Positions 1 through 42,005 of a DNA stretch of 42,005 nucleotides are shown one piece after another. Location of the stretch: contig DAIDGV010000009.1 of the NCBI GenBank assembly GCA_027452205.1, forward strand, positions 1 to 42,005, in the 5' to 3' direction. Position numbers and translations under genes: made by a program. Under the pieces are notes generated by a model. The model searched no databases. It was not told where the DNA came from and saw only the letters and a program-made list of their open reading frames with translations. Every line of letters starts with the position of its first letter. Within the stretch, counting starts at the first letter, position 1. This DNA comes from a candidate division FCPU426 bacterium. Lineage in GTDB: Bacteria; Oederibacteriota; Muellerivitia; Muellerivitales; Muellerivitaceae.

Positions 1-51
1 TGTGTGCTCCAACCCAGTATTTCGCCATGTCCAGAGCATGCCATAACTTCT

Positions 52-98
52 TGCCTGCGGGCCGACAAAATCTCTCGGCCCTCCGGGCAGCCATTCAT
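52..98 (+). other. Structured RNA-like hairpin, possible IS200/IS605-type right end
   Basis: A stem GGGCCGA (59-65) pairs with TCGGCCC (75-81). It is extended across an internal loop by TGCC (52-55) with GGCA (86-89). A perfect terminator-type hairpin follows immediately. A complex hairpin followed by a GC-rich hairpin and a T-run resembles the right ends of IS200/IS605-type elements that encode TnpB guide RNAs, but that comparison is from memory and no transposase or tnpB is present. The rest of 127-548 is AT-rich and I see no supported gene in it; the small open frames there look non-coding. Confidence 0.35.
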
Positions 99-126
99 CC
101 CCAGGCTTAAAAGCCTGGGGTTTTCT
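99..126 (+). terminator. Strong rho-independent terminator-like hairpin
   Basis: CCCCAGGCTT (99-108) and AAGCCTGGGG (111-120) form a perfect 10-bp stem with an AA loop, followed directly by TTTTCT. It would stop plus-strand transcription entering from the left edge. Confidence 0.7.
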
Positions 127-548
127 GGCAAGTTTTATAAATTTAGTGCTCTTAAAACATTCGATTTTCCAGCGCTATTTAAACCAGCCAATGATGTGAA
201 ATTACCAAAACCATTTATCGATACAAGTTTTATTGATCGAAAATGATCCACAACCACCTTCGAGATAATTTGCATGGATTTATTTTTCCTAATCTAGATT
301 TTCATTAAAAAAACAAGTCTGCCTTTTCCCGAACCCACTAATTGCTAAACAGGATCAGTATTCCCCTTTTCTGCCAAAACAATTGGTGCTTTAACACCTC
401 ATTTAAAAAACTCGAAAACAAAAGGACGATGGCCAACATTACCATTATTATTCCTTGCACACCCGAAACCCAAATTCAGCGACAAACCTCAAAGTGGACA
501 GCAGTAGCCAACTCCTTTCCTATTCGTTAAAACAAAATCTATCTCTAC

Positions 549-2384
549 TTAATTTTTGGCCAACGCCTCATCTAAAAGATTTGCAACTTCCCTTAGAGTC
601 TCCGGCTTATTTTTTAATAACCATTTAGTTAATTGAACCGAATGCAAAGTTTTGGAAAACTCAGCCGTTCCATCTGAAATAAAGCTAAATAAATCACTCA
701 AGAACTTTGCACCATCAACGTAAACAGTCCAGTTTGACGGCGTTTTACACGCCAATTTATAAAAGGAGCAATCGGCTTTGTAATAAGCTTTATCCAACTT
801 GTTTTGCTCTATCCAATCATCGATATCTTTGACGCTTTTTTGAACATCAATAAAGATTGAATGAATTGCTTGTGAATCGATTAAATAATTTTCAAACATC
901 ACCCTTTTCAGAAGTTTAACAAGTTCAGGATTTTCTTTAGCTAGTTCTTCTCGCACTTCCCTTGCCGCACCCATTTCCCTATCAAAAATAAAAGCCAAAG
1001 CCCTGGGCATCAAAGATTCACCAGCGGATAATTGCCTGTAAATCTGAAACACTTTCCTAGCATGCCGCCCCTCTAAATCCCCAGTTTGCACAACACTGGT
1101 TAATGTGGTTCCATTCATTTTTGACGTACATAATTTCAAAATAATTTCAGGGAAACATTTTTCCTCGGTTTTACCTTCAACCCAAATAACATTATCAGCC
1201 CCGAACACATCCGAAAAACTTGAACCAATGTCAGATAACAACGATTGCATTTTCAACGTCTCACTTGCCTTAAATGCAGAAAGATCACTCGATTTACGTT
1301 TCTGATCCCAAACCACTGAGATGATATTCGGATTTCCACAAGCATTTATTGTTCCCGGGGAGTGCGTTGAAACAATGTACTGATGTTGAGGATATTCGCG
1401 CAATATTTCAAAAAGCTTCTTAACTGCACCAGGATGCAAAAAACTGTTGGGTTCATCTATGAAAATAATCCTGGGGAATTCAGACGTTAAAACAACGTAT
1501 AAAAGTGACGCCACTTGACTTATCCCGGTTCCGGACATTGTCAGTGGAACAGCCAGATCTTCTCTTTCAGAAACCATTTCATGTTGCCAAACATTCGCAC
1601 GAACTCTATCTCTTCCGACGATTTTAACGGTTATCCCATCTATTTGAGGAAATACCCGTTTTAAAGCTGCGTTGTATCGTTTATATCTTTCCGGATTACT
1701 TTGCAGCGAATCCAAAACTTCAGGAAGATTACTTGCGTCATTTGCCAAAACTGCGGTTTGGCCCGGAACACACTCTCCAACCTTCATTCTTTCGGCTTTA
1801 AAAAAATACATTTGTTGTTCGACAACGTTTGCAAATTTGTTCCAAATATCTTCTTCTAGATTTACACCGGTTGCACCAACCGGTTTGAAAACTTCGTCAT
1901 CAAATTGATACCTAAGCATTTTTTGATTGTTTGGCGACACTTCAATACCAAAATTTGGAAAATTGGTTTTCTCCTTAATAACTGTATTGGCTCCAGAATA
2001 TTTGACTACGAATTGAAATAAATCTCTGAACAAAAAATCGGTCATAAACAACTCATAGTTAACATCATTAGGAGTGAACGGCACACAAATTCCAAATACT
2101 TGGTTTTTCAAAAAAGTTCTAAAAATATTCAACAATTCATACTTTTTCAACTCAAACAAAATTTCAGAACTCGAAACGGTTGAAGAGCTAAATGTTTGTG
2201 GCGTCGGCATTGTTTCAATTGTTTTGTGAGGGATCGAAGTGAAATTGCGGCTCAGTATTTCTAATAGCGCTGTTTTTCCAACATTGTTCTGACCAACAAC
2301 AACATTAAATCCAGGCTGAAATTCAACTTCCTTTGTTTTCCAAAACGATTTGTAATTCTCGATTTTTGCTTTTCTTAAATACAT
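549..2384 (-). CDS. OLD-family ATP-dependent nuclease (AAA ATPase + TOPRIM)
   Basis: The 611-residue protein has an N-terminal ABC/SMC-like ATPase: Walker A GQNNVGKT at 31-38, a signature-like SGTGISQ segment near 280, Walker B IIFIDEP near 309 and a YIVSTHS switch His just after. A C-terminal TOPRIM-like region follows, with VIWVEGKTEEK near 400 and FIFDREMG near 466. This is the domain order of OLD nucleases, which cut DNA and occur in phage-exclusion systems (P2 Old, GajA of Gabija, other single-gene defences). The start is supported by AAGGA six bases upstream. No UvrD-like GajB partner is adjacent; the next gene is ParB-like on the other strand. The gene is much more AT-rich than the central genes, suggesting horizontal acquisition. 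The family is clear; a defence role is inferred. Confidence 0.85.
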   Translation of the reverse strand: MYLRKAKIENYKSFWKTKEVEFQPGFNVVVGQNNVGKTALLEILSRNFTSIPHKTIETMPTPQTFSSSTVSSSEILFELKKYELLNIFRTFLKNQVFGICVPFTPNDVNYELFMTDFLFRDLFQFVVKYSGANTVIKEKTNFPNFGIEVSPNNQKMLRYQFDDEVFKPVGATGVNLEEDIWNKFANVVEQQMYFFKAERMKVGECVPGQTAVLANDASNLPEVLDSLQSNPERYKRYNAALKRVFPQIDGITVKIVGRDRVRANVWQHEMVSEREDLAVPLTMSGTGISQVASLLYVVLTSEFPRIIFIDEPNSFLHPGAVKKLFEILREYPQHQYIVSTHSPGTINACGNPNIISVVWDQKRKSSDLSAFKASETLKMQSLLSDIGSSFSDVFGADNVIWVEGKTEEKCFPEIILKLCTSKMNGTTLTSVVQTGDLEGRHARKVFQIYRQLSAGESLMPRALAFIFDREMGAAREVREELAKENPELVKLLKRVMFENYLIDSQAIHSIFIDVQKSVKDIDDWIEQNKLDKAYYKADCSFYKLACKTPSNWTVYVDGAKFLSDLFSFISDGTAEFSKTLHSVQLTKWLLKNKPETLREVANLLDEALAKN

Positions 2385-2645
2385 AACAAATCCTTACACA
2401 TTAATTTCCGTATTAAGAACCAAACTCGATAAACAGTAAACAAAGGGGGCAAACAGTTTATACCTTGGCTATTCCCCGCCCCATTGCCTTTCAAACCTAT
2501 CGGTTTTCCCTTTTACACCCAATCCTTAAAACGGTACAGGCCAAAGGTTTAACGAAAACCTTACAATCCTTATTTTCCACTTAGCACCCGGGAATGGGTT
2601 TTTATAAATTTCTCTCATCTTTCATTCCATTCTGCGAGGTGTCTT

Positions 2646-4301
2646 ATGACTCTACCTACTGGTTTTCCCTATCCGTTGAACCAAGAGGTTCAAATACCCT
2701 TGGAACAGGTCATCCCCAACCCCAACCAACCCCGGCAGTTCGAACACCCGGAAGAGATCCAGTTATTGGCCGCTTCCATGAAGGCCAAAGGCCAAGAAGT
2801 GGCCGCCCGGGTCAGGCCCCTAACCGAGGCAGAACGGGCCGCCCACCCCGGCGCCTGGGTCATGCTGATTGGCGGGCATGGCCGGCGCGAAGCCGCCTTG
2901 CTGAACCAGTTTAAGACCCTCAAATGCACCATTGAGGATATCACCCCCGAAGAAGCCATCAGCGCCGCCGCCCGGGACAACAACATTCGGGATATGCACT
3001 GGTGGGAATGGTATCTGGTCATTGAACAGGTGGATAAGGCCTCTCAGAAGACCCAAAGGGACATAGCCAACGAGTTGGGTCAGACCCAGACCAGGGTTAA
3101 TTGGGCCTTAAAGATCACCAAAACCCTCAACCCAGCCGCCCGAACCCTGGTTAAAGAAAATCTTCAAAAAACCCTTAAAAATGATGATTACGATGTAATC
3201 ACGAAAAATAAGGGTTTTTCGATCACCGAGCGAACCCTGCTGACCCTGGCCGGGTTAGAAGACCCTAATCAGGTCCAACAGGCCCTTCAGGTGGTCTTAG
3301 ACGACTATTTGACTGCTGACCAGACTAAAGCCTTGGTCGCCTGGGTCCAGGCGGGCAACCCGGCGGATAGCTTTAATCCCAAGGTAGTTAAGCCAACCCC
3401 CAAGCCTCAAGCTCTCAAGCCCGTCCATGCGACCCCAACCGCCGAAGCCGAGCCAGTCACGGAAACCCCGACCCCTGCTCACTCTGCCAGCCATACGACC
3501 AACCACCCGCCCAAGGCCGCTCTAGCGCAGGCGCCCAAATCGGCTGCTACCCATGGATCGGAAATGGGCTCCGCTGAGACCGCCCTCTACGAAGCCGTCG
3601 CGGGGGTATCGGTGGTCGCCAAGATCAGGTCCAAGATCAAAAAGGGTGAAAGGCCGAACCTATTCGAAGTGTTCCTTTTGGCCGGGTACAACCTTTGGCG
3701 TGGGCTGGTCTGGCTGGTCAAGAACAGCTTCCGGCTGACCAAGCAGGCTGTGAAATGGACCTTCAAGGCCGTCAAGATGACTTGGAAGCTATTGCGCGAA
3801 AGCCTGGAGATAGTCGGCCTCTATAAGTATGTTCGGGCCGTCTTCGTCTTAGGGTTCGTCATCACCCTTTTGTTCGGCGGTTGGTATATTCATACCCACG
3901 GTACTGGGGCCGTAGTGCATCTGGTCTATTCGAAGCTGTTTTCTGCTTCGATCAGTACGCCTGCCCCAGCACCCATTGCGCCAACGCCCCAATCCACTGT
4001 TCAGTCGGTCGAAGCTATCCCCACGGCTGTAACGACAGTGCCCACAGCGATGTCCCAAACGGTTCCGGAGCCTCACCATCAGAAGATGGCGGCAATCACC
4101 GCTGCCGATTCGTCTTCTCAGGGTACTTTGACAAGTACCCCCGAATCAGCACAACCAAACCGCAGGTCTCAGCTTGTGGCTTCGACCCAGGTGCCCACCA
4201 CTGTTCCTAAAAAGAACGGCGATATGCTGACCCAAGCCGCTGGTGCGGCACCGGGGGTTGTCCAAGCGGCAAACGGAATTAAGAGCCTCTTCGGGTTATA
4301 G
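2646..4301 (+). CDS. ParB/Noc-like protein with C-terminal membrane segment
   Basis: 551 residues. Residues about 10-110 are a ParB N-terminal-type domain, with IPLEQVIPNPNQPR as box I and GGHGRREAALL as a variant of the GERRxxA nucleotide-binding box. A helix-turn-helix follows (TQRDIANELGQTQTRV, about 138-155). A Pro/Ala/Thr-rich linker (about 240-300) leads to basic amphipathic helices rich in Lys and Trp and then one hydrophobic segment (about 397-416). A second Pro/Thr-rich tail completes the protein. The start is set by GAGG seven bases upstream. No parA or parS-like site is adjacent, so this is probably not the chromosomal partition ParB. The ParB family is known to bind CTP and DNA. 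The architecture suggests a membrane-tethered DNA-binding protein, but its role is unknown. Confidence 0.75.
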   Translation: MTLPTGFPYPLNQEVQIPLEQVIPNPNQPRQFEHPEEIQLLAASMKAKGQEVAARVRPLTEAERAAHPGAWVMLIGGHGRREAALLNQFKTLKCTIEDITPEEAISAAARDNNIRDMHWWEWYLVIEQVDKASQKTQRDIANELGQTQTRVNWALKITKTLNPAARTLVKENLQKTLKNDDYDVITKNKGFSITERTLLTLAGLEDPNQVQQALQVVLDDYLTADQTKALVAWVQAGNPADSFNPKVVKPTPKPQALKPVHATPTAEAEPVTETPTPAHSASHTTNHPPKAALAQAPKSAATHGSEMGSAETALYEAVAGVSVVAKIRSKIKKGERPNLFEVFLLAGYNLWRGLVWLVKNSFRLTKQAVKWTFKAVKMTWKLLRESLEIVGLYKYVRAVFVLGFVITLLFGGWYIHTHGTGAVVHLVYSKLFSASISTPAPAPIAPTPQSTVQSVEAIPTAVTTVPTAMSQTVPEPHHQKMAAITAADSSSQGTLTSTPESAQPNRRSQLVASTQVPTTVPKKNGDMLTQAAGAAPGVVQAANGIKSLFGL

Positions 4302-4329
4302 CCCAACCTTTTTGCCTTCAGGTTTTAGG

Positions 4330-4354
4330 TATAATTTCGGCAATTAAAAGGGAG
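4330..4354 (+). promoter_or_regulatory. -10 box and Shine-Dalgarno for the DUF1569 gene
   Basis: TATAAT at 4330-4335 is a perfect -10 hexamer, followed by GGGAG at 4350-4354, six bases before the ATG at 4361. No convincing -35 lies at normal spacing. The gene can be transcribed on its own even though it sits 59 bp after the ParB-like gene. Confidence 0.5.
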
Positions 4355-4360
4355 ATACCT

Positions 4361-4825
4361 ATGGGACAGAGACGCGAATTAAGGTTCAAGACTTTGAAGG
4401 ATGCCAGGGCCGAACTCAAGCGGTTAGAAAAAGGCCCCGTCGTGACGACCGGCAACTGGTCCTACTATCAAATACTCGACCATCTTCAAGTCAACGCGGC
4501 CCGCAGCATGACCGCTTTCCCATCCTTGAGGTCTTGGTGGCTAAGACGGTCGATCGGTCCCCTGATCCTGGCGGTCATCCTGAAACAGGGATTGATCCCG
4601 ACCGGGACTGGGGCGGTCATCGGCGCAAAACCAAAAGTAAAAGGAAACGAGAAAAAGGCCTTGGCGGACTTGCGCAAGACCCTGGCCGATCTGGAGAAGC
4701 ACGAAGGCCCCTGGGCCGAGCACCCTATTTTTGGAAAAATGAACAAAGAAAAGTGGCTCCGCCTGACACCCATCCACATAGCCAACCACTTGGGTTGGGC
4801 CAAACTCAAGACGGATAAACCCTGA
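4361..4825 (+). CDS. DUF1569 (DinB-like four-helix) protein
   Basis: 154 residues. The segment YYQILDHLQVNAARS near the N-terminus and LTPIHIANHLGW near the C-terminus are typical of DUF1569. This is a branch of the DinB/YfiT-like four-helix bundle, where three His (one in the first motif, two in the second) can bind a metal ion. The start follows a good Shine-Dalgarno and -10 box. It is probably a soluble cytoplasmic protein of unknown reaction; related DinB-fold enzymes are thiol- or metal-dependent transferases. It is the last plus-strand gene of this small cluster. Confidence 0.75.
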   Translation: MGQRRELRFKTLKDARAELKRLEKGPVVTTGNWSYYQILDHLQVNAARSMTAFPSLRSWWLRRSIGPLILAVILKQGLIPTGTGAVIGAKPKVKGNEKKALADLRKTLADLEKHEGPWAEHPIFGKMNKEKWLRLTPIHIANHLGWAKLKTDKP

Positions 4826-4957
4826 AAATATAGATGGATTTTAAACAGCGAGATCAGCTCTTGAGGGACGCTTCCCCAGGGTCTATTTGAATTCGACACA
4901 GGCTTTATGTACATCGGCCACAACGGCTCTGGTCAACTCCCAACACGACCAAAAACC

Positions 4958-5173
4958 TCAATAGGTCGAACTAGGAGCAACGATCCCCATGTATTTGGCC
5001 GGTTCATAGGGCGCAGGCGTAGGGCCCGAACCTGCAAAGGGGTTTGAATGGGTATAAGCCTTTCCATTTCCATAACCCGGATTAGCCGCGCTCGATCCCG
5101 AGCCCGTCGCGCAACCAGAAGCGCACAATGCGAACTTTGAACTTAAGACAATCCAAAAATAGAACCGTTTCAT
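4958..5173 (-). CDS. Small predicted lipoprotein
   Basis: 71 residues from the ATG at 5173, which is preceded by GGAG nine bases upstream (an ATG twelve bases further up would overlap that site). A basic hydrophobic leader (MKRFYFWIVLSS) leads to a lipobox-like ASGC, so the mature protein would be about 50 residues, lipid-anchored, and rich in Gly, Ser, Pro, Tyr and Asn without recognisable fold. No homologue family is recognised. It is isolated between the plus-strand DUF1569 gene and a degraded thiE fragment. Confidence 0.5.
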   Translation of the reverse strand: MKRFYFWIVLSSKFALCASGCATGSGSSAANPGYGNGKAYTHSNPFAGSGPTPAPYEPAKYMGIVAPSSTY

Positions 5174-5222
5174 AGACAACTCCATCTTTTTAATTCTTTA
5201 TCCATCTACAAAACCCAAGCGA

Positions 5223-5321
5223 CTAACCCTTCAGCGGATACTTCCCCAATATCTGTTTGAACTCAGCGGTAGCCTGCTTCACATTGCTCGCACCCACGAT
5301 ACCCGTAACCACCGCCACCTC
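5223..5321 (-). pseudogene. Degraded 3' fragment of a second thiE
   Basis: Read on the minus strand, this encodes VAVVTGIVGASNVKQATAEF and then the QILGKYPLKG end with its stop codon. It aligns with the last ~32 codons of the intact thiE at 6475-7137. The DNA matches over about 100 bp with scattered, mostly codon-neutral differences and a small indel at the upstream limit. Similarity ends abruptly there and no start exists. It is either the remnant of a duplicated thiE or of a thi cluster later split by the NHL-lipoprotein gene. The rest of 5186-5469 shows nothing else recognisable. Confidence 0.8.
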
Positions 5322-5469
5322 GCAAGTCGGTTCAGGTCAACCGCAAGACCCACAAACACCATTTTATTGATGCACTAAATTCCTGATACCCCGTCTAGAA
5401 GGCAATGATGGACAAGATCAGATAGTTCGATCGACCATCTTAAAGATCCCTTTTTTTGAGGCTAAACCT

Positions 5470-6444
5470 ATGCATTATCGAAATTCATTCCCAATCTGGG
5501 CTGTGGTGCTTGCCCTGGGGTTCGGTCTTTCGGCAACCGCATGCAGTAACCACTACTCGGTCTCTCCCTTTGGCGCTTCTACTCCAACACCGACGACAAC
5601 GGTGCCCACGCCTCCCACAGCCACACCCACATCTTCCTATTCGGCCCCCTTGACGGTACTGAACTTAGGTTCTTATCAGCCGCTCGATGTGGCGGTCAGC
5701 AGTGCGGGTAACATCTTTATGGCCGCCGCGAATGGCCCTGGCACTTTTTTCGTCAAAATGGATCAGTCGGGTAATGTTCTTTCTTCCACACCTACGAACA
5801 GCTCCTATGTCGCTGCAAACAGCCTCAACGACATTTACTACTCTAATATGGACGAGGTGACGGACGGGTTGGTCTTCGTCAATTCCCTCACGACCACTTG
5901 GCCCTCGACGACCATTCTCGGTTCAGCGGTTAATTTGTCGAACAACAATCACACTTTCATTTGGAGCAGCACGGTACTCCCTCAAAGCTTCAACATTGCC
6001 GAACTCACTCCTTCGGGGGCCGTGTCAGTAAGCTCTACCTACAGCGCTGGTTGGGGTGTTGATGAAATGGAAAACCCTAGGGCCTTGGCCCTAGATTCTT
6101 CGGGTTACATGTATATCGCCGACTGGAGCGGGTCGCAGAATCGCATAGAAAAATACTCCCCCATAGGGAGCACTATCAATTACATCTCTTGGGGAAGTTG
6201 GGGAAACGGCCCCGGCTATTTCCGTGGTTGTGACGGCATCTGTGTTTCTCCCGCGGGTTATGTCTATGTAGTGGACGCGAACAATGGGGTCGTCCAGAAA
6301 TTTGACGAGAACGGCAATTACCATGCCACTTGGGCCACCAGTAATCCCGCGCTGCTATTGCCTAAAGGTATTTGCTCTGATTCTTCCAACAATCTTTACC
6401 TTGCCGACTGGGGAAATAACCGGATCGTCAAATTCAATTTTTAA
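5470..6444 (+). CDS. NHL-repeat beta-propeller lipoprotein
   Basis: 324 residues. The leader ends in the lipobox-like ATAC (Cys about 25), followed by a Pro/Thr-rich spacer, so it is probably anchored in the outer membrane or periplasm. The C-terminal half carries NHL repeats: NPRALALDSSGYMYIADW, then GICVSPAGYVYVVDANNGVV, then PKGICSDSSNNLYLADWGNN. These predict a beta-propeller. GAGG ten bases upstream supports the ATG. NHL propellers bind proteins or glycans or are enzymes; nothing here decides which. The gene separates the thiE remnant from the intact thiE and converges on it with 30 bp between the stops. Confidence 0.8.
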   Translation: MHYRNSFPIWAVVLALGFGLSATACSNHYSVSPFGASTPTPTTTVPTPPTATPTSSYSAPLTVLNLGSYQPLDVAVSSAGNIFMAAANGPGTFFVKMDQSGNVLSSTPTNSSYVAANSLNDIYYSNMDEVTDGLVFVNSLTTTWPSTTILGSAVNLSNNNHTFIWSSTVLPQSFNIAELTPSGAVSVSSTYSAGWGVDEMENPRALALDSSGYMYIADWSGSQNRIEKYSPIGSTINYISWGSWGNGPGYFRGCDGICVSPAGYVYVVDANNGVVQKFDENGNYHATWATSNPALLLPKGICSDSSNNLYLADWGNNRIVKFNF

Positions 6445-6474
6445 GCGATCCTGCGGAAAAACCTGCAACACCAA

Positions 6475-7137
6475 CTAACCCTTCAGCGGATACTTCCCCA
6501 ATATCTGTTTGAATTCAGTAACAGCTTGTTTCACATCCGACGCACCCACAATGGCCGTCACTACCGCCAGGCGCCTCGCGCCCGCGTCCAAGACCTCGGC
6601 GGCGTTATGCTGCTTGATACCGCCAATGGCGAAATAAGGCGGGGCTTCTTTCCATTGGGCGACTTGTTTGACATAACTCAAAGTGACCGGCGGAACCACG
6701 TTCTTCTTGGTCTGCGTGGGATAAACCGGACCGACCCCAATATAATCCGCCCCGTCCGCCAGGGCTTTTTGGGCTTGGGCCATCTCATGGGTCGAAATAC
6801 CGATGATCTTGCCGGGCCCCAAGATCTTGCGGGCCTCTTCTACCGGCAGGTCATCCTGTCCTAAATGTACCCCGTCGGCATTGACCAATTTGGCGATATC
6901 CGGACGATTGTTGACGATGAAAAGAGCGTTGTGGCGCTTGGTCAAAAGACGCACCTCTTGGGCAACTTTGAAGAGTTCCCAGTCAGTCATGGAATATTCA
7001 CGCAGTTGAACGATATCGACCCCGCCCTGGAGCGCTTCCTCGACCACCGAAGTGGTCGTGCGGCCTTTCGAAAGCTCTTGGTCCGTGACTAGATAGAGCC
7101 GAGACTCACGAAGGCTTTCGATCAAGCTAGAGCACAT
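6475..7137 (-). CDS. thiE: Thiamine phosphate synthase
   Basis: 220 residues, normal length. ThiE joins HMP-pyrophosphate with thiazole phosphate to give thiamine phosphate. Its TIM-barrel motifs are all present: NADGVHLGQDDLP, IGISTHE, GADYIGVGPVYPTQTK with the phosphate-binding loop, and FAIGGIK. It is last in the order thiS-thiG-thiE, 204 bp downstream of thiG with a palindromic repeat in between, so it may depend on read-through or on its own promoter. thiC, thiD, thiF and thiH are not in this window. Confidence 0.95.
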   Translation of the reverse strand: MCSSLIESLRESRLYLVTDQELSKGRTTTSVVEEALQGGVDIVQLREYSMTDWELFKVAQEVRLLTKRHNALFIVNNRPDIAKLVNADGVHLGQDDLPVEEARKILGPGKIIGISTHEMAQAQKALADGADYIGVGPVYPTQTKKNVVPPVTLSYVKQVAQWKEAPPYFAIGGIKQHNAAEVLDAGARRLAVVTAIVGASDVKQAVTEFKQILGKYPLKG

Positions 7138-7212
7138 ATCGCACCTGACAAAAAAATTTACGACCTACAACCAGATCTTGCCGCCAAAACCTACCTCAAA
7201 AAAGTCCCTCTT

Positions 7213-7313
7213 TAGCCACAGATACAGGGGATGAATGGGATGAACAACAATTCACAATTCAAAATTAAGAATTCAGAATTATGGTTTCTTATTTATCCCC
7301 TGCATCCGTGGCA
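7213..7313. repeat. Dispersed palindromic repeat, CCACAGATACAGGGGAT type (copy C)
   Basis: The left arm GCCACAGATACAGGGGAT (about 7215-7232) faces the right arm ATCCCCTGCATCCGTGGC (about 7295-7312) as an imperfect inverted repeat. The arms match those of the copy at 24184-24370. The centre is different: it contains AATTCAAAATT/AATTCAGAATT units instead of the CCGCCGATGAAC core. It fills the thiG-thiE gap. Confidence 0.7.
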
Positions 7314-7341
7314 AGACAGCCCTTGTTTTGGCTTTTGCCGT

Positions 7342-8136
7342 TCAGAAATCCTTTTGAGGGGTCGAGGCTTGGGCGTAGAGTTTTTTAGGGATACGGCCCG
7401 CCAAATAGGACAAGCGGCCCGCTTCGGTGGCGTTCTTCATGGCATAAGCCATCTTCAAGGGATCTTTTGCGTGGGCAATGGCCGTATTTAGCAGTACCGC
7501 GACCACGCCTAATTCCATGGCGATGGCCACATCCGAGGCTGAACCCACGCCCGCGTCGATCAAGACCGGGCACTTGAGTTTCTCAAGGATGATGCGGATG
7601 TTATTGGGATTGAGCACACCCTGGCCTGAACCGATAGGCGAACCCGCAGGCATGACGGCGTGGGCCCCTGCCTGTTCCAACTTTTGGGCCATGACCGGGT
7701 CGTCCGACGTGTAGGTCATGACCGTGAAACCTTCCTTGACCAGGATCTTGGTGGCTTCCAAGGTTTCGATCGGATCCGGCAAGAGGGTTTTTTCGTCATG
7801 AAGCACTTCCAACTTCACGAAATCCGAGATACCCGTCGCGCGGGCCAAATGGGCTACCCGAATAGCTTCCTCAGCGCTATAACAACCCGCCGTATTGGGG
7901 AGCAAGGTATATTTTTCAGGATCAATAAAATCCAAAAGGGTCTTTTCGCCCTTGCTGTCCAAATTCACCCGGCGCAAGGCCACGGTGACGATCTCCGTGC
8001 CCGAGGCCTCCAAGCATTCGGCCATGGACTCGTTCGTGGGGTATTTCCCCGTCCCCACCAGGAGTCGGGAAGTGAAGGTTTTTCCGTTAATTTGATAAGA
8101 GTCTTGGTCTTGGATCTGTTTTAAGGTTGTTGCCAT
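7342..8136 (-). CDS. thiG: Thiazole synthase
   Basis: 264 residues. ThiG condenses deoxyxylulose phosphate, dehydroglycine and ThiS-thiocarboxylate into thiazole phosphate. Family marks seen: [12 protein letters not shown] at the N-terminus, [17 protein letters not shown] with the Schiff-base Lys, [12 protein letters not shown], and [21 protein letters not shown] binding phosphate. Full length. It lies 110 bp after thiS; the gap holds two partial ATTCAAAATTC units. The C-terminus runs slightly beyond the conserved barrel ([14 protein letters not shown]). Confidence 0.95.
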
Positions 8137-8246
8137 TTGCTTCTCCGATTCAAAATTCTACTTCGTCGCGTTTGCTCTTTGGTTTTATCCCGCCTTAAGG
8201 TCTTAGCCTTCCAATTCAAAATCCTGGATTCGGCGCGATAGCGCCG

Positions 8247-8447
8247 TTACCCGCCTCCCACGAATTGGATGAGCTCGATCTGGTCGTTCTCGCTCAGGTT
8301 CAAACCGCCCCTTTGATCCATCGGAACGATCTTTCGGTTCACCTCGGCCACCACGGTCTCGCGGCGAACCCCCAACTGCTGGATCAATTGTTCCAACGTC
8401 AGCGGTTGGCCGAAATTTTTGGTCTCTCCGTTCACGATCAGTTTCAA
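8247..8447 (-). CDS. thiS: Sulfur carrier protein ThiS
   Basis: 66 residues with a ubiquitin-like beta-grasp sequence ending in GGG. The C-terminal Gly-Gly is adenylated and thiocarboxylated to deliver sulfur to ThiG. The start codon is TTG at 8447, with GGTGGGG just upstream; no ATG fits the N-terminus MKLIVNGE. First gene of the local thi group. I looked for a TPP riboswitch upstream (CTGAGA/ACCTGA boxes on the minus strand) and did not find one; the upstream gap instead holds a palindromic repeat. Confidence 0.9.
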   Translation of the reverse strand: MKLIVNGETKNFGQPLTLEQLIQQLGVRRETVVAEVNRKIVPMDQRGGLNLSENDQIELIQFVGGG

Positions 8448-8492
8448 AGATTCCCCACCTCGAAATTAAAACTCACAACAAAGGCCATTTCA

Positions 8493-8559
8493 CTTTGATG
8501 AACATTGATGAAACCTGACGAAGACTGGGTTCATCAAGATTTATCATTCCTTATCAAAG
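8493..8559. repeat. Palindromic repeat, TTTGATGAACATTGATGAA type
   Basis: The left arm CTTTGATGAACATTGATGAA (8493-8512) is imperfectly complementary to the right arm TTCATCAAG plus ATTCCTTATCAAAG (8530-8559). A related element lies at 20381-20442 upstream of tgt. Lies between thiS and the small coiled-coil gene. Confidence 0.55.
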
Positions 8560-8599
8560 CTAAATTGAAATTCATTTTCCGCCCCTCCGGTTGCTCGTT

Positions 8600-9028
8600 T
8601 CAAGGCTTGTTGTTGAATTGACGCAAGATCTCGAAGATCCTCGACTCGAGGTCGTTCTCATCGAAACTATTCTCGATATCCAAGAAACGGTTCAAAGCGA
8701 TGCGGGCCACCACCGCGCCGTTCAAGCGGCTGTCCTGCGCCTTGAGCCGTTCCAACACCTGGGTCTGAAGGGCGCTCAATTTGATCTTTTTCGACTTGCC
8801 CTCGAGCTTGGTTTTTTTCTTGGGCTTCGCCGCTTTTTCCCGGAGGGCCTTGAGCTTTTGGACCGATTGCTCCGCTTGGGTCTTGGCGGGCGACAAGGTC
8901 TTTTCAAGGGCCTCTTTGGATTCCCGCTCTTTTTGAGCGCGAAGTTCCTCAAGCCGTTGGATCTGCTTCTGCGCTTCGGTTAGGTGTTTCTCTGGTTCGT
9001 TCAAGGACCGCTTCCTTTCCCATCCCAT
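8600..9028 (-). CDS. Small charged coiled-coil protein, unknown function
   Basis: 142 residues, unrecognised. The first ~95 residues are a highly charged helix rich in Glu, Lys, Ala and Gln (EPEKHLTEAQKQIQRLEELR, then Lys-rich), predicting a coiled coil. The C-terminal ~50 residues form a small hydrophobic helical domain (LSALQTQVLERLKAQ...VVARIALNRFLDIENSF) that may be a DNA- or protein-binding bundle. The ATG start overlaps the end of the PAP2 gene by about 80 bp. A TTG at SLNEPEK (about 24 bp further in) is an alternative, leaving a still substantial overlap. The arrangement suggests translational coupling. The start is uncertain. Confidence 0.6.
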   Translation of the reverse strand: MGWERKRSLNEPEKHLTEAQKQIQRLEELRAQKERESKEALEKTLSPAKTQAEQSVQKLKALREKAAKPKKKTKLEGKSKKIKLSALQTQVLERLKAQDSRLNGAVVARIALNRFLDIENSFDENDLESRIFEILRQFNNKP

Positions 9029-9935
9029 TCATTGGCCACTGCTTGTCCAGCCAAGGCCCCACAAAATAAATGGCCGTTCCCACCAGGGCCCCAGCCGCCA
9101 CATCCACAAAATAATGATAGCGTCCGTAGATCGTCCCCGCAAAGAGCGCCACGGTCAAAAAGATGACCGGCTTTTTCCAGCGCCCCAAATAAGGATAGGC
9201 CATTATACAAATGATCGAGGCCGCGATATGGGAACTGGGAAAAGAGCCGCCAGGAAAGGCATTATGTTCCACCGCCGATTGCAGCCAATCCGCCACCCAA
9301 TAGCCCTGCAAGGCCTGCCGGAGCCCCGGCATATAAAACCGCGGGCTTTCAGCGGGCAAAAAGATGAATAACACATAGCAAAAATAGTAGGTCAGCGAAA
9401 GCGAGAACATGAAGGACCGGAACTTCGCGAAAGGCGCCCGGAAATAGAGGACCAGGGCCGACAAGGGCATCAAAAGGAAGTAAAAGCTGTAACCGATACT
9501 GAAAAATTCGTTCAAAAGCCGCACCGGCGGATAGAACTGTTGGAAGTTCCAGATGCGTCGGCCGATCTGTCCCAACTCATCGTCCACCGCGATCAAGCTC
9601 TCGTCCAGGGTCCAGTCGAAATATTGGTGCACCAAGCCGCCGATCTCTTTGTAAAAGAAAAGCATGGCCGCGAGGGGATAAAAAGCCCTCACAAAAATAA
9701 CGACGGGGTTATGGATACCCCGCAGGGCCCAAAGCAGGAAGAGCAGGACCAGGAAGATCAATAAATGATCGCCGATCAACATCCGCTTCGTTTCCACGGG
9801 CAGGTTGCCGGTCGAAATGATGGCCACCATCACCCATTGATACAAAAGGACCAAGGCATCCACGGAGTCGATCCATGCCCTTTTCGGGGTCGTTTCATCG
9901 TTCCCGGAGAACCGCCGGTCCGTTTCGGTCACCAT
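8949..9935 (-). CDS. PAP2-superfamily membrane phosphatase
   Basis: 328 residues from the ATG at 9935. The frame is open further upstream, but that part only shadows the neighbouring gene. About six hydrophobic segments are visible. Phosphatase motifs: GGSFPSSHIAAS with the catalytic His and GRYHYFVDVAAG with the second His-Asp pair; the first motif (K-x6-RP) is degenerate or replaced by AESPRFYMPG. This subfamily resembles inositolphosphoceramide-synthase/PAP2-like proteins that move or remove phosphate-linked head groups at the membrane. ATGGTGA overlaps the stop of the upstream secreted protein by 7 bp, so the two are translationally coupled. Confidence 0.8.
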   Translation of the reverse strand: MVTETDRRFSGNDETTPKRAWIDSVDALVLLYQWVMVAIISTGNLPVETKRMLIGDHLLIFLVLLFLLWALRGIHNPVVIFVRAFYPLAAMLFFYKEIGGLVHQYFDWTLDESLIAVDDELGQIGRRIWNFQQFYPPVRLLNEFFSIGYSFYFLLMPLSALVLYFRAPFAKFRSFMFSLSLTYYFCYVLFIFLPAESPRFYMPGLRQALQGYWVADWLQSAVEHNAFPGGSFPSSHIAASIICIMAYPYLGRWKKPVIFLTVALFAGTIYGRYHYFVDVAAGALVGTAIYFVGPWLDKQWPMNGMGKEAVLERTRETPNRSAEADPTA

Positions 9936-12328
9936 GGCTTGATCACCGACATCTCGGCGGGCTTCCCCGCTTGGGCCATTTTCTTGGTGAACAAATAGGC
10001 CGTGCCCGGGGACCTGTCCGCTTTGAGCTGGAGGACGGCGATGGAGTAATAGGGCAATTCGAAATCGAAGGTCAGGTCCAACCCCGCGTCCACCGAGACA
10101 TCGCAATCCTTGGCGTTCAATAGAATCTTCGGGTGGTAATAGTTGCTTCCCCGGTTGATGAGCAAAAGGACCACATCCTTGGTCTTGGGGTCCTGGACCG
10201 CGTAAACGGACACATTACTGTTCTGCACCTGTGCCCAAACGCTTTTCCCTTTCATGGAACCGCTCAGGAGTCGAAGCGCCCAATAATCCGGCCGCGCCCC
10301 TTTATCATCAAAGAAATCCAACGCGCCGTTGCCCACCAAGTATGAAGAAAAAGCCATCGGCATGCGATTGTTCAAAAGCGCGCCAACCTCTTCCGCTTGC
10401 CAGATCGCCGCCCAGAAACTGCGCGGACCGCTGTCTTCCGTGGGCGTTGGTTTACCCACGACCTTGGTCCCCGCCGGGGATATCGGTGTCGATGAAGCGG
10501 TCGGAGCGGGGGTCTGGCTCAATTGAGCGGTCCGGGTGTTATCGGTGGATTCCAGGCAGATATTCCCCCCGGTCAGGACCAAGGGGATCAAAAAGTCGCT
10601 ATTGATGGCCAGCCGGTCCTCCAAACCCCGGGTCAGGGTTTGGATATGGCGCACATCGTTCACCACCTTGTCGGGGGTGCATTGGGCCGCCGTAATGGCC
10701 GCGTAATGATGGATGGAGGCCAGGTTGACAATATCGCCGTCGAATTGGATGAAGGGGGTGAACCAATCGTCCTCCCCGGAAGTGTATCGCCAGGCCAGTT
10801 CCGGCCCGAGGATCAGGACCGACGGATCGACCCTTTTGACCGCATTATAGATGGTCCGGAAATCATTGATGTAGTCATAAACGTTATACGCAGCAAAGTT
10901 CGGGTCCTTGCTTTTTTCGGCGTAGAGGTCCGGCTCGTCCCCAATGGTCCAATAGAGGACCTTTTCCCCTTTTTCCACGTTACAGTGCCGCACCCATTCC
11001 GCCACCGTTTCCGGGTCCGCGCGGCGGATAGGCAGCTCGATCATTGGTTCCGCTCCTTGGGCCCGGGCATAGGCCACGAACTTGTCCAGATCTCCCTCCG
11101 CCTGATCTTCGTCACCGTTCAAATGATCCGTTCCAACTAATTTCAAGAAATCGACCGGGAGCGACCGGGACCAGTCCTGCGCCCGATCCAGCATGGAAGA
11201 TAGGTCGCCGGACAGGGGCACTTGAACGGACTGTCCATAAAAACCGCTCCGCATGTCATCGTCCCCTGAAAGGAACATGGGTAGTTGGGTCAACCGGACC
11301 GTGACCGAGTTGGATTCCCTCTCGACCGGCGACAAGGAAGCGCCATAACCGTCCAACCCGGCGTAAACGACCGTACGGTCATAGACCTTCACTTGGTCCA
11401 ACTCAAATTGCCCGTCCTTGTCGGTCACCGCCGAAAGGGTACGAGGCCAAGTGGTGACCCGGGCGCCAGCCAGTGGTTGCCCTTGGGCGTCCACGACCGA
11501 CCCGGTCAATGTCCGGCGGCCCCAAAAGGTCGATGTCTTCGTCCCATCCGTCACCAGATCCGCGTAAAGGTTCTCCTCGTCATTGGTCGGCACCGAAACC
11601 ACCGTTTTCCCTGCCCATTGGATCTTTGCCCACAGCGAGGGATTCTTCCAGTTGTCCGGGTTCCCGCTCAGGCTCAATTGCAGCATCCGGTTACCGGTGG
11701 ACGAACCGCCCTCATCCAAGGCCAGGTCGAAGAGGATAGTCTTGTCCGGGCCGATCTCCAACCCCTCGAAGAAAGTCAAAGGTACGCAAGCTTCCAGGAT
11801 ATAACCGTTCAAGCTGGGCCGGGCGGAAACGCGCCCGCCGCCAATGCGCGTCTCTTTGTTGAAGCAATAGATCTGCGGGTTTCGGCAGCCTGTGCCCGGG
11901 GAAAAAGCGATGTGGTAATCGCCTTTCGTGATGTGATTGGGGTGTTTGTCGGCGGCCCCGGCCGAAAGAAAAAGCTCGATGCAATCCCCATCCCAGAGGG
12001 CCATATCCTTGTTATCGTTCACCACGCCCGAGGGTTTTTGCACGATCGCCGACAGGTACAGATATTGGGAATCATAGGTCAAAAAGATACGGCCGCTGAA
12101 ATCGTCCGAGGATTTCCAGTTCAGGAGGCCGTAGGTCACTTGGGACTTTTTATTGAGCAGGATCATGCGGGTTTTTGGCCAATCGACCAGATAACCATCG
12201 ACCCGGATGGGTTTGTCCGTGTCCGTGACCGTCAAAGGAGTGGTAACAGGGGTAACGACCGGGGTTTGTGCCCACAGAGGAACGACCAAGAAAAGCGACA
12301 GAAAAAGAGCGCGATAGATACGGTTCAA
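9929..12328 (-). CDS. Secreted CBM9-like / TIM-barrel glycoside-hydrolase-like protein
   Basis: 799 residues. A signal peptide (cleavage near LWAQ, about residue 21) leads to a CBM9-like sugar-binding domain (about 40-240: IRVDGYLVDW, LTYDSQYLYLSAIV, DGDCIELFLSA). Next is a carboxypeptidase-regulatory-like sandwich (about 275-345: GSVVDAQGQPLAGARV). A TIM-barrel region follows (about 380-680; LYWTIGDEPDLYAEK and SVLILGPELAWRY), then a C-terminal beta-sandwich. The layout recalls GH44/GH39/GH51-type enzymes. The strand where the nucleophile Glu normally sits reads IPLVLTGGN rather than a T-E motif, and a Pro/Thr-rich insert follows, so activity is doubtful. Probably extracellular or periplasmic, acting on or binding polysaccharide. 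First gene of a coupled unit with the PAP2 gene. Confidence 0.7.
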   Translation of the reverse strand: MNRIYRALFLSLFLVVPLWAQTPVVTPVTTPLTVTDTDKPIRVDGYLVDWPKTRMILLNKKSQVTYGLLNWKSSDDFSGRIFLTYDSQYLYLSAIVQKPSGVVNDNKDMALWDGDCIELFLSAGAADKHPNHITKGDYHIAFSPGTGCRNPQIYCFNKETRIGGGRVSARPSLNGYILEACVPLTFFEGLEIGPDKTILFDLALDEGGSSTGNRMLQLSLSGNPDNWKNPSLWAKIQWAGKTVVSVPTNDEENLYADLVTDGTKTSTFWGRRTLTGSVVDAQGQPLAGARVTTWPRTLSAVTDKDGQFELDQVKVYDRTVVYAGLDGYGASLSPVERESNSVTVRLTQLPMFLSGDDDMRSGFYGQSVQVPLSGDLSSMLDRAQDWSRSLPVDFLKLVGTDHLNGDEDQAEGDLDKFVAYARAQGAEPMIELPIRRADPETVAEWVRHCNVEKGEKVLYWTIGDEPDLYAEKSKDPNFAAYNVYDYINDFRTIYNAVKRVDPSVLILGPELAWRYTSGEDDWFTPFIQFDGDIVNLASIHHYAAITAAQCTPDKVVNDVRHIQTLTRGLEDRLAINSDFLIPLVLTGGNICLESTDNTRTAQLSQTPAPTASSTPISPAGTKVVGKPTPTEDSGPRSFWAAIWQAEEVGALLNNRMPMAFSSYLVGNGALDFFDDKGARPDYWALRLLSGSMKGKSVWAQVQNSNVSVYAVQDPKTKDVVLLLINRGSNYYHPKILLNAKDCDVSVDAGLDLTFDFELPYYSIAVLQLKADRSPGTAYLFTKKMAQAGKPAEMSVIKPW

Positions 12329-12379
12329 AGCTTTGTCCTTTTCTTGGATGTCGCTGTTAAAAACCCTGCCTCATCCATG

Positions 12380-12480
12380 AAAGCCCCCCGGTCAGTGGCC
12401 GCCGGGGATCAGCACGCTCCTAGCGAAAGGTACCTATAAGGGGATGGGTGGAGCGACACCACTCGAGTGCCCGCTTTTTC
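12380..12480. other. GC-rich inverted repeats in the leader of the secreted CBM9 gene
   Basis: On the minus strand, CGCTCC and GGAGCG enclose a segment with AGGTACCT (about 12415-12455), followed by CCCCGG-N10-CCGGGG (about 12384-12410). On either strand this could fold into two hairpins. The second hairpin on the minus strand is followed by GGCTTTC, a weak terminator or attenuator. It matches no riboswitch class that I can recognise. Confidence 0.35.
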
Positions 12481-12552
12481 AAATCCCCCTGGTCTTATGG
12501 CGGGGCTTGAATGGATAGGCTAAAAAGAAAACCATCCTCGAGCTTCACAATA

Positions 12553-12580
12553 GCAAAAGGGCCGGATTTCTCCGACCCTT
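12553..12580 (-). terminator. Rho-independent terminator of gltBD
   Basis: On the minus strand AAGGGTCGGA-GAAA-TCCGGCCCTT forms a 10-bp stem (one G-T pair) with a GAAA tetraloop and a TTTTGC tail, 33 bp past the gltD stop. It separates gltD from the downstream secreted-protein gene. Confidence 0.8.
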
Positions 12581-12613
12581 CTTTGACGTTCCTGCTTCGA
12601 ATAAAGATGCGGT

Positions 12614-14062
12614 TTACTGGATCGAAGCAACCAGGCTGGTTTCCCCCATCAAATATTGGTCCACGCCCTTTGCCGCGGTCCGTCCCTCGGCGATAGCCCA
12701 AACAATGAGCGATTGGCCTCGGGTCATATCCCCGGCCACGAAAACACCCGGAACGTTGGTCATCTTGTTAGCGTCCGCCTTCACGTTCGAACGGGCATCC
12801 AGCTCGATTCCCAGCTTTTCGAACAGGGGGTTCTTTTCAGGCCCCGTAAAACCCATGGCCAAGAAGACCAGATCCGCCGGCAGTTCCATTTCGCTGCCCG
12901 GCACTTCCTGCATCTTCGGGGGCGCGCCCGGTTGGGGCACCCATTCGACCTTGACCAATTTGAGTTTCTTCAGGACGCCGTTCTCGCCTTCGAACGACTT
13001 GGTGGAAACACTGTAGAGGATCTCGCCGCCTTCTTCATGGGCAGGAGCCACACGCAGGATGCGGGCCCATTCGGGCCAGGGATTGTTCGCCGCGCGGGTC
13101 AGCGGGGGTTTCGGAAGCACCTCAAGGGAAGTCACGCTTTTGGCGCCCTGGCGATGAGCGGTGCCGATACAGTCGGCTCCCGTGTCGCCGCCGCCGATGA
13201 CGATGACGTGCTTGTCCTTGGCGTGGATCTGGTTCTCGACCTTGTCACCTAATTGGACTTTGGTCGCTTGGGGCAGGTATTCCATCGCGAAATGAACCCC
13301 CTTCAATTCACGGCCCGGCACCTTCAGGTCGCGGGCTTGGGTCGCTCCACCGCAAAGAACAATGGCATCAAAATTCTTGCGCAGGTCCTCAATAGGAACA
13401 TTGTGGCCGATGTTGGCGTTCACCTTGAACTCGACCCCTTCGGCTTCCATTTGTTTCATACGTCGGTCGATGTGACGTTTTTCCATCTTGAACTCAGGAA
13501 TGCCGTAACGGAGCAACCCGCCGATGCGATCCGCGCGCTCGAACACCGTCACTTTGTGACCCACCCGGGCCAATTGTTGGGCGGCGGCCAACCCAGCCGG
13601 GCCCGAACCGACCACAGCGACTTTTTTACCCGTCAGCTTCTTCGGCGGCATGGGAACTACCCCGCCGTCTTGAAAAGCACGGTCGATAATGGAAACTTCG
13701 ATCTGTTTGATCGTGACCGGCTGGCCATAGACATCCATGTTCAGGGTACAAGAGTTTTCACAAGGAGCCGGACAAAGACGCCCCGTGAACTCCGGGAAGT
13801 TATTGGTGGCGTGCAGGCGCTCGATAGCTTCGTCCCAACGGCCGCGGTAAACCAGGTCGTTCCAATCCGGGATGATGTTGCCCAAGGGGCAACCCATGTG
13901 ACAAAAAGGGATACCGCAGTCCATGCAACGGGCCGCTTGGGTGTTCAGTTCTTTCGGGTCCGCGGGAAGGACGTATTCTTTCCAGTCCTTAACGCGTTCC
14001 GACACCGGGCGTTTGTGCTGGTTTTCCCGGCCTGCTTCGATGAAACCTGTAGGTTTTCCCAC
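12614..14062 (-). CDS. gltD: Glutamate synthase (NADPH) small subunit
   Basis: 482 residues, normal length. The small subunit passes electrons from NAD(P)H through FAD and two 4Fe-4S clusters to GltB. The N-terminal cluster cysteines are C46, C49, C54, C58 and then C97, C101, C105. The FAD-binding loop is VAVVGSGPAGLAAAQQLA (about 148-165), the NAD(P)H loop is VIVIGGGDTGADC (about 288-300), and the terminal FAD segment is GVFVAGDMTRGQSLIVWAI. Transcribed after gltB with a 103-bp spacer containing AT-rich ATTCAAAATT units; ends at a clear terminator. Confidence 0.95.
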   Translation of the reverse strand: MGKPTGFIEAGRENQHKRPVSERVKDWKEYVLPADPKELNTQAARCMDCGIPFCHMGCPLGNIIPDWNDLVYRGRWDEAIERLHATNNFPEFTGRLCPAPCENSCTLNMDVYGQPVTIKQIEVSIIDRAFQDGGVVPMPPKKLTGKKVAVVGSGPAGLAAAQQLARVGHKVTVFERADRIGGLLRYGIPEFKMEKRHIDRRMKQMEAEGVEFKVNANIGHNVPIEDLRKNFDAIVLCGGATQARDLKVPGRELKGVHFAMEYLPQATKVQLGDKVENQIHAKDKHVIVIGGGDTGADCIGTAHRQGAKSVTSLEVLPKPPLTRAANNPWPEWARILRVAPAHEEGGEILYSVSTKSFEGENGVLKKLKLVKVEWVPQPGAPPKMQEVPGSEMELPADLVFLAMGFTGPEKNPLFEKLGIELDARSNVKADANKMTNVPGVFVAGDMTRGQSLIVWAIAEGRTAAKGVDQYLMGETSLVASIQ

Positions 14063-14128
14063 TTACTTACTCCGATGAATTTTTAAGTTCCCGGGATTTT
14101 CGATCTTCTTCTAGATCGAAAATGACCC

Positions 14129-14160
14129 CAATTCAAAATTTAAAATTCAAAATTCTTAAT
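14129..14160. repeat. AATTCAAAATT tandem-type spacer repeat
   Basis: AATTCAAAATT, TAAAATTC and AAAATTCTTAATT units follow each other in the gltB-gltD spacer. Single or double copies of ATTCAAAATTC also occur at about 7249-7280 and 8148-8157, and related ones near 8215 and 18730, always between genes. Confidence 0.5.
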
Positions 14161-14165
14161 TGCCT

Positions 14166-17100
14166 TTATGCCACAGCCACAGGGGCTGACTTGGCTTCTT
14201 TTTGGGCCTGCAAGGCCTTCTTGTATTCCACCGGCATGACCTTCACGAATTGCTTCGCGAAGCCATCCCAATCGGCGAGGATCTTCTTCGCCACCGGGCT
14301 TCCGGTGTATTCACCGTGCTTACGGAGCATTTCCTGGATCAAAGCGGCATCTTCGCTGGTCACCGGTTCCAGTTCGACCATTTCTTTATTGCAGCGTTGT
14401 TCGAAATCGCCCGTCTTGTTCCAGACATAGGCGACGCCGCCGCTCATGCCCGCCGCGAAGTTACGGCCCGTCTCACCGATCACGACCACATAACCGCCGG
14501 TCATGTATTCACAGCCGTGGTCGCCCACACCCTCGACAACGGCGTTCACGCCGCTATTACGCACCCCGAACCGCTCACCCGCGCGGCCACGGATATAAGC
14601 TTCCCCGCTGGTAGCGCCATAAAGGAGCACGTTACCCACGATAATGTTCTCTTCCGCCGCGAAAGTGGATTCGGCGGACGGATAGACCATGATCTTGCCG
14701 CCGCACAAACCTTTACCGACGTAGTCATTGGCGTCGCCTTCCAGGCGCAGGGTAATACCATGGGGCAAAAAGGCCCCGAAGCTTTGACCCGCCGAGCCGT
14801 GGAAGGTGATCTGGATGGTATCGTCCGGAAGACCCTTGGCCCCGTATTTACGCGAGACCTCGGCGCCCAGCATGGTGCCGACGGTGCGGTTGATGTTACG
14901 GATAGGCACCTCAAAACGCACCGGCTTCTTTTCGTCCAGGGCGGGCTTACAGCGTTCAATAAGGACTTCCTGGTCCAATGCCTTGTCCAAACCATGGTCC
15001 TGCACCTGGGTGCAATAGACCGGGCCCTGGTTGGCTTCCTCGGGTTTGTAGAAAATAGCCGAAAGGTCCAACCCCTTCGTCTTGAAATGCTGCATGGCTT
15101 CGTTCATGTCGAGCAGTTCGGAATGGCCGACCATGTCCGTGATGGTCTTAAAACCCAGTTCCGCCATGATCTCGCGGAGTTCTTCGGCGATATAGAGCAT
15201 GAAGTTGACGACATACTCCGGCTTGCCGGTGAACTTCTTGCGAAGTTCCGGGTTTTGGGTCGCGATACCCACCGGGCAAGTATCCAGGTGGCAAACGCGC
15301 ATCATGATGCAGCCCTCGGCCACCAAAGCGGCGGTAGCGAAACCGAATTCCTCGGCGCCCAATAAGCAGGCGATAGCCACGTCCCGTCCTGTCTTTAATT
15401 GGCCGTCGGTTTGGACCGTGATACGGTCGCGCAACTTGTTCTTCACGAGGATCTGTTGGGTCTCGGCCAAGCCGAGCTCCCAAGGAGCGCCCGCGTACTT
15501 GATGGAGGTCAGGGGCGAAGCGCCCGTGCCGCCATCGTGACCGCTGATGAGCACATGGTCCGCGTGGGCTTTGGACACCCCGGCGGCGACGGTCCCCACG
15601 CCCACTTCAGCGACTAACTTGACCGAGATGCGGGCTTGGTTGTTGGCGTTCTTCAGGTCATGGATGAGCTGGGCCAAGTCTTCGATGGAATAAATGTCAT
15701 GGTGCGGCGGGGGCGAAATGAGCCCCACGAACGGCGTCGCGTGACGGGTCTTGGCGATCCAGGGATAAACCTTTTTCCCCGGCAATTGGCCGCCTTCGCC
15801 CGGCTTGGCGCCCTGCGCCATCTTGATCTGGATCTCTTTCGCGTTGACCAGATAGTTGCTGGTCACGCCGAAACGGCCCGAGGCCACTTGTTTGATAGCC
15901 GAGTTACGGGAATCCCCATTGGCTTCCGGCACGAAACGCTCGTCGTCCTCGCCTCCTTCACCCGTGTTGGACTTGCCGCCCAAACGGTTCATGGCGATCG
16001 CCAAGGTTTGGTGAGCTTCCATCGAGATGGAACCATAGGACATAGCGCCGGTGGCGAAACGCTTCACGATCTCGCTGGCAGGCTGCACTTGGTCGATAGG
16101 GATCGGCTTACCCGGCTTGAACTTGAAAAGCCCACGCAGGGTGGCCAAAGCCTTGGACTGGTCGTTGACGTCCTTGGAATATTCCTTGAACAACTTGTAG
16201 TTGCTCGTTTTGACCGAGGTTTGCAATTTGTGGATGGTATCGGGGTTGAAAAGATGCTTTTCCCCTTCGCGGCGCCATTGATAGCGTCCGCCCCATTCCA
16301 GGTCCATCTCACGCGAGGGGCGTTCCGGGAAAGCGTCCCGGTGACGGCGTTCGGATTCCATCGCCACTTCGTCGATTCCAATACCCTGGATCCGGTTGGA
16401 CGTCCAGGTGAAATATTCGTCGATGAACTTCTTGTTCAACCCGACCGCTTCGAAGATCTGGGCGCCACGGTAGCTTTGGATGGTCGAAATGCCCATCTTG
16501 GACATGACCTTCACGATGCCCTTGTTGGCGGCCTTGATGTATTTCTTCACCGCCGTCTTGTGATCGATCTCCGACGGCAGGATGCCGCGACGGATCATGT
16601 CGTCCAGGGTCTCGAAAGCCAAATAGGGATTGATAGCGTTCGCGCCATAACCGAGCAACATCGCGAAGTGATGCACTTCACGGGCTTCACCGGTCTCCAC
16701 AATGAGACCCACCTTGGTACGGTCGCCGTTCTTGATCAAATGGTGATGCACGCCCGCCGTCGCCAAGAGGCTCGGGATAGAGGCATTGTCGTGATCCAAA
16801 CCACGGTCGGACAGAATGATGATCTGATAGCCGTCTTTCACCGCTTGGCTGGCCTTGGCGCGAACTTCATCAACAGCCTTCGCTAAACCCTTACCACCCT
16901 CGGCCACCTTATAAAGGATGGGCAAGGTGATGGCCTTGTAGCCATTGGTCTTGATATGGGTGAACTTGGCCAATTCGTCGTTGTCCAACACCGGGGTCTT
17001 GAGCTCGATCTGTTTACAGGATTCCGCCGTCGGCTTCAGGATATTGCCTTCATAACCCAAGGTCGTATTGACCGAGGTGACCAACTCTTCCCGGATAGCG

Positions 17101-18716
17101 TCCAAAGGCGGGTTGGTGACCTGGGCGAACAATTGACGGAAATAATTGAAGAGCGGTTGGTTCTTGTTCGACAAGATCGCCAAAGGCGTATCGTCGCCCA
17201 TGGAGCCGATAGCTTCTTCGCCGTTGGTGGCCATAGGGGCCAGGAGGATCTTCAGGTCTTCGTGGGTATAACCGAAGGCCTTTTGGCGCTTCAGAACGGT
17301 CTGGTGGTCCGGTTCCGGCACATGCGGGGCTTCCGGAAGGTCTTCCAATTTGACCAGGTTCTTCTTCACCCATTCCCCATAGGGTTGGGCCTTAGCGATC
17401 TTTTCTTTGATCTCGGTATCATCAACGATACGGCCTTCTTTAAGGTCGATGAGGAACATCTTTCCCGGTTCCAAGCGGCCCTTTTTGATGACCTTTTTAG
17501 GTTCGATATCTAGTACGCCGACTTCCGATGCCATGACCACCATATCGTCGCTGGTCACGTAATAGCGGGAAGGACGAAGACCGTTACGGTCCAAAATAGC
17601 GCCGATGACCTGACCATCGGTGAAAGCCACCGAAGCGGGACCGTCCCAGGGCTCCATCAGGCATGAATGGTAGTGATAAAAATCTTTCTTATATTGAGGC
17701 ATGGTGGCGTGGCCGGTCCAAGCCTCGGGGATCAGCATCATGATGGCGTGGGGCAAGCTGCGACCGCCCATGACCAAAATTTCGAGGGCATTATCAAAGG
17801 TCGCCGAGTCCGACTGTCCTTCGCGAACGATAGGAAGGATGCGCTTCATTTCCTCAGCGGTGTAATGCTCACTTTGGAACAGGGCTTCCCGGGCATGCAT
17901 CCAGTTAATGTTGCCGCGCAGGGTGTTAATTTCGCCATTATGGGCGATGTAACGGAAAGGATGGGCCAGGTCCCAAGACGGGAAGGTGTTGGTCGAGAAA
18001 CGGGAGTGGACCAAAGCCACCGCCGATTCCATGTCCTTATCGCGAAGATCCGGGAAATAGGGCGAAACTTGACCAGTCGTCAACATACCCTTGTAGCCGA
18101 TTGTGCGGCAAGACAGCGTGGTCACATAGAACAAGGACTTCGCTTTAACGTCTTTGCTAACAGCCACTTCATTTTCGACCCGTTTGCGGATCAGGAACAA
18201 TTTACGTTCGAAGGCGTCCGAATCTTTGATGTCAGCGGACTTGCCGATGAAGATCTGCTTCATGGCCGGTTCACCGGCGCGGGCCGTGGGACCGATTTCA
18301 GCGTTCTCGGTCGGCACTAAACGCCAACCCAGCAATTCTTGACCTTCTTCCTTAATGACCCTGGCGAAGATGTCCTCACAGGCCTTGGCTTGCTTGGATT
18401 CCTTAGGCAAGAAAACGAACCCGACCGCATAATCCCCTTCTTTAGGCAGATGAATGCCCCACTTGGAGCAGTTCTTACGGAAGAACTTGTCAGGGATCTG
18501 GATCACGATGCCCGCGCCGTCGCCGGTGTTGATCTCGCAGCCGCAAGCGCCCCGGTGGTTCAGGTTCAGGAGGATCTCGATACCTTGTTGAACGATCTCA
18601 TGGGATTTCTTGTTCTTGATATTGGCCACAAAGCCGACGCCGCAGGCATCCCGGCCGGCATCGAAGGGCACCAGTAAGTTTTCGTTCTCATTCACTTGGA
18701 TCGGTTGTTCCGACAT
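14166..18716 (-). CDS. gltB: Glutamate synthase large subunit
   Basis: 1516 residues, full length. It converts glutamine plus 2-oxoglutarate to two glutamates. The N-terminal class II glutaminase begins at DACGVGF, where Cys25 would be the catalytic nucleophile after removal of a 24-residue propeptide. The central and FMN-binding synthase domains follow ([38 protein letters not shown]). The 3Fe-4S motif [19 protein letters not shown] lies near 1130-1146. The C-terminal GXGXG beta-helix ([23 protein letters not shown]) ends the protein. Upstream, 18717-19198 is non-coding and holds a palindromic repeat and a terminator; a promoter must lie there but I cannot fix it. Confidence 0.97.
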
Positions 18717-18750
18717 TCAATTCTCCCAGATTCAAAATAACAACAACTTG

Positions 18751-18844
18751 AACCACGAAAGGCGGCACACAAAGATCGCTAAGACATCTTTATGATTTAA
18801 CCCATTCGCTTTGCTTTTGTCCTAACTTGGTGCCCTTAGTGGTT
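18751..18844. repeat. Inverted-repeat element with AACCAC/GTGGTT ends
   Basis: AACCACGAAAGGCGGCACAC at the left and TTGGTGCCCTTAGTGGTT at the right are imperfect inverted ends of a ~95-bp element directly upstream of gltB. It resembles the 'ccacgaaggacacaaag' palindromes scattered in many bacterial genomes and may be a degenerate relative of the other dispersed palindromes here. Confidence 0.5.
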
Positions 18845-18885
18845 AAAAAGGTTTTGTACCTTAAAGCAAGGTTTGTTCCAGAGTC

Positions 18886-18913
18886 AAAAAAAGCGGCCTT
18901 TTAGCGGGGCCGC
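18886..18913 (-). terminator. Terminator-like hairpin between tgt and gltB
   Basis: Read on the minus strand, GCGGCC pairs with GGCCGC around a 9-base loop and is followed by a run of seven T. It would end transcripts coming from tgt (stop at 19199) before gltB. Confidence 0.6.
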
Positions 18914-19104
18914 CACGGAGCGAAGGTAAAGTGGAGAGGTAAATTACAATATAAAGTGGGCTTTTTCAACGGTTCTTCAAGCCCTGGGGCTCCTCTAGGA
19001 AAACGACAAGTAAACCGATATCAGCGGAAAAAAGCCTTTCACATGACAAAAAAGTAAGGCTTCGCTGCAAAAATGTCCGATCGCGACAGGTTAAAGGGGT
19101 TAAC

Positions 19105-19194
19105 GGGGCCTTTATATTGCTTTTGCCCCGTCTACAGCCACGGGATAGGAGCGAATTAGAAATTCGCGACCCTAAGTCCGAATCGAGGACTTTT
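19105..19194 (+). ncRNA. Possible small structured RNA ending in a terminator
   Basis: Three successive plus-strand hairpins lie in a stretch without a gene: CGGGGC...GCCCCG (about 19105-19130), GCGAATT-AGA-AATTCGC (about 19152-19168) and AAGTCC-GAATCGA-GGACTT followed by five T (about 19172-19194). The last is a typical rho-independent terminator pointing away from gltB, with no plus-strand gene before it. An unannotated small RNA would explain this, but no clear promoter or known family was recognised. The rest of 18845-19104 shows nothing definable. Confidence 0.35.
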
Positions 19195-19198
19195 TCAT

Positions 19199-20344
19199 CT
19201 AACTGTAAAAAGGCGGTGTCCCGCCAAAATAGTCCAAATAAAACCGTTTTTTGGCCTCCAGGAACCGGTTCTCCACGATGGCCTGGCGGATCATCCGGGT
19301 CACGTCGGTCATGAATTGCAGGTTATGCAAACTCACCAACCGAAGTACCAGAAGCTCCTCCGCTTGGAAAAGATGGCGCAAATAGGACTTGGTGTAGTTA
19401 CGGCAGCATTCGCAAGAACAGTCCGGGTCCAGGGGTGAAAAGTCTTCGGTGTATTGGGCGTTCTTCAGGATGACCCTTCCCTTGCGGGTCAAGGCCGTTC
19501 CGTTGCGGGCGATACGGGTGGGCATAACGCAGTCGAACATATCCATTCCCCGCTCCACGCACTCCCAAAGGTCTTCCGGGGTACCCACCCCCATCAAATA
19601 GCGGGGCTTGTTTTCGGGTAGATAAGGGGCCGTCTTGCGGACCACTTCATAGATGCTTTCTTTGGGTTCGCCGACCGAAACACCCCCAATGGCATAACCC
19701 GGAAAATCGAATTGCAGCAAGGCCTTGGCGCTCTTCTCCCGCAAATGGGGAAAGTTGGACCCTTGCACGATGCCATAAAGGGACTGAGCGTTATCCCGAC
19801 CGCTTTCTTGATGGGTCTTCCAGCAGCGTTCGGCCCAGCGGGTCGTACGGTCCACCGAGTCTTCCACATACTTTTCCGGCGAGGGATAAGGAATACATTC
19901 ATCGAAGGCCATGATGATATCCGCGCCGATTTTGTGTTGGATCTGGGTGGCGCTTTCGGGGGTCATTTGCCACTTGCTGCCATCCAAATGGGATTGGAAA
20001 GCAACACCTTCCTCGGTGATCTTGCGAAGGTCGGCCAAGCTAAACACCTGGAATCCCCCGCTGTCGGTCAGGATGGGCTTGTCCCAATGCATGAACTTGT
20101 GAAGGCCACCCGCTTTGACCATGTGGTCCGCGCCGGGACGAAGCATCAAGTGATAGGTGTTCGCCAAAAGGATCTCGGACCCACAGGCCAAGACATCTTC
20201 AGGAGAAAGCGCCTTCACCGCCGCTTGGGTGCCCACCGGCATATAGCAGGGGGTTTGGATGGTGCCATGGGGCAATGACAAAAGGCCGTTTCGCGCGGCG
20301 GTTTGGCTGTCTTTGGCGGTTACTTGGAATTGATGGGCTGACAC
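19199..20344 (-). CDS. tgt: Queuine tRNA-ribosyltransferase
   Basis: 381 residues, normal length. It exchanges G34 of GUN-anticodon tRNAs for preQ1. Motifs: LANTYHLMLRPG, TDSGGFQVFSLADLR, GYAIGGVSVGEP, RYLMGVGTPED and FDCVMPTRIARNG with the nucleophile Asp. The zinc site CSCECCRNYTKSYLRHL is near 307-330. The start MSAHQFQVTAKD fits the family. A palindromic repeat lies just upstream. queA, for a later step, lies 2.7 kb away on the same strand, separated by a globin and a glycosyltransferase gene. Confidence 0.96.
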   Translation of the reverse strand: MSAHQFQVTAKDSQTAARNGLLSLPHGTIQTPCYMPVGTQAAVKALSPEDVLACGSEILLANTYHLMLRPGADHMVKAGGLHKFMHWDKPILTDSGGFQVFSLADLRKITEEGVAFQSHLDGSKWQMTPESATQIQHKIGADIIMAFDECIPYPSPEKYVEDSVDRTTRWAERCWKTHQESGRDNAQSLYGIVQGSNFPHLREKSAKALLQFDFPGYAIGGVSVGEPKESIYEVVRKTAPYLPENKPRYLMGVGTPEDLWECVERGMDMFDCVMPTRIARNGTALTRKGRVILKNAQYTEDFSPLDPDCSCECCRNYTKSYLRHLFQAEELLVLRLVSLHNLQFMTDVTRMIRQAIVENRFLEAKKRFYLDYFGGTPPFYS

Positions 20345-20380
20345 AAAAATCCTTAAAAAATGTTGAAATCATTTTAGCTG

Positions 20381-20442
20381 TGATGAGAACTGATGTTCTT
20401 TGATAAACCAACAGCTTTATCAATCTTCATCAATCCATATCA
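20381..20442. repeat. Palindromic repeat, TGATGAGAACTGATG type
   Basis: TGATGAGAACTGATGTTC at the left is answered by CTTCATCAATCCATATCA at the right, forming an imperfect inverted repeat between the divergent tgt and globin genes. It is similar in arm sequence and size to the element at 8493-8559. Confidence 0.5.
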
Positions 20443-20497
20443 ATGCAAAACGCCTTTGCTGAAAGCCGGGCCATGATAGCTAATTTCGGGTGAGTCT

Positions 20498-20525
20498 TTG
20501 GAAAAAACAGGGCATTCGTTACAAT
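20498..20525 (+). promoter_or_regulatory. Possible leaderless promoter of the globin gene
   Basis: TTGGAA (20498-20503), a 16-base spacer and TACAAT (20520-20525) resemble a sigma-70 promoter. Transcription would start at about the ATG at 20532, which also lacks any Shine-Dalgarno sequence, so the mRNA may be leaderless. Confidence 0.4.
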
Positions 20526-20531
20526 GCCCGC

Positions 20532-20960
20532 ATGGACAGACCTATTTACGTACCACCTCAAGGCCCACCCCAGGGTCCCGGCCCCAGCCGAGAGATCTAT
20601 CCTCTGATGGGCGAAGAGAACATCTTCAAAATGCTCTCGGACTTTTATCAAGAACTGGGCAAGTCTTCGATCCGGGCCATGTTCCCCGAGAACCTTGAAG
20701 AAGCTTCGCAAAAGTCAGCCAAGTTCTTTGTGCAAGTTCTAGGCGGCCCACCGCTTTATGTGATCGACTACGGTCCACCCCGTATGCGGGCCCGTCACAT
20801 TCCCTTTGAGATCGACGAATCCGCCCGTCAGGTTTGGTTGTCTTGTTTTATGAAAGTGCTTGAGAACGCGGATAAGAAATACAACTTTCCCATGCAGCAC
20901 ATGGCCGGGTTCAAGGATTTTCTAGATGGTTTCTCGACTTGGATGGTCAACAAGCTTTAG
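20532..20960 (+). CDS. Truncated-hemoglobin-like protein
   Basis: 142 residues from the ATG at 20532; the frame is open 42 bp further up, but nothing supports that start. IYPLMGEENIFKMLSDFYQE, SIRAMFPENLEEASQKSAKF and the segment RARHIPFEID (with the likely proximal haem His) match the 2-on-2 globin fold, closest to group II. Such proteins bind O2 or NO or transfer electrons. The Pro-rich N-terminus (YVPPQGPPQGPGPS) is an extension before the first helix. The stop overlaps that of the convergent glycosyltransferase gene by three bases (TTAG). Confidence 0.8.
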   Translation: MDRPIYVPPQGPPQGPGPSREIYPLMGEENIFKMLSDFYQELGKSSIRAMFPENLEEASQKSAKFFVQVLGGPPLYVIDYGPPRMRARHIPFEIDESARQVWLSCFMKVLENADKKYNFPMQHMAGFKDFLDGFSTWMVNKL

Positions 20961-23089
20961 TTTTCAGAGGCCTTCAGCAGTCCGGCGGATTGGGTCAAAT
21001 TCACGGGCGCTCCCACCGCTTTCCTAAAGTAATTTGACGCGCCTACTTTATCTCCCGTTATCATCCGCATTGTTCCCAACCGATAAAACAAATTTGCCGA
21101 AGGGTAACCCTTCAGAACCGCTTGGATCAAATTCTTTTCCGAATCCGAAGCACCCTGCACCTTGAAGATCAGGTCCGCCCTTTTCTCCCAATAGCAAGAC
21201 TCCAAAAAAGGATCTCCTTGGAACAAAGGATGAATTTTATCGATCACCGCTAGGATCTTAGCTCGATTAGTCCCATGCCCAGCCTCAAACCCATCGATGT
21301 ACACCTCAATATATTCATCTAAAGAACGGTCCGCGGTCATCCATTTCAGAAAAACGGACCGGTTTGCATCGGTTATGTCGATAACCCAAAGCATCAACCC
21401 ACCATCGGCCCGGTTCAGGTCCTTTGCCAGCCAATAGGCTGTTCCCGGCCCCAGACGCTTGGCTAAAAAAGGCTGGTAATTCACGTTGATGAGAAGGGCG
21501 GCCCATTTCGTTTGGCGCGGCTCAAGCCGTTCATTTTTGACCGCGTTCCACTGATAGTCCGCGAGATCCAGTGTTTGGTCAGCCAAGCTCGGATTAAAAT
21601 CCGCAAAAATAAGCCCAGGCCCATCCGCGGCGGCTTTAGCTTCCAGGATTTGATAGGCACGATAGTTATAGATAGACTTCATTTCCTTCAACCAGTAGGC
21701 CGGTTTATCCCAAAGATGCGGATAAACATTGAACAACTGATTAAAGTCCAACGAAACAGAAACCACCATGAGAAGGACTAAAACTACCGCGGTCCAACGG
21801 GATGAAATTTCCAAACTCAACCGCGCCCAACCTAGGCCGATCACCGGGATCAAGACGATCAAAATGGTGATATAGCGGTAAAACTCCGGTCCTTGACTGC
21901 ACACCGCCGGCAGCAAGAAAACAATGAACAAAACACATAACCATCGATAAAAGAACCGGTCTAAATTTTTGAGACATTCCAATAACCCCACACCGAACAA
22001 AGCACCCAATACCGGATTGATCAGACCGCCCCACACCGGCTTATAGCAAATCTCGTTATAAGGCACTCCCCAAAAGAGCGCCTTAATGGGGTCCCAGGCC
22101 CAGTAAAATTTTTCCCATGTTGAATAATAAGACAAATTCCACAGGGCTTGTGTCGGACCATATTGGAATTTATTCGTGATGACGCAATAAAGCAAAAAAG
22201 GGATCATGGGAATGGCCATACCAAACCCAAAGAATAAAAACCGCCGGACATTACCCTTCCAGTAAAGGAACATCATCGTCGAGATGATCACAAAAGCAGA
22301 GGAAACCCAATGGAGATAAACCGCATAGAAGGACACCCCAACACTGAAGCCCAGGACCCAAGCGGCCACCTTACCTTTTGTTTCCGTTTCAGAACGAATG
22401 GTTTTCCCCAACCATAAAAAAGCCCAAGCAACCAAGGGAAGCTGCAAAATATCATGCTCGGAAAAACGTCCGGCGTATGCGGGCCAAAAAGTGATCCCCG
22501 CCATAAGGGCGCAGAAAAATGAGAATGATCTTGAGAAATAAGTCCGGGCCGCGAGATAGGCCAGAGGGATCCATAGGAAGGAAATGACCGACGGCCATAC
22601 CCAGATATTGGTCAAAGAAGGGCCAAAAAGTCTAAAAACTTTACTTAAAAACCAGGCGTAAAAGAAAGGGATATCGGTGAAATTGAAAAAGAGATGCCGA
22701 ATCCCGTTCTCCCCGATCCGGAGTGCCGTAAAACCATACACACCCTCGTCATAAGTAGGCCAAACCGAAAGGGTGGTGAGTTTGTAGAATCGAAAAAAGA
22801 CCGCCAAAAGCGTCACGACCGCCCAAACCCAGATCGGGATTTTTTTAAAGAACTCGAAGCGGTATAAAGGGACATCCGGGTTTTCTGGCGGATGATAGGT
22901 CAAGAGACCCACAACGAATGGAAGGATCAAACCAAAAATTCCGACGCAAAGACAGGCACCGAAAGAAAGGTCAAAATAAGAAAGAAGAACGTTCGAACCT
23001 AAAAAAATAAAAAAATAACCCCATGGTTGAAAAGGAACCACTCGGTTCAATATCCCGTTATTTCCTCTCATTCGATCCATTTCATTCAA
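20957..23089 (-). CDS. GT39/ArnT-type integral-membrane glycosyltransferase
   Basis: About 710 residues with roughly eleven hydrophobic segments in the first 430, then a soluble C-terminal part. After the first helices lies VWPTYDEGVYGFTALRIGE, matching the acidic luminal-loop motif of PMT/ArnT enzymes that move sugars from polyprenyl phosphate to lipids or proteins. The C-terminal ~150 residues may contain a TPR-like helix pair (LFYRLGTMRMITGDKVGASNYFRKA). The first possible start is TTG at 23089, overlapping the queA stop (TTGA); ATGs at 23080 and 23071 are equally possible. Probably co-transcribed with queA. Confidence 0.8.
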   Translation of the reverse strand: MNEMDRMRGNNGILNRVVPFQPWGYFFIFLGSNVLLSYFDLSFGACLCVGIFGLILPFVVGLLTYHPPENPDVPLYRFEFFKKIPIWVWAVVTLLAVFFRFYKLTTLSVWPTYDEGVYGFTALRIGENGIRHLFFNFTDIPFFYAWFLSKVFRLFGPSLTNIWVWPSVISFLWIPLAYLAARTYFSRSFSFFCALMAGITFWPAYAGRFSEHDILQLPLVAWAFLWLGKTIRSETETKGKVAAWVLGFSVGVSFYAVYLHWVSSAFVIISTMMFLYWKGNVRRFLFFGFGMAIPMIPFLLYCVITNKFQYGPTQALWNLSYYSTWEKFYWAWDPIKALFWGVPYNEICYKPVWGGLINPVLGALFGVGLLECLKNLDRFFYRWLCVLFIVFLLPAVCSQGPEFYRYITILIVLIPVIGLGWARLSLEISSRWTAVVLVLLMVVSVSLDFNQLFNVYPHLWDKPAYWLKEMKSIYNYRAYQILEAKAAADGPGLIFADFNPSLADQTLDLADYQWNAVKNERLEPRQTKWAALLINVNYQPFLAKRLGPGTAYWLAKDLNRADGGLMLWVIDITDANRSVFLKWMTADRSLDEYIEVYIDGFEAGHGTNRAKILAVIDKIHPLFQGDPFLESCYWEKRADLIFKVQGASDSEKNLIQAVLKGYPSANLFYRLGTMRMITGDKVGASNYFRKAVGAPVNLTQSAGLLKASEN

Positions 23090-24123
23090 AGTATCAACAT
23101 CGCGTCACCGTAGGATAAAAAGCGATAACCTTCTTTGATCGCCTCGTGATAAGCCGCCAGGATACGTTCCCGGCCCGCGAAGGCACTCACCAGCATTAAG
23201 AGCGTCGACTTGGGCTGGTGGAAGTTCGTAAATAACACGTCCACCACTTTGAACTGGTACCCAGGCGTGATGAAGATGCGGGTATCGAATGAACTGGGTT
23301 CCACTAAGCCGCTTTCTTTCCCTGCTGACTCCAGCGCCCTTACTACCGTGGTGCCAATGGCCACCACCCGGCCATGCCTTTTTCGGGTGTCCTCGATAGC
23401 TTTGGCCAAAGCTGGAGAAACCTCTAGGGTTTCGGGGTGCATCACATGGTTCTCGATCTCTTCCGTATCCACCGGCAAAAAGGTTCCCAAACCCACATGC
23501 AAAGTCGCCGCTGCTTGGCGAACCCCCTGTTTTTTGAGGTCTGCTAACAAGGCGGGTGTGAAATGCAGCCCCGCCGTGGGCGCCGCCACGGAGCCGTCTT
23601 TCTTGGCAAAAACCGTCTGGTATCGTTCCCGGTCGGCCTGGGTGTCGGCCCGTTTGATATAAGGCGGCAAAGGGATGTGCCCGTATTTGTTCAGGAAGTT
23701 TTTGAAGTTGCCGGTCTTGTTAAACCGAACAATGAAGTGGCCCTCCCCCAGCGATTCCAAGACCGCAACTTCCCCTTTGGGCTCTAGATTAAGGATAAAG
23801 ACGCCTTTAATACGCTTGGCCGGAGCGATCAACACTTCCCATTCGTTGGGTTCACCGCCCATAGCGGGTCGAAGGAGGAATATTTCAAGCCTTGCTCCCG
23901 TATCGGCCTTAGTGGCGAAAAGCCGGGCCGGAATGACCTTGGTTTGATTGACCACCGTCAGGTCGTTCGGCAAAAGCCATTTGGCCAGGTCGCGAACGTG
24001 GCTATGGGTCACATGACCGGTCTTGCGGTCGAGCACCAGCATGCGGGATGCGTCCCGTTTTTCCAGCGGCTTTTGGGCGATGGACTCCGCCGGCAAGTGA
24101 TAGTCAAAGAGTTCAAGTTTCAA
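23086..24123 (-). CDS. queA: S-adenosylmethionine:tRNA ribosyltransferase-isomerase
   Basis: 345 residues, normal length. It transfers the ribosyl part of SAM to preQ1-tRNA to make epoxyqueuosine. Family marks: FDYHLPAESIAQKPLEKRDASRML at the N-terminus (written here in part: FDYHLP, IAQKP, RDASRML), HIPLPPYIKR, DGSVAAPTAGLHFT, HVGLGTFLPV and TNFHQPKSTLLMLVSAFAG. Followed by the glycosyltransferase with a 4-bp overlap. Upstream, 24124-24380 is mostly a dispersed palindrome. Confidence 0.97.
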   Translation of the reverse strand: MKLELFDYHLPAESIAQKPLEKRDASRMLVLDRKTGHVTHSHVRDLAKWLLPNDLTVVNQTKVIPARLFATKADTGARLEIFLLRPAMGGEPNEWEVLIAPAKRIKGVFILNLEPKGEVAVLESLGEGHFIVRFNKTGNFKNFLNKYGHIPLPPYIKRADTQADRERYQTVFAKKDGSVAAPTAGLHFTPALLADLKKQGVRQAAATLHVGLGTFLPVDTEEIENHVMHPETLEVSPALAKAIEDTRKRHGRVVAIGTTVVRALESAGKESGLVEPSSFDTRIFITPGYQFKVVDVLFTNFHQPKSTLLMLVSAFAGRERILAAYHEAIKEGYRFLSYGDAMLIL

Positions 24124-24183
24124 ACAAAACCATCCAACTTGGATTCACAACAAAACACTAACCAACAACAAATCCAAATCAAT

Positions 24184-24370
24184 TTGGCCACAGATACAGG
24201 GGATTCATGGGATCAACATAAAAACAAAACCATTTTAACCGCCGATGAACGCAGATGGGCGCCGATAAAAATGAATACAGTTAAGACTTATCGGCGTTTA
24301 TCCGCTTTGATCGGCGGTTGCTTTTGATACTTTTCCGCTATCCCCTGAATCCCCTGATCTGTGGCAAAAA
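24184..24370. repeat. Nested palindromic repeat element, copy A (~187 bp)
   Basis: Outer arms TTGGCCACAGATACAGGGGA (from 24184) and CCCCTGATCTGTGGC (to 24365) enclose an inner inverted repeat: ACCGCCGATGAACGCAGATG (from about 24238) against TATCCGCTTTGATCGGCGGT (to about 24318). It is homologous throughout to copy B at 25856-26045. It occupies the queA-SpoIID gap; no gene is encoded. Confidence 0.85.
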
Positions 24371-24380
24371 ATGCCGTTCC

Positions 24381-25589
24381 TTAGTCGCTATTCATCTTAT
24401 CCAGGATGATCCCGTAATAATAATGCCTCAAGATATCAAAAGCTCCATAGCCCGCCTTGGCCATACCGCAAGCCCCGTCCTGGCACATCCCCACACCATG
24501 GCCCCAGCCCGTGCCCGTAAAGACCATCTTAGGGCCCTCGAGCTTGACGTCGAAACGGGTGCTTCGGATCACGTCCGGTCCCAGGGCCATCCGGAACGCG
24601 GCGCCCTTGATCTTTTGGGATCTTCCATTGCCGTCGTTCAAGACCAAAGAAAGGACCCGGCCCCCATCGCCCCTCCGGATGGAATCGATATGGCTGATGT
24701 CGTAAAGCGGGATATGGGCGGCCCTTAACTTACGGGCCGCTTCGGCAATGCCCATCTCCGCTTGCCATTTATAATGTTTTCCTTTTCGGTCGAAAGAACA
24801 ATCCACAGGCCGTAAATAAGGCATCGGACGTCCCCAGACTTCCTCCGCGCCGGTCGTCTCTCCGCCGCAATTGGAATGGAAGACCGCCATGATCGGTTGG
24901 TCCTGATAGGTCATGATCTCGCCCCGGGTTTCCAGCACCGCTTGGCTGATGTTCTGGTTCACCAAACGGGAACCCAGGTACATTTGGTATTGGGTCGTGT
25001 TTTCCAGGTCAAAGGGCAGGTTCTTGCGGCGCGCTTCCATTTGCTTATAGACCGCGAAGGTGCGGGCCGCCACCGCCTGGGCCTTGAGCGCTTCCATGGG
25101 CCAACTACTAGGGATCTCACCGGCCAGTACACCCATCAGGTAATCGGCCATGGGCAGTTCATTGATGACCGTCACATAGCCGTCGTGGTCGTCGAGGACC
25201 TCCAGGGTGCCCCGGTAGCGGTTGCCGTTGACCTGCATATCTCCGTTCTCATTGGACCGGAAAACCGCCGGGCCTTGCAGGTCATGCACCGTCAGGTCGA
25301 AGGAATAATATTTATGCCCGCCCTGTTCGACCGTTCGGGCATTCAATGAAGAGACCCCCGTCACCGAAGCGCCCGAGGGCACCAAAAGCCGTGCCGAAGG
25401 CTGCCGCACCGCGATGGCGACACGGACCAAATGGACCGGAAGCGGTTTTTCCCGCGGAACGGCCCGGTCGGACAAGGAGCTTTCGACCGTGGTCGTGGTC
25501 GTTTCGTAGTCCGTATAGGTGCGTAAAGGAACGCAGCCCGTCAAAAGGAGCAGAGAAAGAAAGCCGGGGAGAAGGAAGCGGGGCTTCAT
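24381..25589 (-). CDS. SpoIID/LytB-domain lipoprotein
   Basis: 402 residues from the ATG at 25589. The frame has an ATG seven codons earlier, but this one starts a proper signal (MKPRFLLPGFLSLLLLTGC) with lipobox LTGC and overlaps the DUF2905 stop as ATGA. The SpoIID domain spans about 125-395: MADYLMGVLAGEIPSSWP with the Glu that in SpoIID acts as lytic-transglycosylase acid, MEALKAQAVAARTFA, SNCGGETTGAEEVW, and GWGHGVGMCQDGA at the end. The role is cleavage of denuded glycan strands in peptidoglycan. In a diderm it would sit in the periplasm on a membrane. Co-translated with the DUF2905 gene. Confidence 0.88.
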   Translation of the reverse strand: MKPRFLLPGFLSLLLLTGCVPLRTYTDYETTTTTVESSLSDRAVPREKPLPVHLVRVAIAVRQPSARLLVPSGASVTGVSSLNARTVEQGGHKYYSFDLTVHDLQGPAVFRSNENGDMQVNGNRYRGTLEVLDDHDGYVTVINELPMADYLMGVLAGEIPSSWPMEALKAQAVAARTFAVYKQMEARRKNLPFDLENTTQYQMYLGSRLVNQNISQAVLETRGEIMTYQDQPIMAVFHSNCGGETTGAEEVWGRPMPYLRPVDCSFDRKGKHYKWQAEMGIAEAARKLRAAHIPLYDISHIDSIRRGDGGRVLSLVLNDGNGRSQKIKGAAFRMALGPDVIRSTRFDVKLEGPKMVFTGTGWGHGVGMCQDGACGMAKAGYGAFDILRHYYYGIILDKMNSD

Positions 25590-25813
25590 TTGAGTTTGGA
25601 AAGGGCCCAAAGAATGAGCGACAAGACACCCGACAAGAGCAGGCAGGTCGTCAACGGGAAGTAAAAATGAAAGTTTTCCCGTTCGATCCGGATATCCCCC
25701 GGCAAGCGGCCCAAGGGAGGAAAAGGAAAGCCAAGGGCCAAATAAGCCCCGATCATCACCAGGACCACCCCCAAAGCGATCAACCCTTTACCTACCAAAC
25801 CCCAGTTTTCCAC
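25586..25813 (-). CDS. DUF2905 small membrane protein
   Basis: 75 residues from GTG at 25813, with AAAGG ten bases upstream. A longer frame back to 25894 exists, but its extra part starts inside a dispersed palindrome and encodes repeat sequence, so the GTG start is preferred. Two hydrophobic helices flank LPGDIRIERENFHFYFPLTT, the conserved DUF2905 centre (usual form LPGDI...N..FYFPLtT). Function unknown; the family is widespread, about 70 residues long. The stop overlaps the SpoIID start (ATGA). Confidence 0.85.
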   Translation of the reverse strand: MENWGLVGKGLIALGVVLVMIGAYLALGFPFPPLGRLPGDIRIERENFHFYFPLTTCLLLSGVLSLILWALSKLK

Positions 25814-25855
25814 GCTACCAACCTTTAAAGATGATCCACCCAAGCGAAATTCAAT

Positions 25856-26045
25856 TTTGCCACAGATACACAGGATCCAGGGGATCAACAACAAAAGCGA
25901 AACTATTTTACCGCCGATGAACGCAGATGGACGCCGATAAAGGATGAAGTTAGCAAAGACTTATCGGCGTTTATCCATTTTGATCGGCGGTTGCTTTTAA
26001 GCTTTTGCCTTCATCCCCCTCTGTCCCCCTGCGTTCGTGGCTAAA
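25856..26045. repeat. Nested palindromic repeat element, copy B (~190 bp)
   Basis: Outer arms TTTGCCACAGATACACAGGA (from 25856) and CCCCCTGCGTTCGTGGC (to about 26041) enclose ACCGCCGATGAACGCAGATG (from 25910) and its inverted partner ending TTGATCGGCGGT (to about 25991). It is strongly homologous to copy A. Lies between the transaldolase terminator and the DUF2905 gene. Confidence 0.85.
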
Positions 26046-26063
26046 AATGTTTTTCACCTTAAA

Positions 26064-26091
26064 CAAAAAAAGGCGGCCTAGGGCCGCCTTT
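26064..26091 (-). terminator. Rho-independent terminator of the transaldolase gene
   Basis: AAAGGCGGCC (26069-26078) pairs with GGCCGCCTTT (26082-26091), loop TAG; read on the minus strand the stem is followed by a run of T. It lies 20 bp past the stop of the gene at 26111. Confidence 0.85.
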
Positions 26092-26110
26092 CAAGACCGA
26101 CAAAACCGGT

Positions 26111-26767
26111 TTACTTCGAGACTTGGTCCTTGACCTTGTCCCAATCCGCCAAGAATTTCTTCAAACCGATATCCGTCAAGGGATGGTTGAAGAGCTGTTT
26201 CATGACCGAGAAGGGCATGGTGCCCACATGGGCGCCCGCCATGGCCGAATGAACAACGTGCATCGGGTGGCGTAACGAAGCGGAAAGGACCTCGGTCTTG
26301 AACCCATAGTTCTTGTAGATCTGGACAATGTCTTTGATGAGCTGCATACCGTCTTGACCCACGTCATCCAAGCGGCCCACAAAGGGGCTGACATAAGTGG
26401 CGCCGGCCTTGGCCGCCAAAATAGCCTGGGCAGAGGAGAAACAAAGGGTGACATTGACCTTGATGCCTTCAGAGCTCAAGGCCTTGCAGGTCTTGATGCC
26501 TTCGGGGATGAGGGGAACCTTGACCACCACATTCTTGTGCAGTTTGGCCAGGACCTGGCCTTCTTTGATCATCGCGTCCGAGTCCAGGGCCGTCACTTCG
26601 GCGGAAACAGGACCGTTGACAGCTTCACAGATCTCTTTGATCCGTTGATGGAAATTGACGCCTTCTTTGGCCACCAGTGACGGGTTGGTCGTGACCCCGT
26701 CCACAATGCCCCAAGCCACACCCTCTTTGATCTCGTTAATATTGGCCGTATCTAGGAAAAATTTCAT
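26111..26767 (-). CDS. tal: Transaldolase / fructose-6-phosphate aldolase-like (TalC/MipB)
   Basis: 218 residues, the length of the short transaldolase subfamily. [20 protein letters not shown] at the start, [13 protein letters not shown], and [17 protein letters not shown] with the Schiff-base Lys are seen, then [12 protein letters not shown] and a C-terminal [15 protein letters not shown]. Acts in the non-oxidative pentose phosphate branch or as an aldolase; the sequence alone does not separate transaldolase from F6P aldolase activity. Single-gene unit with its own terminator, 89 bp after tatC. Confidence 0.93.
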
Positions 26768-26856
26768 TTGCCCCTCCGGGGACCGAACTGAATGGATTAG
26801 GTTACTTTGGAATTATCGGCAGGGCCCCCGGAAATGTCAACGTGACCCCCAAAAGG

Positions 26857-27618
26857 TCACTTCTTGCGGCGGACCGCCAGATAAGAGAGCCAAATACCCA
26901 TCTCATAGAGCAGGATCAAGGGCACCGCCACGATGACCTGGCTGATAGGGTCCGCGCTGGGCGCGATGAAAGCGGCCAAAATAAAGATGCCCAGGATCGC
27001 GTGTTTACGTTTCTGTGACAAAAAGGCGGGGGTCGCGATTCCCACGCTGACCAACGCCGCCAGGATAAGCGGCAGTTCGAATATGCAACCGAAGATCAGC
27101 AAGAAATTGACCACGAACCCGTAATAACCCTGCAGCGTCCATTGGGGGATAAAACTGTAATCCAGGTTGTAACGAACCAGGAATTCCAAGGACATCGGAA
27201 TGACCAAGAAATAACCAAAGGCCACGCCCGCCAGGAAGAAGAACAGACCCAAACAGAAAACCATAAGGATGGCCATTCTCTCCCCCGGCTTGAGGGCCGG
27301 AGCAGCGAAAACCCATAATTCCCGGAGGATATAGGGCGAGGCCAGGACGATGCCCGCCACCGCGGCCAGGTGCATATTGATCATGAAGGCTTCGACCGGC
27401 GTGAGGGTCTGAAGAGCGTGGACCTTCCCGCTCATTTCCGGGAATTTAGCCAAAGCGGTATTGAAAGGATGCAGGAGGAACCCGAAAAGCCAGTCCGACT
27501 TCCAAAAAGCCAGGCCCAGGCAAACAGCGACCGCCACCAAAGAGCGCATCAGGCCTTTGCGGAGATCCGAAAGATGTTCGCTTAAATAACGGGGACGGTC
27601 CAGAACGGGTTCGGGCAT
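26857..27618 (-). CDS. tatC: Sec-independent protein translocase TatC
   Basis: 253 residues, six predicted membrane helices. N-terminal LSEHLSDLRKGLMRSL is the conserved cytoplasmic 'HLxELRxR'-type segment that contacts twin-arginine signals. TPVEAFMINMHLA and FGYFLVIPMSLEFLVRYN are further family marks. A Pro-rich N-terminal tail precedes. No tatA/tatB gene is adjacent, so these must be elsewhere. It stands between the transaldolase gene and the ABC export operon. Confidence 0.93.
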   Translation of the reverse strand: MPEPVLDRPRYLSEHLSDLRKGLMRSLVAVAVCLGLAFWKSDWLFGFLLHPFNTALAKFPEMSGKVHALQTLTPVEAFMINMHLAAVAGIVLASPYILRELWVFAAPALKPGERMAILMVFCLGLFFFLAGVAFGYFLVIPMSLEFLVRYNLDYSFIPQWTLQGYYGFVVNFLLIFGCIFELPLILAALVSVGIATPAFLSQKRKHAILGIFILAAFIAPSADPISQVIVAVPLILLYEMGIWLSYLAVRRKK

Positions 27619-27730
27619 GGCGGAACTATAACATGAAACCTCTTCAAAATTAAAAACAGAGCGACTTATTAGAAGGTTTCGACCCTGAGATTTTCCACAG
27701 GAAATCGCGGACTAACCATAAAACCGGGAC

Positions 27731-29113
27731 CTATTTTGCAGCCGGGGACGCGATCGGAACAGGCGTTAGGATCTCGCTGTAATAGGTGTCTAGTTGCGAC
27801 AGGGCGGCGTAAGGCACCACAAAGACGTCCTTGCTCCTGTCCGATGCCAGATAGACATCGGTCTTTTTCTGGTTGCCGAAGCGGAAAGTGCGTTGTTCCC
27901 CTGTGTTCAACTGTACCTCGATGATATACGAGGGATCCTTCAGGCCAGTCGCGGCCTTTTTGGAAGCGTAGTCCTCAATATTGAGGGTCGATAACGCGTT
28001 ATCAATGAAGTTCCCTTCTTCTTGGGCCTTGGCGCGGCCCGGGCAGGTCCAAAGGCCTTTATCGTCCTTTTTATAAATATAGACCTTGCCACGGTGGGAA
28101 ACGGTGATGGACTTAGCCGCGTTCATGTCGAATTTCATGATGCTCTTGTCGCGGTAATCCCCCGGCTTGATGTCCAAGGTTTTGTCGAAATAGGAACTGA
28201 CCAAATAGACCGCCGGGTCATCGCCGGACTTGGCGAAGAATTGGCTTGTCTTGAGCTTTTCACGGCCTAAATAAATGGCATCGGGTTTCTTTTCATTGGA
28301 AGACCAGACCTCGATCGAGGCATGGGGGGCCGAAAGGCCATAGATGGCCGGGTTCGAGGGCCGGTCGTCCGGGTAATCCATGATGCGCAAGTTGCTGACC
28401 GCGTTCAGCAGGTCCTTCACTTTTTGATCGTCCGCTTTCACGTTCATCGGCCGGGTCATGTCCCAGGCGCCGCTCTTGGTTTTCTCGAAAACGATCGCTT
28501 TCCCATTGCGGACCACCCGCACCTTTTGGGCCAGCACTCCATCGGTCTTGAAGAAGGTCTTGTCCCGGTACTCGTTCACCGGTTTGGTCATGTTGTCGAT
28601 AACGAAAGCTTGGACCATATAAACGTCCTTGCCCGAGGGCGACTTGACGTAAATATTGGACCCCGTCACGTTCTTATCCCCCACCAGCAGAACGAAAGCG
28701 GTCTTCGCCTTGCTCGAGTAAGTAACGCGGGCCGTAGGGCTGTTCAAACCGAAGTCGGCCAAATTGGTCGGATTTTCGATGATCGTGTCCGCCGTCAAAT
28801 CGCCGACATTGGTCAGGATGTTCCGAACGGTGGCCTCATCGGACTTGAATTGGCGTGGAGCCGTAATGACCCAGGCGTCTTTGGCGTCCTTGTCGATAAC
28901 GATGGGCGTCTTCAGGGCGGTGACCGTGGTCGACAAGTGCTCGATCTTTATTTCTTTGATGTCATCGGCCACAAAGGACGGGAAAACCTTGACCTTTTTG
29001 TCCTTATCCTTATCGGCGTCGGTCTTCGCGGGTCCGCGCTCGAAAAAGAAGATATAACCGCCCAAAAGGGCGGCGATAGCCAGGTAATAAACGATAGCGG
29101 GGATCTTTTTCAT
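27731..29113 (-). CDS. DUF4340-domain protein of Gld-type ABC operon
   Basis: 460 residues. One N-terminal membrane helix (YYLAIAALLGGYIFFF) is followed by a periplasmic part with repeated DUF4340-type units: FVADDIKEIKIEHLSTTVTA, KVRVVRNGKAIVFEK and AAKSITVSHRGKVYIYKKDD each start a unit containing W-x-(M/I)-T/P and a 'vgxkn...vYxr' strand. It occurs as the last gene of ABC operons with GldG-like proteins; its job is unknown. Start ATG overlaps the upstream stop (ATGA). Confidence 0.85.
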   Translation of the reverse strand: MKKIPAIVYYLAIAALLGGYIFFFERGPAKTDADKDKDKKVKVFPSFVADDIKEIKIEHLSTTVTALKTPIVIDKDAKDAWVITAPRQFKSDEATVRNILTNVGDLTADTIIENPTNLADFGLNSPTARVTYSSKAKTAFVLLVGDKNVTGSNIYVKSPSGKDVYMVQAFVIDNMTKPVNEYRDKTFFKTDGVLAQKVRVVRNGKAIVFEKTKSGAWDMTRPMNVKADDQKVKDLLNAVSNLRIMDYPDDRPSNPAIYGLSAPHASIEVWSSNEKKPDAIYLGREKLKTSQFFAKSGDDPAVYLVSSYFDKTLDIKPGDYRDKSIMKFDMNAAKSITVSHRGKVYIYKKDDKGLWTCPGRAKAQEEGNFIDNALSTLNIEDYASKKAATGLKDPSYIIEVQLNTGEQRTFRFGNQKKTDVYLASDRSKDVFVVPYAALSQLDTYYSEILTPVPIASPAAK

Positions 29114-30747
29114 ATCGAGCGGCGGCGGAACCAGACCACGAAACCGGCGACCAAAGCGCCCAAAGGCATCAGGATGATCGTCACCACGACGATCAACATG
29201 GCGCTTACATTGCTCAAGGTCAGGGTCCGATTGTCCTCTTCTTTAGGATGGATGCTGACTTTGTTCTCTTGCTCGCCCAACCAGGCGAAGGTGTTCAAGG
29301 CCAAGTCCAAATTACCCAGGGTCGATGAGAACTGATTCGAGAAGAAGGTCGTATTGCCATAGACCACGACCCGCGCTCTTTTGTTCGAACCGTCGGTCAG
29401 CGGGTATTCGGAAGCGACCGCCACCGGGATCGGCCCCTTGATGTCCACACCCGGGTGGTAAACAGCCTGTTCTTTCAGGTTGTTGACGCCCCATCCTTTG
29501 TCGGTGGTTTGCATGATGACCGTGGAAGTTGCCCCCTTAAGACCCGGATCGACTTTTTCGATCTCTCGGTTGAATACCATCAAGGCCGGCAAATGATTGT
29601 CCGCCAGTTTCTGCACGACCGGGTGACCCATGTATTGGGGCAAGATGGCGCTGGGATTCGGCGGCAAATAGCTGGTCGTGTCGATGGCCAAGTCGTTGTC
29701 GATCTTGATGCCGAAATCCTTCAAAAGCCCTGTCAACCCGGTCCCCGTGATGGTCCGGTGGGAAATAGGATCGATCAGGTCCATGCATAACATGAACTTT
29801 CCACCGGCCATCAGATAGCCGTTCAACAGTTTCACTTCGGAAGGCTGGAAGGAGCGGACCGGTCCAAGGGCCACGATAGCGGCCGCGTCGGTCGGAAGCT
29901 TATTGTCTTTGAGCAGGTTGAGGGTCTTGACCGTGTAATTCTCTTTTTCCAGCATATCCTTGAAGGTGGTGTAACCGTCCTCTTGGGGATTCGTCAGTTG
30001 CTTCTCGCCATGGCCCTCGGTGAAATAAAAGACCAAGTGGGTCGTATCGCTCATGGACAGCAAAGCGGATGTAAAAGCGGCCTCGCCCTGGAACTTCGGG
30101 ATCGGTTGACGGCCCTGGAAGCTATAGGTGATGTAATCCCGTTGCAGCACATCCTTGCGGTTGTCGCCGCTTTCGAAGACGACCGTGTTGTATTCGTGGA
30201 TGCCGTAACGCTTGGCTTCCCCCGGGTTGCGGTCCACATCGACCACTTTGAAACGGAACTTGGTGCTTTTTTTGCCGTATTCCTCCAAAAGCTGCTGCGC
30301 CCGTTGGATCTGCGGCTGCATCTGGCCCGCGTGGGAAGGCGAGGTGAAAAGCGTCACAGTCACATCCTGTTGCAGGTTCTTAAGACCATCTATGGTTTGG
30401 TCCGAGAGGGTATAGAACTTATTCGAGGTAAGGTCCAACCGTTCCGGATGACGGGCGATTATGTAATTAAGCCCTCCCACGATCCCCAGCATGGCGACGG
30501 CCACCAGGGTCAAATTGGCCCGGGTAATGGTCGTGCGCTTCTTGCCCGCTTCCTTGATGTCGGACAGGTTGGCGACCAGGAAAACAGCCAAGGCGATCAA
30601 ACCCAGGCCCAACAAGATCCAGGTCCACCAGTAGGTGGTATTGAAGACCATCGTGGTCAGGCCGCTGGCCAGGATCAACACCAACCCAGCCGACAGGATA
30701 GCGATGTTATGACCGCGCGCTTGTAACAGCAAAGAGGAACTTTTCAT
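29110..30747 (-). CDS. GldG-like ABC transporter auxiliary protein
   Basis: 545 residues. Three hydrophobic segments near the N-terminus (about 14-95) precede a long ABC_transp_aux-type periplasmic domain: LTSNKFYTLSDQTIDGLKNL, VTVTLFTSP, VVDVDRNPGEAKRYGI and YFTEGHGEKQL. A C-terminal helix (about 515-540) ends in basic residues. In Bacteroidota the equivalent gliding protein GldG works with GldA and GldF; in other phyla these operons are widespread without gliding. AGGAG lies five bases before the ATG. Next gene overlaps by 4 bp. Confidence 0.85.
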   Translation of the reverse strand: MKSSSLLLQARGHNIAILSAGLVLILASGLTTMVFNTTYWWTWILLGLGLIALAVFLVANLSDIKEAGKKRTTITRANLTLVAVAMLGIVGGLNYIIARHPERLDLTSNKFYTLSDQTIDGLKNLQQDVTVTLFTSPSHAGQMQPQIQRAQQLLEEYGKKSTKFRFKVVDVDRNPGEAKRYGIHEYNTVVFESGDNRKDVLQRDYITYSFQGRQPIPKFQGEAAFTSALLSMSDTTHLVFYFTEGHGEKQLTNPQEDGYTTFKDMLEKENYTVKTLNLLKDNKLPTDAAAIVALGPVRSFQPSEVKLLNGYLMAGGKFMLCMDLIDPISHRTITGTGLTGLLKDFGIKIDNDLAIDTTSYLPPNPSAILPQYMGHPVVQKLADNHLPALMVFNREIEKVDPGLKGATSTVIMQTTDKGWGVNNLKEQAVYHPGVDIKGPIPVAVASEYPLTDGSNKRARVVVYGNTTFFSNQFSSTLGNLDLALNTFAWLGEQENKVSIHPKEEDNRTLTLSNVSAMLIVVVTIILMPLGALVAGFVVWFRRRSI

Positions 30748-30748
30748 A

Positions 30749-31462
30749 TTAACTCCTCTTACTTTCCAGGACTTTCACCGAGAAAAAGAGTCCCATGAAG
30801 ATCAGGCTTAAAAGATAGAAAACATGGCTCAAGTCGATGACCCCTTTATAGAAGTCATCCGTATGGGAAAGGATCGAGACATATTTGAGGAAATCGCCCA
30901 AATTACCCCCGGCGCTTTCCCCCGCCACCCCGATGACCCAGAGGATCAAGAGGACACCGAAAGAGATGATGGCCGCCACGATCTGGTTCTCACTGATGGT
31001 GGAGGCGAATAATCCGATGGCGAAGAAAGCCATGACCGCCAGGAAATAACCTAAGTAATTTGACAAAAGTGGCAAAAGATCCGGATTGCCGAGGGAAAGA
31101 ATGAACACTAGATAGACCAAAGTTCCCGCGGACATCACCAAAAAGAAGCTGCAAGCGCCCAAGTACTTACCCACTACGATCTCCCAAAGGGTCAGGGGTG
31201 AGGTTTTGAGCAATTCAGCGGTGCCGTTCTTTTCTTCTTCGGACCAAAGCCGCATGGTGATGAGCGGCGAAGTGAACAGGAAAATGAAGGTCAGGTTCTG
31301 GAAAATATAGGACATGGTCGCCGCCCGGGTACGGGAAACGATGAGCCAGAAGAAATAACCGCCGATGAGGTAATAAGCGAAAAGAAGGATGTAGCCCAAA
31401 GGCGAGGCGAAATAGGCGGAAAATTCCCGGCGCACGATGGCAAAGAGCTTGCGGGCGTTCAT
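30749..31462 (-). CDS. ABC-2 type permease (GldF-like)
   Basis: 237 residues from the ATG at 31462; the frame is open further up, but that shadows the ATPase gene. Six hydrophobic helices; the start RKLFAIVRREFSAYFASPLG and PLITMRLWSEEEKNGTAELL are typical of the ABC-2 permease family. Makes the membrane channel of the complex with the ATPase upstream (ATGA overlap) and the two auxiliary proteins downstream (1-bp gap to the next gene). Confidence 0.9.
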   Translation of the reverse strand: MNARKLFAIVRREFSAYFASPLGYILLFAYYLIGGYFFWLIVSRTRAATMSYIFQNLTFIFLFTSPLITMRLWSEEEKNGTAELLKTSPLTLWEIVVGKYLGACSFFLVMSAGTLVYLVFILSLGNPDLLPLLSNYLGYFLAVMAFFAIGLFASTISENQIVAAIISFGVLLILWVIGVAGESAGGNLGDFLKYVSILSHTDDFYKGVIDLSHVFYLLSLIFMGLFFSVKVLESKRS

Positions 31463-32403
31463 AGGGCGGTGTCCTTTGTGGTTAATTTCAAGAAGACATC
31501 TTCCAAGCTGACGCCGACGGGACTGAGTTGATACAGCACCCACTTGTTCTTGACCACACAATTAAAGAGCTCTTCGCGGGTCTCCAGGGAACCATCCGTC
31601 GAGACCTCGAAACGGGAAACACCCCGGCTTTCGCGGCCCAAGGGCTTGACCGCCGCCACCCCATCGATCTTCTCCAGGGCTTTGCCGATCTCGTCGGCGG
31701 AGCCTTTGATTTCCAGGTCCAGTATCTTCCCGCCGGCCAACCGTTGGGAAAGGTTCTCCACCGAATCCGCCGCGACAATCTTGCCTTGATCGACGATGAT
31801 CACATCATCGCAGGTCGAGGAGACTTCAGGCAGGATATGGGTGGAAAGGATGATCGTCCGTTGGCCGCTGAGGGACTTGATGAGTTTGCGGATCTCCAGG
31901 ATCTGCTTCGGGTCCAGCCCGCGGGTCGGTTCGTCCAGGATCAGCACATCCGGGTCATGGATCAGGGCCTGGGCTAAGCCCACCCTTTGACGGAACCCCA
32001 AGGACAAGTGACCGATCAAACGCAGGCTCATTTTGCCCAGGTCCAGCATTTCCAGCACTTCACCCACGCGATTCGCTTTTTTGGATTCCGGGACCTCTTT
32101 AATGTCCGCCACAAATCGCAGGTAAGAAATGACGCTCATTTCGTTATAGATAGGGGGGACTTCAGGCAAATAGCCGATATGTTTACGGACTTCTTGGGGG
32201 GCTGTCACTACATCAAAACCAGCGACCGTAGCCTTGCCACTGGTCGGGGCCAAGGAAGTGGTCAGGATGCGCATGGTCGTCGTCTTGCCGGCGCCATTGG
32301 GGCCCAAGAGCCCCAGGATGGTCCCCTTGGGGACCGAGAATGAGATCTTGTCGATCGCGGCGAGATTGCCGTAAGTCTTGGTTAAGTCTTTGACTTCGAT
32401 CAC
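31459..32403 (-). CDS. ABC transporter ATPase (GldA-like)
   Basis: 314 residues. Walker A GPNGAGKTTT (about 34-43), Q-loop GYLPEVPPIYNEMSV, signature LSLGFRQRVGLAQAL, Walker B VLILDEPTRGLD and the switch His in STHILPEVSSTCDDVII. The C-terminal ~80 residues form a small regulatory domain. First gene of the four-gene operon (ATPase, permease, GldG-like, DUF4340). Upstream 32404-32557 is AT-rich and may contain its promoter. Confidence 0.93.
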   Translation of the reverse strand: MIEVKDLTKTYGNLAAIDKISFSVPKGTILGLLGPNGAGKTTTMRILTTSLAPTSGKATVAGFDVVTAPQEVRKHIGYLPEVPPIYNEMSVISYLRFVADIKEVPESKKANRVGEVLEMLDLGKMSLRLIGHLSLGFRQRVGLAQALIHDPDVLILDEPTRGLDPKQILEIRKLIKSLSGQRTIILSTHILPEVSSTCDDVIIVDQGKIVAADSVENLSQRLAGGKILDLEIKGSADEIGKALEKIDGVAAVKPLGRESRGVSRFEVSTDGSLETREELFNCVVKNKWVLYQLSPVGVSLEDVFLKLTTKDTAL

Positions 32404-32557
32404 GGAGAAATCCTTTATGGTTTATCTTGAAACACACTAAAGGCGGAAAAATATATATAAAAACAGACTGAAATTTTCAAGCTTTTCGACAGCATTAAGA
32501 CGCCAAACTATACCACAATTGCCCGCTAAATCTGGGGATAAACCCCTTACCCCCGGG

Positions 32558-33619
32558 CTATAAAAGGCTTGTTTGTGAATTCCGGGGTTGTTGTAACCCG
32601 AGATGCTGAAAAGCCAAGGCCGTGGCCTTACGGCCGCTGGCCGTACGCTGTAAAAAGCCGATCTGGACCAGATAAGGTTCATAGACATCCTCGACCGTGT
32701 CCGATTCCTCTCCCACCGAAATGGCCAGGGTCTCCAACCCCACCGGGCCGCCCGCGAATTTTTCGACGATACAGGAAAGAATCCGGCGATCCATGGAGTC
32801 CAGCCCTAATTCATCCACATAAAGAAGCTTCAAGGCCGAGTCGGCCACCTCCCGATCAATGACGCCTTTGCGTTTGACCTCGGCGAAATCCCGGACTCGT
32901 TTCAAAAGCCGGTTAGCCAAACGAGGAGTGCCTCGGGACCGACGGGCGATCTCCAAGGCTCCATCATCCATGATCCCAATCTTCAGGACTTGAGCCGAAC
33001 GTTTGACGATCCGGGTCAATTCTTCCGGACTATAGAACTCAAGGCGATAGGAAAGCCCGAAGCGGTCCCGTAAGGGAGCGCTGACCTTCCCCGCCCGGGT
33101 CGTGGCTCCCACCAAAGTAAAAGGCGGCAGGTTCAACCGGATGGCCCGGGCCGTGGGACCTTTGCCGATCATGATGTCCAACTCAAAATCTTCCATGGCC
33201 GGATAGAGGATCTCCTCCACCACTCGGGGCAAACGGTGGATCTCATCGATGAAGAGAACATCGTAAGGCTGCAAGTTGGTCAAAAGGGCCGCCAAATCCC
33301 CCGCCCTCTCGATGACAGGTCCCGAGGTGGTCTTGATGTTGACGCCCATTTCTTTGGCCATAATGACCGCCAAGGTGGTCTTACCCAGACCCGGTGGACC
33401 GGCAAAAAGCACATGTTCGAGGGCTTCTTTTCGTTGTTGGGCGGCTTGAAGGGTGATGAGAAGCGAGTCTTTGAGGGCACTTTGACCGACATACTCGGCT
33501 AAATGCTGGGGACGGAGGGTTTGTTCCTCATCCCCCCCCGCTTTTTGGGGATCGACCACCCGGCTTTCGTCCAAAGTCGGTTCGATCTGGGAATTTTTCT
33601 GCTTTTCAGAGCGGGGCAT
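32558..33619 (-). CDS. ruvB: Holliday junction branch-migration ATPase
   Basis: 353 residues. With RuvA it drives branch migration. Walker A GPPGLGKT (74-81), Walker B LFIDEIH with DE at 124-125, sensor-I/arginine-finger region [20 protein letters not shown], then lid and C-terminal winged helix ([36 protein letters not shown]). The N-terminal ~30 residues are a variable extension. No ruvA or ruvC nearby. 43 bp from the upstream helicase gene, same strand. Confidence 0.97.
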
Positions 33620-33662
33620 GAAGGCATTCTACAAGTAAACCAAGGCTTGTCCAACCTTTGGC

Positions 33663-35705
33663 TTATCGGCGTTTAACTGTTGCGCTCTTTTCGGGTGTTC
33701 CTGGCTTGGACAAAAAGACCGTTTCGCATTCAGGTAACGCCTTCAAAAAGACACGGCCCCAACGTTCCGTCGTTACCCGGGGATCCAATAAAGTCACCGT
33801 ACCCACGTCGGTCGCGCTGCGGATCAAACGGCCAAAGCCCTGTTTCAACCGCAACACCGCCTCAGGCAGACTTTCTACTGAGAACGGCTCCAAACCTTGT
33901 TCTTTCAACCGGGCATGACGGGCTTCGACCAAAGGTCCCTCAGGCACTTGAAAGGGCAGTTTGGTAATGATCAGGTTCGAAAGGGCCTCGCCGGGCACAT
34001 CCACTCCTTCCCAAAAACTATTGACCCCAAACAGCACCGAGTCCACATCCTCGCGGAAAACCTTGAGCAATTTCGACCGGTCCCAGCCATCTTCCCCTTG
34101 GACCAAGGAAGTGATCCGCATCTCATCCAAAGTGGGCCGGACCGCCTCGGCCACCTGGCGCATCATTTTATTACTGGTGAAAAGCACGAAGGCCTTGCCA
34201 TGCGAATGTTTCAATGAGGCTTTCGTATATTCGATCACTTCGCGGATGTATTTTTCTTCTTCCCGCCGCGGATGGGGCATGGACCGGGGCAAAAAGAGCG
34301 TGACCTGCTTTTTGTAATTAAAGGGCGAGCCCACCGCCAAGGTCCGGACCCTTTGGGCCTCGTCCGGGTCGTCCAACCCCAAGGCATGTTTGAAATAAGA
34401 GAAATCATCGCCAATGGACAGGGTCGCGCTGGTAAAGACGACCGATTTGACCGAAGAGAGCAGGTGTTCCCGAAGCAAACTGGAAGCATCCAAAGGAATG
34501 GCCTTGATATTGGCCGCCCGCACTTCCCCTTTTCGTAAAGCGTTCGCGTCCGGTTCCACTACATAACAGGATTCATCGCCCCAAGCCCGGTCGAGGATGA
34601 ACGAAAGTTTCTTGACCAGCGCCCGGCATTCTTCCCGTGTGCCGTGGGTCTCTAATTGCAGTTCTTCGGAACTGGCCGACCTGCCCGCCAATTCCAACAA
34701 GGATTCGATCCGCCGCAAGGGATCGGACAACTTTTCGACTCCCGGTGTTTGTTCGGGCAAGGGATAGGGTTTGTTGACCGGCGAACCCTTCATCGCGGTT
34801 AGGCCGATCTCGGTAAAGAACTCATCGGCCGCCTTTTTAAAATCCATGACCGCGTCACCGGCTCCCGACACCGGCATCAAGGCGAACAAGCCTTTATGGC
34901 CTTCAGTGTTCTTATCGTCAAAAAGCAGCCGCTTGACCAAACCCATACATTCGGCGTGCGTCACCGAAGTGCCCAAATGTTCCGTGGCCAGCGCCGGCAA
35001 ATGATGGGCCTCATCCACGATCAAGACCTGATAAGGCGGCAAGACCCCTTGTTCCTCTTCCATCTTCAGCGCCAGATCCGCCAACAAGAGCGCGTGATTG
35101 ACCAATATCAGGTGCGCCCCTCCCGCCCGGCGGCGGGTACTATGGAAAAAACAAGTGTCATAGGTCGGGCACTTGGAACCCAGACAATGGTAAGGGTCGC
35201 TCTTGACCTCGGCCCAAACTTCCGAACGAATTGGAAAAGGTAAAGCGGACAAGGTCCCTTCCATGGAAGACATGGACCATTCTTGGACCTTCACGAGGTC
35301 CGCGTCCCCCCCTTCGATCTCCAATTGTTGGTTGTTCTCTAAGGCCAGTTTGAGGCGACGGCGGGAAAGGTAATTACCCCGCCCTTTCATCAAGATGGCA
35401 GAAGCCGTTCCATAACCTTCTTCATTGACCGCTTTGAGCACCAAAGGCAGGTCTTTTTGGAAAAGCTGTTCTTGAAGCGTCAAGGTATGGGTCGAGACCA
35501 CCACCGGGCCGCCCTCTTTCAGGGCATGTTCGATGGCGGGCAGAAGATAGGCGAAACTTTTGCCCACACCGGTGCCGGCTTCGACCATTAAAAAGCCGCC
35601 CTTCTCAAGGTTCTCCTCGATAGCGGCGGCCATTTGGTTCTGTTGGGGGCGATTTTCCAACCGGCTGTCCCTGACGACCGGTTGGAGTTTTTGGGCTATA
35701 TTCAA
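33663..35705 (-). CDS. dinG: DinG/XPD-like DNA helicase
   Basis: 680 residues. Superfamily-2 helicase: Q-motif region RLENRPQQNQM, Walker A EAGTGVGKS (42-50), THTLTLQEQ motif Ia, DEAH at 231-234, then GVNSFWEGVDVPG and QGFGRLIRS (motifs V-VI). In the Fe-S domain three cysteines are present (C174, C179, C185), but the usual first one is Ser114 (GRGNYLSRRR), so the cluster may be absent or differently ligated. The start is TTG at 35705, before the Q motif; there is no convincing Shine-Dalgarno. Unwinds forked or R-loop DNA in known DinG/YoaA proteins. Confidence 0.88.
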   Translation of the reverse strand: MNIAQKLQPVVRDSRLENRPQQNQMAAAIEENLEKGGFLMVEAGTGVGKSFAYLLPAIEHALKEGGPVVVSTHTLTLQEQLFQKDLPLVLKAVNEEGYGTASAILMKGRGNYLSRRRLKLALENNQQLEIEGGDADLVKVQEWSMSSMEGTLSALPFPIRSEVWAEVKSDPYHCLGSKCPTYDTCFFHSTRRRAGGAHLILVNHALLLADLALKMEEEQGVLPPYQVLIVDEAHHLPALATEHLGTSVTHAECMGLVKRLLFDDKNTEGHKGLFALMPVSGAGDAVMDFKKAADEFFTEIGLTAMKGSPVNKPYPLPEQTPGVEKLSDPLRRIESLLELAGRSASSEELQLETHGTREECRALVKKLSFILDRAWGDESCYVVEPDANALRKGEVRAANIKAIPLDASSLLREHLLSSVKSVVFTSATLSIGDDFSYFKHALGLDDPDEAQRVRTLAVGSPFNYKKQVTLFLPRSMPHPRREEEKYIREVIEYTKASLKHSHGKAFVLFTSNKMMRQVAEAVRPTLDEMRITSLVQGEDGWDRSKLLKVFREDVDSVLFGVNSFWEGVDVPGEALSNLIITKLPFQVPEGPLVEARHARLKEQGLEPFSVESLPEAVLRLKQGFGRLIRSATDVGTVTLLDPRVTTERWGRVFLKALPECETVFLSKPGTPEKSATVKRR

Positions 35706-35726
35706 AGTGTTTACGACCCGATTTTT

Positions 35727-36521
35727 CTAGAAATTACGGCGCCTCATGCGGCGCCGGAAATTCTCGCGACGTTTTATTTGGTTGGGCGACCGGCCATGGC
35801 GGCGCACCCAGGCGGCACGACGGCCCGCGCGGATGGCACGGATACGTTGCATCCGTTTGTTAAGGACCGTGGCCCGGAAGGCTCTCCAACGTTTGAAGCG
35901 ATCGATCTCTTCAGGGCGCAAACGGCGCATCCCACGGAAATGGCCCATGTGGAACGAGGAAGCATTACCGGCGGAAACCAAGTGGGTCTCATTGCCGACA
36001 GATGTGGCCACTTGACCCTCGTGGGTCGCCGTCTCGACATCCCCGTTGTTGTTCGAGACCTCAAAAGCCGTGCCTCGGACACCGCAAACAACACCGCCCG
36101 CTTCCACCTCGAAACTGGAATGACTTTCCATCAAGTTCTTTTTAACATCGGACAAGATGGTCCCCGCGAGGACGACCAAACGGCTGAAGAACCCGTTATC
36201 CTGGTTCGGTTCGATCTGACCCACTTTCAGGTCGCTATTGGCGCTCAGGTGGACCTGAGTATCGGACTGGAGGGTCAAGGTGGCTTCGCTATTGTCCCCT
36301 ACCCGGATCTCGTCACCCGTTTCCAGCACTTGGCCTTCTTGGGCCGGATCCCAGGTCTTCGAGTTTTCTTCCATAACTTGAACATTCGCGCCCTGAATAT
36401 CCTCGACGATATATTCCACGGGATCGCTCGTAGGGCTCGGTGTTTGGGCGAAAGCGGACAAATAAGAAGAAAGGGCGACGAAAAGAGCGAAGACAAAATA
36501 AAGAACCGATGTCTTTTTCAT
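35727..36521 (-). CDS. FecR-domain protein with Arg-rich tail
   Basis: 264 residues from the ATG at 36521 (GGGAGAG just upstream; the frame extends 25 codons further without support). Signal peptide MKKTSVLYFVFALFVALSSY, cleaved near AFAQ. A FecR-type beta domain (about 40-185) shows TGDEIRVGDNSEATLTLQSD, VEAGGVVCGVRGTAFEV and a GQVATSVG strand. The last ~70 residues are very basic (RRMRRRNF end, many RR/KR). Secreted FecR-fold proteins of this type are scaffold-like and not tied to iron. What the tail binds (nucleic acid, LPS phosphate, peptidoglycan) is unknown. Confidence 0.8.
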   Translation of the reverse strand: MKKTSVLYFVFALFVALSSYLSAFAQTPSPTSDPVEYIVEDIQGANVQVMEENSKTWDPAQEGQVLETGDEIRVGDNSEATLTLQSDTQVHLSANSDLKVGQIEPNQDNGFFSRLVVLAGTILSDVKKNLMESHSSFEVEAGGVVCGVRGTAFEVSNNNGDVETATHEGQVATSVGNETHLVSAGNASSFHMGHFRGMRRLRPEEIDRFKRWRAFRATVLNKRMQRIRAIRAGRRAAWVRRHGRSPNQIKRRENFRRRMRRRNF

Positions 36522-36652
36522 GAACTCTCCCTTGAGGAATTTCTTGATGATAGGACGGTCCCCGACAACAGAAAGTTGCGCGACCAAGCAGAACAAACAT
36601 AAGGTTTTCGAAGTGAAAAAGCATCCTAAAAAGTCTTCGTTTTCACCTTTGC

Positions 36653-37072
36653 TTACTTGGGGTAGGGGTGATTCTTGAGCGTCGCGCCGGACCGGTAAAG
36701 TTGTTCTAAAAGAAGCAACCGGGCGATCTCGTGGGAAAAGGTCATGGGCGAGACACTGATGCTTTTCAGGCCCATTTCCCGCACTTCAGCCGGCGGTCCC
36801 TCCGCTCCCCAACCCAAGAAGTAAATATCACGGGAAGACCGCGTGACCCATTGGATGAAAGCGGTTGAATCCATTCGTTCTCCATGAGCGTCCAGGGATA
36901 TCACTTGGCCTTTATCTTTTTTCGAATCGATGAACTTCAGGATGTCCTTGGTCTTTTCCGGAAGGGTCACCACCGTGACAGGCCACCACCGTTCTAATTG
37001 CCGGAGATATTCCTCGGCCATCTGGGCCAGGCGTTTGTCTTTAAAGGACCCGACGAAAGCGCAATAGATCAC
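36653..37072 (-). CDS. rlmH: 23S rRNA (pseudouridine1915-N3)-methyltransferase
   Basis: 139 residues from GTG at 37072, which overlaps the upstream stop as GTGA. A longer start lies inside that gene and lacks support. The SPOUT fold is seen in YFLGWGAEGPPAEV (SAM-binding loop), LKSISVSPMTFSHEIARLLL and the C-terminus LKNHPYPK. Most RlmH proteins end HPYHK/R, so Pro replaces the usual His. SAM loop 'GWGAEG' also varies from the usual GGxxG. Acts on the large-subunit A-site helix 69. Confidence 0.88.
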   Translation of the reverse strand: MIYCAFVGSFKDKRLAQMAEEYLRQLERWWPVTVVTLPEKTKDILKFIDSKKDKGQVISLDAHGERMDSTAFIQWVTRSSRDIYFLGWGAEGPPAEVREMGLKSISVSPMTFSHEIARLLLLEQLYRSGATLKNHPYPK

Positions 37073-38451
37073 TTGAGCCGCTTTTGGATCTCGGCCAAAG
37101 CTTGAGGCGAGTCCTGGAGCCAATCTTGGATGAACGTCAACACCTTGGCGCGTTCCGGGCCTTCGAAGCGGCAGGAAACGACCGGCTCAGTGACCGAGCG
37201 CCGCACGATACCCCAACAATCGCCGAGTACTGCGCGGACCCCATCCACTGTGGCGACCCGGGCATCCATCTGCTTGGCCCGGTTTTCCAAGACTGCGTAT
37301 AGACCCTGGACCTGTTCCTCGGACAATTGGATCTTCACGTCATGCGTTGAGAAGCGGGCCGGGAATCGATCCATGAATTGGGCCAGAGCCATTTCCTCGT
37401 CCTTGAGTATCTTCATGACACACAAGCAGGCGTAAAGGGCGTCCCCCGGAAAGTCGCCCGGAAGGAAAAAATGGCCACTCGCTTCTCCGCCCAAAAGGGC
37501 CTTTTCCTTCTGCATTCGGTCAAAAATGTAGGAATGGCCCGCCCTTTCCAGGATGGGCGTACCACCTTGTTTGCGGACCGCTTGATCGACCCAATCCGAG
37601 CTTTTTACGTCAAAGACCACCTTATGCCGTTTGCCTTCCACGATCCAATTCTCAGAGAACAAACAAAGGATAAGGTCGTTCGGCACTTCCCGCCCCTTTT
37701 CATCGACAAAACTGACGCGATCACCGTCACCGTCGAAGGCCACGCCCATTTGGGCCCTGGTCTTCCGGACTTTTTCGCTTAAGGCTTCCAGGGTCTTAGG
37801 GTGGGAACTGTCCGCTCCGCGGCCTGGATAATCGCCATCCATCTCGCCGTTCATCAGGACGACCTCACAACCCAGGGCTTCCAATATCTCGGGGGCCGTC
37901 AGGGCCATAACACTATTGCCCACATCCACAACGATCTTGAACCCTTGGAACCGCTGGGCGATGGCATTGACCATCGAGTTGCGATAATCGCGGAAGAATT
38001 CTTTCGTCTCGAGGATACCCGCGCCTTTTCGGAAATCCTGGCGCTCCAACACCTTATAGAGTTGGGATATCCACTCGATCGGTGCCGGGGCTCCCCAGCG
38101 GAAGAACTTGAACCCGTTGTACTCGGGCGGGTTGTGCGAAGCGGTCACCATGATGCCCATCGAGGCCTTGGAGTAGCGGGCCGCGTAGGCCAACAAAGGC
38201 GTGGAAACCACTCCCGCGTCCACGATCTTGAGCCCCGTCCGGTAAAGCCCATCCAACAACGACTTCGAGAGCCCTTTGCTAGAGTGACGGATATCCCGTC
38301 CGATGACCACTTTGATGTTCCGATGTGGTTCTTCTTTGATCAGGGTTCCGACCGCCGAGCCGATCTGATGGGCCTGCTCCAACCCCAATTGCTTCGGGTA
38401 AACGCCGCGAATATCGCAGGCTTTCAATATTTCGGAAGGGATGGAGGCCAT
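37069..38451 (-). CDS. Phosphomannomutase / phosphoglucomutase
   Basis: 460 residues from the ATG at 38451 (AGG nine bases upstream; a TTG at 38460 overlapping the previous stop is an alternative). Alpha-D-phosphohexomutase: IRGVYPKQL at the start, phospho-Ser loop MVTASHNPPEYNG, metal loop AFDGDGDRV, sugar-binding loop GGEASGHF and the C-terminal phosphate-binding segment CRFEGPE. Interconverts hexose 1- and 6-phosphates for GDP-mannose or glycogen/LPS precursors; glucose or mannose specificity cannot be read. Sits between a glycosyltransferase and rlmH in one transcript. Confidence 0.93.
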   Translation of the reverse strand: MASIPSEILKACDIRGVYPKQLGLEQAHQIGSAVGTLIKEEPHRNIKVVIGRDIRHSSKGLSKSLLDGLYRTGLKIVDAGVVSTPLLAYAARYSKASMGIMVTASHNPPEYNGFKFFRWGAPAPIEWISQLYKVLERQDFRKGAGILETKEFFRDYRNSMVNAIAQRFQGFKIVVDVGNSVMALTAPEILEALGCEVVLMNGEMDGDYPGRGADSSHPKTLEALSEKVRKTRAQMGVAFDGDGDRVSFVDEKGREVPNDLILCLFSENWIVEGKRHKVVFDVKSSDWVDQAVRKQGGTPILERAGHSYIFDRMQKEKALLGGEASGHFFLPGDFPGDALYACLCVMKILKDEEMALAQFMDRFPARFSTHDVKIQLSEEQVQGLYAVLENRAKQMDARVATVDGVRAVLGDCWGIVRRSVTEPVVSCRFEGPERAKVLTFIQDWLQDSPQALAEIQKRLK

Positions 38452-38456
38452 AAACG

Positions 38457-39215
38457 TCAACCTGCCGGGAATTGCGTGGCCACATCACCCGCAAAGGTCA
38501 TGGACCCCGTATGGGTCAATTGGCTGTGAAGATCGGCCCAGATTTCACCACCCATATCGGTCCAGCGGCGGCAAAAACTGAAATCCTCGCTCAAATAAAC
38601 GCCCGTCTCTGGATCGATCATGCAATTGAACAAAGCCGATCGCCAAGGACTGTTCTTGAGAGTGTCTTCCGCCCGGTTCTCACGATTATATTTCAGTTCA
38701 GGATAGCGCTCGACCATCTTGGCGATAACCTGCCTTTTGATAAGAAGGAACCCGGTGCCCGCGAAACGCACCTTAGCGAAACCATTCTTGAGGGCGGCTT
38801 CTTTTAATGGCACGAATTCCATCACATAGGACAAGGCCGCCTTATCCAACCGATCGGTTCCGCTTTGGGCCGCTTGTTTGACCTTATCCCAATCGATGCG
38901 TTTGGTGGGATAGACTGCGGCGGCCATATCGGCTTCGAATTCCAAAAGTCGCCGCACTTGCGCCGGTTCGAAACCGATATCCCCGTCAATGAAAAGCAAA
39001 TGGGTCGCTTCCGGGTTTTCCATGAATTGAGTCATGATGTTTTGACGGGCCCGGGTGATGAGCGCGTCTCCCCCCAACATAAGAACGGTCAGGTCTATAT
39101 CTTTTTTTTGGCCGAGGGCATGCTGAAGCTTCAGCAAGGAAGAAGCATAGGTGTTCGTCACTTGCCCGCCGTAACAGGGGGTGCCAATCACCAGATGGGT
39201 TCGTTCAGCGGACAT
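38457..39215 (-). CDS. Small GT-A-type glycosyltransferase
   Basis: 252 residues from ATG 39215 with AAGG seven bases upstream. HLVIGTPCYGGQVTNTYASS opens the fold, and HLLFIDGDIGFEPAQVRRLL provides a DGD (DxD-type) metal and nucleotide-sugar site, followed by AAAVYPTKRIDWD. Related to the small GT2/'Anp1-like' enzymes. Ends with SEDFSFCRRWTDMGGEIWAD, the usual acidic acceptor-side motif. No membrane anchor. The next gene is phosphohexomutase, so it may use the sugar made there. Confidence 0.8.
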   Translation of the reverse strand: MSAERTHLVIGTPCYGGQVTNTYASSLLKLQHALGQKKDIDLTVLMLGGDALITRARQNIMTQFMENPEATHLLFIDGDIGFEPAQVRRLLEFEADMAAAVYPTKRIDWDKVKQAAQSGTDRLDKAALSYVMEFVPLKEAALKNGFAKVRFAGTGFLLIKRQVIAKMVERYPELKYNRENRAEDTLKNSPWRSALFNCMIDPETGVYLSEDFSFCRRWTDMGGEIWADLHSQLTHTGSMTFAGDVATQFPAG

Positions 39216-39346
39216 GGGATGCCTTGACAAGGGGATGACGACGAGGAGGCTAGTCTAGCCCAAGCCCAGCGGTGGTTCAACGAGGCCAATTATCGGGATA
39301 AAAAGATAGTGTGCTGAGGCTTAAGCCTGGGTACTACCACTTATCC

Positions 39347-39380
39347 TAAAATAAAAAACCAATTTGCCGAGGCAAATTGG
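39347..39380 (-). terminator. Terminator of the (now truncated) tRNA-Phe gene
   Basis: CCAATTTGCC and GGCAAATTGG form a 10-bp perfect stem with a GA loop; read on the minus strand it is followed by TTTTTTATTTTAGG. It lies 15 bp beyond the CCA end of the tRNA fragment. Confidence 0.85.
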
Positions 39381-39395
39381 CGGGATGAACAAAAA

Positions 39396-39440
<45 letters not shown>

Positions 39441-39603
39441 ATCAGGATTATAACCATCAAAGCCTGTTGTACTGTAACGGATTACTCACCCTAAATGGGC
39501 TTTTATTCTACCTGACCCAATGTATGGAAATATCGCAATATATCGGTACCCACGATACAAACTTGATAGATTTGATAGATCAGAATTCAATCTGATGGAA
39601 TAG

Positions 39604-39627
39604 GGTTCGGCATACCGAACTTTTATT
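39604..39627 (+). terminator. Hairpin downstream of the Argonaute gene
   Basis: GTTCGG-CATA-CCGAAC with TTTTATT on its plus-strand side. The T-run suits plus-strand transcripts. A second small stem, ATCAGA/TCTGAT, lies about 39581-39596. The rest of 39441-39636 is AT-rich and holds nothing else supported. Confidence 0.4.
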
Positions 39628-39636
39628 ACACAGCCT

Positions 39637-41142
39637 CTAAATATACATTTTAAATTTCGGACTGGGGTTTTTGACTAAGGGATTGGTCACCAATACTTCC
39701 CCAACCATTTTTGAAAATCTTATGGTAACCGGATACGATTCACCCAATTTGCAGGCATTATAATTCAACTTTGTAAGTCCAAAAATATCGAGTGCGACTT
39801 GCCTTATATCCGCTTCACCGTGCTGGATATCTATTTTTAAAGGTAGTGGTATTTCTGCTCCATCATAAGTTCCTAACTGAGTTTTAAATCCAGACCCCCA
39901 AAGGAACCCAGTCTTTTCAGATACCTTCCAAAAACAACCTCTAAGCACTGGATAACGACCAACACGAAGGGCTCTAGTACCCGGATCTTTCCGTACACGT
40001 ATTCCTGTGACTTTAATGTCTTTTCCAGCCGCTTCGCAATAACCCTTATATTCCTCCGCATCAATGGAAGAGTGGCAATGGATAAAGACCTCTTTAAGAG
40101 GGCGTCCATCCAACTCACGATATGTTTTTAAGAGACCTTCTAATAAAGTCTTTGCGGCCTCCCGCGTAAGATGAAATATTTTCTTTTCGGGTGAATACCA
40201 GCGACCATCTTGTCCGCGAAAAACAAATCCATCCCCGTTGTCTAAAAACATTTGAGCTGCACAGCAAGCACTTGGACTTTGCGGGTTGTTGTCAGTCTTC
40301 CTAAAAGAGATTCCAATATAACAAACACCCGGTCGTGCATTTGCCAACTTCCACGGTTGTCCTCCAGCTTTGTAAAAAAGCGTAGTGGTTAAATTCCAAG
40401 CTCGATCCGCCAACGCTGTCAAACCTCTCTCATCGTCATCCGTTGAAACCAATCTCAGCGTCGTTTCTCTAATAATTTGAAGAGGGATGTCATGTTCCAT
40501 CGCCCTTGCTTTTAATTGACGTCTAAAATCTATCGAATACTTATAGTCATCAGGATCATACGGATCATATTGTTCAAGAAAACCCATCTGCCCGTTTTGT
40601 CGAAGTTTAGCCTCATCTTTTGAAAGAGAAAGACCTTGTCCAATTTCCACTTTGCTCTTTGTTCTACAATTCGTAAAAATCATTTCAGGGACTATACAAA
40701 TAAGAACATCAATCTTTTTATCTGAGGACTTACATTGTCTAATCGCATCGCCATACATGCGACAAACTTCAGCCGTCCGAATAAAAGCGTCATTATGGTT
40801 GGCATGTTTTGTTAACTTTAAATCATCGAGTTCTTTTTCCATACTTGGATTAGTCGGCCAGGCACAATTAAAAACCGCTTCGAATCCAGGATAACCCGGC
40901 CAAAGAACAGGATTTTTAACATCTCCAGCAATGTAATTTTGTATAGCGTGTGTGAATGATTTAAAGGCCACAATCCCGTTTTTTGTACCGATCACCCCAT
41001 AGGAAATACTCTTAGGACGCTCAGGCTTTTGATCATCAAACGGGCCAAATAACGAGAGGCCATCCTTTGGATTTGAAACAAACTGCCCCAAACCAAACTC
41101 CAATAATGGTTCATCAAAGCATTCCAAAACTTGATTATTCAT
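39637..41142 (-). CDS. Short prokaryotic Argonaute (MID-PIWI), catalytically inactive
   Basis: 501 residues from the ATG at 41142 (the frame is open 18 codons further up but that is the partner's acidic tail out of frame). EPLLEFGLGQF and ISYGVIGTKNGIVAF open the protein as in short pAgos. The MID domain (about 130-265) includes DVLICIVPEMIF and LKARAMEHDIPLQIIRETTL, the region that binds guide 5' ends. The PIWI domain starts near 255 (LADRAWNLTTTLFYKAGG). The first catalytic Asp of PIWI is Ser (CYIGISF, near 276), and the strand near 354 reads VFIHCHSSID, so slicing is impossible. The C-terminus LTKLNYNACKLG...PVTIRFSK is typical. Short pAgos form guide-loaded sensors that switch on an APAZ-linked effector. 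Overlaps the partner by 8 bp. Confidence 0.9.
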   Translation of the reverse strand: MNNQVLECFDEPLLEFGLGQFVSNPKDGLSLFGPFDDQKPERPKSISYGVIGTKNGIVAFKSFTHAIQNYIAGDVKNPVLWPGYPGFEAVFNCAWPTNPSMEKELDDLKLTKHANHNDAFIRTAEVCRMYGDAIRQCKSSDKKIDVLICIVPEMIFTNCRTKSKVEIGQGLSLSKDEAKLRQNGQMGFLEQYDPYDPDDYKYSIDFRRQLKARAMEHDIPLQIIRETTLRLVSTDDDERGLTALADRAWNLTTTLFYKAGGQPWKLANARPGVCYIGISFRKTDNNPQSPSACCAAQMFLDNGDGFVFRGQDGRWYSPEKKIFHLTREAAKTLLEGLLKTYRELDGRPLKEVFIHCHSSIDAEEYKGYCEAAGKDIKVTGIRVRKDPGTRALRVGRYPVLRGCFWKVSEKTGFLWGSGFKTQLGTYDGAEIPLPLKIDIQHGEADIRQVALDIFGLTKLNYNACKLGESYPVTIRFSKMVGEVLVTNPLVKNPSPKFKMYI

Positions 41143-42005
41143 TGACGACAACCTCGCTTTCATCATCTTCATCGTCGTCATCGTCGATGTTATCAACGTT
41201 GGATATCAATTCTTCCGCTACGGTTTCACTGTGCACTCTTGATGCAAATAGTTCGTCTTCGTCAATGCCATGATTTGCTTTCAATTCCAGAAACTGGCCT
41301 TGAAGAACAAACTTATTTTCCCCATCATCAAAAAAGCTAATGTCAGAGTTTTCGCCTTTTAGCCAAGCGATTACAGCAAGATGTTTTCGTAACCACTCAT
41401 CGTTATGCATAGATTTTCTAACGGACTTTTGCCTTCTTTGTTGCTTTCCGTCATCGAGATAAGAGCCGTCTGGGTTTTGAAAATAGAATCCTAACGTAAG
41501 CTTTACCGCAGGCACGCCGTAATCCCAATGAGTGAAACGTAGTCCTAATAAAAGATGCACCTTCTTTTGCTTTCGAACACCAATAACCAATAACCGAGTA
41601 TTCTTACCGTCAATCCCTTGATAAACAATTTTATCCTTCTCTAACAATTTATCTGGAAAGTAGGATTGATTTTTCTCTTTTAGCCAAATCAATCCCCTAT
41701 TCGAAAGATGCCTGCCCATTGTTTTGTTAAGTAGTTGGACGCCAGCCTTTCTAATAGGATCATCCGGATTGTCATTAGGCGGCCAAGGTAAAACTCTTAG
41801 CTCTTTCCATTTCGATTTTTCCAAGGGAGGTTTAACAAATGCCCAAACTTTGCCCGTGGCGGACACTGACCTGCCCCCAAAGTTAGTACCAATTCCTATC
41901 TCACAGCAGCATAGGACCAATTGGCGGAACCCATTAGCGGCATAGGCTTGGTCTTGGGTTCTAAAATCCAAGCTTCTGGTGCTGGCGGCAGATAGCCCAA
42001 CGAAC
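41135..42005 (-). CDS. APAZ-like partner of short Argonaute, N-terminus off the window
   Basis: At least 289 residues are open to the right edge without a stop. It overlaps the Argonaute start by 8 bp, the usual place of an APAZ (N/L1/L2-like) subunit. Low-complexity end: DNIDDDDDEDDESEVVVNE, a strongly acidic tail; in SPARTA systems an acidic tail of TIR-APAZ blocks the nucleic-acid channel until target is bound. The body contains many basic/aromatic strands (LGLRFTHWDYGVPAVKLTLG). I do not see an effector (TIR, SIR2, nuclease) here. Alternative: a GTG at 41866 with GGGGG upstream would give a separate 243-residue protein; the first ~35 codons before it look unusual (three consecutive Cys). 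The APAZ assignment rests on position and general features, not a motif. Confidence 0.6.
   Translation of the reverse strand, partial: FVGLSAASTRSLDFRTQDQAYAANGFRQLVLCCCEIGIGTNFGGRSVSATGKVWAFVKPPLEKSKWKELRVLPWPPNDNPDDPIRKAGVQLLNKTMGRHLSNRGLIWLKEKNQSYFPDKLLEKDKIVYQGIDGKNTRLLVIGVRKQKKVHLLLGLRFTHWDYGVPAVKLTLGFYFQNPDGSYLDDGKQQRRQKSVRKSMHNDEWLRKHLAVIAWLKGENSDISFFDDGENKFVLQGQFLELKANHGIDEDELFASRVHSETVAEELISNVDNIDDDDDEDDESEVVVNE
41896..42003 (-). CDS. Possible 3' end of a further upstream gene (competing frame)
   Basis: In another minus-strand frame, 35 codons end at TAG (41896-41898) with YLPPAPEAWILEPKTKPMPL and then MGSANWSYAAVR. The residue mix looks at least as natural as that of the overlapping APAZ frame. 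If real, it is the C-terminus of a separate upstream gene and the APAZ protein starts at GTG 41866, 29 bp further down. Only the sequence beyond the edge can decide. Confidence 0.25.
   Translation of the reverse strand, partial: SLGYLPPAPEAWILEPKTKPMPLMGSANWSYAAVR

Follow-up and report, generated by a model that had tools for sequence, protein, structure and literature searches.

A dispersed protein family of candidate phylum FCPU426 with a ParB/Noc-type head, a predicted membrane span and a palindrome, the candidate binding site, within most head genes

The Noc proteins of Bacillus and Geobacillus carry a ParB-type CTP-fold and a helix-turn-helix (HTH) in one head, recognise specific 16-bp sites and bring DNA to the membrane by means of a short N-terminal amphipathic helix that is released by CTP, the attachment being described in the relevant part of PMC8429893 as transient and CTP-controlled. 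The same part of that paper, citing Adams 2015, relates that Noc stripped of its own helix and fused to a synthetic transmembrane helix left chromosomes broken in many cells. The head fold, with its invariant nucleotide-site Arg and Asn, also belongs to the ParB/Spo0J proteins of ParABS systems. KorB of plasmid RK2, a regulator acting on odd-length palindromes, has a ParB-type head and is soluble, and PadC of Myxococcus, which employs a ParB-like domain as an adaptor, is not known to have a span. As PMC9178275 puts it where it deals with PadC, this protein connects ParA to bactofilins. The protein described here shares the ParB-type head with all of these and would, like Noc, bring DNA to the membrane; unlike Noc, it has a predicted C-terminal span behind a long linker, and His in the place of the catalytic Glu. 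In the open-access literature searched, no report was found of a ParB with a transmembrane part; a review uses the words in another context.

The window, that is the whole stretch of DNA analysed, is contig C9 of genome G000 (42,005 bp; the genome comprises 2.89 Mb in 28 contigs). Copies of the gene are named below by their contig, with the genome added outside G000. The one-chain layout read in the preliminary description proved exact in its open reading frame boundaries, on the + strand and with 551 residues, and the parts are as follows.

2438..2645, + strand: leader with the inverted repeat AAGGTTT-AACGA-AAACCTT (2544-2562)
2646..4301, + strand: coding sequence of the predicted membrane-anchored ParB/Noc-like protein, 551 residues (ORF call, paralogues, substitution pattern between copies)
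2685..2975, + strand: ParB N-terminal (CTP-fold) domain, residues 14-110 (Pfam, profile, AlphaFold, Foldseek, alignment)
2988..3134, + strand: HTH DNA-binding domain, about residues 115-163 (profile, model, alignment)
3155..3219, + strand: 65-bp composite element within the reading frame, its outer arms AAAAACCCTTA / TAAGGGTTTTT flanking an inner palindrome
3185..3201, no strand: inner palindrome TGATTAC-GAT-GTAATCA, candidate binding site of the window protein
3381..3560, + strand: Pro/Ala/Thr-rich disordered linker, residues 246-305 (sequence, AlphaFold model)
3561..3833, + strand: membrane module of basic and amphipathic helices, residues 306-396
3834..3893, + strand: predicted membrane span, residues 397-416 (hydrophobicity, comparison with relatives)
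3894..4298, + strand: predicted extracytoplasmic disordered tail, residues 417-551

The window protein falls below the curated scores: Pfam PF02195 (ParB_N) gave 19.1 bits over residues 16-109 (gathering score 26.3), TIGR00180 gave 49.5 bits over residues 14-163 (cut-off 58.45) and the curated Noc model TIGR04285 gave 44.9 bits against 315. The ParB N-domain read earlier from the letters is nonetheless borne out, as a profile built from 12 family heads reached Spo0J (1vz0, E 2.6e-27) and Noc (7ol9, E 1.2e-24), while Foldseek with the AlphaFold model of the window protein reached ParB, Noc and KorB structures (best E 3.5e-8), and structural matches include 8qa8/8qa9 (KorB) and 6ryk (PadC). The model has a pLDDT of about 65-90 over residues 1-100 and about 50-60 in the HTH region, and profile, model and alignment agree on an HTH at about residues 119-160. 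Based on sequence and model, the head is assigned to the ParB/Noc superfamily, with a ParB N-terminal fold followed by an HTH.

The variant GGHGRREAA box is also real. GERR of ParB is replaced by GGHGRR (residues 76-81), so that His78 stands in the place of the catalytic Glu, and Asn112 just behind is retained; the nucleotide-site Arg (the second R of GERR) and Asn (of ENxxR) are thus both present. Across 17 aligned head rows the Glu position holds H in 8, Q in 4 and E in 5, and the positions of Arg80 and Asn112, which we take to be those of Noc R89 and N121, are invariant (17/17). The Glu of the GERR box is presumably E93 of M. xanthus. The E93A mutant of M. xanthus is reported in the relevant part of PMC9178275 to be hydrolysis-defective. 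The window protein departs from the ParB of a ParABS system in several respects: the curated cut-offs are missed, the catalytic Glu is missing and canonical parS occurs in none of the seven family genomes with up to 1 mismatch allowed. In further distinction from ParB/Spo0J, the recognition helix is another one, and no counterpart was seen by eye of the C-terminal dimer region of the distinct ordinary ParB (286 residues) that G000 encodes on C12. No ParA gene was recognised by eye among the reading frames of the window.

Behind the head, the Pro-rich linker (residues 246-305) and the tail (residues 430-551) are disordered as the preliminary description had it (pLDDT about 25-40), and the basic amphipathic helix that it mentioned lies at residues 366-390, with a hydrophobic moment of 0.55 and a net charge of +4. 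For the membrane helix at 397-416 support comes from relatives. The best 19-residue window of the window protein (398-416) has a mean Kyte-Doolittle value of 1.89, which 696 of 5000 shuffles reach, so that the span does not by itself go beyond composition; of the 18 fused members examined, however, 17 have a best window of at least 1.6 (G001_C36 stands at 1.52), hydrophobicity at this position rises to 3.04 in relatives of quite different sequence, and the 40 residues ahead of the span are richer in Lys plus Arg than those behind it in 15 of the 18, poorer in one and equal in two. The anchors of G002, G004 and G006 differ in sequence but occupy the same place. Between the C9 and C10 copies, the module (residues 306-430) has a dN of 0.097 and a dS of 0.541 (dN/dS about 0.18), as against 0.533 and 1.372 in the head, which marks the module as the most constrained part of the protein at the level of substitutions. 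These comparisons support a membrane anchor that is real and selected, and exchange between paralogues appears, from the lower dS, to be more recent for the module than for the heads.

The tails vary by genome: those of G000 are disordered and rich in Pro and Thr, those of G002 and G006 are NTF2-like, and those of G001 are PDZ-like, below threshold. The tail of the window protein ends in a short C-terminal motif common to the paralogues (GD.LTQ...FG.). The tail models of G002 and G006 resemble the periplasmic NTF2-like domain of TraM/DotI/VirB8 with middling scores (Z 6.9 and 6.7, rmsd 3.3-3.5 over 110-113 residues; best VIA match TraM 3wz3, Z 6.9, AlphaFold pLDDT 51), and a sequence search with the relatives' tail against the PDB gave no match. 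The window protein, unlike TraM/DotI/VirB8, has no NTF2-like domain, and no secretion genes were recognised round the copies.

From sequence comparisons, the window protein belongs to a dispersed, multi-copy family within one family-level group of candidate phylum FCPU426. G000 holds, besides the window copy, copies on C10 (53% identity), C3 (46%) and C24 (35%) and one on C23 that is broken by stops; at least one further C23 copy, at 124.9 kb, is a relic consisting of a leader and a decayed start. With the 12-head profile at E 1e-15, 38 of 45 genomes of the phylum match, most of them with a single ParB-like frame near 290 residues, which is what ordinary ParB would give. Seven of the 45 match strongly (E below 1e-30), namely six of the own family and G018, five of these seven having supplied rows to the profile and so scoring high by construction. 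A profile of the G000 and G001 membrane module reached three of the 45 genomes, the third, G003, at 4.5e-4. No relative was confirmed on viral contigs, and the plasmid and phage records (2 and 5, respectively) all hold ordinary ParB/Noc-type heads covering 25-35% of the query.

In a tree of 29 heads, ordinary ParB, which includes that of G031 (locus L028), stands apart (100/100), and three head lineages, which differ at the position of the catalytic Glu, cross genomes. His heads are found in the window, C10, C3, C23, G001_C36, G002_C70, G004_C29 and G006_C102; Gln heads in C24, G004_C56 and G006_C143, with G018_C102 placed elsewhere in the tree; and Glu heads in G001_C109, G001_C99, G002_C43, G004_C60 and G003_C329. 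Pairs from the same genome with different head types (10 pairs) have mean normalised scores of 0.132 in the head and 0.316 in the rest; pairs from different genomes with the same head type (26 pairs) have 0.397 and 0.048. Thus the heads of G004_C56 and G006_C143 are 78% identical and the aligning part of the rest 28%, whereas those of G002_C70 and G002_C43 are 34% identical and the rest 66%; the pattern is least clear in G006, the two copies there having little in common in either part (0.17 and 0.15). The membrane and tail part groups by genome, a value reached by none of 20,000 permutations of 14 members, G001_C39 (at a contig end), the G001 copies without a CTP-fold, the broken C23 copy and the span-less heads being left aside. 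The pattern, as read from these alignments, is one anchor with several heads: the heads cross genomes and the membrane-plus-tail part follows the genome.

Four G001 copies (C31, C82, C54 and C13) retain HTH, span and tail and lack the CTP-fold domain, which is therefore dispensable for the function of the rest, whatever that may be. Span-less head homologues also occur, twice in G018 and in G002_C69, G001_C108 and G003_C329, with two heads each in G002_C69 and G001_C108. The head thus also occurs on its own, which goes part of the way towards the separate halves by which the preliminary description would have been refuted, although the membrane half was not met with as a gene of its own.

Just behind the HTH codons, a perfect palindrome with an arm of at least 8 nt is present in 14 of 17 head genes, as against 5 of 254 other windows from the same genes; the search window of 35 codons behind the HTH was set with the pattern already in view, and the count omits G001_C39, cut at the contig end, and the G001 copies without a CTP-fold, two of which (C31 and C82) have no such palindrome. 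Twelve of the 14 have a 1-nt centre and so keep two-fold symmetry to the middle, and for each of the 14 genes 0-5 of 300 synonymous-codon shuffles reach the observed palindrome. The window copy is one of the three misses and the weakest kind of palindrome, with an arm of 7 and a centre of 3 (reached by 4 of 300 shuffles). In G001_C109 the palindrome, with a 5-nt centre, begins one base ahead of the search window, and G003_C329 has none behind the HTH. Eight ordinary parB genes were scanned as well (five from the phylum, three from outside); two of them contain 8-nt arms, one at codon 19 and the other at codon 206, both outside the 35 codons behind an HTH placed by eye.

Near-identical recognition helices go with identical palindromes in three pairs (C9/C23, 17/17; G002_C70/G006_C102, 17/17; G004_C56/G006_C143, 19/19), the 120-nt flanks being 71-84% identical in all three. 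In G001_C109, G001_C99 and G001_C108a, whose heads share 68-77% identity where they align, the recognition helices are MDRPKVNRALQ, MNKDKVTRALS and MDLEKVNRAIR, respectively, and the palindromes have the outer AATT in common and differ in the inner part. The few pairs at hand are suggestive of palindrome identity following the recognition helix, and the embedded palindromes are most likely the proteins' own candidate binding sites. As a precedent, parS lies inside spo0J of B. subtilis. A plasmid parB of Lactococcus was likewise used with its internal parS in a construct, as described in part of PMC6156202.

Five of 13 palindromes searched recur outside the head genes, the other eight being found nowhere else. 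That of C3 recurs at C10:98925-98943 (19/19), that of the window copy at C26:1929-1945, that of G002_C43 at G002:C22:39497 and that of G002_C70 at G002:C114:70128 (17/17); C23 has, close to its end, half-sites of the C24 palindrome at two positions. The G002:C22 site matches other pieces of head genes too and may be a relic. The 65-bp element of the window has similar copies at C26:1899-1963, C23:126919-126981 and C2:36719-36781. A genome-wide set of identical palindromes, which the preliminary description had proposed to look for as the binding site, was not found; there are few copies per site. In G000 the recurrent sites sit between genes, in clusters that bring together several perfect palindromes of different sequence, most of them with a centre of 1 nt.

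L125 6266-6715: palindrome cluster
L125 8938-9274: palindrome cluster
L217 6853-7434: palindrome cluster
L127 4819-4997: palindrome cluster
L142 1185-1446: palindrome cluster
L124 1747-2009: palindrome cluster

Each cluster, of 180-580 bp, holds 3-8 palindromes, compared with 0.1-0.4 per kb round the gene copies, the clusters having been reached via the embedded elements and so forming no random sample of the genome. Four of the six clusters share GGTTTTACCAAC-N-GTTGGTAAAACC. The recurring unit in G000 is usually a longer gene segment, of up to 69 bp; that of C3 is just 21 bp. At about 1160-1210 of L142 (G000:C3:315.5 kb) there is an element like those of Glu-type heads, consisting of a palindrome and CAAATAAGGGAATTTGGGGTG, although searches of G000 found no Glu-type head.

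The C10 and C23 paralogues have leaders 83% identical to that of the window copy, and C23:42.3k, C23:44.3k and C10:2.4k hold shorter relics of leaders. The inverted repeat of the leader was ruled out as a dispersed operator, AGGTTT-N5-AAACCT occurring at four places genome-wide (three of them leaders or a leader relic) against three for the reversed control. The motif AAAAATAAGGGTTTTT, present in leaders of unrelated genes too, was set aside; it stands once or more in the leader of apparently one conserved gene in several family genomes (L147, L130, L131, L133).

The neighbouring genes of the copies are not conserved. In the window, an OLD/Gabija-like ATPase with a TOPRIM-type end (549-2384, - strand; PADLOC Old E 2.8e-25, Pfam AAA_15 E 1.2e-21) diverges from the ParB-like gene at a distance of 261 bp. 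At the contig end there is a class I prokaryotic Argonaute (39637-41971, - strand; PADLOC pAgo_I E 3e-168), a region in which no Pfam or NCBIfam match was found, overlapped by a pAgo partner fragment of TIR-PNTD type (E 3.1e-18). The same encoded run, FRTQDQAYAANGFRQLVLCCCEIGIGTNFGG, is found at 41135-41971 of the window and at 1-723 of L124, the left end of contig C26, as a repeat at two contig ends. In G006, CBASS genes (cyclase, TRIP13, SAVED-TIR; L042 4245-8930) stand just upstream of the G006_C102 copy.

The reading to which we give an even chance, based on sequence, is that of a membrane-anchored ParB/Noc-type protein, N-terminus inside, that docks palindrome DNA at the inner membrane with its tail outward. 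The cytoplasmic head, as a dimer, would bind the palindrome both within the gene that encodes it and in a small number of clusters between genes; the span would hold the bound sites at the inner membrane, and the tail would face outwards. Because Arg80 and Asn112 are retained, the head probably still senses nucleotide; with Glu changed to His, CTP hydrolysis is presumably lost or altered, so that the protein would dock rather than spread and cycle like ParB or Noc. The altered Glu and the small number of sites may make a permanent anchor tolerable, and paralogues with different heads would give one shared anchor several DNA addresses. The tether of a specific DNA site to the envelope that was suggested earlier stands as far as its parts go, with a ParB-type head on a selected anchor and a candidate site inside the gene and elsewhere (5/13); the tethering itself we infer. 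A tentative and fairly unlikely extension is a multi-address docking code: heads that are interchangeable and have each a site of their own in the gene, directly behind the HTH codons, would, on a shared genome-specific anchor and tail, pin intergenic palindrome clusters of several specificities each to the envelope.

The palindromes might instead be mobile palindromic elements or RNA hairpins lodged in a permissive linker after the HTH, and not protein-binding sites at all, an explanation that we hold to be possible but somewhat unlikely. Rickettsia palindromic elements occur within protein genes, and here 48-69 bp of the gene segment, beyond the palindrome, often recur in the intergenic clusters, one of which overlaps the relic of a dead, decayed gene copy; the Glu-type-like elements in a genome in which searches found no Glu-type head fit this explanation too. 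The outer arms of the window copy do fold as a hairpin (RNA fold z -4.1), but the G002 and G006 copies give unremarkable RNA folds (z -0.9 and -1.8), a hairpin loop needs no centre of the 1-nt kind found in 12 of 14 perfect palindromes, and palindrome identity appears to follow the recognition helix. Rfam gave no match in the window. A one-component transmembrane transcription regulator on the ToxR/CadC plan, with the tail sensing outside and the HTH using the palindromes to regulate the gene that encodes it and a few more, is the main functional rival, though in our estimate unlikely. It would account for a single gene with its own conserved leader and inverted repeat, for few sites per protein, for tails that vary by genome (the NTF2-like likeness being weak) and for a CTP-fold domain that four G001 copies dispense with. 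However, the palindrome lies mid-gene and not at the promoter, and no target gene consistently adjoins the sites. The window protein has, unlike ToxR/CadC, a ParB-type and not a winged-helix (OmpR-type) head. As to a single span with an outer sensor domain, the span is backed by the relatives, and the tail of the window protein is predicted to be disordered, without a fold.

That the protein is an island or defence accessory, recognising or holding foreign DNA at the membrane for example, seems improbable. Copies do adjoin the OLD/Gabija-type ATPase (window), the CBASS locus (G006), type I and II methylases (C24, C10) and an AriA-like ATPase (G002), pAgo lies at the opposite end of the window contig, and seven of ten neighbour proteins scanned have PADLOC matches; the ten were, however, picked by eye and without a control set, other copies stand among housekeeping genes, and the window protein itself has no PADLOC match. 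Highly improbable is the absence of a true span, with residues 397-416 and the amphipathic helices binding the membrane surface in the manner of Noc: the 19-residue hydrophobicity of the window protein within the shuffle range would agree with this, but high hydrophobicity is kept at the position in quite different relatives, together with the charge bias across it.

On the docking reading, holding chosen DNA sites at the cell envelope could be the role of the family. If the embedded palindromes are binding sites, each gene gives a recognition helix together with its target; if this is true, the specificity code of ParB-type HTHs and the membrane attachment of chosen chromosomal sites would become directly testable. 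Since an artificial span on Noc damages chromosomes, according to the part of PMC8429893 cited above, a natural family of ParB with a span would be informative on tolerance, and may show how such a protein is tolerated, through an altered CTPase motif, few sites and a long linker.
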